Source of the DNA: Nitrospira lenta
GTDB taxonomy: Bacteria; Nitrospirota; Nitrospiria; Nitrospirales; Nitrospiraceae
Reading direction: 5' to 3'
Length of the DNA: 44,222 bases
Assembly: GCA_945905765.1 (NCBI GenBank)
Contig: CAMDPZ010000012.1
Location: 1-44,222, forward strand
Position numbers and translations under genes: made by a program. The notes beneath the pieces were generated by a model. It was not told the DNA's origin. It saw only the letters and a program-made list of their open reading frames with translations, and did not search any database. The stretch's first letter is position 1. The number at the start of each line of letters is the position of its first letter. This document shows, one piece after another, positions 1-44,222 of this stretch.

Positions 1-359
1 GCAGACTTCCCTTGCGCCAGATACACTTCCGCCAGATCGTTCAACGCTTCGGGATAGACAGGCTTCAGCTTGAGCGCATGCAACAAGGCGTCGGTGGCCT
101 CGTGCGGTTTTTTCTTGCCGTGGAAATACACCCGCCCGAGGAGATGGTAAGTCTCGGCATTGGAAGGATTGAGCTCTACGGCCTTATTCAACAGGGCAAT
201 CGCGCCATCGGCATCGCCGGCCTTGAACAGCTCCGCTGCCCGTTCGACCGGGCGTTTATTGGAATCGCTAAGAGAAGAGGCGTGAGCCTGCCCGGCGATC
301 AGGCAACCCCAGAAACAGATTCCAAAGAGAATGAGGAGGCGGTATCGGGCAAGAGACAT
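1..359 (-). CDS. TPR-repeat exported protein (3' end cut off by window edge)
   Basis: The 119 visible codons start at an ATG (359) with an AGGAG upstream. The N-terminus is a hydrophobic signal-like stretch (about residues 6-28, ending near QAHA). Helical tetratricopeptide repeats follow, with typical spacing such as AAELFKAGDADGAIALLNKA, then NAETYHLLGRVYFHGKK and PEALNDLAEVYLAQGK. TPR domains are protein-interaction scaffolds; the partner is unknown. A TTG directly before the ATG sits 7 nt from the AGGAG and could be the real start. It lies downstream of the ExbB/ExbD/TonB-receptor cluster on the same strand but has its own promoter-like sequence and a hairpin between, so it is probably a separate unit. 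The gene continues beyond base 1. Confidence 0.8.
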   Translation of the reverse strand, partial: MSLARYRLLILFGICFWGCLIAGQAHASSLSDSNKRPVERAAELFKAGDADGAIALLNKAVELNPSNAETYHLLGRVYFHGKKKPHEATDALLHALKLKPVYPEALNDLAEVYLAQGKS

Positions 360-397
360 CAATGTCGCGCTCCTGGTCAACACAAGACGATGCGGCA

Positions 398-426
398 ACT
401 ATACGGGGGGCCAGGAACGAAATCAA
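398..426 (-). promoter_or_regulatory. Predicted sigma70-type promoter for the TPR gene
   Basis: On the minus strand, TTGATT (426-421) is followed by a 17-nt spacer and TATAGT (403-398). These match 4/6 and 5/6 of the consensus hexamers. Transcription would begin near 391, about 30 nt before the ATG. Confidence 0.5.
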
Positions 427-430
427 CGAG

Positions 431-468
431 CGGGACGGAGCCCCAAGGTCACCTGAGCCTCCGTCCCG
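431..468 (-). terminator. Hairpin between exbD and the TPR gene, possible terminator
   Basis: CGGGACGGAG (431-440) pairs perfectly with CTCCGTCCCG (459-468) across an 18-nt loop. There is no U-tract on either side, so it may act as a processing or stability hairpin rather than an intrinsic terminator. It sits just upstream of the TPR promoter, where exbD transcription would be expected to stop. Confidence 0.35.
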
Positions 469-761
469 CCACTGCGATAAGAAGAACCGGACGTCAGGCC
501 TTCCCGCCAAGCTGGAAGAACTTGGTTACGCCAAAGGTATAGCTCGTCCGACAAGAACGAAGGAAACCGGCAGAGGCGCGCGAGAACGTCTTATCACGCT
601 CTCCACGTTATCACTTCCATACGCGTCAGTCGCCAGCCTGTCTACTGACGCCTGCTCACGGATGTTACAAGACTCACAGTGGGACGAGCTGTCGCGACCT
701 CTGAGGTCGGTGGGAATCTTGCTCGCAAGTCCGTCGAGTCTCCATTCGTGAATGATCGGGG

Positions 762-1136
762 TCACATGCGGATGACCGCCAGGCTGACATGGCGAAAGCC
801 GAGGCCGCGGACACGATCGACGAGGGTGACAAACCGCTCAAGCCGCGTGGCTTTGTCGGCGCGAACCAGAACCAGCGATTCGCGAGGAAGAGTGAGAAGC
901 GTGGCGTCAAGTTGCTCATCGGTGACAGACTGGTCGTTGAAAAACAACCCACCCTCCGCCGTGACAGTAATGATGACCGGGCGGTCCTGCCGGTCCCCGG
1001 CTGCCGCGGCTTTAGCCAGATCGACCGGAATCTGGCCTGTCGTGACGAAAGTGGCGGTGGTCAGCACGATGACCAGGAGCACCAACATGACATCAACCAG
1101 GGGGATGACGTTGATCTGGTTCAGTTCACGATCCAT
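762..1136 (-). CDS. exbD: ExbD/TolR-family proton-channel subunit
   Basis: A 124-residue protein with the ExbD/TolR plan: a short cytoplasmic start, one transmembrane helix (about residues 11-32) and a periplasmic domain. The helix carries the family's proton-relay aspartate (D15, in NVIPLVDVMLVLL). With ExbB it uses the proton-motive force to energise TonB. The start overlaps the 3' end of exbB by 11 bp, so the two are translationally coupled. Length is normal for a compact ExbD. TolR is the alternative name for this fold, but the neighbouring tonB and TonB-dependent receptor favour ExbD. Confidence 0.9.
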   Translation of the reverse strand: MDRELNQINVIPLVDVMLVLLVIVLTTATFVTTGQIPVDLAKAAAAGDRQDRPVIITVTAEGGLFFNDQSVTDEQLDATLLTLPRESLVLVRADKATRLERFVTLVDRVRGLGFRHVSLAVIRM

Positions 1137-1551
1137 GCTGTACCTTGTATAGGGCGAGCAGTTCGCTGACGCGACGACGGAGGACGTTGTTCATGACCAC
1201 ACATGGAATCGCGACCAGCAGCCCCGCCGCGGTGGCCTTGAGCGCGAGGCTCAGGCCGATCATGATCGACGTCACCGCCAACGCACCGGACGTGCCCATG
1301 GTGTGAAATGTCAGCATGATGCCGAGGACCGTCCCAAGCAAACCGATATAGGGCGCATTGGCCGCGACGGTGCCGATCACCACCAGCCGCTGGGTCAACG
1401 CGATCTCGCAGAGATCCAGCGTGGGAAACTGCCGCACGTCCACCCGCCGGTAGAACAGCCAACGTTCCACTGCCACCCCGATGGCCCAAAAGCTCAAACC
1501 CAACAAAAGCCCGATAACACCGTACTCGACGAGTTCCTTCAAAAACTCCAT
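1126..1551 (-). CDS. exbB: ExbB/MotA/TolQ-family proton-channel subunit (short form)
   Basis: A 141-residue protein with three hydrophobic segments (about residues 10-33, 58-84 and 96-122). The conserved MotA/TolQ/ExbB region is recognisable in APYIGLLGTVLGIMLTF, followed by the glycine/alanine-rich third helix. It is much shorter than the ~240-residue E. coli ExbB and lacks the long N-terminal part, a form common outside the enterics. A GAGGA ribosome-binding site precedes the ATG. It pairs with the overlapping exbD to form the motor for the TonB system of this locus. Confidence 0.9.
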   Translation of the reverse strand: MEFLKELVEYGVIGLLLGLSFWAIGVAVERWLFYRRVDVRQFPTLDLCEIALTQRLVVIGTVAANAPYIGLLGTVLGIMLTFHTMGTSGALAVTSIMIGLSLALKATAAGLLVAIPCVVMNNVLRRRVSELLALYKVQHGS

Positions 1552-1639
1552 AAGTCCATCCTCTGTCTTTCAGCCAGTCTGTCCTCAGCCGCCTCATGAA
1601 CCCGCAATAGTGTCTTCTCCATGGTTGACTCCCCTTCAA

Positions 1640-1665
1640 CGGGAGGGGGCTCGCGCCCCCTCCCG
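1640..1665 (-). terminator. Strong GC hairpin after the TonB-dependent receptor
   Basis: CGGGAGGGGGC (1640-1650) and GCCCCCTCCCG (1655-1665) form a perfect 11-bp stem with a 4-nt loop. It starts about 12 nt after the receptor stop codon on the minus strand. No U-run follows, so it may attenuate or stabilise the 3' end rather than fully terminate before exbB. Confidence 0.55.
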
Positions 1666-1676
1666 CAAAACAATCA

Positions 1677-3929
1677 TTAAAACCCTAACGTGACTCCGGC
1701 ATAGGCGGATCGCCCATAGCCGGCGAAGTAGAGCTGCGTTGCTTGGGTGCCGGTGGAAACCATACTATTTGCCGACGTCACCTGACCTGACGCCGCATAT
1801 TTCGTATCAGCAATGTTATTCACCTCGACATACATCTTCGCGAAGCGGAACCAGGCATTATTGGCCAAGGGCTGCTCATAATGAATATTCGCATTCCCGA
1901 TGAGATAGGCCGGAATGCCGATCGTGTTGGCATTATTCAGCAGGTAGCTGTTCATCCAACTCCCTTGTATCCACGCGCCCCACCCAGCAGGCTTATGCCC
2001 ATAGGCCACTTGGTCATATTCGACTTTGGCATTCAGGTAATCGACCGGCACATTCGGCACCTTCTTGCCACCCCGTGACGTGGGAACACTAGCCGATACA
2101 TCCTGGAAATTGACGTAGTTAGCAATGGTATGGGTATAGGCCCCGGCGAACCGCCAGGCCTCGATGGGCCGCCAATCATAGGCCAGCTCCACTCCTCGAT
2201 ATTGCGACAGATCGGCATTGACGGTCGCCGTATTGCTTGTGGTGCCAATCGACTGGCTGATGAACTCGTTGTGAACGAAGACCCAGAACCCCACCAATTC
2301 GACGGACAGCGTCCTACTCAACTGTGACGCAGTCCCGATTTCCATGTTGTAATTCTTTTGGGGCTTCAGCTGGAAGTTTTCCCCAGGAAGTCCCGTGGTG
2401 GGATTTCTCGTGAGTTGAGAGATCTGTGGGATGGCGTAGCCCGTTGAGGCGCGAATCCAATGCCGATAGCCTTCCGCCGGCTTCCAGGTCAGCGACATCT
2501 CAGGAGCCCAATTGTCAAAATCGCGCGTCACGGCTTGATTGGAGTTACTACTGCCGCTATTGAGCACGACGGCATGGACATTCAGATGCGACCGTTCATA
2601 CCCCAGCCCTGCGGCCAAGGTCCATTTGGGCACAAATTCCAGCTCTTCACGAAAACGGATCCCCAGGTTTTGGATCCATCCTTGATTATCCTGAATCTTG
2701 AGCCCCTTGGTGCCGATACCGTCGGCCATATTCTGGAAGGTCTCTCCGTCCTGTTTCATGCGGTTGAAAAAGACTCCCGCATAGCTTTTGAGCGGCAGGT
2801 CCCCGATGCGGCCATTGTGCCGTAAATCGGTGTAGTGATAAAAATTCTGATTGATGTTGTCCGTGACCTGGGAAAAGTACTGATTGATGTCTTTTTCGTC
2901 ATAAGCCCCATGCACCGTCAGCACGGTGCTTGCGTCGATCTCCCGTTCATAGATGACCCCGACATTGGTTCGACGATCGGTCCGTTTCTGACCCAGCATA
3001 TTCGCGTCCGCGCAACTGGAATCATAGGCATTCCTCGTGCACGAAGTCTGAGCGCCTCCCGCCTGGCGATCATTGGCATTGAGCTGCGACTCGGTGAGAC
3101 GGGTGGGAACTTTCGCGTCCAGCCAGTTGCTGATGGCCTTGAAGTAAAGCGTCTGGCGATCATCGATGCTGTACCGCGCGTTAAAATTGACTGTTTGCGT
3201 CTCATAGTTACTATGCCGGACATAACCATCTTCCCGGACATTACTGCCAAAGAATGAAAGATCCAGCTTGTCCGTGTGCTGCCCGAAAGCTATGCCCTGC
3301 TTGTTGTACCCATAGGACCCTCCGGCCAACAGTGTTTCCACTCCGTTGATATCGCTTCCACGACGGGTCCGAAACTGCACCATCCCCCCGAGGGCATAAT
3401 TCCCGTACAGCGACGACGAGGCCCCGCGTGTGATATCGACGCTCCGCATGAACCAGGGGTCGTGCATGTCCAATCGGGACAAACCATCGGATTGGGTCTG
3501 CATGAACCCGTCTTCATACACCATGAAATCTCGAATGGCGAACGACGTCTTCACCCCGGACCCTCGAACGCTGAGGGAAAAGTCGCGTGGCCCGTTCGCT
3601 TGCCGCAAAATCACCCCTGGCATCGAATCGAAGGACTCTTTCATGTGACGACCGGGACGCAACTCAATCTCCTGAGAGGTGACAGTAGACAGGGTCACCC
3701 CTTCCGGTCGTTTCTGAACTCGCTGGCTCACAATGCTCACGTCGGCCAGATCGATCTCCGGCACAGCTGAATCGCCTGTCGGCTGCAGAGGGTCTAGCGG
3801 TTGTCCGCCAACAGCAGTTCCCTGTCCTCCTGATTGATCTGGAGTTTGAGCCTCGACCTGTCCTCCCTCGATCATTCCAAGAACGACGAGCATCACACAG
3901 CCCAGCACCATCCCTTTACGCATCATCAT
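1677..3929 (-). CDS. TonB-dependent outer-membrane receptor
   Basis: A 750-residue protein: signal peptide (about 1-28, ending VEAQ), a plug domain (about 60-190; SFDSMPGVILRQ, FSLSVRGSG, SVDITRGASSSLYGNYALGG) and a ~22-strand barrel ending in aromatic F (AGVTLGF), as usual for outer-membrane insertion. DLADVSIVSQ near residues 81-90 could be the TonB box. A Cys pair about ten residues apart (TSC...SSC, near residue 300) lies in what should be an extracellular loop. It moves a scarce ligand into the periplasm using TonB. The substrate cannot be read from sequence; Cys/His-rich neighbours suggest a metal or metal complex. It is 138 bp from the gene upstream, which may allow separate regulation. 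Confidence 0.92.
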   Translation of the reverse strand: MMMRKGMVLGCVMLVVLGMIEGGQVEAQTPDQSGGQGTAVGGQPLDPLQPTGDSAVPEIDLADVSIVSQRVQKRPEGVTLSTVTSQEIELRPGRHMKESFDSMPGVILRQANGPRDFSLSVRGSGVKTSFAIRDFMVYEDGFMQTQSDGLSRLDMHDPWFMRSVDITRGASSSLYGNYALGGMVQFRTRRGSDINGVETLLAGGSYGYNKQGIAFGQHTDKLDLSFFGSNVREDGYVRHSNYETQTVNFNARYSIDDRQTLYFKAISNWLDAKVPTRLTESQLNANDRQAGGAQTSCTRNAYDSSCADANMLGQKRTDRRTNVGVIYEREIDASTVLTVHGAYDEKDINQYFSQVTDNINQNFYHYTDLRHNGRIGDLPLKSYAGVFFNRMKQDGETFQNMADGIGTKGLKIQDNQGWIQNLGIRFREELEFVPKWTLAAGLGYERSHLNVHAVVLNSGSSNSNQAVTRDFDNWAPEMSLTWKPAEGYRHWIRASTGYAIPQISQLTRNPTTGLPGENFQLKPQKNYNMEIGTASQLSRTLSVELVGFWVFVHNEFISQSIGTTSNTATVNADLSQYRGVELAYDWRPIEAWRFAGAYTHTIANYVNFQDVSASVPTSRGGKKVPNVPVDYLNAKVEYDQVAYGHKPAGWGAWIQGSWMNSYLLNNANTIGIPAYLIGNANIHYEQPLANNAWFRFAKMYVEVNNIADTKYAASGQVTSANSMVSTGTQATQLYFAGYGRSAYAGVTLGF

Positions 3930-3994
3930 CGTCGCGCACCTTTCTCATCAATGCAAAGTCATGAATCGGCTATCACGGTTTAGGGCGAAGGCCT

Positions 3995-4024
3995 CCAGCC
4001 AAGTCGTGACGCGACTCCTGCTGG
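3995..4024 (-). promoter_or_regulatory. Imperfect hairpin in the receptor 5' region
   Basis: CCAGC/GCTGG (outer) and AGTCG/CGACT (inner) form a two-part stem with a small internal loop and a 5-nt apex. It lies about 65-95 nt before the receptor ATG. It could be a leader structure or a weak terminator. I saw no cobalamin-riboswitch B12 box. Confidence 0.3.
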
Positions 4025-4067
4025 GGCATTCCCTGAAAAATTGAATCTTGCGAAAAGAAGAATTGGA

Positions 4068-4376
4068 TCAGTGGAGGGGAGGACCGCGGGATGAGAATCC
4101 GTCTAATACAAAACGTGCCGGACGTTCCACATTGACCGCCCCACCCATTGCGACAATGTACCGGGGCTGCGCCGAGGGAATAGCTGGAGGTACATCAACA
4201 GTCGAGTTGGCGTGGCAGGCCCAAGCGCACAGAGAAGAATGCGTCACTCCACCTGTGTGGTGATGGGCTGAGCGTGGCTGGCTCTCGTGCGCAAAGAGAC
4301 AAGCCATCGCACTGACCGATAGCGTCAGGTACAGCGTCGCCATCGCCAAAGTCAGCGGGACGAAACACTTCCTCAT
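4068..4376 (-). CDS. Small exported His/Cys-rich protein (copy 1)
   Basis: A 102-residue protein that I do not recognise. Residues 1-26 are a signal-like hydrophobic stretch. Next comes a cluster of possible metal ligands: SAHHHTGGVTHSSLCAWACH, that is HHH, TH, and two Cys three residues apart around Trp. The C-terminal half is featureless and Pro/Ala-rich. Its ATG overlaps the stop of the thioredoxin-like gene (ATGA), so the two are coupled. The gene at 7452-7763 shares the pattern HH...TH..LCxWxCxA, so they are paralogues bracketing this locus. A periplasmic metal-binding role is inference. DUF2946-type proteins are the nearest thing I can recall, but I cannot confirm membership. Confidence 0.7.
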   Translation of the reverse strand: MRKCFVPLTLAMATLYLTLSVSAMACLFAHESQPRSAHHHTGGVTHSSLCAWACHANSTVDVPPAIPSAQPRYIVAMGGAVNVERPARFVLDGFSSRGPPLH

Positions 4377-4921
4377 TTCCCGCGCTCCATGACCTGCCGC
4401 ATCACCGCCACCGCCTCGGAACTATCCCAGGCACGAGGCCCGACCGCTCGCCCGACGAGCGCGCCATCCCGCGCGATCACGATCGTCGTCGGAAGACCGC
4501 GCACCATGAAGGACCGTGACACCTCCTGATCTTCATCGAAGAGAACCGGGAGGCTAACTCCGAGCTGGGACAGAAAGTGGGCGATACCCTGGCGCTGCAG
4601 ATCCGTCGTCACGGTCAGAAGGACAAATTGTGCCGGGTCCAACTGCTTCAGCAACCGGGCAAGTGAGGGCATTTCTTCTTTGCAGGGTCCGCACCAGGTG
4701 GCCCAAAAATTCACCAGCACGACCTTCCCTGCCAACTCGCTCGACTTCACGACCTTGCCATCCAGCGTCGTGAGTTCAAATGGCGCAACCATGCTCCCGG
4801 ACGGAAACCGGCTCATCTTGAGCGAGACGAAGGGATCGCTGGCAAACGCAGAACCAACCGGGACGACACTCAGCAAAGAGAGCAGCGCTGCCATCGCAAC
4901 TTGTTTCAATGACACAGGCAC
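4373..4921 (-). CDS. TlpA/ResA-type periplasmic thioredoxin-like protein
   Basis: A 182-residue protein with a signal peptide (about 1-28, ending AFAS) and a redoxin fold. The active site is WCGPC (C77, C80) and the cis-proline loop is GLPTT. Family members reduce disulfides in cytochrome maturation, SCO/copper-centre assembly or thiol maintenance in the periplasm. The GTG start lies 1 nt after the stop of the BNR-repeat gene, and its own stop overlaps the next ATG, so three genes are tightly coupled. In this setting it could keep the Cys motifs of its exported neighbours (CxCC, CxWxC) reduced for metal binding, which is inference. Confidence 0.88.
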   Translation of the reverse strand: MPVSLKQVAMAALLSLLSVVPVGSAFASDPFVSLKMSRFPSGSMVAPFELTTLDGKVVKSSELAGKVVLVNFWATWCGPCKEEMPSLARLLKQLDPAQFVLLTVTTDLQRQGIAHFLSQLGVSLPVLFDEDQEVSRSFMVRGLPTTIVIARDGALVGRAVGPRAWDSSEAVAVMRQVMERGK

Positions 4922-4922
4922 G

Positions 4923-6209
4923 TTATGGCTCCTGCCTCACGAAGGCCTTCGCAGCCGGTAGCTGGATGGTCTGGACGACCATCCGATGAACGGGCATGGC
5001 ATGTTCCATCCAAGCTAATGCAGCAAGCCCTTTCGCATTCATCGAGAGGGAAGGCGTCTGACCTTTCTTCTCATTCAATTTCTGCGGCATGCTGAAGGTG
5101 TGGCCACGGTCGAGAGACAGGCTCATCACGACTTCACGCCGGACAGGCGATTGCTCTTCCCAGACGATGACGAGACGCCCCTCCGGATCGACCGCCATCT
5201 GCGGATGATCCGGGAAGGTCCCCTTGGAGACGTTCAGTTTATGTTTGAGAGAGAAGGTCTCCCCGCGGTCGTCCGAGTAGGCCAGAAACACAGCCGGAGT
5301 CTCATCGACGCCCTCGGTGTACCAGACCACATAGAGCCGTCCGAGCCGATCCGTCCCGATAGAAGCCGGCCGATGCGGACAACCGGGGAACACCCACTGA
5401 TCATGTCCGACGATCACCGGAGTCGAGAAAGTCTGTCCGCCGTCTGTGGAGCGAGCGACCACCGTTTCTCGAAGATCGCCAGGGAGAATCTTACGCCAGG
5501 CCACATACAGCGTCCCGTCCGGTCCGGTCGTGAGAGAGGTCCGGCAACAGACGCAGGTGTTCTCGTCCACTTTGAGATTCTTCGCGACGGTGCGGCCGTG
5601 ATCGGTCGAGCGCGTCACGAAAGTGCCGGATTCCTTCTTGCCCTCTCGCCCATCGATCCAGGCCACATGCACCACGCCGTCAGAAGCGACATGAATCGAA
5701 TCGAAGCTGTGGCCGATGACCTGCTCATCGTCATTCACCAGAACGGACGGCAGAAACGTTTTGCCGCCGTCCGTTGATCGGCTCAGCCTCAGTTCGTTCG
5801 AGAACGGCTTGTCCGGCGTCAGTTTCGGATGGGTCAAGGCCCAGGTTAGGAACACATCGTCTCCGACCACGGCCAGGGCCGGCGCTTCCTGCCGCGAGTA
5901 GGGCGCCTCAGTCGGCTGATTCACTGTGACCGGAGCCCCGATCGGTCCTCCCGACTTCTCAGCTCTGGCATAGAGCACCCTGCGTATCTCCTTGTCCTCC
6001 TCCATCCAGGCAAGCGAGATACGGCCCTCGTCGTCGATCCGGACGGAAGGACCGACCACCGCCCTGACCGGGCGATCGGTCGTCAGTTTCGGACCGAACC
6101 GCAACGATTGATCCGGCTCAGCCAGCGCCATCGATGCGAGCGAGACAGTGCTGATCACAATCCCGACCATCCATGCTAGTTTCTTGGTTCTGAATGTCCG
6201 TTCAATCAT
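4923..6209 (-). CDS. Exported BNR/Asp-box beta-propeller protein with CxCC motif (sialidase-like)
   Basis: A 428-residue protein with an N-terminal signal peptide (about 1-30, ending MALA). At least five Asp boxes of the S-x-D-x-G-x-T-F kind are visible (SRSTDGGKTF, TRSTDHGRT, ARSTDGGQTF, AYSDDRGETF, SLSLDRGHTF), which mark a six-bladed sialidase-like propeller. The sialidase catalytic residues are not obvious, so I do not call it an enzyme. It carries TCVCC (C219, C221, C222) and GCPH (C277, H279), which could form a metal or haem site. I chose the ATG at 6209 because a GAGG motif precedes it; an in-frame GTG lies at 6221. It sits between tonB and the thioredoxin gene. Confidence 0.8.
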   Translation of the reverse strand: MIERTFRTKKLAWMVGIVISTVSLASMALAEPDQSLRFGPKLTTDRPVRAVVGPSVRIDDEGRISLAWMEEDKEIRRVLYARAEKSGGPIGAPVTVNQPTEAPYSRQEAPALAVVGDDVFLTWALTHPKLTPDKPFSNELRLSRSTDGGKTFLPSVLVNDDEQVIGHSFDSIHVASDGVVHVAWIDGREGKKESGTFVTRSTDHGRTVAKNLKVDENTCVCCRTSLTTGPDGTLYVAWRKILPGDLRETVVARSTDGGQTFSTPVIVGHDQWVFPGCPHRPASIGTDRLGRLYVVWYTEGVDETPAVFLAYSDDRGETFSLKHKLNVSKGTFPDHPQMAVDPEGRLVIVWEEQSPVRREVVMSLSLDRGHTFSMPQKLNEKKGQTPSLSMNAKGLAALAWMEHAMPVHRMVVQTIQLPAAKAFVRQEP

Positions 6210-6311
6210 GGCGCGCCTCACTTCGATCCACGAATGGAGAATTGCACGTCGCGGCTACAGGCACCTTGGCAGCCACTCACCCAAAGCACCGACTCAAGCG
6301 ATTCCTCTCGA

Positions 6312-7445
6312 CTAACCCCCAAGGCTATAGACGATCGGCACATAGATCGCGATTTCGGCAGCGCCCATCGCATTCGTCATATGCAGCGGACAGATCAGCC
6401 GGACGGCTTCGATGGCCGCGTTGTCAAGCACCTCATGGCCGGAACTTCTATGCACCTTCACCTCCGACAGGTGGCCGTCGGCTCGAATGACGGCCCGCAA
6501 CACGACCTTGCCCTCCCAGCCATTGAGCCGCGCGGCGCTGGGATAGCGTTTGATTTCAGCCAGTCTCCGCCTCAACGATTCGGCCAGCCAGCCATAGTCG
6601 GCTTTGACTGCGGGGTTCGAACGGGTGGCCATCGCCACTTGCGGGGCAGACTCCTGCGCGACAGATTCAGCCGGCTTTGCGTCGCTCGCGGCGGCGGCTG
6701 CCGGCGCGGGGGCTGGCCGCTGGTCAGAATCCCGCGTCACGGAAGCAGTCTCAATAGTGCGTGTTCCGACCGGATGAATGGGGGCTTCAGTTGTCACGGA
6801 CTGGGGCACGGCTTCAGGTTGAACGACTGGGGCAATCGACTCGACTACGGCCTGTTTGGCCTGCTGAATCTCTGCTGGTTGCTGTTCCCTGACCGGCGTG
6901 ACCGCCTCGGTTCTCGCCTGCACCGCCACCGCCTGTTGAATCGGCTGGCTCGTCTCAGCCACCGGGCGGACCTCGCGCGGCACAACCGGTGCCACCTCAC
7001 GAGGCCGCACTTCCTGCGTAACCATCTGAGACTGACTGGGGACTGGGGCTGCCGGACGCGGAACCGACTGAGCAGGCTCCAGCGTTGGCTTATTGTCAGC
7101 TTGAAGCGTTTCTTGAATCAATTGTGGTTCGGCCAATGCAACGTCCCACTGAAACACCTCTTTCGGCGCTACCGATTTAACCTGTGCCATGAGCCCGAGG
7201 GCCACGGTCAGCGCAAAACCATGAAAGAGCGCGGACACAGCCCATCCTTGCAGACGATACTGTCCGTCAGGGCTGAGCGTCACTTGCTCACCACCGCTAT
7301 GTATGAAGGCTGACTGTGCCCCATCGAATGAGTTCTCCTCAGTCTGATTCCACGCTATAAGAATCGTCCCTATCCGCCTGCCCGACAACCCACTCAGTGG
7401 ATCGCGTGAAAGACGGAATGTGCCCGACTGCGGGCCGATGAGCAA
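6312..7445 (-). CDS. tonB: TonB energy-transducing protein
   Basis: A 377-residue protein with one transmembrane helix (about 64-88), a long Pro/Val/Ala/Gln-rich periplasmic spacer (about 110-285) and a C-terminal TonB domain (about 290-377). That domain includes YPSAARLNGWEGKVVLRAV and the conserved V.RSSGH..LDNAAIEAVR. It spans the periplasm and passes ExbB/ExbD energy to the outer-membrane receptor. The start is uncertain. The longest frame opens at a TTG 7 nt after the preceding gene, giving about 60 residues before the helix. A GTG nearer the helix (residue 55) would give a more typical TonB. Confidence 0.88.
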   Translation of the reverse strand: MLIGPQSGTFRLSRDPLSGLSGRRIGTILIAWNQTEENSFDGAQSAFIHSGGEQVTLSPDGQYRLQGWAVSALFHGFALTVALGLMAQVKSVAPKEVFQWDVALAEPQLIQETLQADNKPTLEPAQSVPRPAAPVPSQSQMVTQEVRPREVAPVVPREVRPVAETSQPIQQAVAVQARTEAVTPVREQQPAEIQQAKQAVVESIAPVVQPEAVPQSVTTEAPIHPVGTRTIETASVTRDSDQRPAPAPAAAAASDAKPAESVAQESAPQVAMATRSNPAVKADYGWLAESLRRRLAEIKRYPSAARLNGWEGKVVLRAVIRADGHLSEVKVHRSSGHEVLDNAAIEAVRLICPLHMTNAMGAAEIAIYVPIVYSLGG

Positions 7446-7451
7446 GGAAGA

Positions 7452-7763
7452 CTATAGAGAGAAAGACGGAGGGGCGCGGCTGGAAGAAGTCTGGCACAGC
7501 TCGATCGAGGGCGGCACAGAAGGGGGAAGCGTAATGAGCGAAATCAGGCTGAGTTCTGCCTGAAAGGGAACCACTGCGCTGTCGAACACCGTCCCGGCGG
7601 CACACATCCAGGAGCAGAGCACTGTCCCATGCGTCGCAGCCTGGTGGTGGGCATGGTGCCCGGCATGCTCGACCGACTGAGCCTGAGCCAATCCGCCAAC
7701 GGACAGGACACAGCACACCAGAAGGATCGAGACAAATTTGAGGACAGTGTAGTTCATGAGCAT
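7452..7763 (-). CDS. Small exported His/Cys-rich protein (copy 2), first gene of the TonB locus
   Basis: A 103-residue protein of no family I can name. A signal peptide (about 1-28, ending LAQAQ) leads into HAGHHAHHQAATHG, then LCSWMCAAG, giving six His followed by two Cys around Trp. The layout matches the protein at 4068-4376 (HH, TH, LCxWxCxA). The rest is hydrophobic and Pro/Ser-rich. The ATG at 7763 is preferred; an ATG two codons later is equally possible, and upstream codons lie in the promoter. Possible role: periplasmic metal carrier or sensor for the TonB system (inference). Confidence 0.7.
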   Translation of the reverse strand: MLMNYTVLKFVSILLVCCVLSVGGLAQAQSVEHAGHHAHHQAATHGTVLCSWMCAAGTVFDSAVVPFQAELSLISLITLPPSVPPSIELCQTSSSRAPPSFSL

Positions 7764-7786
7764 TCGACTGACTGGGATTCGGCCGA

Positions 7787-7816
7787 ATGTTAATGGACCA
7801 CCCCTGGGCCTGTCAA
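7787..7816 (-). promoter_or_regulatory. Predicted sigma70-type promoter of the TonB locus
   Basis: On the minus strand a perfect TTGACA (7816-7811) is followed by an 18-nt spacer and TAACAT (7792-7787, 4/6). Transcription would start near 7780, about 17 nt before the first gene. It is divergent from secA. Confidence 0.55.
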
Positions 7817-7928
7817 GCCAACCACTCAATACCAAAGCCGCTGCTTATTATAGGATTCACGGAAAAGATCCTGTATACTGTGCCGATTCATTTCAGGAAC
7901 ATCCGCATCCGTTCCAAACGAGAGCACT

Positions 7929-10646
<2,718 letters not shown>

Positions 10647-10680
10647 GAACCCGACGCTAACGCTCTCGCTCCCTTACCTC

Positions 10681-10717
10681 CGAAGCGACCCTTCCGAGTC
10701 CGCGCGTTGCGCGAGCA
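10681..10717 (-). repeat. Partial copy of the GC-rich core repeat (inverted)
   Basis: Read on the minus strand it begins TGCTCGCGCAACGCGCGG, then ACTCGGAAGG. This is nearly the same as the left half of the core found between nuoA and nuoB (12561) and between nuoCD and nuoE (15000). The right half is degenerate and no matching outer arms are visible. Confidence 0.6.
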
Positions 10718-10810
10718 TGGAAGATCATCAGCCCCCATCCTCCCACCCCCTTGAACAGGGATATTTGCCTGAGTTTCCAATGTTCTCCGCCTTGACTTAG
10801 CGGCGACCAC

Positions 10811-10832
10811 GAGGCTAATCTACGCCTCTTTT
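10811..10832 (+). terminator. Probable intrinsic terminator after secA
   Basis: GAGGC and GCCTC form a 5-bp stem with an 8-nt loop, directly followed by TTTT. It is short, but it is placed correctly between secA and the midA-nuo operon. A CATAAT hexamer at 10862-10867 just downstream is a possible -10 for the next operon. Confidence 0.5.
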
Positions 10833-10914
10833 AGACCGCCAAAGGGATGGGTGAGATGGCCCATAATCTTTGACGTTCCCGCGTGAGCCTTGCCGAAGAC
10901 GAAGGGGTTTCTCT

Positions 10915-12105
10915 GTGTCGTTAGGACATCCTGAACTCATCGCTGCGATTTCGTCCGAGATCACCCAGAACGGACCGATTCCCTTCGTCCGTTTCATGGA
11001 ACTGGCCCTCTACCATCCCCAATATGGCTATTACATGCGTCAACCGGACGGGGCGCAAGCTGAACGCATCGGCTGGGCCGGCGATTTCTACACCAGCTCC
11101 GATGTGCATCCAATCCTCGGCCGCGCCATTGCCGCGCAGGCCCGGCAAATGGACGAACTATTGGGCCACCCCACCCCCTTCACGATCGTCGAAATGGGCG
11201 CGGGCAAGGGCCTGCTCGCCCGAGATTGCCTAGCGGCGATCCATGCCAAGCAGGACGACTTTTCCTCGCGGGTGCGCTATGTGCTGATCGAGCGAAGCCC
11301 CGCCATGCAGGCACTCCAGCGACAGAACCTGGCTCCTTGGTTGAATCAGCCGGGGCTTGTGACCTGGGTCGAAGGATTGGATGCCCTCGGTCCCCGGAGC
11401 GTGACCGGCCTGTTCTTCAGCAATGAACTCGTGGATGCCTTTCCGGTTCATCGCATTCAAATGATCGGCGGTCAGGCGCAAGAACTCTTCGTGGACTATC
11501 GGGATGGGCGCTTTGAGGAATGCCTGAAGCCCCTCTCCACCCCGGCGCTCGGCCACTATCTCCAACGACTGAACCAGACCTGGCCGGAGGGATACAAAAC
11601 CGAACTGAACCTCCTGGCCCTGGAATGGATGGAACAGGTCGCGCAACGGATCGATCGCGGATTCGTGCTAACCATCGACTATGGCCATACGGCGCAGGAT
11701 CTCTACGGACCGGAACGGAAGAACGGCACGTTCCTCTGCTACTACCAGCAACTGACCGGCGACGTACCCTATGAGCGGATCGGACAGCAGGACATGACGG
11801 CTCATGTGGACTTCACCGGTCTGGCCACCGTCGGAGCAGCAGCTGGCTTAAACGTGACCGGCTTCACCAATCAGATGAGTTTTCTGATGGGGCTCGGAGT
11901 GGAAGAGATGATCGGCCAGCTCGATCCGGAAGGTCCGGAGTTCGGCGCGGCCATCCATCTCCTCAAGCCGGACGGGATGGGACGGACCTTCAAGATCCTG
12001 ATCCAGCATCGAGGAATCGAGAAACCGGATCTCGACGGCTTGAAGTTCAAACCGTTTTTCGGCGCGGCGCTGACTCAGAGCGAGTCGCACGTCCTCACGT
12101 CATAA
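10915..12105 (+). CDS. MidA/NDUFAF7-type SAM-dependent methyltransferase (complex I assembly)
   Basis: A 396-residue class I methyltransferase of the DUF185/MidA family. Visible family motifs are GDFYTSSDVHP (about 56-66), the SAM loop VEMGAGKG, FSNELVDAFPVHR, LTIDYGH, then NGTF..YY and MTAHVDFT. Eukaryotic NDUFAF7/MidA dimethylates an arginine of the 49-kDa subunit (NDUFS2, equal to NuoD) and is needed for complex I assembly. Here it sits 53 bp before nuoA, on the same strand. The start is the GTG at 10915 because AAGGGG lies 7 nt upstream; an in-frame TTG at 10870 has no such site and would overlap a candidate promoter. That it modifies NuoCD is inference from orthology and position. Confidence 0.85.
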   Translation: MSLGHPELIAAISSEITQNGPIPFVRFMELALYHPQYGYYMRQPDGAQAERIGWAGDFYTSSDVHPILGRAIAAQARQMDELLGHPTPFTIVEMGAGKGLLARDCLAAIHAKQDDFSSRVRYVLIERSPAMQALQRQNLAPWLNQPGLVTWVEGLDALGPRSVTGLFFSNELVDAFPVHRIQMIGGQAQELFVDYRDGRFEECLKPLSTPALGHYLQRLNQTWPEGYKTELNLLALEWMEQVAQRIDRGFVLTIDYGHTAQDLYGPERKNGTFLCYYQQLTGDVPYERIGQQDMTAHVDFTGLATVGAAAGLNVTGFTNQMSFLMGLGVEEMIGQLDPEGPEFGAAIHLLKPDGMGRTFKILIQHRGIEKPDLDGLKFKPFFGAALTQSESHVLTS

Positions 12106-12127
12106 CGTCTTTCGACTTGAAGACGTT
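12104..12127 (+). repeat. Small perfect hairpin overlapping the midA stop
   Basis: AACGTCTT (12104-12111) pairs with AAGACGTT (12120-12127) across 8 nt. It overlaps the last bases of the stop codon. A short T-run at 12132 could make it a weak terminator, but the nuo genes follow directly. Confidence 0.5.
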
Positions 12128-12158
12128 CGGACCTTTTAACGTTTTGGCTGATTGAAAC

Positions 12159-12530
12159 ATGGGCAACACCGCCATTCCAGAAAACTATCTGCCGATCCTC
12201 CTCTTCATCGGCATTGCCATTGTCTTTGCCGCTGTCCAGCTTGGCGCCGGCCGGCTGGTCCGACCGAGCCGCCCCTATCGAGCCAAACTGGCCCCCTATG
12301 AAAGCGGCAGCCCGTTGTTCTCGGACGCGCGCATTCAATTTCCGATGCGCTACTACGTCATCGCGATGCTGTTCGTCATTTTCGACATCGAGATCATTTT
12401 CATGATCCCCTGGGCCGTCCGCTATCAGTCGCTCGGCCTCCTGGGACTCGTCGAAATGCTCGTGTTTCTCGGCATCCTCCTGGTCGGATTCTGGTACGCC
12501 TGGAGGAAGGGAGCATTGGAGTGGGACTGA
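12159..12530 (+). CDS. nuoA: NADH-quinone oxidoreductase subunit A
   Basis: A 123-residue membrane subunit with three helices (about 10-32, 64-86 and 94-115). The conserved loop PYESG and the second-helix motif FVIFDIEIIFMIPWA are diagnostic of NuoA/ND3. The loop has Ser where mitochondrial ND3 has its reactive Cys. It helps form the quinone-site region at the joint of the two arms of complex I. It is the first structural gene of an operon that runs to nuoN. Confidence 0.95.
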   Translation: MGNTAIPENYLPILLFIGIAIVFAAVQLGAGRLVRPSRPYRAKLAPYESGSPLFSDARIQFPMRYYVIAMLFVIFDIEIIFMIPWAVRYQSLGLLGLVEMLVFLGILLVGFWYAWRKGALEWD

Positions 12531-12544
12531 TGGGTAAGGCGACC

Positions 12545-12622
12545 GTCGGGGTGCCCTTCGTGCTCGCGGAACGCGCGCCTCAGAAGGCCTCGTTCGACGC
12601 GCGCAGTGAAGAGCACCCCGAC
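12545..12622 (+). repeat. Core-type hairpin element between nuoA and nuoB
   Basis: The outer arms GTCGGGGTGCCCTTC (12545-12559) and GAAGAGCACCCCGAC (12608-12622) are complementary at 14 of 15 positions. Between them lies the core starting TGCTCGCGGAACGCGCG, with its own AACG..GCCT / AGGC..CGTT stem, ending GACGCGCGCAGT. The same core with different arms lies between nuoCD and nuoE. Confidence 0.8.
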
Positions 12623-12657
12623 AATCCTCTCCAACTGAGGAAAGTAGAGGAGATGAC

Positions 12658-13137
12658 ATGAGTTTTCTGGAGCGGCAATTTGAGGCGAATATTCTGACGA
12701 CCAATCTGGATGCGGTCGTGAATTGGTCGCGGAAGTCGGCCTTGTGGCCGATGACCTTCGGCCTGGCCTGCTGCGCCATCGAAATGATTGCGAGCGTGTC
12801 GTCGCGCTACGACCTGGACCGATTCGGCGCGGGAGTCTTCCGGGCCTCGCCGCGGCAGTCGGATCTCATGATCATCGCCGGCACGGTGACGCGCAAGATG
12901 GCCCCGGTGATCCGCCGCATCTATGACCAGATGCCGGAACCGCGCTACGTCATTTCCATGGGTTCCTGCGCCACCTCCGGCAACCACTACAACAGTTACG
13001 CCGTGGTCCAGGGCGTCGATCAGATCATTCCCGTCGATGTCTATGTGCCGGGCTGTCCACCCCGTCCGGAAGCCTTGCTCGACGGCCTCTTGAAGTTGCA
13101 GGAAAAGATTCAGCGGGAAAAGGTGTTCGTGAAATAG
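12658..13137 (+). CDS. nuoB: NADH-quinone oxidoreductase subunit B
   Basis: A 159-residue peripheral subunit that carries iron-sulfur cluster N2, the last electron donor to quinone. The four expected Cys ligands are present: adjacent C38-C39 (GLACCAIEM), C104 (MGSCATSG) and C133 (VPGCPPRPE). The sequence is well conserved throughout ([15 protein letters not shown]). It is separated from nuoA by 127 bp occupied by a hairpin element. A GAGGAG-like site precedes the ATG. Confidence 0.97.
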
Positions 13138-13140
13138 CCC

Positions 13141-13223
13141 GCGCGGCAAGCGAGAAGGGCGGGACATGCGTGACGGGCCAGTCGCGCGGTTCTCGCAAGT
13201 CTCGCGCGTCTCGCGAATAAGAA
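13141..13223 (+). repeat. Nonamer-type inverted-repeat element between nuoB and nuoCD
   Basis: The left arm repeats 9-nt units such as AAGCGAGAA and GGGCGGGAC. The right arm, read in reverse complement, gives TCGCGAGAC and GCGCGAGAC, among others, so the arms can pair. It fills almost the whole gap. An in-frame ATG inside it (13166) would add 20 residues to NuoCD that look like translated repeat. Confidence 0.65.
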
Positions 13224-13225
13224 CT

Positions 13226-14977
13226 ATGCAAGCTCTACTCGACAACCTCAAGGCCAAATTCCCGGACGCGATCCTCGCAGTCCACATCGACGCGGCACGT
13301 GCCGAGACCTCTCTCTCCGTGGCCGCCCCGCGTTTACTGGACCTTGCGCGCTATTTGCACGATGCGCCGGAAGCGGCCTTTGACCAACTCACCGATATTT
13401 GCTCGGTCGACTACCCCGAAGATCAACTGCGGTTCGAAGTCGTTTACCATCTCCATTCGCTCCCCCTTGGACAACGTCTACGCCTGAAGGCTCGCATCAC
13501 CGAGGACGATCCGACGATTGCGTCGGTCACCGGCATCTGGAAGGGGGCCGAATTCCTGGAGCGCGAAGTCTACGACATGATGGGCATTCGCTTCTCCGGC
13601 CATCCCGATCTCCGGCGCATTTTAATGCCGGAAGACTATGCCGAAGGCTATCCCCTGCGAAAAGACTTCCCGACCGAAGGACGAGGCTGGCGCAGCGAAT
13701 TCGACTTCATCCCGAGAATGGACGATGCCCTGCTCGACGTGACCGAAAGCGAAATCCCCGAAGAGCAGAAAAGCGTCTTTCGCGCCGAACCCGGCTTGCC
13801 CAACTCGCGGCGGAAAGAGGAATTGCTCCTGAACATGGGGCCGCAACATCCCAGCACCCACGGCGTGTTGCGGGTCGTGCTGGAGTTGGACGGCGAACGG
13901 ATCGTCAAGGCCACGCCGGACCTCGGCTACCTGCATCGGGGCGTCGAGAAACTGGCCGAGGGCCTGACCTACATGCAGATCATCCCCCATACGGACCGGC
14001 TCGACTATGTCTGCGCCATGGCCAACAACTATGCCTATGTGCGGTCCGTGGAAAAGCTCCTCGATATCACCGTGCCGGTCCGGGCCGAATATATCCGCAC
14101 CATCGTGGCGGAGATGCAACGCATCATCGGGCACCTCTTCTGGCTCGGCACCCAGGCCCTCGATATCGGCGCGATGACCGTGTTCTTCTGGACCTTCCGG
14201 GAACGAGAGATCCTCTTGGACATGTTCGAGAAGCTCTGCGGCGCCCGGCTGACCCTGAACTACTATCGCATCGGCGGCGTCGACAGCGACTTCACCCCCG
14301 AACTGGTCCAACGGATGAAAGCCTTCCTCGACACCTTCCCCGAGAAGGTCAAGGAATACGATTCGCTCATCGCCTCGAACCGCATCTGGCTCGGCCGCAC
14401 GAAGAACGTGGCCGTGCTCTCGGCGGAGGACGCGATCAACTTCGGCTGCACCGGGCCGGTCCTGCGCGGGTCTGGCGTCGCCTACGATATCCGCAAAGCC
14501 GAGCCCTACGGGGTCTACGACAAAGTCGATTGGGAAGTGCCGATCGGCAAGAACGGCGACACGTACGACCGGTACTGGATCCGCATGGAAGAGATGCGGC
14601 AGAGCGCCAGGATCATCGCGCAATGTCTCGATCAGCTGCCGTCCGGAGCGATCATGGCCGAGGCGCCGCAATATATCCCGCCGCCCAAGGAGCTGGTCAT
14701 GCGGGACATGGAAAGCTTGATCCATCATTTCATCATTTACACGCAGGGCATCAAGCCGCCAAAGGCCGAAACCTACTGCGCGACCGAAGCCCCGAAGGGC
14801 GAATTGGGCTTCTTCATCGTCAGCGACGGCAGCCCCCGTCCCTACCGGATGAAAATTCGCTCGCCGTCGTTCGTGCACATGGGCGCCTTCGACCATATGG
14901 CGCGGGGCTATTTGATCTCCGACATCATCACGATCTTCGGCACGTACGACATCGTGATGGGAGAATGTGACCGGTGA
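13226..14977 (+). CDS. nuoCD: NADH-quinone oxidoreductase fused subunit C/D
   Basis: A 583-residue fusion. The NuoC (30-kDa) part spans about 1-180, with the signature EREVYDMMGIRFSGHPDLRR. The NuoD (49-kDa) part starts near 198 with LLNMGPQHPSTHGVLRV. NuoD builds the quinone pocket next to cluster N2. The fusion occurs in E. coli and several other phyla. DLGYLHRGVEKL (R238) matches the region where mitochondrial NDUFS2 is methylated by NDUFAF7, whose homologue opens this operon. I start at the ATG at 13226 because the upstream 20 codons are repeat sequence; the ribosome-binding site is weak. The stop codon lies inside the left arm of the next hairpin. Confidence 0.95.
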   Translation: MQALLDNLKAKFPDAILAVHIDAARAETSLSVAAPRLLDLARYLHDAPEAAFDQLTDICSVDYPEDQLRFEVVYHLHSLPLGQRLRLKARITEDDPTIASVTGIWKGAEFLEREVYDMMGIRFSGHPDLRRILMPEDYAEGYPLRKDFPTEGRGWRSEFDFIPRMDDALLDVTESEIPEEQKSVFRAEPGLPNSRRKEELLLNMGPQHPSTHGVLRVVLELDGERIVKATPDLGYLHRGVEKLAEGLTYMQIIPHTDRLDYVCAMANNYAYVRSVEKLLDITVPVRAEYIRTIVAEMQRIIGHLFWLGTQALDIGAMTVFFWTFREREILLDMFEKLCGARLTLNYYRIGGVDSDFTPELVQRMKAFLDTFPEKVKEYDSLIASNRIWLGRTKNVAVLSAEDAINFGCTGPVLRGSGVAYDIRKAEPYGVYDKVDWEVPIGKNGDTYDRYWIRMEEMRQSARIIAQCLDQLPSGAIMAEAPQYIPPPKELVMRDMESLIHHFIIYTQGIKPPKAETYCATEAPKGELGFFIVSDGSPRPYRMKIRSPSFVHMGAFDHMARGYLISDIITIFGTYDIVMGECDR

Positions 14978-15073
14978 GGGCCCAGGGGATGGGGCCCTTG
15001 CTCGCGCAACGCGCGGCCTCGGAAGGCCCTCGTTGGACGCGCGCAGTCGGCCCCATCACCCGTCGCCTCACCG
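14973..15073 (+). repeat. Core-type hairpin element between nuoCD and nuoE
   Basis: The arms start GGTGAGG (left, containing the nuoCD stop TGA) and end CCTCACC (right), with GATGGGGCC pairing to GGCCCCATC further in. The core TGCTCGCGCAACGCGCGG...GACGCGCGCAGT closely matches that at 12561-12607 while the arms are unrelated to those there. It is followed by the nuoE ribosome-binding site. Confidence 0.8.
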
Positions 15074-15086
15074 TTGAGGAAGTGGA

Positions 15087-15614
15087 ATGTTAAAAGATAA
15101 GTATCAAAAAGAAATAGCCGAAATCCTGAGCCACTATCCGGTGAAGCGCTCGGCATTGATTCCGTTGCTGTACCTGGCGCAACAGGATGAGGGCTACGTG
15201 TCGGAAGCGGCGATGAAAGAGATCGCCCAGATGCTGAGACTCACGCCGCCCCAAGTCTATGAGACCGCCACGTTCTATACGATGCTCAATCTCAAGCCCG
15301 TGGGGAAGTTCCATCTCCAGATCTGCAAGTCTCTGATGTGCGCGCTGGTCGGGTCTGACACCGTCATCGGCTGGGTCAAGGCGAAGCTCGGCATCGGGCC
15401 TGGCGAGACGACGGCTGACGGACTCTTTACCCTCAGCGCCGTCGAATGTCTCGCCGCCTGCGGCACCGCGCCGATGATGCAGGTCAACGAGGACTATTAC
15501 GAACAGCTCACGGAAGAAAAATTCGACCGCATCCTGGCCGACCTGAGAAAAGACGGAACCTGTTCCCTGAAAACCGGCCCCTTCATGTGGCCGGAAGCGC
15601 GTAGCGCCAAGTGA
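15087..15614 (+). CDS. nuoE: NADH-quinone oxidoreductase subunit E
   Basis: A 175-residue thioredoxin-like [2Fe-2S] subunit (cluster N1a) of the NADH-oxidising module. Its ligands are all present: C80 and C85 (ICKSLMC), C121 and C125 (ECLAAC). The N-terminal helical bundle (SALIPLLYLAQQDEGYVS) is typical. A GAGGAAG site precedes the ATG. The stop TGA lies inside an A-rich heptad-type repeat that fills the gap to nuoF. Confidence 0.96.
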   Translation: MLKDKYQKEIAEILSHYPVKRSALIPLLYLAQQDEGYVSEAAMKEIAQMLRLTPPQVYETATFYTMLNLKPVGKFHLQICKSLMCALVGSDTVIGWVKAKLGIGPGETTADGLFTLSAVECLAACGTAPMMQVNEDYYEQLTEEKFDRILADLRKDGTCSLKTGPFMWPEARSAK

Positions 15615-15692
15615 ACAGTTAAAATGAAAAATGAAAAAATGACCGGCGACTCCTCCACTTTTGCCTTTTTACTTTTACATTTTTACTTGCGA
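15609..15692 (+). repeat. Heptad-type inverted-repeat element, A/T-rich, between nuoE and nuoF
   Basis: The left arm is built of ~7-nt units (TAAAATG, AAAAATG). The right arm, read in reverse complement, gives AAAAATG and TAAAAGT, so the two arms are alignable in 7-nt register. The outer ends match (AAGT). The left arm includes the nuoE stop codon. It is very similar to the element at 31030-31108. Confidence 0.7.
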
Positions 15693-15697
15693 TAGCT

Positions 15698-17005
15698 ATG
15701 TCCAGACACGAACTGATATTGCTCAAGAATATGATGCAGCCTGGCTACACCGGCTCGCTGCAAGACTATGAGCGGGCGGGCGGCTATCAGGCCCTCCGCA
15801 AGGTCGTGGGAAAAGTGCCGCCGGCCGAAGTCACCACTACGGTGATGAAGTCCGGACTCCGTGGCCGCGGCGGCGCAGGCTTTCCGACCGGCGTGAAATG
15901 GGGATTCCTCCCCAAAGACTATCAAGGCCCGCGCTATCTCTGCTGCAACGCGGACGAGAGCGAGCCAGGCACCTTCAAGGACCGCCAGCTCATCGAGCGA
16001 GACCCCCATCAAATCCTTGAAGGCATCCTGCTCGCCTGCTACGCCATCGGAGCAGAGTCCGCCTACATTTACATACGGGGCGAATTCGTCCTCGGGGCCA
16101 GAATTCTAGAGTCGGCCATCGCCGAAGCGCGGACCGCCGGCTATATCGGCGCGAACATCCTGGGCACAGGGATCACCGCCAATGTGTGGGTGCACCGGGG
16201 CGCCGGCGCCTATATCTGCGGAGAAGAAACCGCCTTGCTGGAGTCGCTCGAAGGGAAGCGAGGGCTGCCGCGCGTCAAGCCGCCCTTCCCTGCGACGCAC
16301 GGCCTCTACAACAAACCGACCGTGGTGAACAACGTCGAGACCCTCGCGAACCTGCCCCACATCATCAGCCGGGGCCCCGAATGGTTCTCAGCCATCGGTT
16401 CTCCGCCCAAGAGCACCGGCACCAGAATCTTCTGCGTGAGCGGCCATGTGAAGCGGCCGGGCAACTACGAAGTGCCGATGGGGGTCACCTTCCGCGAATT
16501 GATCTACGAAGAAGCCGGAGGCATGCGCTCCGACAAGCCGCTCAAGGCCTTCATCCCGGGCGGCGCGTCGGCCCCGTTCCTCACGCCGGACAGCCTCGAC
16601 GTCAAATTGGATTTCGAATCCGTCGCCGCCGCCGGCTCCATGCTCGGCTCCGGCGGAGTCACTGTGATGGAAGAGGGCACGGACATGGTCTGGGCCGCGC
16701 TTCGCCTCATGGAATTTTTCTATCATGAGTCCTGCGGCAAGTGCAGTCCCTGCCGCGAAGGCAGCTCCTGGCTGGTCCAAACCATGCGCCGGATCGTCGC
16801 GAAGCGCGGACAGATGGAAGATCTTGAAACCTTGGTCGATCTGTGCAAGAACATCGCGGGCCGCACGGTCTGCGCCTTCGGCGACGCCGAAATCTCGCCG
16901 ATCATGAGCACGCTCAAACATTGGCGTCCCGAGTACGTCAGGCTGATCCATGAAGCGGAAGCGGCCAACCTCATTACCCTGAAACGACCCGTGGCACGAC
17001 CGTAA
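15698..17005 (+). CDS. nuoF: NADH-quinone oxidoreductase subunit F
   Basis: A 435-residue flavoprotein that oxidises NADH and passes electrons from FMN to cluster N3. The FMN/NADH region shows GLRGRGGAGFPTG and NADESEPGTFKDR. The [4Fe-4S] N3 ligands are C346, C349, C352 (SCGKCSPCREG) and C392 (RTVCAFGD). Length is normal. It is separated from nuoG by only 2 nt. No SLBB-domain disruption or frameshift is visible. Confidence 0.97.
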   Translation: MSRHELILLKNMMQPGYTGSLQDYERAGGYQALRKVVGKVPPAEVTTTVMKSGLRGRGGAGFPTGVKWGFLPKDYQGPRYLCCNADESEPGTFKDRQLIERDPHQILEGILLACYAIGAESAYIYIRGEFVLGARILESAIAEARTAGYIGANILGTGITANVWVHRGAGAYICGEETALLESLEGKRGLPRVKPPFPATHGLYNKPTVVNNVETLANLPHIISRGPEWFSAIGSPPKSTGTRIFCVSGHVKRPGNYEVPMGVTFRELIYEEAGGMRSDKPLKAFIPGGASAPFLTPDSLDVKLDFESVAAAGSMLGSGGVTVMEEGTDMVWAALRLMEFFYHESCGKCSPCREGSSWLVQTMRRIVAKRGQMEDLETLVDLCKNIAGRTVCAFGDAEISPIMSTLKHWRPEYVRLIHEAEAANLITLKRPVARP

Positions 17006-17007
17006 CG

Positions 17008-19674
17008 ATGGCAACGACAACCGACACAGTCCGCGTGACGATCGACGGCATTCCCATCTCGGTGCCCAAAGGCACCCTGGTGATCGAAGCCGCGCGCCGG
17101 GTCGGCGTGATGATTCCGCACTTCTGCTACCACCCGAAGCTCAAGCCGGACGCGAACTGCCGCATGTGCCTGGTCGAAGTCGAAAAGATGCCGAAGCTCC
17201 AGACCTCCTGCAGCACGGTCGCGACCGAAGGCATGTCCATTCGCACCGCCACGACGGTCGTCCACGACGCTCACAAGTCGGTGCTCGAATTCATCCTGGC
17301 CAATCACCCGCTGGATTGTCCGGTCTGCGATCAGGGCGGCAAGTGCGACCTGCAGGATTTCTCGCATCAATACACCGCGACGACCAGCCGGTTTGCGGAG
17401 ACCAAGCGCATCTTCCAGAAGGAATATTTCAGCCCCCTCATCGAAACGCAGATGAACCGCTGCGTGCAATGTCTGCGGTGCGTCCGCTACTGCGACGAAG
17501 TGATGGACGTCAAAGCCCTCGCCCCGGTCGGACGGGGCACGATGACCGAGATCAAATCGTTTGGCGCCCATCCCCTGGACTGCGAATTCTGCGGCGGCTG
17601 CGTGCAGATCTGCCCGGTCGGCGCCATCACCAGCCGGCTGTCGATGTACGAATACCGGCCCTGGATGCTCAAGCGGGCCGACACGGTCTGTACCTTCTGC
17701 GGAGACGGCTGCCAGATCACGGTCCAAACCAAGGACCAGCAATTGATCGAAGTGAATAGCGCCCAGGGTGCCGGCCGCAACAATGGCGACCTCTGTGCCC
17801 GCGGGTTCTTCGGATTTCACGCCACCAGCCATCCCAGCCGAATCACCACACCCTTGATCAGGCGGAACGGCGCGCTGGTCGAAGTCACCTGGGAAGAAGC
17901 CTTGCTGTTCGTGGCGGAACAGACCAACCGGCTCAAGCTGGCCCATGGTCCTCAGGCCTTCGGCGGGTTAATTTCCGGCCGTTGCACCAACGAAGAGCTC
18001 TATCTGTTCCAGAAATTCATGCGCCTCACGATCGGGACCAACAATCTCGACAGCAGCGCCCGCTACGGCCATCTCAACGGAGTGCAGGCCATGAAACGGG
18101 TGCAAGGCACCCATCGTTGGACTGTGGCCTTCGAAGACATCGTGCAGGCGGATGTGCTCCTCCTGGTCGGCACCAACATCACCGAAACCAATCCGATCAC
18201 CGGCCTTCAAGTCAAAGAAGCCGTCAAGAAACATGACGCGACCTTGCTGACGATCGAAGCGCTCCAGCCTGCGATCGGCACGATCAGCAACATCACCAAC
18301 CTGTCGCAGCAACATCTTTCTGTCGCGCCAGCCCAGTTCGGCGCCGCAGTCCTCGGCCTGCTCAAGGCGGTGATCGAGGGAAACCATGTCGAAGGGACGC
18401 TCCAACAGCAAGCCTCAGACTATGTGGCCTCCGTCACCCAAGCAGTCCAGCAGATTTCCTGGGACGAACTGGCCCAACGCACAGGAGCCTCGCGCGAATC
18501 CTTCGCCCAGATGGCAAGCTCCGTGGCAAAGGGCCGCCGCGTCGTGGTGCTGGCAGGCCAGACCCTGCTCCGCAGCCAAGGAGGCTATGGCATCTGCCTC
18601 AATCTCCTGGACCTGCTGCTCTTGACCGGAAAATTGACCGACAACGGCTGCGGCTTCGCCCCCTTGGCGGAAGAGAATAACGATCAGGGAGCGGTGGAAA
18701 TGGGAGCGGTCGCGGAACTGTTGCCCGGCGCGCTCGACCTCACCGACCAGGACGCGCGGGCCCAGATGGCGCGCGCCTGGAAAGAAGAAGTCCCTCTGGC
18801 GCCAGGAGCCACACTCCTCGAGATAATCGACCGGGCCCAGGTCGGGACCATCAAAGCCCTCTTCGTTGTCGGAGAGAATCCCGTCGGGAGCCTTCCGCCC
18901 CAGACCAAAGTCACAGAAGCCTTGAGCAAACTGGAGTTCCTCGTCTGTCAGGAGCTGTTCCTCACAGAAACGGCCCTGCTCGCCCATGTGGTGCTCCCCG
19001 CCGCCTCCGCCATGGAGAAAGCCGGGACCTTCACCAACACGGAAGGCCATGTCCAATCCGTGCGGCCTGCGATCAATCCAGTGGGCGATAGCCGCCCGGA
19101 CTGGGAAATCCTCTCGGCCTTCTCGGTCTTCCTCAACGCGCCATTAGAATATGGCGATGCCAAGGAGATCCTGAAAGAGATCCGATCGGTCGTTCCCGGA
19201 TACGGATCGCTTGGCCCGACGCCGATCCCGCCCGCCGTGGATCGAGCCACCGTCGAGCGATACGTGACGGGGGGATATCGCCGGGACCTTGCGACTCGGT
19301 ATACTCTGCCCACGCGGACCAAGCGCCCGGAAGGAACAATTCAGTTGGGCCTCACCCAGAGCCTGTTCCATTCAGGGAAGCTGTCCACCCATTCGAAGGG
19401 ACTGGTGCAGATCGAACCGAGCGGGTTCTTGCAAATGAACCCCCTGGATGCAGCCAGATTCGCCATCGTGACGGGGGATCGAGTCAGCCTCTCGAACAGC
19501 GGAGGCGCATACACGACGACGGCCAAAGTACTCGATCGCGTGCCGGAAGGATTGGCCTGGCTTCCCGATCACTTCGCGCAGGAAGCCCTGCAACTTTTCG
19601 ACTGTGCCATCGATCCGGACACGAAGGTCCCATCCTATCGGACGGCCTCCGTCTCGGTGAGGAAAACGACGTGA
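17008..19674 (+). CDS. nuoG: NADH-quinone oxidoreductase subunit G
   Basis: An 888-residue iron-sulfur subunit. N-terminal [2Fe-2S] N1b: C40, C51, C54, C68. N5: H100, C104, C107, C113. N4/N6 ferredoxin region: C152, C155, C158, C162 and C192, C195, C198, C202. The molybdopterin-oxidoreductase-like domain starts near 225 and retains the extra cluster N7 ligands (C228, C231, C235, C263), present in E. coli and Thermus but lost in many other lineages. The remaining ~600 residues are the catalytically inert molybdopterin fold. It wires electrons from NuoF towards NuoI. Confidence 0.96.
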   Translation: MATTTDTVRVTIDGIPISVPKGTLVIEAARRVGVMIPHFCYHPKLKPDANCRMCLVEVEKMPKLQTSCSTVATEGMSIRTATTVVHDAHKSVLEFILANHPLDCPVCDQGGKCDLQDFSHQYTATTSRFAETKRIFQKEYFSPLIETQMNRCVQCLRCVRYCDEVMDVKALAPVGRGTMTEIKSFGAHPLDCEFCGGCVQICPVGAITSRLSMYEYRPWMLKRADTVCTFCGDGCQITVQTKDQQLIEVNSAQGAGRNNGDLCARGFFGFHATSHPSRITTPLIRRNGALVEVTWEEALLFVAEQTNRLKLAHGPQAFGGLISGRCTNEELYLFQKFMRLTIGTNNLDSSARYGHLNGVQAMKRVQGTHRWTVAFEDIVQADVLLLVGTNITETNPITGLQVKEAVKKHDATLLTIEALQPAIGTISNITNLSQQHLSVAPAQFGAAVLGLLKAVIEGNHVEGTLQQQASDYVASVTQAVQQISWDELAQRTGASRESFAQMASSVAKGRRVVVLAGQTLLRSQGGYGICLNLLDLLLLTGKLTDNGCGFAPLAEENNDQGAVEMGAVAELLPGALDLTDQDARAQMARAWKEEVPLAPGATLLEIIDRAQVGTIKALFVVGENPVGSLPPQTKVTEALSKLEFLVCQELFLTETALLAHVVLPAASAMEKAGTFTNTEGHVQSVRPAINPVGDSRPDWEILSAFSVFLNAPLEYGDAKEILKEIRSVVPGYGSLGPTPIPPAVDRATVERYVTGGYRRDLATRYTLPTRTKRPEGTIQLGLTQSLFHSGKLSTHSKGLVQIEPSGFLQMNPLDAARFAIVTGDRVSLSNSGGAYTTTAKVLDRVPEGLAWLPDHFAQEALQLFDCAIDPDTKVPSYRTASVSVRKTT

Positions 19675-19722
19675 GCCAACGAACATGCATTGCTTTTTCA
19701 CTTGTCATCCAGGAGTGCTGTC

Positions 19723-20814
19723 GTGACTGAACTAAGCCTGCGACTTGCGGTATCGCTCGCCCAAATAGCGGCGGTAATGGGCATCGTGATGTTGACGGTC
19801 ATGATCCTGACCCTGGCCGAGCGGAAAGTGCTCGGCTGGATGCAGGATCGCATGGGCCCGATGGAAGTCGGTCCCTATGGCATCCTTCAGCCGATCGCCG
19901 ACGGACTCAAGCTGTTCTTCAAGGAAGACATCGTGCCGGCCGGCGCGAACAAAGCCATGTTCACTCTGGCGCCGATCCTGGCCATGGTGCCGGCCATGAT
20001 CGGGTTCGCCGTCATCCCCTTCGGCCCGAACGTGACCGTGGACGTCTTTGGCATTACGATCAAACCCTTCGTCATCAGCGACATCAACATCGGCGTCTTG
20101 TACATCCTGGCCTTTGCCTCGATCGGCGCCTACGGGATCATCCTGGGAGGCTGGTCCTCCAACAGCAAATACTCGCTCCTGGGAGGCCTGCGCTCCGCGG
20201 CCCAGGTCATCAGCTACGAACTGAACGTCGGATTGGCCATCGTCGGAGTCCTCTTGCTGTCCGGCTCTCTGAGCCTCGTCACAATCACGCAGGCCCAGGC
20301 CGGCGGCTTCTGGCATTGGTTCATCTGGGGCGCCAGGCCCGACGGATTCTTCCCGATCCACACCCAAATATTCGCCTTCGTCGTCTTCGTCATTTCCGCC
20401 GTCGCCGAAACTAATCGCGTCCCCTTCGACCTGCCGGAAGCGGAAAGCGAGCTCGTGGCCGGATTCTTTACGGAATATAGCGGCATGCGCTTCGCGTTCT
20501 TCTTCATCGCGGAATATGCCAACATGGTGCTCGTGTCCTGCGTCGCAGCCTCGCTCTTCCTGGGCGGCTGGAACGCCCCCTATCCCGGCACGATCCTCGG
20601 CTATGCCGGCCTCGAGCAGCTGGCCTGGATAGAAAACGTCGCCTGGTTTACGTTGAAAGTCTACATGTTCCTCTTCCTATTCTTCTGGTTACGCGCCACG
20701 TTGCCCCGGCTGCGCTACGACCAGTTGATGCGGTTCGGCTGGAAGGTCATGTTGCCGATCGCGTTGGCCAACATCGTCGTTACAGCGATCACCGCGTATT
20801 TTTTCCCGCGGTAA
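19723..20814 (+). CDS. nuoH: NADH-quinone oxidoreductase subunit H
   Basis: A 363-residue membrane subunit (ND1) that links the arms and lines the quinone tunnel. The conserved motifs [19 protein letters not shown] (about 34-52) and [20 protein letters not shown] are intact. Several long hydrophobic helices are present. The start is the GTG at 19723, because AGGAG lies at 19711-19715, 7 nt upstream. A TTG at 19690 in the same frame lacks such a site and would add eleven non-conserved residues. Confidence 0.95.
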
Positions 20815-20820
20815 TGAGCC

Positions 20821-20928
20821 GTCTATTTGGTTCATTTGGTCTATCTAGTTTCTCTGGCAAGAGGGCACAGGCATTGAATCCACCGAGACACACCAGAACA
20901 ACCGAATAGACCAGACAGACCAGAAGAA
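20821..20928 (+). repeat. Nonamer-type inverted-repeat element between nuoH and nuoI
   Basis: The left arm reads as 9-nt units such as GTCTATTTG and GTTCATTTG. The right arm in reverse complement gives GTTCTTCTG and GTCTGTCTG, among others, all of the form GTYYNTYTG. The arms are thus imperfectly complementary across a ~25-nt loop. The right arm ends 1 nt before the nuoI ATG and may obscure its ribosome-binding site. Confidence 0.65.
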
Positions 20929-20929
20929 C

Positions 20930-21469
20930 ATGAATCTCAAGACCTGGATTAAAACCATCACCTTCTACGACCTCTTGGTCGGCATGAAGGCGACCATGTC
21001 GCACCTGCTGCATTACCGGCCGATCACCCTGCAGTACCCGCATGAAAAGCGGATGCTGCCGGACAATTATCGCGGGATGCTGGCCCTGTTGCGCTATGAC
21101 GACGGAACGGAAAAATGTGTCGGCTGCGATCTCTGCGAAGCCGCCTGCCCCTCGCGGGTAATTCGCGTCGTCAGCGCGGAAGTGCCGGGCCAGCCGACGA
21201 AGCGCTACTCCAAAGAATATTACATGGACATGACCCGCTGTCTGTTTTGCGGGATGTGCGTCGATGCCTGTCCGGTGGATGCCCTCGGCATGACGCGCGA
21301 ATTCGAATGGGCGGTGTACGACAAGCGCCAACTGCATCTCAATAAGGAACAATTGCTCGCCATCGGCGACCGGTCGTTCCCGGTGCGCGAAAAGCAGCTG
21401 GAGCTCCAACACCAGAATGTGGCGTTCTTCAACGTCGCCTTCAAGCATCTGCCGCAAAAACCGTCGTAA
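20930..21469 (+). CDS. nuoI: NADH-quinone oxidoreductase subunit I
   Basis: A 179-residue ferredoxin-like subunit carrying clusters N6a and N6b on the path to N2. Two complete CxxCxxCxxxCP motifs are visible: C63, C66, C69, C73 and C104, C107, C110, C114. The N-terminal amphipathic stretch (ITFYDLLVGMKATMSHLLH) anchors it at the membrane. No clear Shine-Dalgarno is present, since the upstream sequence is the right arm of the repeat. Confidence 0.96.
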   Translation: MNLKTWIKTITFYDLLVGMKATMSHLLHYRPITLQYPHEKRMLPDNYRGMLALLRYDDGTEKCVGCDLCEAACPSRVIRVVSAEVPGQPTKRYSKEYYMDMTRCLFCGMCVDACPVDALGMTREFEWAVYDKRQLHLNKEQLLAIGDRSFPVREKQLELQHQNVAFFNVAFKHLPQKPS

Positions 21470-21481
21470 CAGGCCAGATTG

Positions 21482-22003
21482 ATGGAACAGATATTTTTCT
21501 TTTATTTTGCCTTCGTCATCGCCGCGACTTCGATGCTGGTCGTCGCGATGCGCAACCCTGTCTACAGTGCCCTGGCGCTGCTGATCATGTTCTTCCACGT
21601 GGCGGGACTCTACGTCACGCTCCATGCGGAATTTCTCGCAGCCGTGCAGATCATCGTCTATGCCGGCGCCATCCTGGTCCTCTATCTCTTCGTCGTCATG
21701 TTGCTCAATCTGAAACAGGATGACCGCTACCACCGGCAATGGCCCATGGCTGCGGCGGTAGGCGTGACGTTGTTCGTCGAGGCCATCATCCTCACGGTCA
21801 TGAGGGGCTGGACGGCCCCCCTCGTGGCCACCGGCACAGAAACCACCGTCGGGGAAGCCGGCAATACCGAAGCGATCGGCGACGTCCTCTACTCCACCTA
21901 TCTGTTCCCCTTCGAGGTGGCGTCCTTGATTCTGCTCGTCGCGATGATCGGCGCGATCGTCCTGGCTAAAAAAGACCTTTCAGAAGTGAACAGCGAAGGG
22001 TGA
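21482..22003 (+). CDS. nuoJ: NADH-quinone oxidoreductase subunit J
   Basis: A 173-residue membrane subunit (ND6) with about five helices. Conserved features are NPVYSALALLIMFFHVAGLYV and VQIIVYAGAILVLYLFVVMLL, the helix that carries the pi-bulge in ND6. The start is the ATG at 21482, preceded in frame by a TTG. The last codons (EVNSEG, stop) are part of the left arm of a heptad-type repeat, so the C-terminus may have been reshaped by it. Confidence 0.95.
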   Translation: MEQIFFFYFAFVIAATSMLVVAMRNPVYSALALLIMFFHVAGLYVTLHAEFLAAVQIIVYAGAILVLYLFVVMLLNLKQDDRYHRQWPMAAAVGVTLFVEAIILTVMRGWTAPLVATGTETTVGEAGNTEAIGDVLYSTYLFPFEVASLILLVAMIGAIVLAKKDLSEVNSEG

Positions 22004-22078
22004 TCAGTGATGCGAGAACCATGCACCATGTCAGCTAACATGCCCGTCACCCATCACTCATCACTCATCACGAGGGCC
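21984..22078 (+). repeat. Heptad-type inverted-repeat element between nuoJ and nuoK
   Basis: The left arm carries 7-nt units GTGAACA, GTGATCA and GTGATGC. The right arm in reverse complement gives GTGATGA twice, then GTGATGG. The element overlaps the last nuoJ codons and ends 2 nt before the nuoK ATG. The left end (AAGTGAACAG) matches the left end of the nuoE-nuoF element. Confidence 0.75.
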
Positions 22079-22080
22079 GT

Positions 22081-22386
22081 ATGACAGTCCCCTTGTCCTA
22101 CTATCTCGTGCTCAGCGGCATCGTGTTCCTGACCGGCGTCATGGGCGTCCTGCTGCGCCGGAACATCATCATCATCCTCCTATCGGTCGAGTTGATGTTG
22201 AATGCGACGAACATTAACTTCGTCGCCTTTTCGCAGTACTTCCACGATGTGGCAGGGCAGGTCTTCGTCTTCTTCGCCCTGACGGTCGCCGCAGCGGAAG
22301 TCGCCGTCGGATTGGCCATCATCGTCGCCCTCTATCGGGCTAAGTCCACAATCAACGTCGACGAATTTCAGTTACTGAAATGGTAA
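22081..22386 (+). CDS. nuoK: NADH-quinone oxidoreductase subunit K
   Basis: A 101-residue, three-helix membrane subunit (ND4L). The two buried glutamates used in proton transfer are in place: E37 ([13 protein letters not shown]) and E73 ([13 protein letters not shown]). Length is exactly typical. It lies 10 nt before nuoL. Confidence 0.96.
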
Positions 22387-22396
22387 AACGGGCTCG

Positions 22397-24295
22397 ATGA
22401 CCTACGAACTCATTCCATTCCTTCCATTGGCGTCGTTCCTGATCCTCGGGCTCTTCGGCCGTTGGATCAAGGACCAGGCCCATCTCGTCGCCGTGCCGGC
22501 GGTCGTCGTGTCGTGGCTGCTCTCACTCTTGGTCTTCTTCGATGTGGCCAACGGCCACCAGACGAGCTTCCCCCTCTATACCTGGCTGACCTCCGGCTCG
22601 CTCGACATTCACATCGGCTTCTCCATCGACCGGCTCACCGCCGTCATGCTGCTCCTGGTCACGACCGTCAGTTCGCTCGTCCACATCTATACCATCGGGT
22701 ACATGCACAAAGACCCGGGCTATGCCCGTTTCTTCAGCTACATCGCCCTCTTCACCTTCTCGATGCTGATGCTGGTCATGGCGGACAACCTGCTGCAACT
22801 CTTCATCTTCTGGGAAGCGGTCGGGCTCTGTTCCTATCTGCTCATCGGCCATTGGTACGATCGTCCCGCTGCCTGTTCCGCCGCGACTAAAGCCTTTCTC
22901 GTCAACCGCGTCGGCGATTTCGGCTTCATGCTCGGCCTGCTCCTGGCCTGGTACAGCTTCGACTCGCTCGACTATCACGAAATCTTTGCCAGGGCGCATG
23001 AGTCAGCCGGCGACATGATGAATATCCTCGGGCCCTTCGGCGGAACCTGGAATGTGTCTGTGCTGACGCTGATCTGTCTCCTCCTCTTCACCGGCGCCAT
23101 CGGCAAATCGGCCCAAGTGCCGCTCCACGTCTGGCTGCCTGACGCGATGGAAGGCCCCACCCCGATCTCGGCGCTCATCCATGCGGCAACGATGGTCACG
23201 GCCGGGGTCTTCATGGTCGCGCGCCTGGCGCCGATCTACAACCTGTCTCCCGCCGCCATGACGGTGGTGGCGCTCACAGGCGGACTGACCATGGTCGTCG
23301 GGGCCACCATCGCCATGACCCAAACCGATATCAAACGCATCGTGGCCTATTCGACGGTCAGTCAGCTCGGCTACATGGTGATGGCCTGCGGGCTCGGCGC
23401 CTATGCAGCGGGCATGTACCATCTCCTGACCCACGGAGCCTTCAAGGCTCTCCTGTTTCTCGGGTGCGGATCCGTCATCATCGCCCTGCATCACGAGCAG
23501 GACATGAGACGTATGGGCGGACTGAAAGACAAATTGCCGATTACCTATTGGACCTTCCTGATTGGCTCGCTCGCCCTGGCAGGATTTCCTCTGACCTCCG
23601 GCTTCTTCAGCAAAGACGAATTGCTCGTGGCTGCCTGGTCGGCAGGACCTCTCGGTCAGTTCCTGACCCTACTCGGCCTCGTCACAGCGCTGATGACGGC
23701 CTTCTATAGTTTCCGTCTGGTCTTCGTCACATTTTGGGGTCCCTCGCATGTCGATCCCCACCATGCGGACCATATCCATGAACCCTCGCGCACCATGACG
23801 ACGCCGCTCATCGTCCTGGCCATCTTGAGCATCGCCACTGGCTATCTGGGCATTCCTGAATTTCTTGGACCGATGTTTGAAACAGGCGCAGGAACCTCTG
23901 CTCACGGAGGAGCCGCTTCGATCATCATCATGGTGTTGGCCACGAGCATGGGCTTGATCGGAATCGCCGGAGCCTATTACGTCTATGTGCTCAACCCGAC
24001 CCTCCCGGATCAGTTCGCACGGAAGTGGCACACGCTGTATCAGGGCTCACTGAACAAATGGTATGTCGACGAGGCCTACGATCGAACGATCGTCCGCCCC
24101 ACCTTTTCCGCCGCCTCCGAGCTCTGGAAACGTGTGGACGTGGCGGTGATCGACGGAGCGGTGAACGGTGTGGCCCGCGCGATCGCCTGGAGCGGCTGGG
24201 TCTTGCGGCTCACGCAAAGCGGACAGGTACAGCATTACGCGCTCGGTATGGTGCTCGGGGTCGTCGTGATCCTGACCGTCTTTTTGATGTTCTGA
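22397..24295 (+). CDS. nuoL: NADH-quinone oxidoreductase subunit L
   Basis: A 632-residue antiporter-like proton-pumping subunit (ND5). Proton-channel residues are E140 (IFWEAVGLCSYLLIG) and K237 (GKSAQVPLHVWLPDAMEGPTP region). A C-terminal extension after about residue 500 should form the lateral helix that braces NuoM and NuoN. It is spaced by 6 nt from nuoM. Confidence 0.96.
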   Translation: MTYELIPFLPLASFLILGLFGRWIKDQAHLVAVPAVVVSWLLSLLVFFDVANGHQTSFPLYTWLTSGSLDIHIGFSIDRLTAVMLLLVTTVSSLVHIYTIGYMHKDPGYARFFSYIALFTFSMLMLVMADNLLQLFIFWEAVGLCSYLLIGHWYDRPAACSAATKAFLVNRVGDFGFMLGLLLAWYSFDSLDYHEIFARAHESAGDMMNILGPFGGTWNVSVLTLICLLLFTGAIGKSAQVPLHVWLPDAMEGPTPISALIHAATMVTAGVFMVARLAPIYNLSPAAMTVVALTGGLTMVVGATIAMTQTDIKRIVAYSTVSQLGYMVMACGLGAYAAGMYHLLTHGAFKALLFLGCGSVIIALHHEQDMRRMGGLKDKLPITYWTFLIGSLALAGFPLTSGFFSKDELLVAAWSAGPLGQFLTLLGLVTALMTAFYSFRLVFVTFWGPSHVDPHHADHIHEPSRTMTTPLIVLAILSIATGYLGIPEFLGPMFETGAGTSAHGGAASIIIMVLATSMGLIGIAGAYYVYVLNPTLPDQFARKWHTLYQGSLNKWYVDEAYDRTIVRPTFSAASELWKRVDVAVIDGAVNGVARAIAWSGWVLRLTQSGQVQHYALGMVLGVVVILTVFLMF

Positions 24296-24301
24296 GGATC
24301 T

Positions 24302-25864
24302 ATGCATAGCGGCGGAATTCCCTGGCTCACATTGCTCCTCCTGATTCCCCTTGCGGGAGCTGTCGCGATGTATTTCGTGACGGAATCGACTGCTCGCTGG
24401 ATTGCGCTGGCCGCGACCCTGGCGGACCTCTTCGTTGCGCTCCCCCTCTGGTGGCTCTTCGATCCGCAAACCAGCCAGATGCAATTCACCGAACATGTCG
24501 TCTGGATCACGGCCCCGCCCATTTATTACAGCCTGGGCCTCGACGGAATCAGCGTCCCGCTCGTCTTGATGACCGCCGGGATCATGCCCCTCTGCGTCCT
24601 GGCCTCCTGGACCGCGATCACCACGAGAGTCCAGAGCTTCATGGCCATGCTCTTGATTATGGAAACCGCCATGATCGGAGTGTTCGTGGCCTTGGACTTC
24701 GTCTTGTTCTATGTGTTCTGGGAAGCCATGTTGATTCCGATGTACCTCCTCATCGGCGTCTGGGGAGGACCCAATCGGTTGTATGCGGCGATCAAGTTCT
24801 TTCTCTATACCCTCGCGGGAAGCGTGCTGCTGCTCGTCGCCATCTTCGCCCTCTACTTTTACGGGGGCCACACGTTCGACATCCTCGCCTTGAGCCAGGG
24901 CACCTACCCGGCATCGCTGCAAATGTGGCTCTTCCTGGCCTTCTTCGCCGCCTTCGCCGTGAAGGTCCCCATGTTTCCCTTTCACACCTGGCTCCCGGAC
25001 GCCCACGTCGAGGCTCCAACCGCCGGCAGCGTCATCCTCGCCAGCATTCTCTTGAAGATGGGCACCTATGGGTTCCTGCGATTCAGCTTGCCGATGCTGC
25101 CGGACGCCAGCCATGCCTTCACGCCCATGATGGTCGGCCTCTCCATCATCGCTATCATCTACGGCGCCTATATGGCGCTGGCCCAGGTCGATCTCAAGAA
25201 GCTGATCGCCTATTCGAGCGTGAGCCACATGGGGTTCGTGACTCTCGGCATCTTTGTCCTGAATCAGCAGGGCATCGAGGGAGCGGTGCTCCAAATGGTC
25301 AACCATGGCATTACGACCGGCGCCCTGTTCCTCTGCGTCGGCATGATCTATGAGCGGACCCACAGCCGGTTGATCGCCGACAATGTCGGGCTGGCCTCAC
25401 CGATGCCGCAATATGCCACCCTGCTCATGATTTTCGCCTTGTCTTCGCTCGGCCTCCCAGGCACCAATAGTTTCGTCGGCGAATTCCTCGTGCTCATCGG
25501 CACATTCCTCTGGAGCAAAGTCGCCACCGCCTTTGCCTCGCTGGGCATCATCCTGGCCGCCGCCTATATTCTCTGGATGGTTCAGCGAGTGGTCTTCGGG
25601 GTGCCGCTGCCGCATCAGCTCCCGAAACTCAAGGACCTCAATAAACGGGAACTCGCCACCCTCGTGCCGCTGGCCCTGTTAGTGTTCTGGATCGGGCTCT
25701 TCCCCAATCCGCTCGTGAGCAAGATGCACCAGAGTGTGAACAACGTCATCGCCTCCATGGCCCGCACGAAGGTTGCGCCGACGGCCCAGCCCTCTGCCGG
25801 GGAGGCAGCGCCATTGCTGGCTGGCAGCACCGAGCCACTGAAGACCGAGGAACTGTCGCGATGA
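24302..25864 (+). CDS. nuoM: NADH-quinone oxidoreductase subunit M
   Basis: A 520-residue antiporter-like proton-pumping subunit (ND4). The key residues E141 (FYVFWEAMLIPMYLLIG) and K221 (KVPMFPFHTWLPDAH) are present. Only one nuoM lies in this operon, so this is the ordinary complex I layout, not the two-NuoM form described for some Nitrospira loci. The stop overlaps the nuoN start by 4 bp (ATGA). Confidence 0.96.
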   Translation: MHSGGIPWLTLLLLIPLAGAVAMYFVTESTARWIALAATLADLFVALPLWWLFDPQTSQMQFTEHVVWITAPPIYYSLGLDGISVPLVLMTAGIMPLCVLASWTAITTRVQSFMAMLLIMETAMIGVFVALDFVLFYVFWEAMLIPMYLLIGVWGGPNRLYAAIKFFLYTLAGSVLLLVAIFALYFYGGHTFDILALSQGTYPASLQMWLFLAFFAAFAVKVPMFPFHTWLPDAHVEAPTAGSVILASILLKMGTYGFLRFSLPMLPDASHAFTPMMVGLSIIAIIYGAYMALAQVDLKKLIAYSSVSHMGFVTLGIFVLNQQGIEGAVLQMVNHGITTGALFLCVGMIYERTHSRLIADNVGLASPMPQYATLLMIFALSSLGLPGTNSFVGEFLVLIGTFLWSKVATAFASLGIILAAAYILWMVQRVVFGVPLPHQLPKLKDLNKRELATLVPLALLVFWIGLFPNPLVSKMHQSVNNVIASMARTKVAPTAQPSAGEAAPLLAGSTEPLKTEELSR

Positions 25865-27345
25865 GTCTGTACGGCACCGACCTCTTAGCCCTGCTTCCGG
25901 AACTCATCATCGTCGTCACGGCCTGTCTCGTCATCGCGCTGGACCCGATCACGCCGGCCTCGCGACGGGATCTCCTGGCCTGGCTGAGTCTGGGGTCCCT
26001 CGCCCTCTGTCTTGGTCTGACGATGGGACAGATCGGCGTGCTGAATATACGGGTCTCCGCCTTCAGCGATCTGGTGGTGGTCGATGCCTATGCCAGATTC
26101 TGGAAAGTGCTCCTCTATGGCGTGACCGGCCTGACCATTTTGCTTTCGCTGCCCTATCTGAAGGCGGAACGCATCCACCTGGGCGAATATTATGGCTTCA
26201 TCCTCCTGTCCCTCTCCGGGATGATGGTCATGGTCTCCGGCGCAGACCTGCTTACGATTTACCTCGGCACCGAACTCATGTCCCTCTCGCTCTATGTGAT
26301 GACAGGACTGAACCGGTCAAAGCCTCGTTCACTGGAAGCCGCAGCCAAATACTTCGTCCTCGGCGCCTTCTCATCCGGGATTCTGCTCTACGGCATCTCG
26401 CTGCTCTACGGCATGGCCGGCAGCACCAAGCTGGCGTCGATCGCGGCCGCCATTGGAACGCATGGAGCGAACGATCCGCTCTTGCTGATCGCAGTCATTC
26501 TCGTGGCAGTCGGCTTCAGCTTTAAACTCGCCGCCGTGCCCTTTCACATGTGGACGCCGGACGTCTATGAGGGGGCCCCGACCTCCGTCACCGCTTTCAT
26601 GGCAGTGGCGGCAAAAGCCGCCAGCTTTGCCGCCTTCATGCGGGTCTTCGTCGAAGGACTCGGCGGACTCAAAGCCGATTGGTCGCTCCTGTTCCTGCTC
26701 ATCGCCCTGGTCACCCTGGTGCTCGGCAATCTCATCGCGATCGTGCAAACGAACATCAAGCGGATGCTGGCCTATTCCAGCATTGCCCATGCAGGCTACG
26801 CCTTGATCGGCTTTGTCGCGGCGGGCCGCGCGACCGGCGCCTCAGGGGGCACCCCGGGCCTCGCCAGCGTCATGATCTACCTGGCGCTTTATTCGTTTAT
26901 GACGCTCGGCGCCTTCGCGGTCATCGGCATGCTGAGGAAAGGCGGGATCGAGGGAGAAGAGATCGAAGATTTTACGGGGCTCGCGAAACGCCAGCCGCTC
27001 GCGGCGTTTCTCATGCTGCTGTTCATGGCCTCGCTCGCGGGCATTCCGCCGACCGCCGGCTTCATCGGGAAATTCTACGTCTTCATGGCGGCCGTCGAAT
27101 CCGGCTTAGCCTGGCTCGCCGCCATCGCCCTGATCTTTGCCGCCGTGTCGGCCTACTACTACATGCGAGTCGTGATGGTTATGTACATGCGGGAGCCTGA
27201 TCCCTCGTCCATCGCGCCGCGACTCGTAACGTCGCCGGCTCTCTCCTTCGTGCTGGCCTTCGCCGTTGCCGGCGTGATTCTACTCGGTCTCTTCCCGGAC
27301 CCTCTCGTCAGCTTCGCGCTCCAATCGGTCCTAACACTCAAATAG
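25861..27345 (+). CDS. nuoN: NADH-quinone oxidoreductase subunit N
   Basis: A 494-residue antiporter-like proton-pumping subunit (ND2). Visible channel residues are E138 (IYLGTELMSLSLYVM) and K222 (FKLAAVPFHMWTPDVYEGAP). It is the last gene of the nuo operon. Eight nt after the stop a ~126-bp palindromic-ended repeat begins, which may end the transcript. Confidence 0.96.
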   Translation: MSLYGTDLLALLPELIIVVTACLVIALDPITPASRRDLLAWLSLGSLALCLGLTMGQIGVLNIRVSAFSDLVVVDAYARFWKVLLYGVTGLTILLSLPYLKAERIHLGEYYGFILLSLSGMMVMVSGADLLTIYLGTELMSLSLYVMTGLNRSKPRSLEAAAKYFVLGAFSSGILLYGISLLYGMAGSTKLASIAAAIGTHGANDPLLLIAVILVAVGFSFKLAAVPFHMWTPDVYEGAPTSVTAFMAVAAKAASFAAFMRVFVEGLGGLKADWSLLFLLIALVTLVLGNLIAIVQTNIKRMLAYSSIAHAGYALIGFVAAGRATGASGGTPGLASVMIYLALYSFMTLGAFAVIGMLRKGGIEGEEIEDFTGLAKRQPLAAFLMLLFMASLAGIPPTAGFIGKFYVFMAAVESGLAWLAAIALIFAAVSAYYYMRVVMVMYMREPDPSSIAPRLVTSPALSFVLAFAVAGVILLGLFPDPLVSFALQSVLTLK

Positions 27346-27352
27346 TCCTCTG

Positions 27353-27479
27353 GCAGGATGCTGAAAAATCCTGCCAGCATCGTTCTCGCATCGTTCAGAT
27401 CCTCAACGTACCCCAGAGGGGTACGCCTCCGGTCTTCACTCGCTGCGGCCTTGCTGGACAGCCTTTTTGAGCATCCTGC
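27353..27479 (+). repeat. Palindromic-ended intergenic repeat, copy 1
   Basis: The ends GCAGGATGCT (27353) and AGCATCCTGC (27470-27479) are a perfect 10-bp inverted repeat, followed inwards by AAAAA/TTTTT. An internal hairpin CGTACCCC-AGA-GGGGTACG is present. A second copy with the same orientation is at 29707-29832, about 85-90% identical by eye. No coding capacity is seen, so it is a MITE-like or REP-like element. It lies directly after nuoN. Confidence 0.85.
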
Positions 27480-27601
27480 TGACCCCAGATCCTTCACCAA
27501 ACCGTTGGCTAACACCGTGGAATCCAACGTGAGCAATGCAAGCTATCCAGGTGCGCAAGAGAGCGACTCGTGCTACCCTGGCACAAGTTCGGATCGCACC
27601 T

Positions 27602-28462
27602 ATGCAAGCTTTGCGCTTCCTCCTGAGCCTTCTCCGATCATTTCGCCGCCATGGCTGCGCCAGTCTCGCTGCGTCCCTCGCCTTTTTCTCCTTGCTCTCC
27701 CTCTTCCCCCTCGTCTTCCTCCTGCTCTACGGCCTGAGCTTCATCGTGAGCCAGGACGTCATCGGGGAGCAGGTCCTGCTCAGCTTCCTTAAGGGATTCC
27801 TCCCTTCGCTGGGCGAACATGTCGCAGCAGAACTACATCGGGTAAGCGCCATGGAAACCGTCCGGTGGGCGGTCTTTCTGGCCTTCGCCTGGTTCGGCAC
27901 GTTGGTGTTTTATGAACTCGACTATGCGCTGAATGTCGTCTTCGAGAGTACCTGGCGCCGCCACCCCCTCATCTCCACCGCCATCGCGGTGGCCTCACTC
28001 GCTGTGAGCGGGCTCGTCCTGATTCTTTCCTACGTCGCGACGCAAACCATCAACTTCCTAACAGGCTATGCGCCGAAACTCTGGGGGCTCGACCTCCTCG
28101 CCCTCGCGGCCCATGACTGGTTTCTCACCTATACGCTCCCCTTCGCGCTGGCCTTCCTCACGGTCACGATCTTATATCGGCTCGTGCCGCGACGAAATCC
28201 GCAATGGCGCGAATCCATGATCGGCGCCCTGACCTTTAGCCTGCTCTGGGTGGCCGCGAAACTCCTGTTCGTCACCTATGGCACCTATGCGACTCTCTAT
28301 ACGAACCTCTATGGGTCCCTCTTGGAAGTCGTCCTGCTGCTGCTCTGGGTCTATTACTCCTCGGTCCTCTTGCTGATCGGCGCAGAAGTCGTCCACCTCC
28401 TGCAACAACAGGCGCAGGCCCTGTCAGCAGCCACCACGAGAACGACTGCGCGTAAAATGTAA
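27602..28462 (+). CDS. YihY/BrkB-family inner-membrane protein
   Basis: A 286-residue membrane protein with about six helices. The family motif LAASLAFFSLLSLFPLVFLLLYG comes near the N-terminus, and the region EVVLLLLWVYYSSVLLLIGAEV near the C-terminus is typical of YihY/UPF0761. Its biochemical role is not settled; the old name RNase BN for this family is wrong. The ATG at 27602 gives the usual short N-terminus; an in-frame ATG at 27536 would add 22 residues. Confidence 0.85.
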   Translation: MQALRFLLSLLRSFRRHGCASLAASLAFFSLLSLFPLVFLLLYGLSFIVSQDVIGEQVLLSFLKGFLPSLGEHVAAELHRVSAMETVRWAVFLAFAWFGTLVFYELDYALNVVFESTWRRHPLISTAIAVASLAVSGLVLILSYVATQTINFLTGYAPKLWGLDLLALAAHDWFLTYTLPFALAFLTVTILYRLVPRRNPQWRESMIGALTFSLLWVAAKLLFVTYGTYATLYTNLYGSLLEVVLLLLWVYYSSVLLLIGAEVVHLLQQQAQALSAATTRTTARKM

Positions 28463-28511
28463 AAGGTGAGACGGGATGGGTCAGGGGTGAGAGGTTCAGT
28501 TATTGATCGAT

Positions 28512-29669
28512 TCACGCTTCAGACTGATGCAACTGTAAAAACTGGGCGATCGCCGATCTGGTGATGAGCCCCACGATCGCCCCGTCCTCCACCACCACGA
28601 GCCGGTCCCACCCTCCATGAGCCATACGCTCCATCGCCTGCATGACAGACCAGTCCGGAGGGATGCAGAAGGCCTGCGGCACAGGACACATGATGTCTCG
28701 CACGCGACGCCAGGGCCAGAGCGCTGTTGCAATGGCTTGCACATCGCCCACCGTGACCACCCCGACCACCTGCCCCTCCTCGCAGACCGGGAATCCGCCG
28801 AACCCATGCGCGACAAAGTATTGATCCACCGCATCCTGCACGGCCATGTCAGGCGGCACCGTCACGACCGGATGGACCATCACCTGGCGCACCGTCACCG
28901 CTGCCAATGAGCTCCTCATCGCTGCCTGCCGCTTGCTCGACAGAGCAGCAGAGAACAGAAAGGCGCCGATCAAGATGAGCCAGCCGCCATTCGCCGCGAT
29001 GGAATGGCCCAGGACGCCGGACCAGGCGCCCGCCAGCACGACCGCGCCAATCACCCCAAGGGCCACGCCGAATCCTATTCCCGTCAGCGCTGCCTGGCTG
29101 GTCGCCCGGTTAAAATCCTTGTTCCAGGCCCAGAGTCCGGCCCGTAAGGCCCGCCCGCCGTCTAACGGAAAGCCCGGAATCAAATTGAAGAGTCCGAGCT
29201 GCACATTCACCATGCCGAGCAGTCCCCCCAGGACGACGAATCCCTGAAGCCCTAATCCTGAGAATAAGGCATCCACCGCCATGGCGCCGCCGAGACAACC
29301 GACCCCCAGAAGCAAACTCACGAGCGGTCCTGCCAACGCGATTAAAAACTCGGCCCTCGGATTGGGCGGCTCCTTCCCCATATGCGCCATGCCACCGAAA
29401 ATAAACAGCGTAATCTGGCTGATCGGAATCCGGTAATGCAGCGCCACATAGGAATGCCCCAGCTCATGCAGGAGAACGGACAGGAACATCAAGAGGGAGG
29501 AAATCCCACCCATGCCCCAATAGCGTGACTCGGATAGGCCCGGCAGGGTCTCAGGCAAATAGCCTGTGGCCAGCGACCAGGTCACAAAGAAAAACACCGC
29601 GAACCAGGAGGCATGGACATGGATCGGGATGCCGAGCACCCGGCCGATTTTCCAATTGGACACAAACAT
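28512..29669 (-). CDS. M50 site-2-protease-type metalloprotease with two CBS domains
   Basis: A 385-residue protein with about six helices. The zinc-binding HELGH is at 68-72 and the second metal motif NLIPGFPLDGG at 162-172, both typical of intramembrane M50B proteases. Two CBS domains (about 255-380; VRQVMVHPVVTVPPDMAVQDAV and VRDIMCPVPQAFCIPP regions) suggest control by adenosine nucleotides. Such rhomboid/S2P-like enzymes cleave transmembrane regulators; the substrate is unknown. It is transcribed against its neighbours. Confidence 0.92.
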   Translation of the reverse strand: MFVSNWKIGRVLGIPIHVHASWFAVFFFVTWSLATGYLPETLPGLSESRYWGMGGISSLLMFLSVLLHELGHSYVALHYRIPISQITLFIFGGMAHMGKEPPNPRAEFLIALAGPLVSLLLGVGCLGGAMAVDALFSGLGLQGFVVLGGLLGMVNVQLGLFNLIPGFPLDGGRALRAGLWAWNKDFNRATSQAALTGIGFGVALGVIGAVVLAGAWSGVLGHSIAANGGWLILIGAFLFSAALSSKRQAAMRSSLAAVTVRQVMVHPVVTVPPDMAVQDAVDQYFVAHGFGGFPVCEEGQVVGVVTVGDVQAIATALWPWRRVRDIMCPVPQAFCIPPDWSVMQAMERMAHGGWDRLVVVEDGAIVGLITRSAIAQFLQLHQSEA

Positions 29670-29706
29670 GGTTCCACCGTAGCAGTGAGGATCTAAAGCG
29701 TCAACG

Positions 29707-29832
29707 GCAGGCTGCTGAAAAAGTCCGCCAGCGTCGTTCTCGCATCGTGCAGATCCTCAACGTACCCCAGAGGGTACGCATCCGGTCTTCACTCGCTGCG
29801 GCCTTGCTGGACGGCCATTTTGAGCAACCTGC
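29707..29832 (+). repeat. Palindromic-ended intergenic repeat, copy 2
   Basis: The ends GCAGGCTGCT and AGCAACCTGC are inverted repeats with one mismatch. The inner part shares long identical blocks with copy 1 (for example CAGATCCTCAACGTACCCCA and GGTCTTCACTCGCTGCGGCC). The internal palindrome has lost one G. Its right end provides the -35 of a promoter for the next gene. Confidence 0.85.
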
Positions 29833-29847
29833 GGGATCAGGTATACT
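29820..29847 (+). promoter_or_regulatory. Predicted promoter for the polysaccharide deacetylase gene, partly inside the repeat
   Basis: TTGAGC (29820-29825), a 16-nt spacer and TATACT (29842-29847) match 4/6 and 5/6 of the sigma70 hexamers. The predicted start is near 29854, next to the ATG at 29855, so the mRNA would be leaderless or nearly so. Confidence 0.5.
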
Positions 29848-29854
29848 TGCTACC

Positions 29855-30568
29855 ATGCCGCGCAACCTCCCACACATGCTATGCCTTATCCTCGCATTGC
29901 TGCTTGTCACAGCAATGCCTCCCGTCGCGCAAGCCCAGGTGATCAAGTCAGGCCAGCCTTCCTGTCCGGGAGTGGCGCTGACCTTCGACCTCTGCCCGGT
30001 GCGGAAAGGCACAGGCTACGATCAAGCCTTAATCGACTATTTAATCGAGCAGAAAATCCCCGCGACATTTTTCATGTCGGGGAAATGGATGGCGCGGCAC
30101 GAGCAACAAGTCCAAACCCTCCTCCAGGTTCCCTTCTTTGAAATCGGCACCCATGGGGAAGTCCATGCCCACCTGCCGCTCCATTCTACGGAGGAGCAAA
30201 AACAGGAAATCCTCGGCCCGGTCCGTCTCCTCAAAACCAAATACAGCCACAACGCAACCCTGTTCCGCCCTCCCTATGGAGAGTTCAACGACGACACGGT
30301 CAACGTGGCCCGTACCCTCGGCCTCCAATTTATTCTCTGGAATGTCGTGTCAGGCGATCCGGACCAGACGATTACCGCAAGCCAGATCGAGGACCGGCTG
30401 AGACGGTCCGTCCGCAAAGGCAGTGTCATCGTGATGCATGCCAACGGCAAGGGCAAACATACCCGCGAAGTCGTGCAGGACCTCCATGAACAGCTCTTGC
30501 CAGAACGCAATCTCGCGCCCATGACTATCAGCGATCTCCTCACCTGTAATGGGAAGGTGGCGCCATGA
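29855..30568 (+). CDS. Exported polysaccharide deacetylase-family protein
   Basis: A 237-residue protein with a signal peptide (about 1-27, ending VAQA) and a NodB-type domain. Motifs are TFDLCP (D45; the usual second Asp of TFDDG is Leu), H100 and H104 (GTHGEVH) as metal ligands, RPPYG (138-142) and VIVMHANG (H195). Members remove acetyl groups from cell-wall or capsule sugars. The TFDLC variant recurs in a subgroup as I recall, so loss of activity is not implied. The start was chosen at the ATG just after the promoter. The stop overlaps the next ATG (ATGA). Confidence 0.85.
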   Translation: MPRNLPHMLCLILALLLVTAMPPVAQAQVIKSGQPSCPGVALTFDLCPVRKGTGYDQALIDYLIEQKIPATFFMSGKWMARHEQQVQTLLQVPFFEIGTHGEVHAHLPLHSTEEQKQEILGPVRLLKTKYSHNATLFRPPYGEFNDDTVNVARTLGLQFILWNVVSGDPDQTITASQIEDRLRRSVRKGSVIVMHANGKGKHTREVVQDLHEQLLPERNLAPMTISDLLTCNGKVAP

Positions 30569-31044
30569 CCGATCCACTCGTTCGCCTCATGACGGAACAG
30601 GATCGAGTCGCCGTGATGGAGCTACTCGCCGGCTCGGACCCCTGGAAACGGCTGGGCTATCAAGTCAAAGACTGGGACAGCTATTTCCTCCCGCTCCCTC
30701 AGGGGCGCGATAGTTACGTCATAGAAGAAAACGGCACAGTGGCCGGCATCGCGGTTGTTCGCCGGAAGTTTCTGCTCGGCGACTATTTGGAACTGTTTGG
30801 CGTGGCGGGCTGGGCCAGAGGCAAGGGGCTCGGAGGACGGTTGCTGACCCACATCGAAACGCTGGTCTTCGCAAGGGCACAGAATCTGTTCGCCTGCGTC
30901 TCGGACTTCAACGAGCAAGGCCGGCACTTCTATGAAAAGCAGGGCTACCAGGAAATCGGTCCCATCCAAAATCTGCTGATCCAGGACAGCGCAGAAATCC
31001 TGTTACGCAAAACCAGCGGACCGGCAAGAATAAGTAAAAAGTAA
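30565..31044 (+). CDS. GNAT-family N-acetyltransferase
   Basis: A 159-residue single GNAT domain. The acetyl-CoA loop is ARGKGLGGRLLTHIE, followed by FNEQGRHFYEKQGYQEIGP, the typical C-terminal motif B. The substrate is unknown. It is coupled to the deacetylase gene by a 4-bp overlap. The last codons (KK, stop) enter the left arm of a heptad-type repeat. Confidence 0.85.
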   Translation: MTDPLVRLMTEQDRVAVMELLAGSDPWKRLGYQVKDWDSYFLPLPQGRDSYVIEENGTVAGIAVVRRKFLLGDYLELFGVAGWARGKGLGGRLLTHIETLVFARAQNLFACVSDFNEQGRHFYEKQGYQEIGPIQNLLIQDSAEILLRKTSGPARISKK

Positions 31045-31108
31045 AAATGCAAAAGTAAAAAAGTCGCGTCTTCAATTTTTGCCTTTTTAATTTTTCATTT
31101 TTCCTTGG
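31030..31108 (+). repeat. Heptad-type inverted-repeat element, A/T-rich, after the GNAT gene
   Basis: The left arm has units AAAAAGT, AAAAATG and CAAAAGT. The right arm in reverse complement gives AAAAATG, AAAAATT and AAAAAGG. The arms align in 7-nt register around a short GC centre. It is the same subtype as the element between nuoE and nuoF. Confidence 0.7.
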
Positions 31109-31117
31109 AACGAGCTC

Positions 31118-31516
31118 ATGCGAGTGATCAAGCTTCTCCATACCCGTATGAGGGTCAGCGACATGGACCAGACCGTCGCCTTCTATCGAGACGTCCTGGG
31201 GTTGGAGGTGCTGGAACGGAAGGTCTCGCCGCGAGGCTCTCATCTGGCCTTCCTCAAGGTGCCCCATAGCGAAGAGCTGATCGAACTCTGCAGCTTTCCG
31301 CCAAGCGGACCGGTGAAGGTCCAGGAGGACCTGGTTCACCTGGCCTTTCAAGTCGAGAGCCTGGACGAGACCATCGCAGCCCTCACGGAACAGGGCATTA
31401 AAATCACGGATGGACCGACTTCAACCTCATCCGGCAGCAAATTTATTTTCATCGACGCGCCGGACGGATATGAAGTCGAACTGATCGAACGGCCGCCCGG
31501 TGTGAAGATCGTATAG
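31118..31516 (+). CDS. VOC-family (glyoxalase I-like) protein
   Basis: A 132-residue protein with two beta-alpha-beta-beta-beta modules. The metal ligand positions of glyoxalase I look filled: H8 (LLHTRMRV), E in ELIELCSF, H in LVHLAF and E in YEVELIE. The segment MDQTVAFYRDVLGLEVLER is classic for the fold. It may be a lactoylglutathione lyase or methylmalonyl-CoA epimerase-type enzyme; the sequence alone does not decide. Confidence 0.82.
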   Translation: MRVIKLLHTRMRVSDMDQTVAFYRDVLGLEVLERKVSPRGSHLAFLKVPHSEELIELCSFPPSGPVKVQEDLVHLAFQVESLDETIAALTEQGIKITDGPTSTSSGSKFIFIDAPDGYEVELIERPPGVKIV

Positions 31517-31525
31517 CCCCAAGAA

Positions 31526-31654
31526 CCCGTCAATCGTCATTCGTCATACGTGGGGAAGCCGGCGGAAGTGCGCTCCCCCTGTTGACGACACCCTATTCTC
31601 CCGAGTACCTTCACTCCCGTTTGACGTATGACCAATGACGGTTGACGATTTCCC
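31526..31654 (+). repeat. Heptad-type inverted-repeat element before the dapF-like gene
   Basis: The left arm has units CGTCAAT, CGTCATT and CGTCATA. The right arm in reverse complement gives CGTCAAC, CGTCATT and GGTCATA. About 70 nt lie between. It is the same CGTCA subtype as the elements at 32542-32636 and 41670-41768. Confidence 0.75.
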
Positions 31655-31670
31655 TTCAAAGGAGCCGGAC

Positions 31671-32543
31671 ATGAAGAACGGATTTTTTCGCGGGCATGGG
31701 CTGGGCAACGACTACATTGTCATGGACCCCAAGGAACTGTCGTTTTTGCTGAGCCCCTCGAGGATCAAAGCTATCTGCGATCGCAATTGGGGATTGGGCA
31801 GCGATGGCATCCTGGCGCTGGTGCCGACGAAAAAAGCGGATTTCGGTCTGAGGATCTATAATCCTGACGGCAGCGAAGCAGAAAAGTCCGGCAATGGCCT
31901 GCGCATCTTCGCCCGCTATCTCCACGCCACCGGCAAAACGAAGAAGAAACATTTTACCGTCGAGACCAAAGGCGGACTGGTGACGATCGAGCTCCATCTG
32001 GACCGGCATGGGGATGCCAGTTCCGTCACAGTCGAAATGGGCAAGGCGTCATTCCAGCCTGCGTCGCTCCCCTGCAGCCTCACGGTGAACGAACTGATTA
32101 CACAGCCCATCGAGGCGGCAGGTCAGCCTCTTACCTTCACCGGAGTCAGCGTCGGCAATCCCCATTGCGTCGTCTTCAAACCGGCAGGCCAGTCCTGGTC
32201 GCGAGAGGACCTCCTCAAGCTGGGACCTGCGCTGGAAAACCATGTCCTCTTCCCGAAACGCACGAACGTGCAGCTCGCCGTGCCGACCGGCCCGAAGGAA
32301 CTCTTCATCCTGATCTGGGAGCGCGGGGCCGGTGAAACCCAGGCCTCCGGGTCCTCCTCCTGCGCCGCAGCGAGCGCGGCCGTAAAACTCGGACTGGTCA
32401 AGAGCCCCGTTACGGTGAAAATGCCGGGAGGCCAGCTCAACATCCAGGTCGCCGAAGACTTCAGCCTCACGATGAAGGGGCCGGTCGCGGAAGTCGCGCG
32501 CGGAAGCCTGAGCCCCTCGTTCGTCAGATCGCTCAAGCCATAA
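31671..32543 (+). CDS. DapF-fold protein lacking both catalytic cysteines
   Basis: A 290-residue homologue of diaminopimelate epimerase. The fold and substrate loops are retained (GLGNDYIVMD, RNWGLGSDGILAL, NPDGSEAEKSGNGLR, VGNPHCVVF, ERGAGETQASG). In true DapF, two Cys act as acid and base (about C73 and C217, in CGNG and ACGTG). Here both are Ser (S73, S226). It may be a different enzyme of the proline-racemase/DapF superfamily, or inactive. The start is the ATG at 31671 with AAGGAG upstream; an in-frame ATG at 31635 lies inside the repeat. The window shows no other lysine-pathway gene. Confidence 0.85.
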   Translation: MKNGFFRGHGLGNDYIVMDPKELSFLLSPSRIKAICDRNWGLGSDGILALVPTKKADFGLRIYNPDGSEAEKSGNGLRIFARYLHATGKTKKKHFTVETKGGLVTIELHLDRHGDASSVTVEMGKASFQPASLPCSLTVNELITQPIEAAGQPLTFTGVSVGNPHCVVFKPAGQSWSREDLLKLGPALENHVLFPKRTNVQLAVPTGPKELFILIWERGAGETQASGSSSCAAASAAVKLGLVKSPVTVKMPGGQLNIQVAEDFSLTMKGPVAEVARGSLSPSFVRSLKP

Positions 32544-32636
32544 CGTCACACGTCATTCGTCAATCGAGAAGAAAGATACAGGGGTTTCCTGTTATTCTTA
32601 CGGGTGACGGATGACCTATGACGATTGACGTTCTCC
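32542..32636 (+). repeat. Heptad-type inverted-repeat element overlapping the uvrC start
   Basis: The left arm has units CGTCACA, CGTCATT and CGTCAAT. The right arm in reverse complement gives CGTCAAT, CGTCATA and GGTCATC, and shares the outer end AACGTCA. It begins at the dapF-like stop codon and ends inside the first uvrC codons. Confidence 0.75.
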
Positions 32637-34441
32637 AATCCAAACTCGACCACCTGCCGGACCAGCCTGGCGTCTATCTCTTCAAGGACGGACAGGGCGA
32701 AGTCCTCTATGTCGGGAAGGCCTCGGTCCTATCCAACCGGGTGAGGTCCTATTTTCAAAAAGGGACCGATCATTCCCCGAAAAACATCGTCCTGGTCGGC
32801 AAAATCGCGGATCTCGACACCATCGTCACCCGCTCGGAGCTCGAAGCCCTCATCCTCGAAAATAACCTGATCAAGCGGCACAGGCCCCGCTTCAACATCC
32901 TCTTGCGGGACGACAAACAGTATCCCTACCTGCGTCTGCCGATCAAAGAAGACTTCCCGCGCCTCACCGTCGTCCGCCGCGTGCAAAAAGACGGCGCCCT
33001 CTACTATGGCCCCTACCCGCCGGCCGGCGCCTTGCGGGAGACATTGAAGGTCATCAAGAAAACCTTCCCCCTGGCCACCTGCACCATCACGATCGACGGC
33101 AAGGCGGACCGGGCCTGCATCGAATTCGAAATCAAACGGTGCATGGCGCCCTGCACCGGCAACCAATCGAAAGAGGACTACCACCGCATCGTCGCGCAGG
33201 TCCGCCAATTTCTCGAAGGGCGCGATCATGAATTGCTGGACAACTTGCGCGCCCAGATGGAGCAAGCGGCGGAACGGGAGGAATTCGAGGAAGCGGCGCG
33301 CCTGCGCGACCGGCTCTTCAACATCGAACGCACCCTCGAAAAACAGCGCATCACCCAAACGACGACGACCGACCAGGACGTGATCGGCCTGGCACGGCAA
33401 GGCACGGCGGTCGATCTCCAGATTCTCTTCGTGCGCGGCGGCCTCCTGATCGGGCGCAAGGATTACTTCTGGCCCCAATCAGCCGACACCAGCGACGAGG
33501 AGCTGGTGCGATCCGCCATCGAGCAGTTCTATAGCAAGGACGGGCAGCCGCCCAAGGAACTGCTCATCCCCACCGATCTGGACGATGCCAAGGTGATTGA
33601 AGACTGGCTCTCGGGCAAGAGGGGAAACACCGTCCGCGTAGTGACACCGGAGCGGGGCGTGAAACACCAATTGGTTCTCCTCGCGGAGGAAAATGCCGCA
33701 GCCTCCGTCGCCAATCACCTGCGAGACGAAGAAGTCGGCAGGCAGGCAGTCGAAGAGCTGAAGTGGCTCATCAGGCTGGACGTTGTGCCCACACGCATCG
33801 AGGGGTTCGACATTTCGAATACCATGGGCAACCAGTCCGTCGCCTCCATGGTGGTCTGGGAAGATGGCCAGATGAAGAAAGCCGACTACCGACGGTTCAC
33901 CATCAAAACCGTCACTGGCGCCAACGACTTTGCCAGCATGCAGGAAGTCGTCATGCGCCGTTATGGAGCAAGCGAGGATCTCGCGCGTCCGGACCTCATC
34001 CTCATCGACGGAGGATTAGGCCAGCTCGCCGCAGCCATGGAGGGGCTGAAACAGGTCGGGCAGCAAGACCTGCCCATGATCGGATTGGCCAAGGCGCGGG
34101 GCGAAAAGGAGGAGCGGATTTTTCTGCCGGGACGGAAAAACCCCATCGTGCTGCGCGCGAACTCCCCTGCCACCCATCTCGTGCAGCGCATTCGCGACGA
34201 GGCCCATCGATTTGCGATCACCTTCCATCGCAAGCTGCGAAGCAAAGCGCTCATGGCCTCGCAACTGGATCAGATAAACGGCATCGGCGAGAGCACCAGG
34301 ACCCGCCTCCTCAAAGAATATGGCAGCCTGGCGAATATCGCAGCCGCCACGGATGCGCAACTATCGGCATCCGGCCTCGATGCCGACACGGTCGCAGCCA
34401 TGAGAAAAGTTCTCGCGACTACGACTCCGTCGCGCGATTGA
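32618..34441 (+). CDS. uvrC: UvrABC excinuclease subunit C
   Basis: A 607-residue nucleotide excision repair nuclease. Parts in order: GIY-YIG domain (about 15-95; PGVYLFKDGQGEVLYVGKA), a Cys-containing region (about 145-185), the UVR helix pair that binds UvrB (AEREEFEEAARLRDRL, about 215-230), an RNase H-like 5'-nuclease domain (about 385-540; IEGFDISNTMGNQSVASMVV, LILIDGGLGQL) and tandem helix-hairpin-helix motifs at the end (INGIGESTRTRLL). The ATG and the next few codons come from the repeat arm, but the N-terminal length fits the family. Confidence 0.96.
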   Translation: MTIDVLQSKLDHLPDQPGVYLFKDGQGEVLYVGKASVLSNRVRSYFQKGTDHSPKNIVLVGKIADLDTIVTRSELEALILENNLIKRHRPRFNILLRDDKQYPYLRLPIKEDFPRLTVVRRVQKDGALYYGPYPPAGALRETLKVIKKTFPLATCTITIDGKADRACIEFEIKRCMAPCTGNQSKEDYHRIVAQVRQFLEGRDHELLDNLRAQMEQAAEREEFEEAARLRDRLFNIERTLEKQRITQTTTTDQDVIGLARQGTAVDLQILFVRGGLLIGRKDYFWPQSADTSDEELVRSAIEQFYSKDGQPPKELLIPTDLDDAKVIEDWLSGKRGNTVRVVTPERGVKHQLVLLAEENAAASVANHLRDEEVGRQAVEELKWLIRLDVVPTRIEGFDISNTMGNQSVASMVVWEDGQMKKADYRRFTIKTVTGANDFASMQEVVMRRYGASEDLARPDLILIDGGLGQLAAAMEGLKQVGQQDLPMIGLAKARGEKEERIFLPGRKNPIVLRANSPATHLVQRIRDEAHRFAITFHRKLRSKALMASQLDQINGIGESTRTRLLKEYGSLANIAAATDAQLSASGLDADTVAAMRKVLATTTPSRD

Positions 34442-34519
34442 GCGTGATCGCTCCATAAACGACTGAGCAGCACCCTCGCATGCAAATTCCTGACGCCGCA
34501 GATCCAACCATCCCCCTCT

Positions 34520-35875
34520 TCAAAACATAAATTTGAGACTGGCTGTCCCCAAGTGGACATAGGTATGGTACGTCCCGTCAACGGTCGGGTTACGATTCCC
34601 GGTAACAGTCCGCGGCTCATAGAACCATTCCTGAAACGCCACATCGAATCCGATCGCCTTCGGCCAGAGGGAGGAGGATCCTCCGCACGGCACCACCCAC
34701 AAAAATCGTCCCTGGCCCTTGCACAAAAATCCAACGCCAATAGACAGGGTCTGGGAGGATAAAGAAATCGTCCCGGGGTTAAAGGTCGTATCGGGAACAG
34801 GGTTCTCCGTGCGCGTGTACCCCGATCGGATCGCCACATCCCATTGCGGCAGCCACTCGGGATTGAGCCATTTATATTCAGTGCCGATCGCCACGACCGG
34901 CACATTCTTCCACTGCTGAGGCTGCGGGATCACTCCGCCTGAGGAGCGCTGAATGTCGGAATCGCGCATCGATTTCCATCCGACATATTCCACATCGAGC
35001 TCCAGCTTCCACTCCCGCTCATTCGTCCGGATCGGCCAGATCGCCATGGCGCCGGTGTAGATCTGCGGAAGCACGAGGTTAGTCGATACATCCGACACGT
35101 TGCGCCCGTTCACAAGCAAGGCCCCTTTCAATGGCACGACCGCCTGACTGTGATAGGCCAACCCCACGGACGCCTGAGGCTTCCCTTCGTGATTTCTCAA
35201 AGGAGTATAGAGCAGGCTGACCGTCGCGCCAGCCCCGGTTCCTTTGCCATTGAGTTCGACCGACGCCCCGGCGGGAATATCGAACAAACCGGCGCCGACC
35301 TGCCGCCGTTCCGCATGCCCCTCTCCGAGGAAACCAGCAAAGCTGTAGATATCAGCACTCACACCCACTGATACATCTTCATGAACCTTGTAGGCAATCG
35401 TAGGCTTGATATCGATGAGCGGAAGCGCTGCGGAGACTGCGGCGGTATTGAAGGGGCCATTCGCCGGATAGCGAGTGCTCGAACCGAACGGCGACGTCAG
35501 ACCGATCCCCAGCGTGACGGGCGAGATCGCCGAGCCGCCGAAAGCGCCAAGATTGGCGCTCAGGTAAAAATAGCTTGGTGGTGGAGCGGTAATGCTGCCG
35601 CCGTAATCCCCTCTTGCATCAAGACCGGCAGGGCTCTTGTACTTGATCGAGCCTCCCATCAAACTCGATCCGACGATACTCTGGACGCCATCCACTTGTG
35701 TCAGCCCTGCCGGATTAAAGTGAATAGCCGACGCATCGTCCGCCTGAGCGGCAAAGGCATTCCCCTGGCCGGCGGCGGCCGCTCCCTGCGGCTGAAATCG
35801 GATAGCCTGGGCAGAAGTATTTGCTGGCACCAACAAGGCCGCCAGCATGACCACGAGACATACCATCCGAAACAT
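34520..35875 (-). CDS. FadL/OmpP1/TodX-family outer-membrane transport porin
   Basis: A 451-residue protein with a signal peptide (about 1-22, ending TSAQA). The FadL N-terminal hatch signature GAAAAGQGNAFAAQADDASA is followed by IHFNPAGL, then a beta-barrel ending in F. The family moves hydrophobic molecules (fatty acids, aromatics) across the outer membrane. A Cys pair (FLCKG, VPCGG) may form a loop disulfide. It is divergent from luxR with 192 bp between, and in Sinorhizobium a FadL homologue takes up long-chain homoserine lactones, so a signal-uptake role is possible (inference). It converges with uvrC. Confidence 0.88.
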   Translation of the reverse strand: MFRMVCLVVMLAALLVPANTSAQAIRFQPQGAAAAGQGNAFAAQADDASAIHFNPAGLTQVDGVQSIVGSSLMGGSIKYKSPAGLDARGDYGGSITAPPPSYFYLSANLGAFGGSAISPVTLGIGLTSPFGSSTRYPANGPFNTAAVSAALPLIDIKPTIAYKVHEDVSVGVSADIYSFAGFLGEGHAERRQVGAGLFDIPAGASVELNGKGTGAGATVSLLYTPLRNHEGKPQASVGLAYHSQAVVPLKGALLVNGRNVSDVSTNLVLPQIYTGAMAIWPIRTNEREWKLELDVEYVGWKSMRDSDIQRSSGGVIPQPQQWKNVPVVAIGTEYKWLNPEWLPQWDVAIRSGYTRTENPVPDTTFNPGTISLSSQTLSIGVGFLCKGQGRFLWVVPCGGSSSLWPKAIGFDVAFQEWFYEPRTVTGNRNPTVDGTYHTYVHLGTASLKFMF

Positions 35876-36022
35876 GACGGCCTAATTCCTGTTGCAGGGC
35901 AGAAGAAGTGAGGCCAGAGAACAGCCCATTTCCTATCGGCTTGAATGCAAATGAAAATCTAGCGAACCATATCGCGTCACCAGACAAAAAGTGAAGCTAT
36001 TCCTTCTTGCGAAATGTCGGCG

Positions 36023-36028
36023 TATAAT
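36023..36028 (+). promoter_or_regulatory. Probable -10 element for luxR
   Basis: A perfect TATAAT lies 39 nt before the luxR ATG. No good -35 is visible at 16-18 nt, so activation by a regulator is possible. An 8-bp inverted pair TAGCGAAC (35960) / GTTCGCTA (36061) lies either side of it, about 100 bp apart. Confidence 0.45.
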
Positions 36029-36067
36029 CACCCCAGGTTTTAGCTTTCCACTTAGCGTGAGTTCGCT

Positions 36068-36883
36068 ATGGCACGAAGCGTCAAGAGCCCCTTCCCCGTT
36101 CAATTATTCGAAAAGCTTTCAAAGCGGGAATGTCAGCACGCGCTGGAAGTCTTCCACTACGCCGCTCAAGCAGAAACGTCTGAGGACGTGAGAGACGTAC
36201 TGATTCGCTTTCAGGGATTTTTCCCGTTCGATCGTTTACTCGGTGGGCTGGCGCGCCTCGGCCCTGGCGGAGCATTTGAAGGCTTCACGAACGTTATCAA
36301 TGTGAGCTATCCGGACGAGTGGCTCTACCTCTACTGGAAGAACGGATACGCCGAGGTTGACCCCGTGTTCAAAGCAGCCGCCCAATCTCCCAGCACTCAA
36401 ACCTGGAAACAAACCTATCGACAGGCGACGACCGAAGAAGAACTGAACTTTATCGAAACCGCCAGAGAATTTGGTCTCGTTGATGGGATCACCACCAGTT
36501 CAGTCGACCCGGCTTGCGGCCTTGCCACATTCTATTCCTTTGCAGGAGGGGAGGACATCGATGCTGAGCGGTACGCCCAACTCGTGGAGTACCTCGGACA
36601 CCATCTGCACCTCGCCCTCATGAGAACGGCGCGGAAGAATGCCCCTGCGACGGAAAAGTGCGTCAAAGAATTGTCCCCGCGCGAAGTGACCATCCTGAAT
36701 TGGATCAAAAACGGCAAAACAAACTGGGAAGTCGGCCAGATTCTTGGAGTGACGGAACGGACGGTGCGATTTCACCTGGCGAGCATCTTCTCCAAGCTCG
36801 ATGTGACCTCCCGCTCGCAAGCAGTTGCCGCAGCCATGGAACACGGACTCCCCATCTTGCACGGTCTTCCGAGCGCGATCTGA
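36068..36883 (+). CDS. LuxR-family quorum-sensing transcription factor
   Basis: A 271-residue protein with an N-terminal autoinducer-binding domain (about 20-185) and a C-terminal LuxR helix-turn-helix (about 202-262; LSPREVTILNWIKNGKTNWE). Ligand-pocket positions known from TraR/LasR appear in order: an aromatic-rich YPDEWLYLYW, D98-P99 (EVDPVF), W113 and G140. It should bind an acyl-homoserine lactone and act at a lux box; a matching site lies near luxI at 37719. It is convergent with luxI, which is 79 bp away. Confidence 0.9.
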   Translation: MARSVKSPFPVQLFEKLSKRECQHALEVFHYAAQAETSEDVRDVLIRFQGFFPFDRLLGGLARLGPGGAFEGFTNVINVSYPDEWLYLYWKNGYAEVDPVFKAAAQSPSTQTWKQTYRQATTEEELNFIETAREFGLVDGITTSSVDPACGLATFYSFAGGEDIDAERYAQLVEYLGHHLHLALMRTARKNAPATEKCVKELSPREVTILNWIKNGKTNWEVGQILGVTERTVRFHLASIFSKLDVTSRSQAVAAAMEHGLPILHGLPSAI

Positions 36884-36962
36884 AACACCCCCGCGAGCTG
36901 GCTCCCTGCTCTGATATCGGCAAAGAGACATAGCTCCGCCCATTCAAAAGCAAACGCACGAC

Positions 36963-37643
36963 TCATCTTTTTGCCGCAATCCCCTTCGTGGCTGGCTCTG
37001 TGGCAGACAACCACTCCAGCATCTCTGGTCGCTTCGACGCCGTAACTGATCGAAACTCATCGAGGTCGAGCAACGCCCCGACCGAGAGCACATCCGCCGG
37101 GGGAAGTGCTACGGGAGCCCCGATCGCATGACAAGGCCACCCTATCCGCGCCACCACCCGCAGCAATCTATTCTCAACAACCATATAGGTGTATCGAACA
37201 TTATTTGCGAGGGTCCAGCGATACATGCCCTTGAAAATAATCTGCATTAGCCTTGCAGAAAGGCCTCGATCAGTAATTGCAGGATCCACGGCCAGCCGGG
37301 TAATTTCCGCAGTATCGAGTTCCTTGCGGACATGATGCGCCCCGACCAAACAACCGCTAAACTCGCTTTCCAACATAAATGGAAACGGGGCAGGCGTCAT
37401 CCGGACCATTCCCAATAATTGTTGCTGACTGGAGAAGAGACCGATGGAGGTGCTCCATGCATCATAAACATCCGACTCGAGTCGGTCCTCCCTCTCCGGG
37501 ACCCACTTGAGTCGCTCGGCAAAAACAGCATGCCGCAACCGATACGCCTGCCGTAACTCCTCCTCGCTTTCGAGCGTCTTGACCAGAAGCTCGCCCTCGA
37601 GAAAAGCAATCCGTCTTGCTCCCTGCATGACTCCGTCGCTCAT
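36963..37643 (-). CDS. LuxI-family acyl-homoserine-lactone synthase
   Basis: A 226-residue autoinducer synthase. The conserved residues of the family are in place: R37, F41 and W47 (RLRHAVFAERLKW), E56, D58 and D61 (ESDVYD), R81 (MVRMTP), E113 and R116 (AEITRLAV). It joins an acyl chain to S-adenosylmethionine to make the signal; the chain length cannot be read. The start is the ATG at 37643, which has GGAGGT 4 nt upstream. The frame stays open for 37 more codons, but that part is palindrome sequence. LuxI activity has been reported for Nitrospira moscoviensis as I recall. PEP-CTERM-type acyltransferases are related, but the LuxR neighbour favours LuxI. Confidence 0.88.
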   Translation of the reverse strand: MSDGVMQGARRIAFLEGELLVKTLESEEELRQAYRLRHAVFAERLKWVPEREDRLESDVYDAWSTSIGLFSSQQQLLGMVRMTPAPFPFMLESEFSGCLVGAHHVRKELDTAEITRLAVDPAITDRGLSARLMQIIFKGMYRWTLANNVRYTYMVVENRLLRVVARIGWPCHAIGAPVALPPADVLSVGALLDLDEFRSVTASKRPEMLEWLSATEPATKGIAAKR

Positions 37644-37707
37644 GGGCACCTCCAGTTGATTGGACAACAGCAACATGTGACCGGGCTCGAATCGTTCCAA
37701 ATTTGTG

Positions 37708-37749
37708 ATGGATCCGTCACCTGGCGGATCCGCCAGGTGACGGATCCAT
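37708..37749. promoter_or_regulatory. Perfect 42-bp palindrome containing a lux box
   Basis: Bases 37708-37749 equal their own reverse complement. The central 20 bp (37719-37738), ACCTGGCGGATCCGCCAGGT, match the Vibrio fischeri lux box at 15 of 20 positions as I recall that site. GGATCC occurs three times at 16-bp spacing (37710, 37726, 37742). It lies about 85 bp before the luxI ATG and just before the histidine kinase gene on the other strand, so it is placed to control both. Confidence 0.8.
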
Positions 37750-37770
37750 GGCAATCGCGTATGCGTAATC

Positions 37771-38625
37771 GTGCGTCACATGAATGAGAAGAAAGGAATG
37801 CACCAACAGATGAAGGACCGACGTGGGCTCAAGGTCATCAACGGGTTTCGACAAGACTGTGGGGGGCAGGCACAACAGCGTGACGATTTAAACCTGGACG
37901 CTTCATTCCCAATCAATCCGCCGCTGCCCTGCCTACAGCATGAGCAAATCGAGAGCAACATCGCCGCCGCCCTCAAAGCATCCGAGCAACGGCTGAGCGA
38001 TCTGCTTCACGATCGCAGCCGCATCGGACGGGAACTGCACGACTCCGTGCTGCAAGCTCTCTATGCAATCGGGATGAGTCTTGCGCGAGCCCGTCAATTG
38101 CAGAAGGACAGGCCTCCGACCGCGCTACCGTGCGATCAAGCAGCCAACCAGGTGAGCACGCTTATCCAAGACATCCGGCGGATGATCTTGTCCGTGGAGA
38201 CCAACAATATTGAGCCTTTCAGCCTGGCCTCAGAATTACGATTCCTCGCCCAAACATTTGAGCGGGTGAGTGCGTTACGGATTCGTATAGCGCTCGACCA
38301 AGAGGCAGAGGAAATTCTGACCGGCGAAGAAGCCCGCGGACTCGTCACGATCGCCAGAGAAGCCTTGAGCAATTGCGTCCGCCATGCCCGCGCCACACGA
38401 ACCCTGATCGCCCTTCAAAAAATCGGTCCACGGGTACGGCTGAGCATTCGCGACAACGGAGCTGGATTTGACGTCGAGCAGGGGCAAGGGAAGGGCATTG
38501 GGTTCGCGCAAATGGAAGAGCGGACGCGAAAGATCGGCGGCCGCCTGAAAATCCAATCCACTGTCGGGCACGGCACCTATATCACCGCTGACGTCTACCT
38601 TGAACCGGCACTCACAACAGCATGA
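37771..38625 (+). CDS. Soluble NarL-type (HisKA_3) histidine kinase without sensor domain
   Basis: A 284-residue protein at most. A dimerisation/phospho-acceptor helix has H90 (IGRELHDSVLQALYAIG). The ATPase domain shows the N box REALSNCVRHAR and G boxes DNGAGFD and GKGIGF. There is no transmembrane segment and no recognisable input domain in the first 60 residues, which contain a few Cys (C30, C54). The start is uncertain: a GTG at 37771, ATGs at 37780 and 37798 (GAGAAG upstream) and 37810 are possible. It is next to the lux-box palindrome. The stop overlaps the following kinase gene (ATGA). Confidence 0.85.
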   Translation: MRHMNEKKGMHQQMKDRRGLKVINGFRQDCGGQAQQRDDLNLDASFPINPPLPCLQHEQIESNIAAALKASEQRLSDLLHDRSRIGRELHDSVLQALYAIGMSLARARQLQKDRPPTALPCDQAANQVSTLIQDIRRMILSVETNNIEPFSLASELRFLAQTFERVSALRIRIALDQEAEEILTGEEARGLVTIAREALSNCVRHARATRTLIALQKIGPRVRLSIRDNGAGFDVEQGQGKGIGFAQMEERTRKIGGRLKIQSTVGHGTYITADVYLEPALTTA

Positions 38626-39821
38626 AACACTCACGCGCCCATTTTGCCGCAGCCTCGCCGCCTCAGGCCCCCAGCCGAAGCATGAGCAGCAGCACCAGAG
38701 CCAAATCACGCCGTCCGTCAAAGCAGGCCGATCGCCCCGGAGAGCCGATTGAGGATTGCTATCGCACGCTTCTAGAAACTTCAAACAGCGCGATCCTGCT
38801 TCTTTCGCCTAAGTCCATCATTCTGGGATGGAACCGCGCAGCGGAAACGCTCTCCGGCTGGAGTGCCGATAAAACGCTAGGACAGAGCTATGCGGCGCTT
38901 TGTCTCCCTATGGAGGCGCGCGAGTCATTCCTGGCCATGCTCGCGCGAGGCGCCGCAGGGAGTGAGGCTCGAGGCTTCGAATGCCCTTTCCTCACCCGCA
39001 CGAACTCGCAGGTGATGCTCTCCTGGAATATCTCGCGAGTACTGAGCGTTCGCGGAAACCTGATTGGTCTCATGGCTATCGGCACAGTCCTCACCTCGCG
39101 CGCCGAGACAGAACATGAACGCCAACGCCCCCACACCAGGCTGAGCGAGGAGGCTCGCCGGATACAGATGGCCACAGAAGAAGAACGACGCAGAATCGCG
39201 CGGGAACTGCACGACGAATTCGGGCAGGCTTTGACCGGCTTAAAGTTTGACCTGGCCTGGTTCGGCACAAAGCTGATGCCATCGCCCACTCCGTTATCCG
39301 TCACCGATCTGACAAATAAAGTCCGGGCCATGTCCGGATCGGTCGATGCGCTTCTGGAATCTGTTCGCGCAACAGCGATAGCCTTGCGCCCCGTGATGTT
39401 GGATGATCTCGGATTGGTCCCAGCGCTGGAATGCCTCGCTACGGCATTCCAGCGTCGCACGGGCGCTCGCTGCACGGTGACCGCAACGCCGGAATTCTCA
39501 TCCACAGCCCTGCGCCCTGAAATATCAACGACATTGTTTCGCCTCGCGCAGGAACTGCTGACGAATGTAATGCGTCATGCCGATGCCTCGCAGGTGCGTA
39601 TCCGTCTGCACCAGGTCCATCACCTCGCAACCCTGGAGGTCACGGACAATGGGAGAGGCATCCCCAGCGAGAGAATGACCGCTCCTCGCTCATTCGGACT
39701 TCGGGGAATGCAGGAGCGCGCCTCCCTCCTGGGCGGCCACTTTCGCATCGTAGGGACGGCAGGGCTCGGCACGACCGCCATCGCCTCGATCCCTGTGGGA
39801 GAGCGTGTTGCCCATGATTGA
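38622..39821 (+). CDS. PAS-domain NarL-type histidine kinase
   Basis: A 399-residue soluble kinase. A PAS domain (about 45-158; SAILLLSPKSIILGWNRAAE) is followed by a HisKA_3 helix with H197 (RIARELHDEFGQALTGLKFD) and an ATPase domain (about 280-395; QELLTNVMRHAD, DNGRGI, FGLRGMQERA). The first 40 residues are basic and unstructured. The start overlaps the preceding kinase by 4 bp and the response regulator follows 9 nt later, so the three should be made together. The PAS ligand is unknown. Confidence 0.9.
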   Translation: MKHSRAHFAAASPPQAPSRSMSSSTRAKSRRPSKQADRPGEPIEDCYRTLLETSNSAILLLSPKSIILGWNRAAETLSGWSADKTLGQSYAALCLPMEARESFLAMLARGAAGSEARGFECPFLTRTNSQVMLSWNISRVLSVRGNLIGLMAIGTVLTSRAETEHERQRPHTRLSEEARRIQMATEEERRRIARELHDEFGQALTGLKFDLAWFGTKLMPSPTPLSVTDLTNKVRAMSGSVDALLESVRATAIALRPVMLDDLGLVPALECLATAFQRRTGARCTVTATPEFSSTALRPEISTTLFRLAQELLTNVMRHADASQVRIRLHQVHHLATLEVTDNGRGIPSERMTAPRSFGLRGMQERASLLGGHFRIVGTAGLGTTAIASIPVGERVAHD

Positions 39822-39830
39822 GACACGCTG

Positions 39831-40460
39831 ATGAAAATTCTCGTGATTGACGATCATGTGGTCGTGCGCCGAGGCGTGAAACAAATCCTTGAAGAGACCT
39901 TCCCCCACGTCAAAATTGGCGAAGCCGATACAGGGCAGAAAGGGATAAACGCAGTACAGCAAGAACCGTGGGATCTGGCGATCGTGGATATCAGCCTTCC
40001 CGATCAGAGCGGGTTGGAACTGTTGGGCAAGTTACACTGCCTGGCGCCCAAGCTCCCCCTGATGGTCCTGAGCCTGCACCCGGAAGAGCAATATGCCATG
40101 CGGGCCTTTCGTGCCGGAGCGATGGCCTATCTCACCAAACAGACCGCCTCGGAGGAACTGGCCATGGCAGTCACACAAGTCCTGGCGGGACGCAGGTATG
40201 TCACCGCCTCCCTCGGAGAACGGATGGCCGGCAACCTGAGCAAGCATCCCACAGGCCCCAACCACCACACCCTATCGAAGCGCGAATTCGAAGTCCTCGT
40301 ACTGCTCGCGCAAGGCCAGTCCGTCAAAAGCATCGCCCAAACCCTCACGCTTAACGTCAAAACCATCAGCACCTATCGCGCGAGACTGCGGGACAAGCTC
40401 CAGCTCTCAACTACCGCCGAACTCATCCGCTACGCCCTCGACCACCATCTTGTTGAATAA
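39831..40460 (+). CDS. NarL/FixJ-family response regulator
   Basis: A 209-residue protein with an intact receiver domain: acidic pair D7-D8, phospho-acceptor D53 (IVDISLPDQSG), switch S81 and K103. The LuxR-type helix-turn-helix starts near 147 (LSKREFEVLVLLAQGQSVKS). It is the likely partner of the two kinases upstream. Target genes cannot be told. A perfect 11-bp hairpin follows within a few bases of the stop. Confidence 0.92.
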   Translation: MKILVIDDHVVVRRGVKQILEETFPHVKIGEADTGQKGINAVQQEPWDLAIVDISLPDQSGLELLGKLHCLAPKLPLMVLSLHPEEQYAMRAFRAGAMAYLTKQTASEELAMAVTQVLAGRRYVTASLGERMAGNLSKHPTGPNHHTLSKREFEVLVLLAQGQSVKSIAQTLTLNVKTISTYRARLRDKLQLSTTAELIRYALDHHLVE

Positions 40461-40465
40461 AGCTG

Positions 40466-40518
40466 ACGCCTGTTGCTGCCCCTGCGCTGTAAGCATCTTC
40501 CTACGTCGCAACAGGCGT
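40466..40518 (+). terminator. Long-loop hairpin after the response regulator
   Basis: ACGCCTGTTGC (40466-40476) and GCAACAGGCGT (40508-40518) are perfectly complementary, with a 31-nt loop. It starts 5 nt after the stop codon. No U-tract follows. It probably marks the end of the kinase/regulator operon. Confidence 0.5.
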
Positions 40519-40526
40519 TCATCTGA

Positions 40527-40555
40527 TTGTCTCCGCCTTTCGTTCACGCTATCTT
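40527..40555 (+). promoter_or_regulatory. Predicted promoter of the receiver-like gene
   Basis: TTGTCT (40527-40532), a 17-nt spacer and TATCTT (40550-40555) match 4/6 and 4/6 of the consensus hexamers. Transcription would begin near 40562, about 40 nt before the ATG. Confidence 0.4.
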
Positions 40556-40600
40556 CCAATGGATGCTTCATTCACGTACCCATCCGTTCGGAGCCATCGC

Positions 40601-41011
40601 ATGACCATCGTCCTGGCAGACACGGACAGTAACTTTCGCCACAGGCTCAAGAGACGCCTTGAACGGATCGCCGGCGTGAAGGTGGGGGGGGAATCGTCGG
40701 ACTCGGAAGAAGCGACCGCGATGATTCTAAACCGCAAGCCTGATATCGCGATCCTCAACTCCTCGCTCCAAAATGGCCGTGCCATCGAAGTCCTCCACCA
40801 GGTCAAACGATTGATGGTCCCGCCAACCATCATCATCGTCACAGACAATCCCTCTCCTGACAACAAGACCGCCTGCATTCTCGCCGGAGCTGATTTCTTT
40901 TTTGATCAAGCCACGGGAGAACACATGGCGGTCACCGCCGTGCGCTTCCTCTCCGCACCCCAGAACCGGCTCGAGCGGTTGGCGGCCCCCGCCGCCACGC
41001 TCAATAAATAA
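40601..41011 (+). CDS. Stand-alone receiver-like protein with Asn at the phosphorylation site
   Basis: A 136-residue protein with the alternating strand/helix pattern of a response-regulator receiver domain and no output domain. The usual phospho-acceptor Asp is N53 (PDIAILNSSLQNG). The acidic pair is reduced to D7-T8, and the conserved Lys near the end is D102 (FFFDQA). T81 is kept. It therefore cannot be phosphorylated in the standard way and may act as a pseudo-receiver that binds a partner, perhaps one of the kinases upstream. The start is the ATG at 40601, with GGAG upstream; an in-frame ATG at 40559 lies at the predicted transcription start. Confidence 0.75.
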   Translation: MTIVLADTDSNFRHRLKRRLERIAGVKVGGESSDSEEATAMILNRKPDIAILNSSLQNGRAIEVLHQVKRLMVPPTIIIVTDNPSPDNKTACILAGADFFFDQATGEHMAVTAVRFLSAPQNRLERLAAPAATLNK

Positions 41012-41053
41012 CCAGCGCCACGTCCCTCTCCGGACTCAGCCCTGTCACTTGAA

Positions 41054-41083
41054 TTGACAGAGCACCCCCTCCTTGACTAGGAT
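41054..41083 (+). promoter_or_regulatory. Predicted promoter of the UPF0114 gene
   Basis: A perfect TTGACA (41054-41059), an 18-nt spacer and TAGGAT (41078-41083, 4/6). The predicted start is near 41090, which puts the GTG at 41091 at or next to the 5' end of the mRNA. Confidence 0.5.
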
Positions 41084-41090
41084 ACGCGCC

Positions 41091-41657
41091 GTGAGCCACC
41101 CCGATCATTCAACGCACACAACCAAGCAACACGTGCCCTCTCCCATCGTGAGCCGCATCGAACACGTGTTCGAAACCATCGTGTTCGCGAGCCGATGGAT
41201 TCAAGCCCCGCTCTACGGCGGCTTAATCGTGGCCGAACTGCTCTATGCCTATAAATTTCTAGTCGAGCTGTGGGAAATGGTCCGGCACATCAACCAGCAG
41301 GAAGAAACCATCTTCATGTTGGGGATCCTGGGATTGATCGACGTCACGATGGTGGCAAATTTGCTGACGATGGTGATCATCGGCGGCTATGCCACCTTCG
41401 TCAGCAAATTGGATCTCGAGGGCCATCCGGACCGGCCCGATTGGCTGACCCACATCGACCCCGGCACCATCAAGATCAAACTCGCCGCCTCCCTGATCGG
41501 CATCTCCAGCATTCACTTGCTGAAATCCTTCGTCAACATCGCGAACGAAGATCTCGAGCAGATCAAGTGGAAGATCTTCATCCACCTGACCTTCATCGGC
41601 TCCGCCATCCTCCTCGCCTGGACCGACAAGATCATGCAGAAGGACCGGAAACACTGA
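41091..41657 (+). CDS. UPF0114/YqhA-family membrane protein
   Basis: A 188-residue inner-membrane protein with about four helices. Family motifs are FASRWIQAPLYGGLIVAELLYAYKF near the N-terminus, then LGLIDVTMVANLLTMVIIGGY and LAASLIGISSIHLLKSFVN. The function is unknown. The N-terminus before the first helix is His/Thr-rich. I chose the GTG at 41091 because the longer TTG start at 41073 would lie between the predicted promoter hexamers. Confidence 0.85.
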   Translation: MSHPDHSTHTTKQHVPSPIVSRIEHVFETIVFASRWIQAPLYGGLIVAELLYAYKFLVELWEMVRHINQQEETIFMLGILGLIDVTMVANLLTMVIIGGYATFVSKLDLEGHPDRPDWLTHIDPGTIKIKLAASLIGISSIHLLKSFVNIANEDLEQIKWKIFIHLTFIGSAILLAWTDKIMQKDRKH

Positions 41658-41669
41658 CGGAGCGGTGCC

Positions 41670-41768
41670 ATCGTCAATGGTCACTCGTCAACCGTCGCGC
41701 GTGTGCGCGCAGGCACAACCGCACATCCGGCTTCTGCCCCACGATTGACGAATGACGCATGACGACTT
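41670..41768 (+). repeat. Heptad-type inverted-repeat element between convergent genes
   Basis: The left arm has units CGTCAAT, GGTCACT and CGTCAAC. The right arm in reverse complement gives CGTCATG, CGTCATT and CGTCAAT. The loop contains a GTGCGCGC-rich segment. It is the CGTCA subtype again, here at a point where two transcripts meet, so it could serve as a two-way terminator. Confidence 0.75.
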
Positions 41769-41772
41769 TCGA

Positions 41773-44222
41773 CTACTGCCATGCGGCTGTGCACTGGCCC
41801 CCGGCGTCCTGCCATTGAGGCGCCCAGGCCAGCGCGACGAGCTTCACCGCGATATTGCTCTTGCTAGGCTTGAGAGAAACCGTCTCCAGCTTTTCAGTGG
41901 GTGGATCGATCGATGCGATCAATGCGTCTGTCTCCGCCTTGAACTGCGCTTCAAGCGCCGCAAGCTGCCGCTGCAGCGCCTCTTGATTCTCCTCAGCTTG
42001 CCCCACATCCTGCGATTCCTTGATCGCCCGTCCTGCCCCGCGGATCGCCGTCGTCGCCTTCCCGATCGTGCTCGCGCTAACCGCCTTCCGTCCCATGAGC
42101 GCGCCCAAAATCGTCGCGCCGAACGAAACCGCTGCCTGGAGCTGGCTGGTGCGAGACTCGATCTGCTGCCGCTCGACCATCTGCTGAGCCCGGCGGAGAC
42201 GGTCTTGGAGTGCCGTCATCTTCGGCGCGTACTTCTGTCTCAAACTTTCTAGTTGCGCGTCCCGCTGCTCCCGCCCGGACTGCTGGAGCCTGACGCGGAA
42301 ATCCCGCTCCGACTCGCCAGGCCTGGAAACCTCTTTCGTGCTAGGACTCCTCAACAGATCCACTTTCTCGTTGCGAAAGAGCCAGCCGGAAAAATCCTTC
42401 CCCCAGACCTCATAGCTCTTGGCCTTGCCTGCCGCCACAGGAAGAGCCGCAAACTGCGCGCCCTCCTCCGGCTCCTGCTCCAGATCCGACAGGACCAGCG
42501 CCGCCTCAACCGCATGGTCCCAATCCACCGGCACAGCTCCCGCTGCAATCGGAACGAGCACCGTGACATCCTGCGTCACATCCACACCAGCTTTGCTATC
42601 GAAGAACCGGACTTGCGCCCCCCCCAGCAACATCGGCTGATAGACCAATCGACTGCCGCCAGGCTGCGCGCCGCGAATGGGGATAAACTGTTGCGGCACA
42701 TCGGGAGGAAGCAGAGGGCGCTGGTTCAGGGATAGCGGGGTAGCGGGGTAACGAGATTGTGCACACTGCGGCGGCTGATACCCCTCGATCCCTTTACCCC
42801 TATACCCCAAGAGCTTCACTGGCTCCATGAGCGTCTTGATCTGCGTCCTCGTCAGAGGGCCGCGCAGATAGGACAGGGTCCAGCGTGACTGAAAAACCTC
42901 CGGCGCATCTTCATGCACATTATTTAAGAGAAAGACTCTGCTCCCCAGTCCCGCGAGAAGCTGCTCCATCTGTTGCTTGTCAAATTTCTTCCCGGAGCTG
43001 GCAGCAGCCCCTTCAAGTCCTTCCAAGACCCGCGCCTTGTCCCGCTCCGTTTGCAGCCGCCCGATGAACCACGTACCGGTGTTGGCCAGCCCCTTATAGT
43101 CCAAATCGACCGGGTTCTGCGTAGCCAGAACCACTCCCAAGCCATAGGCCCGCGCCTGCTTGAGGAGAGTCATCAAGGGCGCTTTCGACGGAGGATTCGC
43201 CACAGGCGGAAAGTAGCCGAAGATCTCATCCATATAGAGGATGGCGCGCAGGCTGGTCGTTCCTGATTGCCCCCTGATCCAGCCAAGGGTCTGGCTCAAA
43301 ATAAGAGTCACGAAAAACATCCGTTCCGCATCGCTCAAGTGGGCGATAGAGAAAATGGCGATCCTCGGTTTGCCAGACGGGCTATACAACATCTGCCCGA
43401 CATCCAGCGCTTCTCCTTCGAGCCAGGCGGAAAAACCAGGCGCAGCCAGCAGATTATTGAGCTGCATTGCCAAAGCGAACCGCTCCTTCGAGGGATAGAA
43501 CGAATCGAGGTCGAGCACTCCGACTTTCGACAGGGGCGGGGTCTGAATCTGCTGGATGAGCGAGGCCAGATCGAGGTCCTGCCCCTTCCGCCAGGCCTGG
43601 TCCAAAATCGTCGAGAGCAGGATATGTTCACGGCTCTTGATCGGGTCCGCATCAACTCCGATCAAGCCGAGCAAACTGGTCGTCGTGGTGCTCACCCGCT
43701 CGCGCAGCAGCTCGACATCGTCCAGAATTTCCTGAGCCGGCGCGGCAAACGACTTCAAGATAGAAACCGGCAGCCCCGCATTGCTGCCAGGCGTGTAGAC
43801 GACGAACTCGGCTGCATCTTTGAGCCTCTGAATCCGCTCGCCGCTTTGCCCCCACTCGTTCAAACCCTTCTTCCACCGCTCAGCCTGTTGGGCCGCAAAG
43901 TCTTCGGGGGAGAGGCCTTTCTTGCGGGCGTCGTCTTCATTGATCCAAGGCGCAAAATCTTCGCCGCGAAGCTGCGGAAATGTCAGCAGCAAATTCGCCA
44001 GATCCCCCTTGGGATCGATCACAATGGCGGGGATGCCGTCGATCGCCGCTTCTTCCAGGAGCCCGAGGCAGAGGCCGGTTTTGCCGCTGCCGGTCATCCC
44101 GACGCAGACTGCATGGGTCACCAGATCTTTCGAATCGTAGAGCAGCCAGCCCGGCTTCGGCTGCTTGGCCACCATGTCGTAGGGCCGCCCCAGATAGAAC
44201 ACGCCGAGCTTTTCGAAATCTT
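41773..44222 (-). CDS. HerA-like (DUF87-type) ATPase with C-terminal coiled coil (5' end beyond window)
   Basis: 815 codons are visible; the frame stays open to the right edge, so the true start lies outside. Walker A is GMTGSGKTGLCLG near the N-terminus, Walker B is RAILYMDEIFGYF, and the sensor/arginine-finger region is LATQNPVDLDYKGLAN. This resembles HerA/FtsK-type hexameric translocases. The C-terminal third has a long charged coiled coil broken by a Gly/Ala-rich hydrophobic segment (AAVSFGATILGALMGR). No NurA nuclease is visible next to it, so I do not assign DNA-end resection. Its substrate and location are unknown. Confidence 0.85.
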   Translation of the reverse strand, partial: DFEKLGVFYLGRPYDMVAKQPKPGWLLYDSKDLVTHAVCVGMTGSGKTGLCLGLLEEAAIDGIPAIVIDPKGDLANLLLTFPQLRGEDFAPWINEDDARKKGLSPEDFAAQQAERWKKGLNEWGQSGERIQRLKDAAEFVVYTPGSNAGLPVSILKSFAAPAQEILDDVELLRERVSTTTTSLLGLIGVDADPIKSREHILLSTILDQAWRKGQDLDLASLIQQIQTPPLSKVGVLDLDSFYPSKERFALAMQLNNLLAAPGFSAWLEGEALDVGQMLYSPSGKPRIAIFSIAHLSDAERMFFVTLILSQTLGWIRGQSGTTSLRAILYMDEIFGYFPPVANPPSKAPLMTLLKQARAYGLGVVLATQNPVDLDYKGLANTGTWFIGRLQTERDKARVLEGLEGAAASSGKKFDKQQMEQLLAGLGSRVFLLNNVHEDAPEVFQSRWTLSYLRGPLTRTQIKTLMEPVKLLGYRGKGIEGYQPPQCAQSRYPATPLSLNQRPLLPPDVPQQFIPIRGAQPGGSRLVYQPMLLGGAQVRFFDSKAGVDVTQDVTVLVPIAAGAVPVDWDHAVEAALVLSDLEQEPEEGAQFAALPVAAGKAKSYEVWGKDFSGWLFRNEKVDLLRSPSTKEVSRPGESERDFRVRLQQSGREQRDAQLESLRQKYAPKMTALQDRLRRAQQMVERQQIESRTSQLQAAVSFGATILGALMGRKAVSASTIGKATTAIRGAGRAIKESQDVGQAEENQEALQRQLAALEAQFKAETDALIASIDPPTEKLETVSLKPSKSNIAVKLVALAWAPQWQDAGGQCTAAWQ

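Follow-up and report, generated by a model that had tools for sequence, protein, structure and literature searches.

What are the hairpins of degenerate heptamers that recur between genes along this stretch of Nitrospira lenta DNA, and how did they come to sit there? The window, meaning the whole analysed stretch of 44,222 nucleotides, is contig 12 of a 2.33-Mb, 115-contig genome whose assembly is about 90% complete. An earlier note, made from the letters alone, described intergenic inverted repeats whose arms are runs of related heptamers, and such inverted arrays of degenerate 7-nt units are real in all six of the gaps that it pointed out. The six elements are listed here with the z scores of their RNA folding against shuffles:

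15609..15690, + strand: ORF-less element in the gap between a nuoE-like and a nuoF-like gene; AT-rich units AAAATGA/AAAAGTA; arms 15617-15638 and 15666-15687; z -1.9
21985..22071, + strand: ORF-less element in the gap between a nuoJ-like and a nuoK-like gene; GTGATGA units; arms 21995-22017 and 22047-22069; z -0.7
31028..31106, + strand: ORF-less element between an acetyltransferase gene and a glyoxalase-like gene; AT-rich units; arms 31032-31062 and 31076-31106; z -1.2
31523..31652, + strand: ORF-less element in the gap from the glyoxalase-like gene to dapF; CGTCANN on the left at 31523-31551, TGACGNN on the right at 31624-31652; z -5.6
32544..32632, + strand: ORF-less element in the dapF-uvrC gap; arms CGTCANN (left) and TGACGNN (right); z -3.5
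41671..41765, + strand: ORF-less element 3' of a UPF0114 gene; CGTCANN/TGACGNN; arms 41671-41700 and 41736-41765; z -1.9

Scans of the genome show that these arrays exceed chance. Lag-7 runs of at least 19/28 occur in 8 of 198 intergenic gaps of up to 500 nt (428 kb), with a shuffled mean of 0.2 and counts of 0-3 at other lags, and six of the eight are window gaps. TGA at positions i, i+7 and i+14 is found 20 times between genes and once within them, and TCA at the same spacing 19 times and twice; spacings of 5, 6, 8, 9 and 10 yield 0-4 intergenic occurrences. Inverted pairing combined with a period of 7 or 8 appears in 21 of 306 gaps (722 kb) and in 0 of 918 shuffled gaps, so shuffled intergenic sequence does not reproduce the two together. 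With the control periods 5, 6, 10 and 11, five gaps in the same 722 kb show inverted pairing. Four of the six window gaps pass this strict test of pairing and period, and 22004-22080 and 32544-32617 miss it. Three consecutive TGACGNN units, at two mismatches or fewer, have 91 matches genome-wide against none for a backward control. The genome-wide lag-7 autocorrelation proposed in the note stands only locally: few gaps carry arrays, and the total over the whole of the intergenic DNA accordingly shows no rise (z 1.4). A first scan at the stricter threshold of 26/35 found nothing at any lag.

The window elements thus combine tandem 7-nt units between genes, as in heptameric repeats, with terminal inverted repeats that form a stem. 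Folding as RNA is clear for 31518-31660 and 32538-32640, and the other four places reach z scores of only -0.7 to -1.9, so the folding expected by the earlier note is strong in two of six. These two strong folds are what would favour intrinsic terminators or mRNA-processing stems. That explanation is very improbable: four of the six stems are weak, the unit type is swapped freely between species, and a scan confined to 30500-33000 finds three sites with a GC-rich stem and a T run against a shuffled mean of 3.6. Rfam at gathering thresholds gives no match in the window. The elements also overlap or supply start and stop codons, as the note had it; the likely uvrC start, ATG at 32618, lies within the right arm of the dapF-uvrC element (ATGACGATTGACG), and the array therefore seems to supply the first UvrC residues.

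A protein partner emerges outside the window, which is why the note missed it. Four genes of this genome match PF05635, the S23 or 23S-rRNA intervening-sequence protein. All four lie on other contigs, and no PF05635 reading frame is present between the window arms. By eye, each of the four has short-period inverted arrays on both sides, with units that all differ: GTGATGA, an octad with GTC, CCTTCAG and an AT-rich AAAATGC. Under an arm-score threshold of 14, L137 (15.5) and L140 (19.0) pass, L139 (11.0) fails, and L138 was dropped for its short flank.

The same arrangement extends across Nitrospirota. From 73 S23 loci, three with less than 120 nt on one side were removed, L138 among them, leaving 70. 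The upstream arm pairs with the reverse complement of the downstream arm in 55 of these 70 loci, which include orthologues and so are not independent. None of 147 control genes, all taken from this genome, shows such pairing, and 17 of 800 swapped pairs do. Lag-7 runs accompany 40/70 S23 loci and 9/147 controls. Beyond the period of 7 that the note had seen, periods of 8 and 9 also occur around S23 genes; lag 8 is raised at 13/70 loci (5/147 controls), and lag 9 at 9/70 (4/147). A clear period marks 105 of 140 arms (period 7, n=69; 8, n=19; 9, n=12; 6, n=5), and 27 of 294 control arms pass the period score. The number of units varies, with a median array length of 4.3 units and a mode of 4.

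Plasmids and viral contigs show the association as well. Paired arms flank 15 of 16 plasmid S23 loci, a set without a plasmid control, with units such as GGGAACA, AGGGTGT, GAGTCAG and AGCTAAA. This sample covers 16 of 30 records and includes some close kin (L213, L225); further sets of 45 and 26 records lie outside it. Since 14 of the 16 loci are cyanobacterial, such heptads flank cyanobacterial S23 genes, and cyanobacterial heptanucleotide repeats, the nearest analogy named in the earlier note, prove to be the right one. Among viral contigs, 14 of 17 loci are positive against 4 of 387 swaps, after removal of five near-duplicates from 22 (L294/L295 and L305/L306 were kept although they are close kin). 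Loci under the pairing threshold number 15/70 in Nitrospirota, 1/16 on plasmids and 3/17 on viral contigs. Overall, the association spans four phyla, two of them through one locus each. In Azospirillum, the PF05635 gene of L214 has heptad arms and lies inside large-subunit rRNA (Rfam RF02541, 1119 bits). This locus belongs to Azospirillum lipoferum plasmid AZO_p2, where PLSDB has no gene annotated. At loci L215, L216 and L222, all on cyanobacterial plasmids, arrayed S23 genes have CRISPR genes on either side (cas10 with a Cmr3-family gene; cas6 with cas4).

The units themselves consist of a fixed core and free spacer bases. Logos built from units flanked by two perfect cores show that the TGACG family holds each core position in 15-20 of 21 units and that its next two bases are mixed; TCAGC units in S23 arms keep each core position in 16/16, again with two mixed bases following. 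This fixed-plus-free design is clear in these two families. Others offer too few units, and in GTGAT units four positions are firm (31-33 of 33) and the remaining three looser. Across 12 own-genome TGACG hairpins, the free bases match no better between the arms of one hairpin (0.465) than between swapped arms (0.529). Selection for pairing would call for agreement at these bases, whereas an array that serves for binding has no such need; this suggests reading of the units by a protein. For the hairpin layout claimed in the note, the inverted arrays hold, and precise pairing as a conserved property is weakened.

Stop codons are a poorer guide to what the units do. The note argued that repeated TGA at a spacing of 7 places stops in all frames, and among 79 S23 arrays of period 7 or 8 this applies to 16-36%: 36% (sense) and 29% (antisense) of the arrays upstream, 16% (sense) and 32% (antisense) of those downstream. 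When they are compared with column-permuted units, the upstream antisense excess is clear (29% against 12%, 0/300; 11/300 when collapsed to protein families), the upstream sense excess is weak (19/300; 53/300 collapsed), and downstream arrays show no clear three-frame excess. With one of four tests clear, stop codons make a weak candidate for the purpose of the units, and the general point is not borne out.

Array type and protein belong together. The share of S23 locus pairs with common arms is 10/2255 below 55% protein identity, 16/80 at 55-70%, 20/25 at 70-85% and 30/49 above 85%, or 50/74 for all pairs more than 70% identical. Since the upstream arm of one locus was scored against the reversed downstream arm of the other, homology of the flanking genes cannot produce this sharing. 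The array unit type follows the S23 protein subfamily.

This relationship allows the window hairpins to be matched with S23 elements. Among the 70 S23 loci, the best match over both arms is the own-genome L140 for the hairpins at 15609 and 31030, the own-genome L137 for that at 21984, and L207, from a genome of the same genus, for those at 31526, 32544 and 41670. Polarity agrees with the matching S23 element in 6/6. Shuffled arms reach the observed score in 0/40 trials for five elements and in 1/40 for 15609. More broadly, 20 of 23 ORF-less gaps, made up of the 21 strict-test gaps and the window's other two, exceed the highest of 184 shuffled scores (27.5), and for 11 of the 23 the best match is an own-genome S23. 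The note was right to see one family with a common layout and differing unit subtypes. Taken with the arrays around S23 genes, these matches make it probable that the window hairpins belong, as MITE-like forms without an ORF, to a large class of S23 elements found between genes. No S23 stub is seen within the window elements, whose status as S23 derivatives comes from the arm match.

Some genome-level results tell against this reading. For the CGTCA subtype, no cognate S23 gene is found in the own assembly, which is 90% complete. The number of S23 genes correlates with the number of TGACG arrays over 61 genomes (rho 0.75), a value confounded by kinship; within the family it is 0.42 (p 0.009) and within the genus 0.28 (p 0.13), which is not significant. 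Three genomes with a cognate CGTCA-type S23 carry 20, 25 and 38 arrays; the 34 others have a median of 6 (p 0.0055). This comparison was picked post hoc. Genome G033, from another genus of the same family, has 86 TGACG array-pattern matches at one mismatch or fewer, the highest count among the 61 genomes. The L140 S23 gene (G000:C46:15216-15527; AT-rich arms) contains an in-frame TGA, and so looks decayed, though its ORF-less relatives persist.

These results bear on a different origin, in which the arrays are neutral tandem repeats produced by polymerase slippage, with the second arm added by fold-back synthesis. Unit number does vary, and PMC4679880 reports heptamers as over-represented in many bacteria and mentions slippage as a proposed source. 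Slippage should copy spacers too, yet the TGACG and TCAGC families keep the core and leave two spacer bases free, and the spacers do not match between arms. Nor does it predict S23 genes between the arms or the matching of motif to protein. Already strained by the absence of paired arrays around every one of the own-genome control genes, this explanation is highly unlikely.

At orthologous gaps the elements have repeatedly been gained, lost and exchanged. For the dapF-uvrC junction, 80 DapF relatives were kept, almost all from records named Nitrospira or Nitrospirae/Nitrospirota; in 14 of the 80 loci no UvrC motif could be located, and the 200 nt that follow dapF were analysed instead. Unit types in this gap differ by species and include CGTCANN/TGACGNN, TCAGCNN/GCTGANN, GGTCANN/TGACCNN and ATGGNNN/CCATNNN. 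The labels comprise 22 TGACG, 17 GCTGA, 10 TGACC with S23, 6 CCAT with S23, 1 TGACC without it, 23 none or degenerate, and 1 bare gap (L118, although a loose rule gave it CCAT). A gene of about 130 codons that matches the S23 profile is present in 16/80 loci, in L075 about 1.4 kb past its dapF. The profile was built from 12 dapF-gap ORFs and two own-genome PF05635 genes, and all three dapF-gap ORFs scanned against Pfam match PF05635. On a dapF tree drawn without L134, this gap has undergone at least 23 changes of unit type, counted with none or degenerate rows excluded, and 13 changes of S23 presence.

Some loci keep remnants of S23. In N. moscoviensis (L089), the first S23 codons remain between the arms of the dapF-uvrC gap, and reading by eye finds S23 stubs between the arms of L267 and L281 as well; all three have the form left by internal deletion of a larger element with matching ends. 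In the L106 dapF-uvrC gap there is an extra insertion with a palindrome (CTCTCCCC...GGGTGAGAGGAG). By eye, the GCTGA-type loops after dapF in L058, L060 and L063 contain a sigma-70-like promoter, TTGCCC-N17-TAGAAT, directed towards uvrC.

Other junctions behave alike. Relatives carry other unit types or none in the glyoxalase-dapF gap, where automatic labels over 77 loci gave 5 CGTCA, 5 GGTCA, 62 unlabelled and 5 without a glyoxalase end, and types were named by eye from 18 loci. Among the three closest relatives, read by eye across the glyoxalase-dapF and dapF-uvrC gaps, the window has CGTCA/CGTCA, L058 has CGTCA/GCTGA and L057 has a CGTGAAG type and CGTCA. At the junction of a glycosyltransferase gene with the gene that follows it, an S23 element flanked by GTGATGA arms is present in G000 and G003, and G001, G015 and G036 have neither S23 nor array, with only five bases from stop to start in G036. 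G001 and G015 are not clean empty sites, since the C-terminus of the glycosyltransferase differs there too. In other genomes this junction holds S23 of different types, arrays without an ORF, or arms with an S23 stub between them. Additionally, the CGTCA-type S23 genes of G001 and G019 are 79% identical and adjoin different genes.

How such changes arise is less certain. ORF-less cassettes of the same type in the dapF-uvrC gap share loops across species, with a gap identity of 0.59-0.61 within a type against 0.41 between types. Across 51 loci, the last 90 nt of dapF are also more alike in same-type pairs, in 5/5 identity bins and by 0.01-0.11. On the uvrC side of these loci, identity is not consistently higher in same-type pairs, being up to 0.02 higher in three of five bins and lower in two. 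Shared loops and more similar dapF ends mean that exchange of old alleles by recombination fits as well as new insertion. At the junctions read by eye no target-site duplication could be made out, since the arrays themselves supply TGA and ATG and their ends are not sharp. Neither live movement nor near-identical recent copies were seen. These data support gain, loss and internal deletion, and they do not prove transposition.

Turnover also weighs against a post-transcriptional network in which S23 would be an RNA-binding regulator and the ORF-less hairpins its operators at the starts and ends of genes. Such a network would account for arrays that overlap stop and start codons and for the shared polarity of hairpins and matching S23 elements in the window. 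It would also suit the orientation of S23 genes, which are co-directional with both neighbours in 30 of 34 loci (those of the 73 in which both neighbours could be placed) against 51 of 75 control genes. Operators of this kind sit poorly with a type and presence that change at orthologous gaps of close relatives, with S23 stubs between arms, and with window targets, from nuo genes to dapF and uvrC, that have no apparent common theme. A regulatory role of this sort is unlikely, and derivation from S23 elements is the preferred reading.

If the hairpins are mobile-element derivatives, the usual enzymes of mobility do not explain them. A reverse transcriptase or a Y1 transposase as mobiliser was considered and rejected, since the own genome has neither and several genomes rich in S23 lack them too. 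RVT_1 has no match in the own genome, G001, G005 or G035 and is present in 18 of 61 genomes; Y1_Tnp has none in the own genome (about 90% complete), G001 or G035 and is present in 33 of 61. The three genomes without Y1_Tnp nevertheless hold 4 (own), 5 (G001) and 8 (G035) S23 matches. In REPIN/RAYT systems and among MITEs, as here, small inverted-repeat elements between genes have a full-length counterpart that encodes a protein. The S23 elements share with REP/REPIN elements the intergenic inverted repeats, the many copies and the ORF-less derivatives. Spread by a Y1 (RAYT) transposase is scarcely credible all the same, given the genomes that lack Y1_Tnp despite their S23 genes. Moreover, S23 occupies the place of the RAYT without being a recognised transposase, and the element ends are degenerate 7-nt arrays, unlike the fixed terminal repeats of REPINs and MITEs.

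Diversity-generating retroelements offer a second comparison, through the accessory protein Avd. The structure predicted for an own-genome S23 (mean pLDDT 92.5) matches the S23 structure 2GSC with a TM score of 0.90 and, more weakly, Avd (4DWL; TM 0.75-0.76, Foldseek E 0.2-0.8). PMC10053308 suggests homology of Avd and PF05635. Unlike Avd retroelements, the S23 elements occur in genomes without any RVT_1 match, as the counts above show.

The closest known relatives are the intervening sequences (IVS) of 23S rRNA that carry an S23p ORF. Both place an S23/IVP gene between stem-forming inverted repeats, and at L214 such a gene, with heptad arms, lies within large-subunit rRNA. In Coxiella, according to the available portion of PMC4990558, the IVS has three tandem heptamers (GACAGAT) directly upstream of S23p and a truncated ORF. 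Unlike the rRNA IVS, the elements described here lie between protein genes, away from the insertion sites at rRNA helices 9, 25 and 45, and those of the window have no ORF. The window hairpins look like ORF-less S23/IVS derivatives, yet they lack two features that define an IVS, the ORF inside and the rRNA site.

Heptamers reported from other bacteria fit the same pattern. Xanthomonas GGGAATC and Nostoc GGGGAYT repeats, as set out in the consulted sections of PMC4692102, most commonly have four units, conserve positions 1-4 and 6, form 70 and 75 convergent pairs, are mostly intergenic, and place long repeats at different genes in two species. This is the pattern of the Nitrospira arrays. 2GSC, the S23 homologue of known structure, is a Xanthomonas campestris protein. 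PMC4692102 is a study of quadruplex formation, and neither S23 nor helix bundle occurs in its text. The TAACTGA repeats of Beggiatoaceae are also intergenic heptamers near start codons with a patchy distribution (PMC4679880). They differ in being direct repeats with one inverted case, and S23 and helix bundle are absent from the portion of that text consulted. Within open-licence full text, no link between S23 genes and intergenic heptamer arrays was found; subscription and preprint literature lies outside this scope, and the link may exist in print.

A working model can be drawn from these comparisons. The full element would consist of a left array of about four degenerate 7-nt units (8 or 9 nt in some families), a gene for the four-helix-bundle protein S23/IVP (PF05635), and the same array inverted. 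Such elements may enter stop/start junctions within transcription units, or persist only there, which would lay their outer units over stop and start codons, for example the uvrC start at 32618. The Xanthomonas S23 homologue is a ring of five four-helix bundles, as the accessible part of PMC4990558 describes. By analogy, an S23 ring of five would read the fixed bases of each unit and ignore the spacer bases. TRAP, which reads spaced triplets, provides a model for reading by a ring. Recognition with one unit per ring position is a tentative proposal. Holding both arrays together, S23 would mark its own nucleic acid and, in trans, the ORF-less copies. To our knowledge, the S23 family has no recognised nuclease, so a host activity would have to supply cutting and joining.

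The broadest form of this idea is speculative, with odds that we place below even. S23 may provide recognition for a widespread kind of mobile element that has no transposase or reverse transcriptase of its own. It would act as a five-fold ring, each subunit reading one unit made of a short fixed core and a free spacer, and host enzymes would insert the elements at stop/start junctions or RNA loops. The 23S IVS, the cyanobacterial and Xanthomonas heptamers and the Nitrospira hairpins could then be forms of one class.

PMC4692102 describes the heptamer repeats of bacteria as little studied, and for S23, the protein of rRNA intervening sequences, PMC4990558 states that no function is known. If the two are parts of one element, the repeats would be its ends and the S23 protein their reader, and each would explain the other. 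Intergenic heptad arrays would then mark past insertions, and odd start and stop codons at operon junctions would be explained. A link to S23 elements would also unite several bacterial repeats that have so far gone unexplained.
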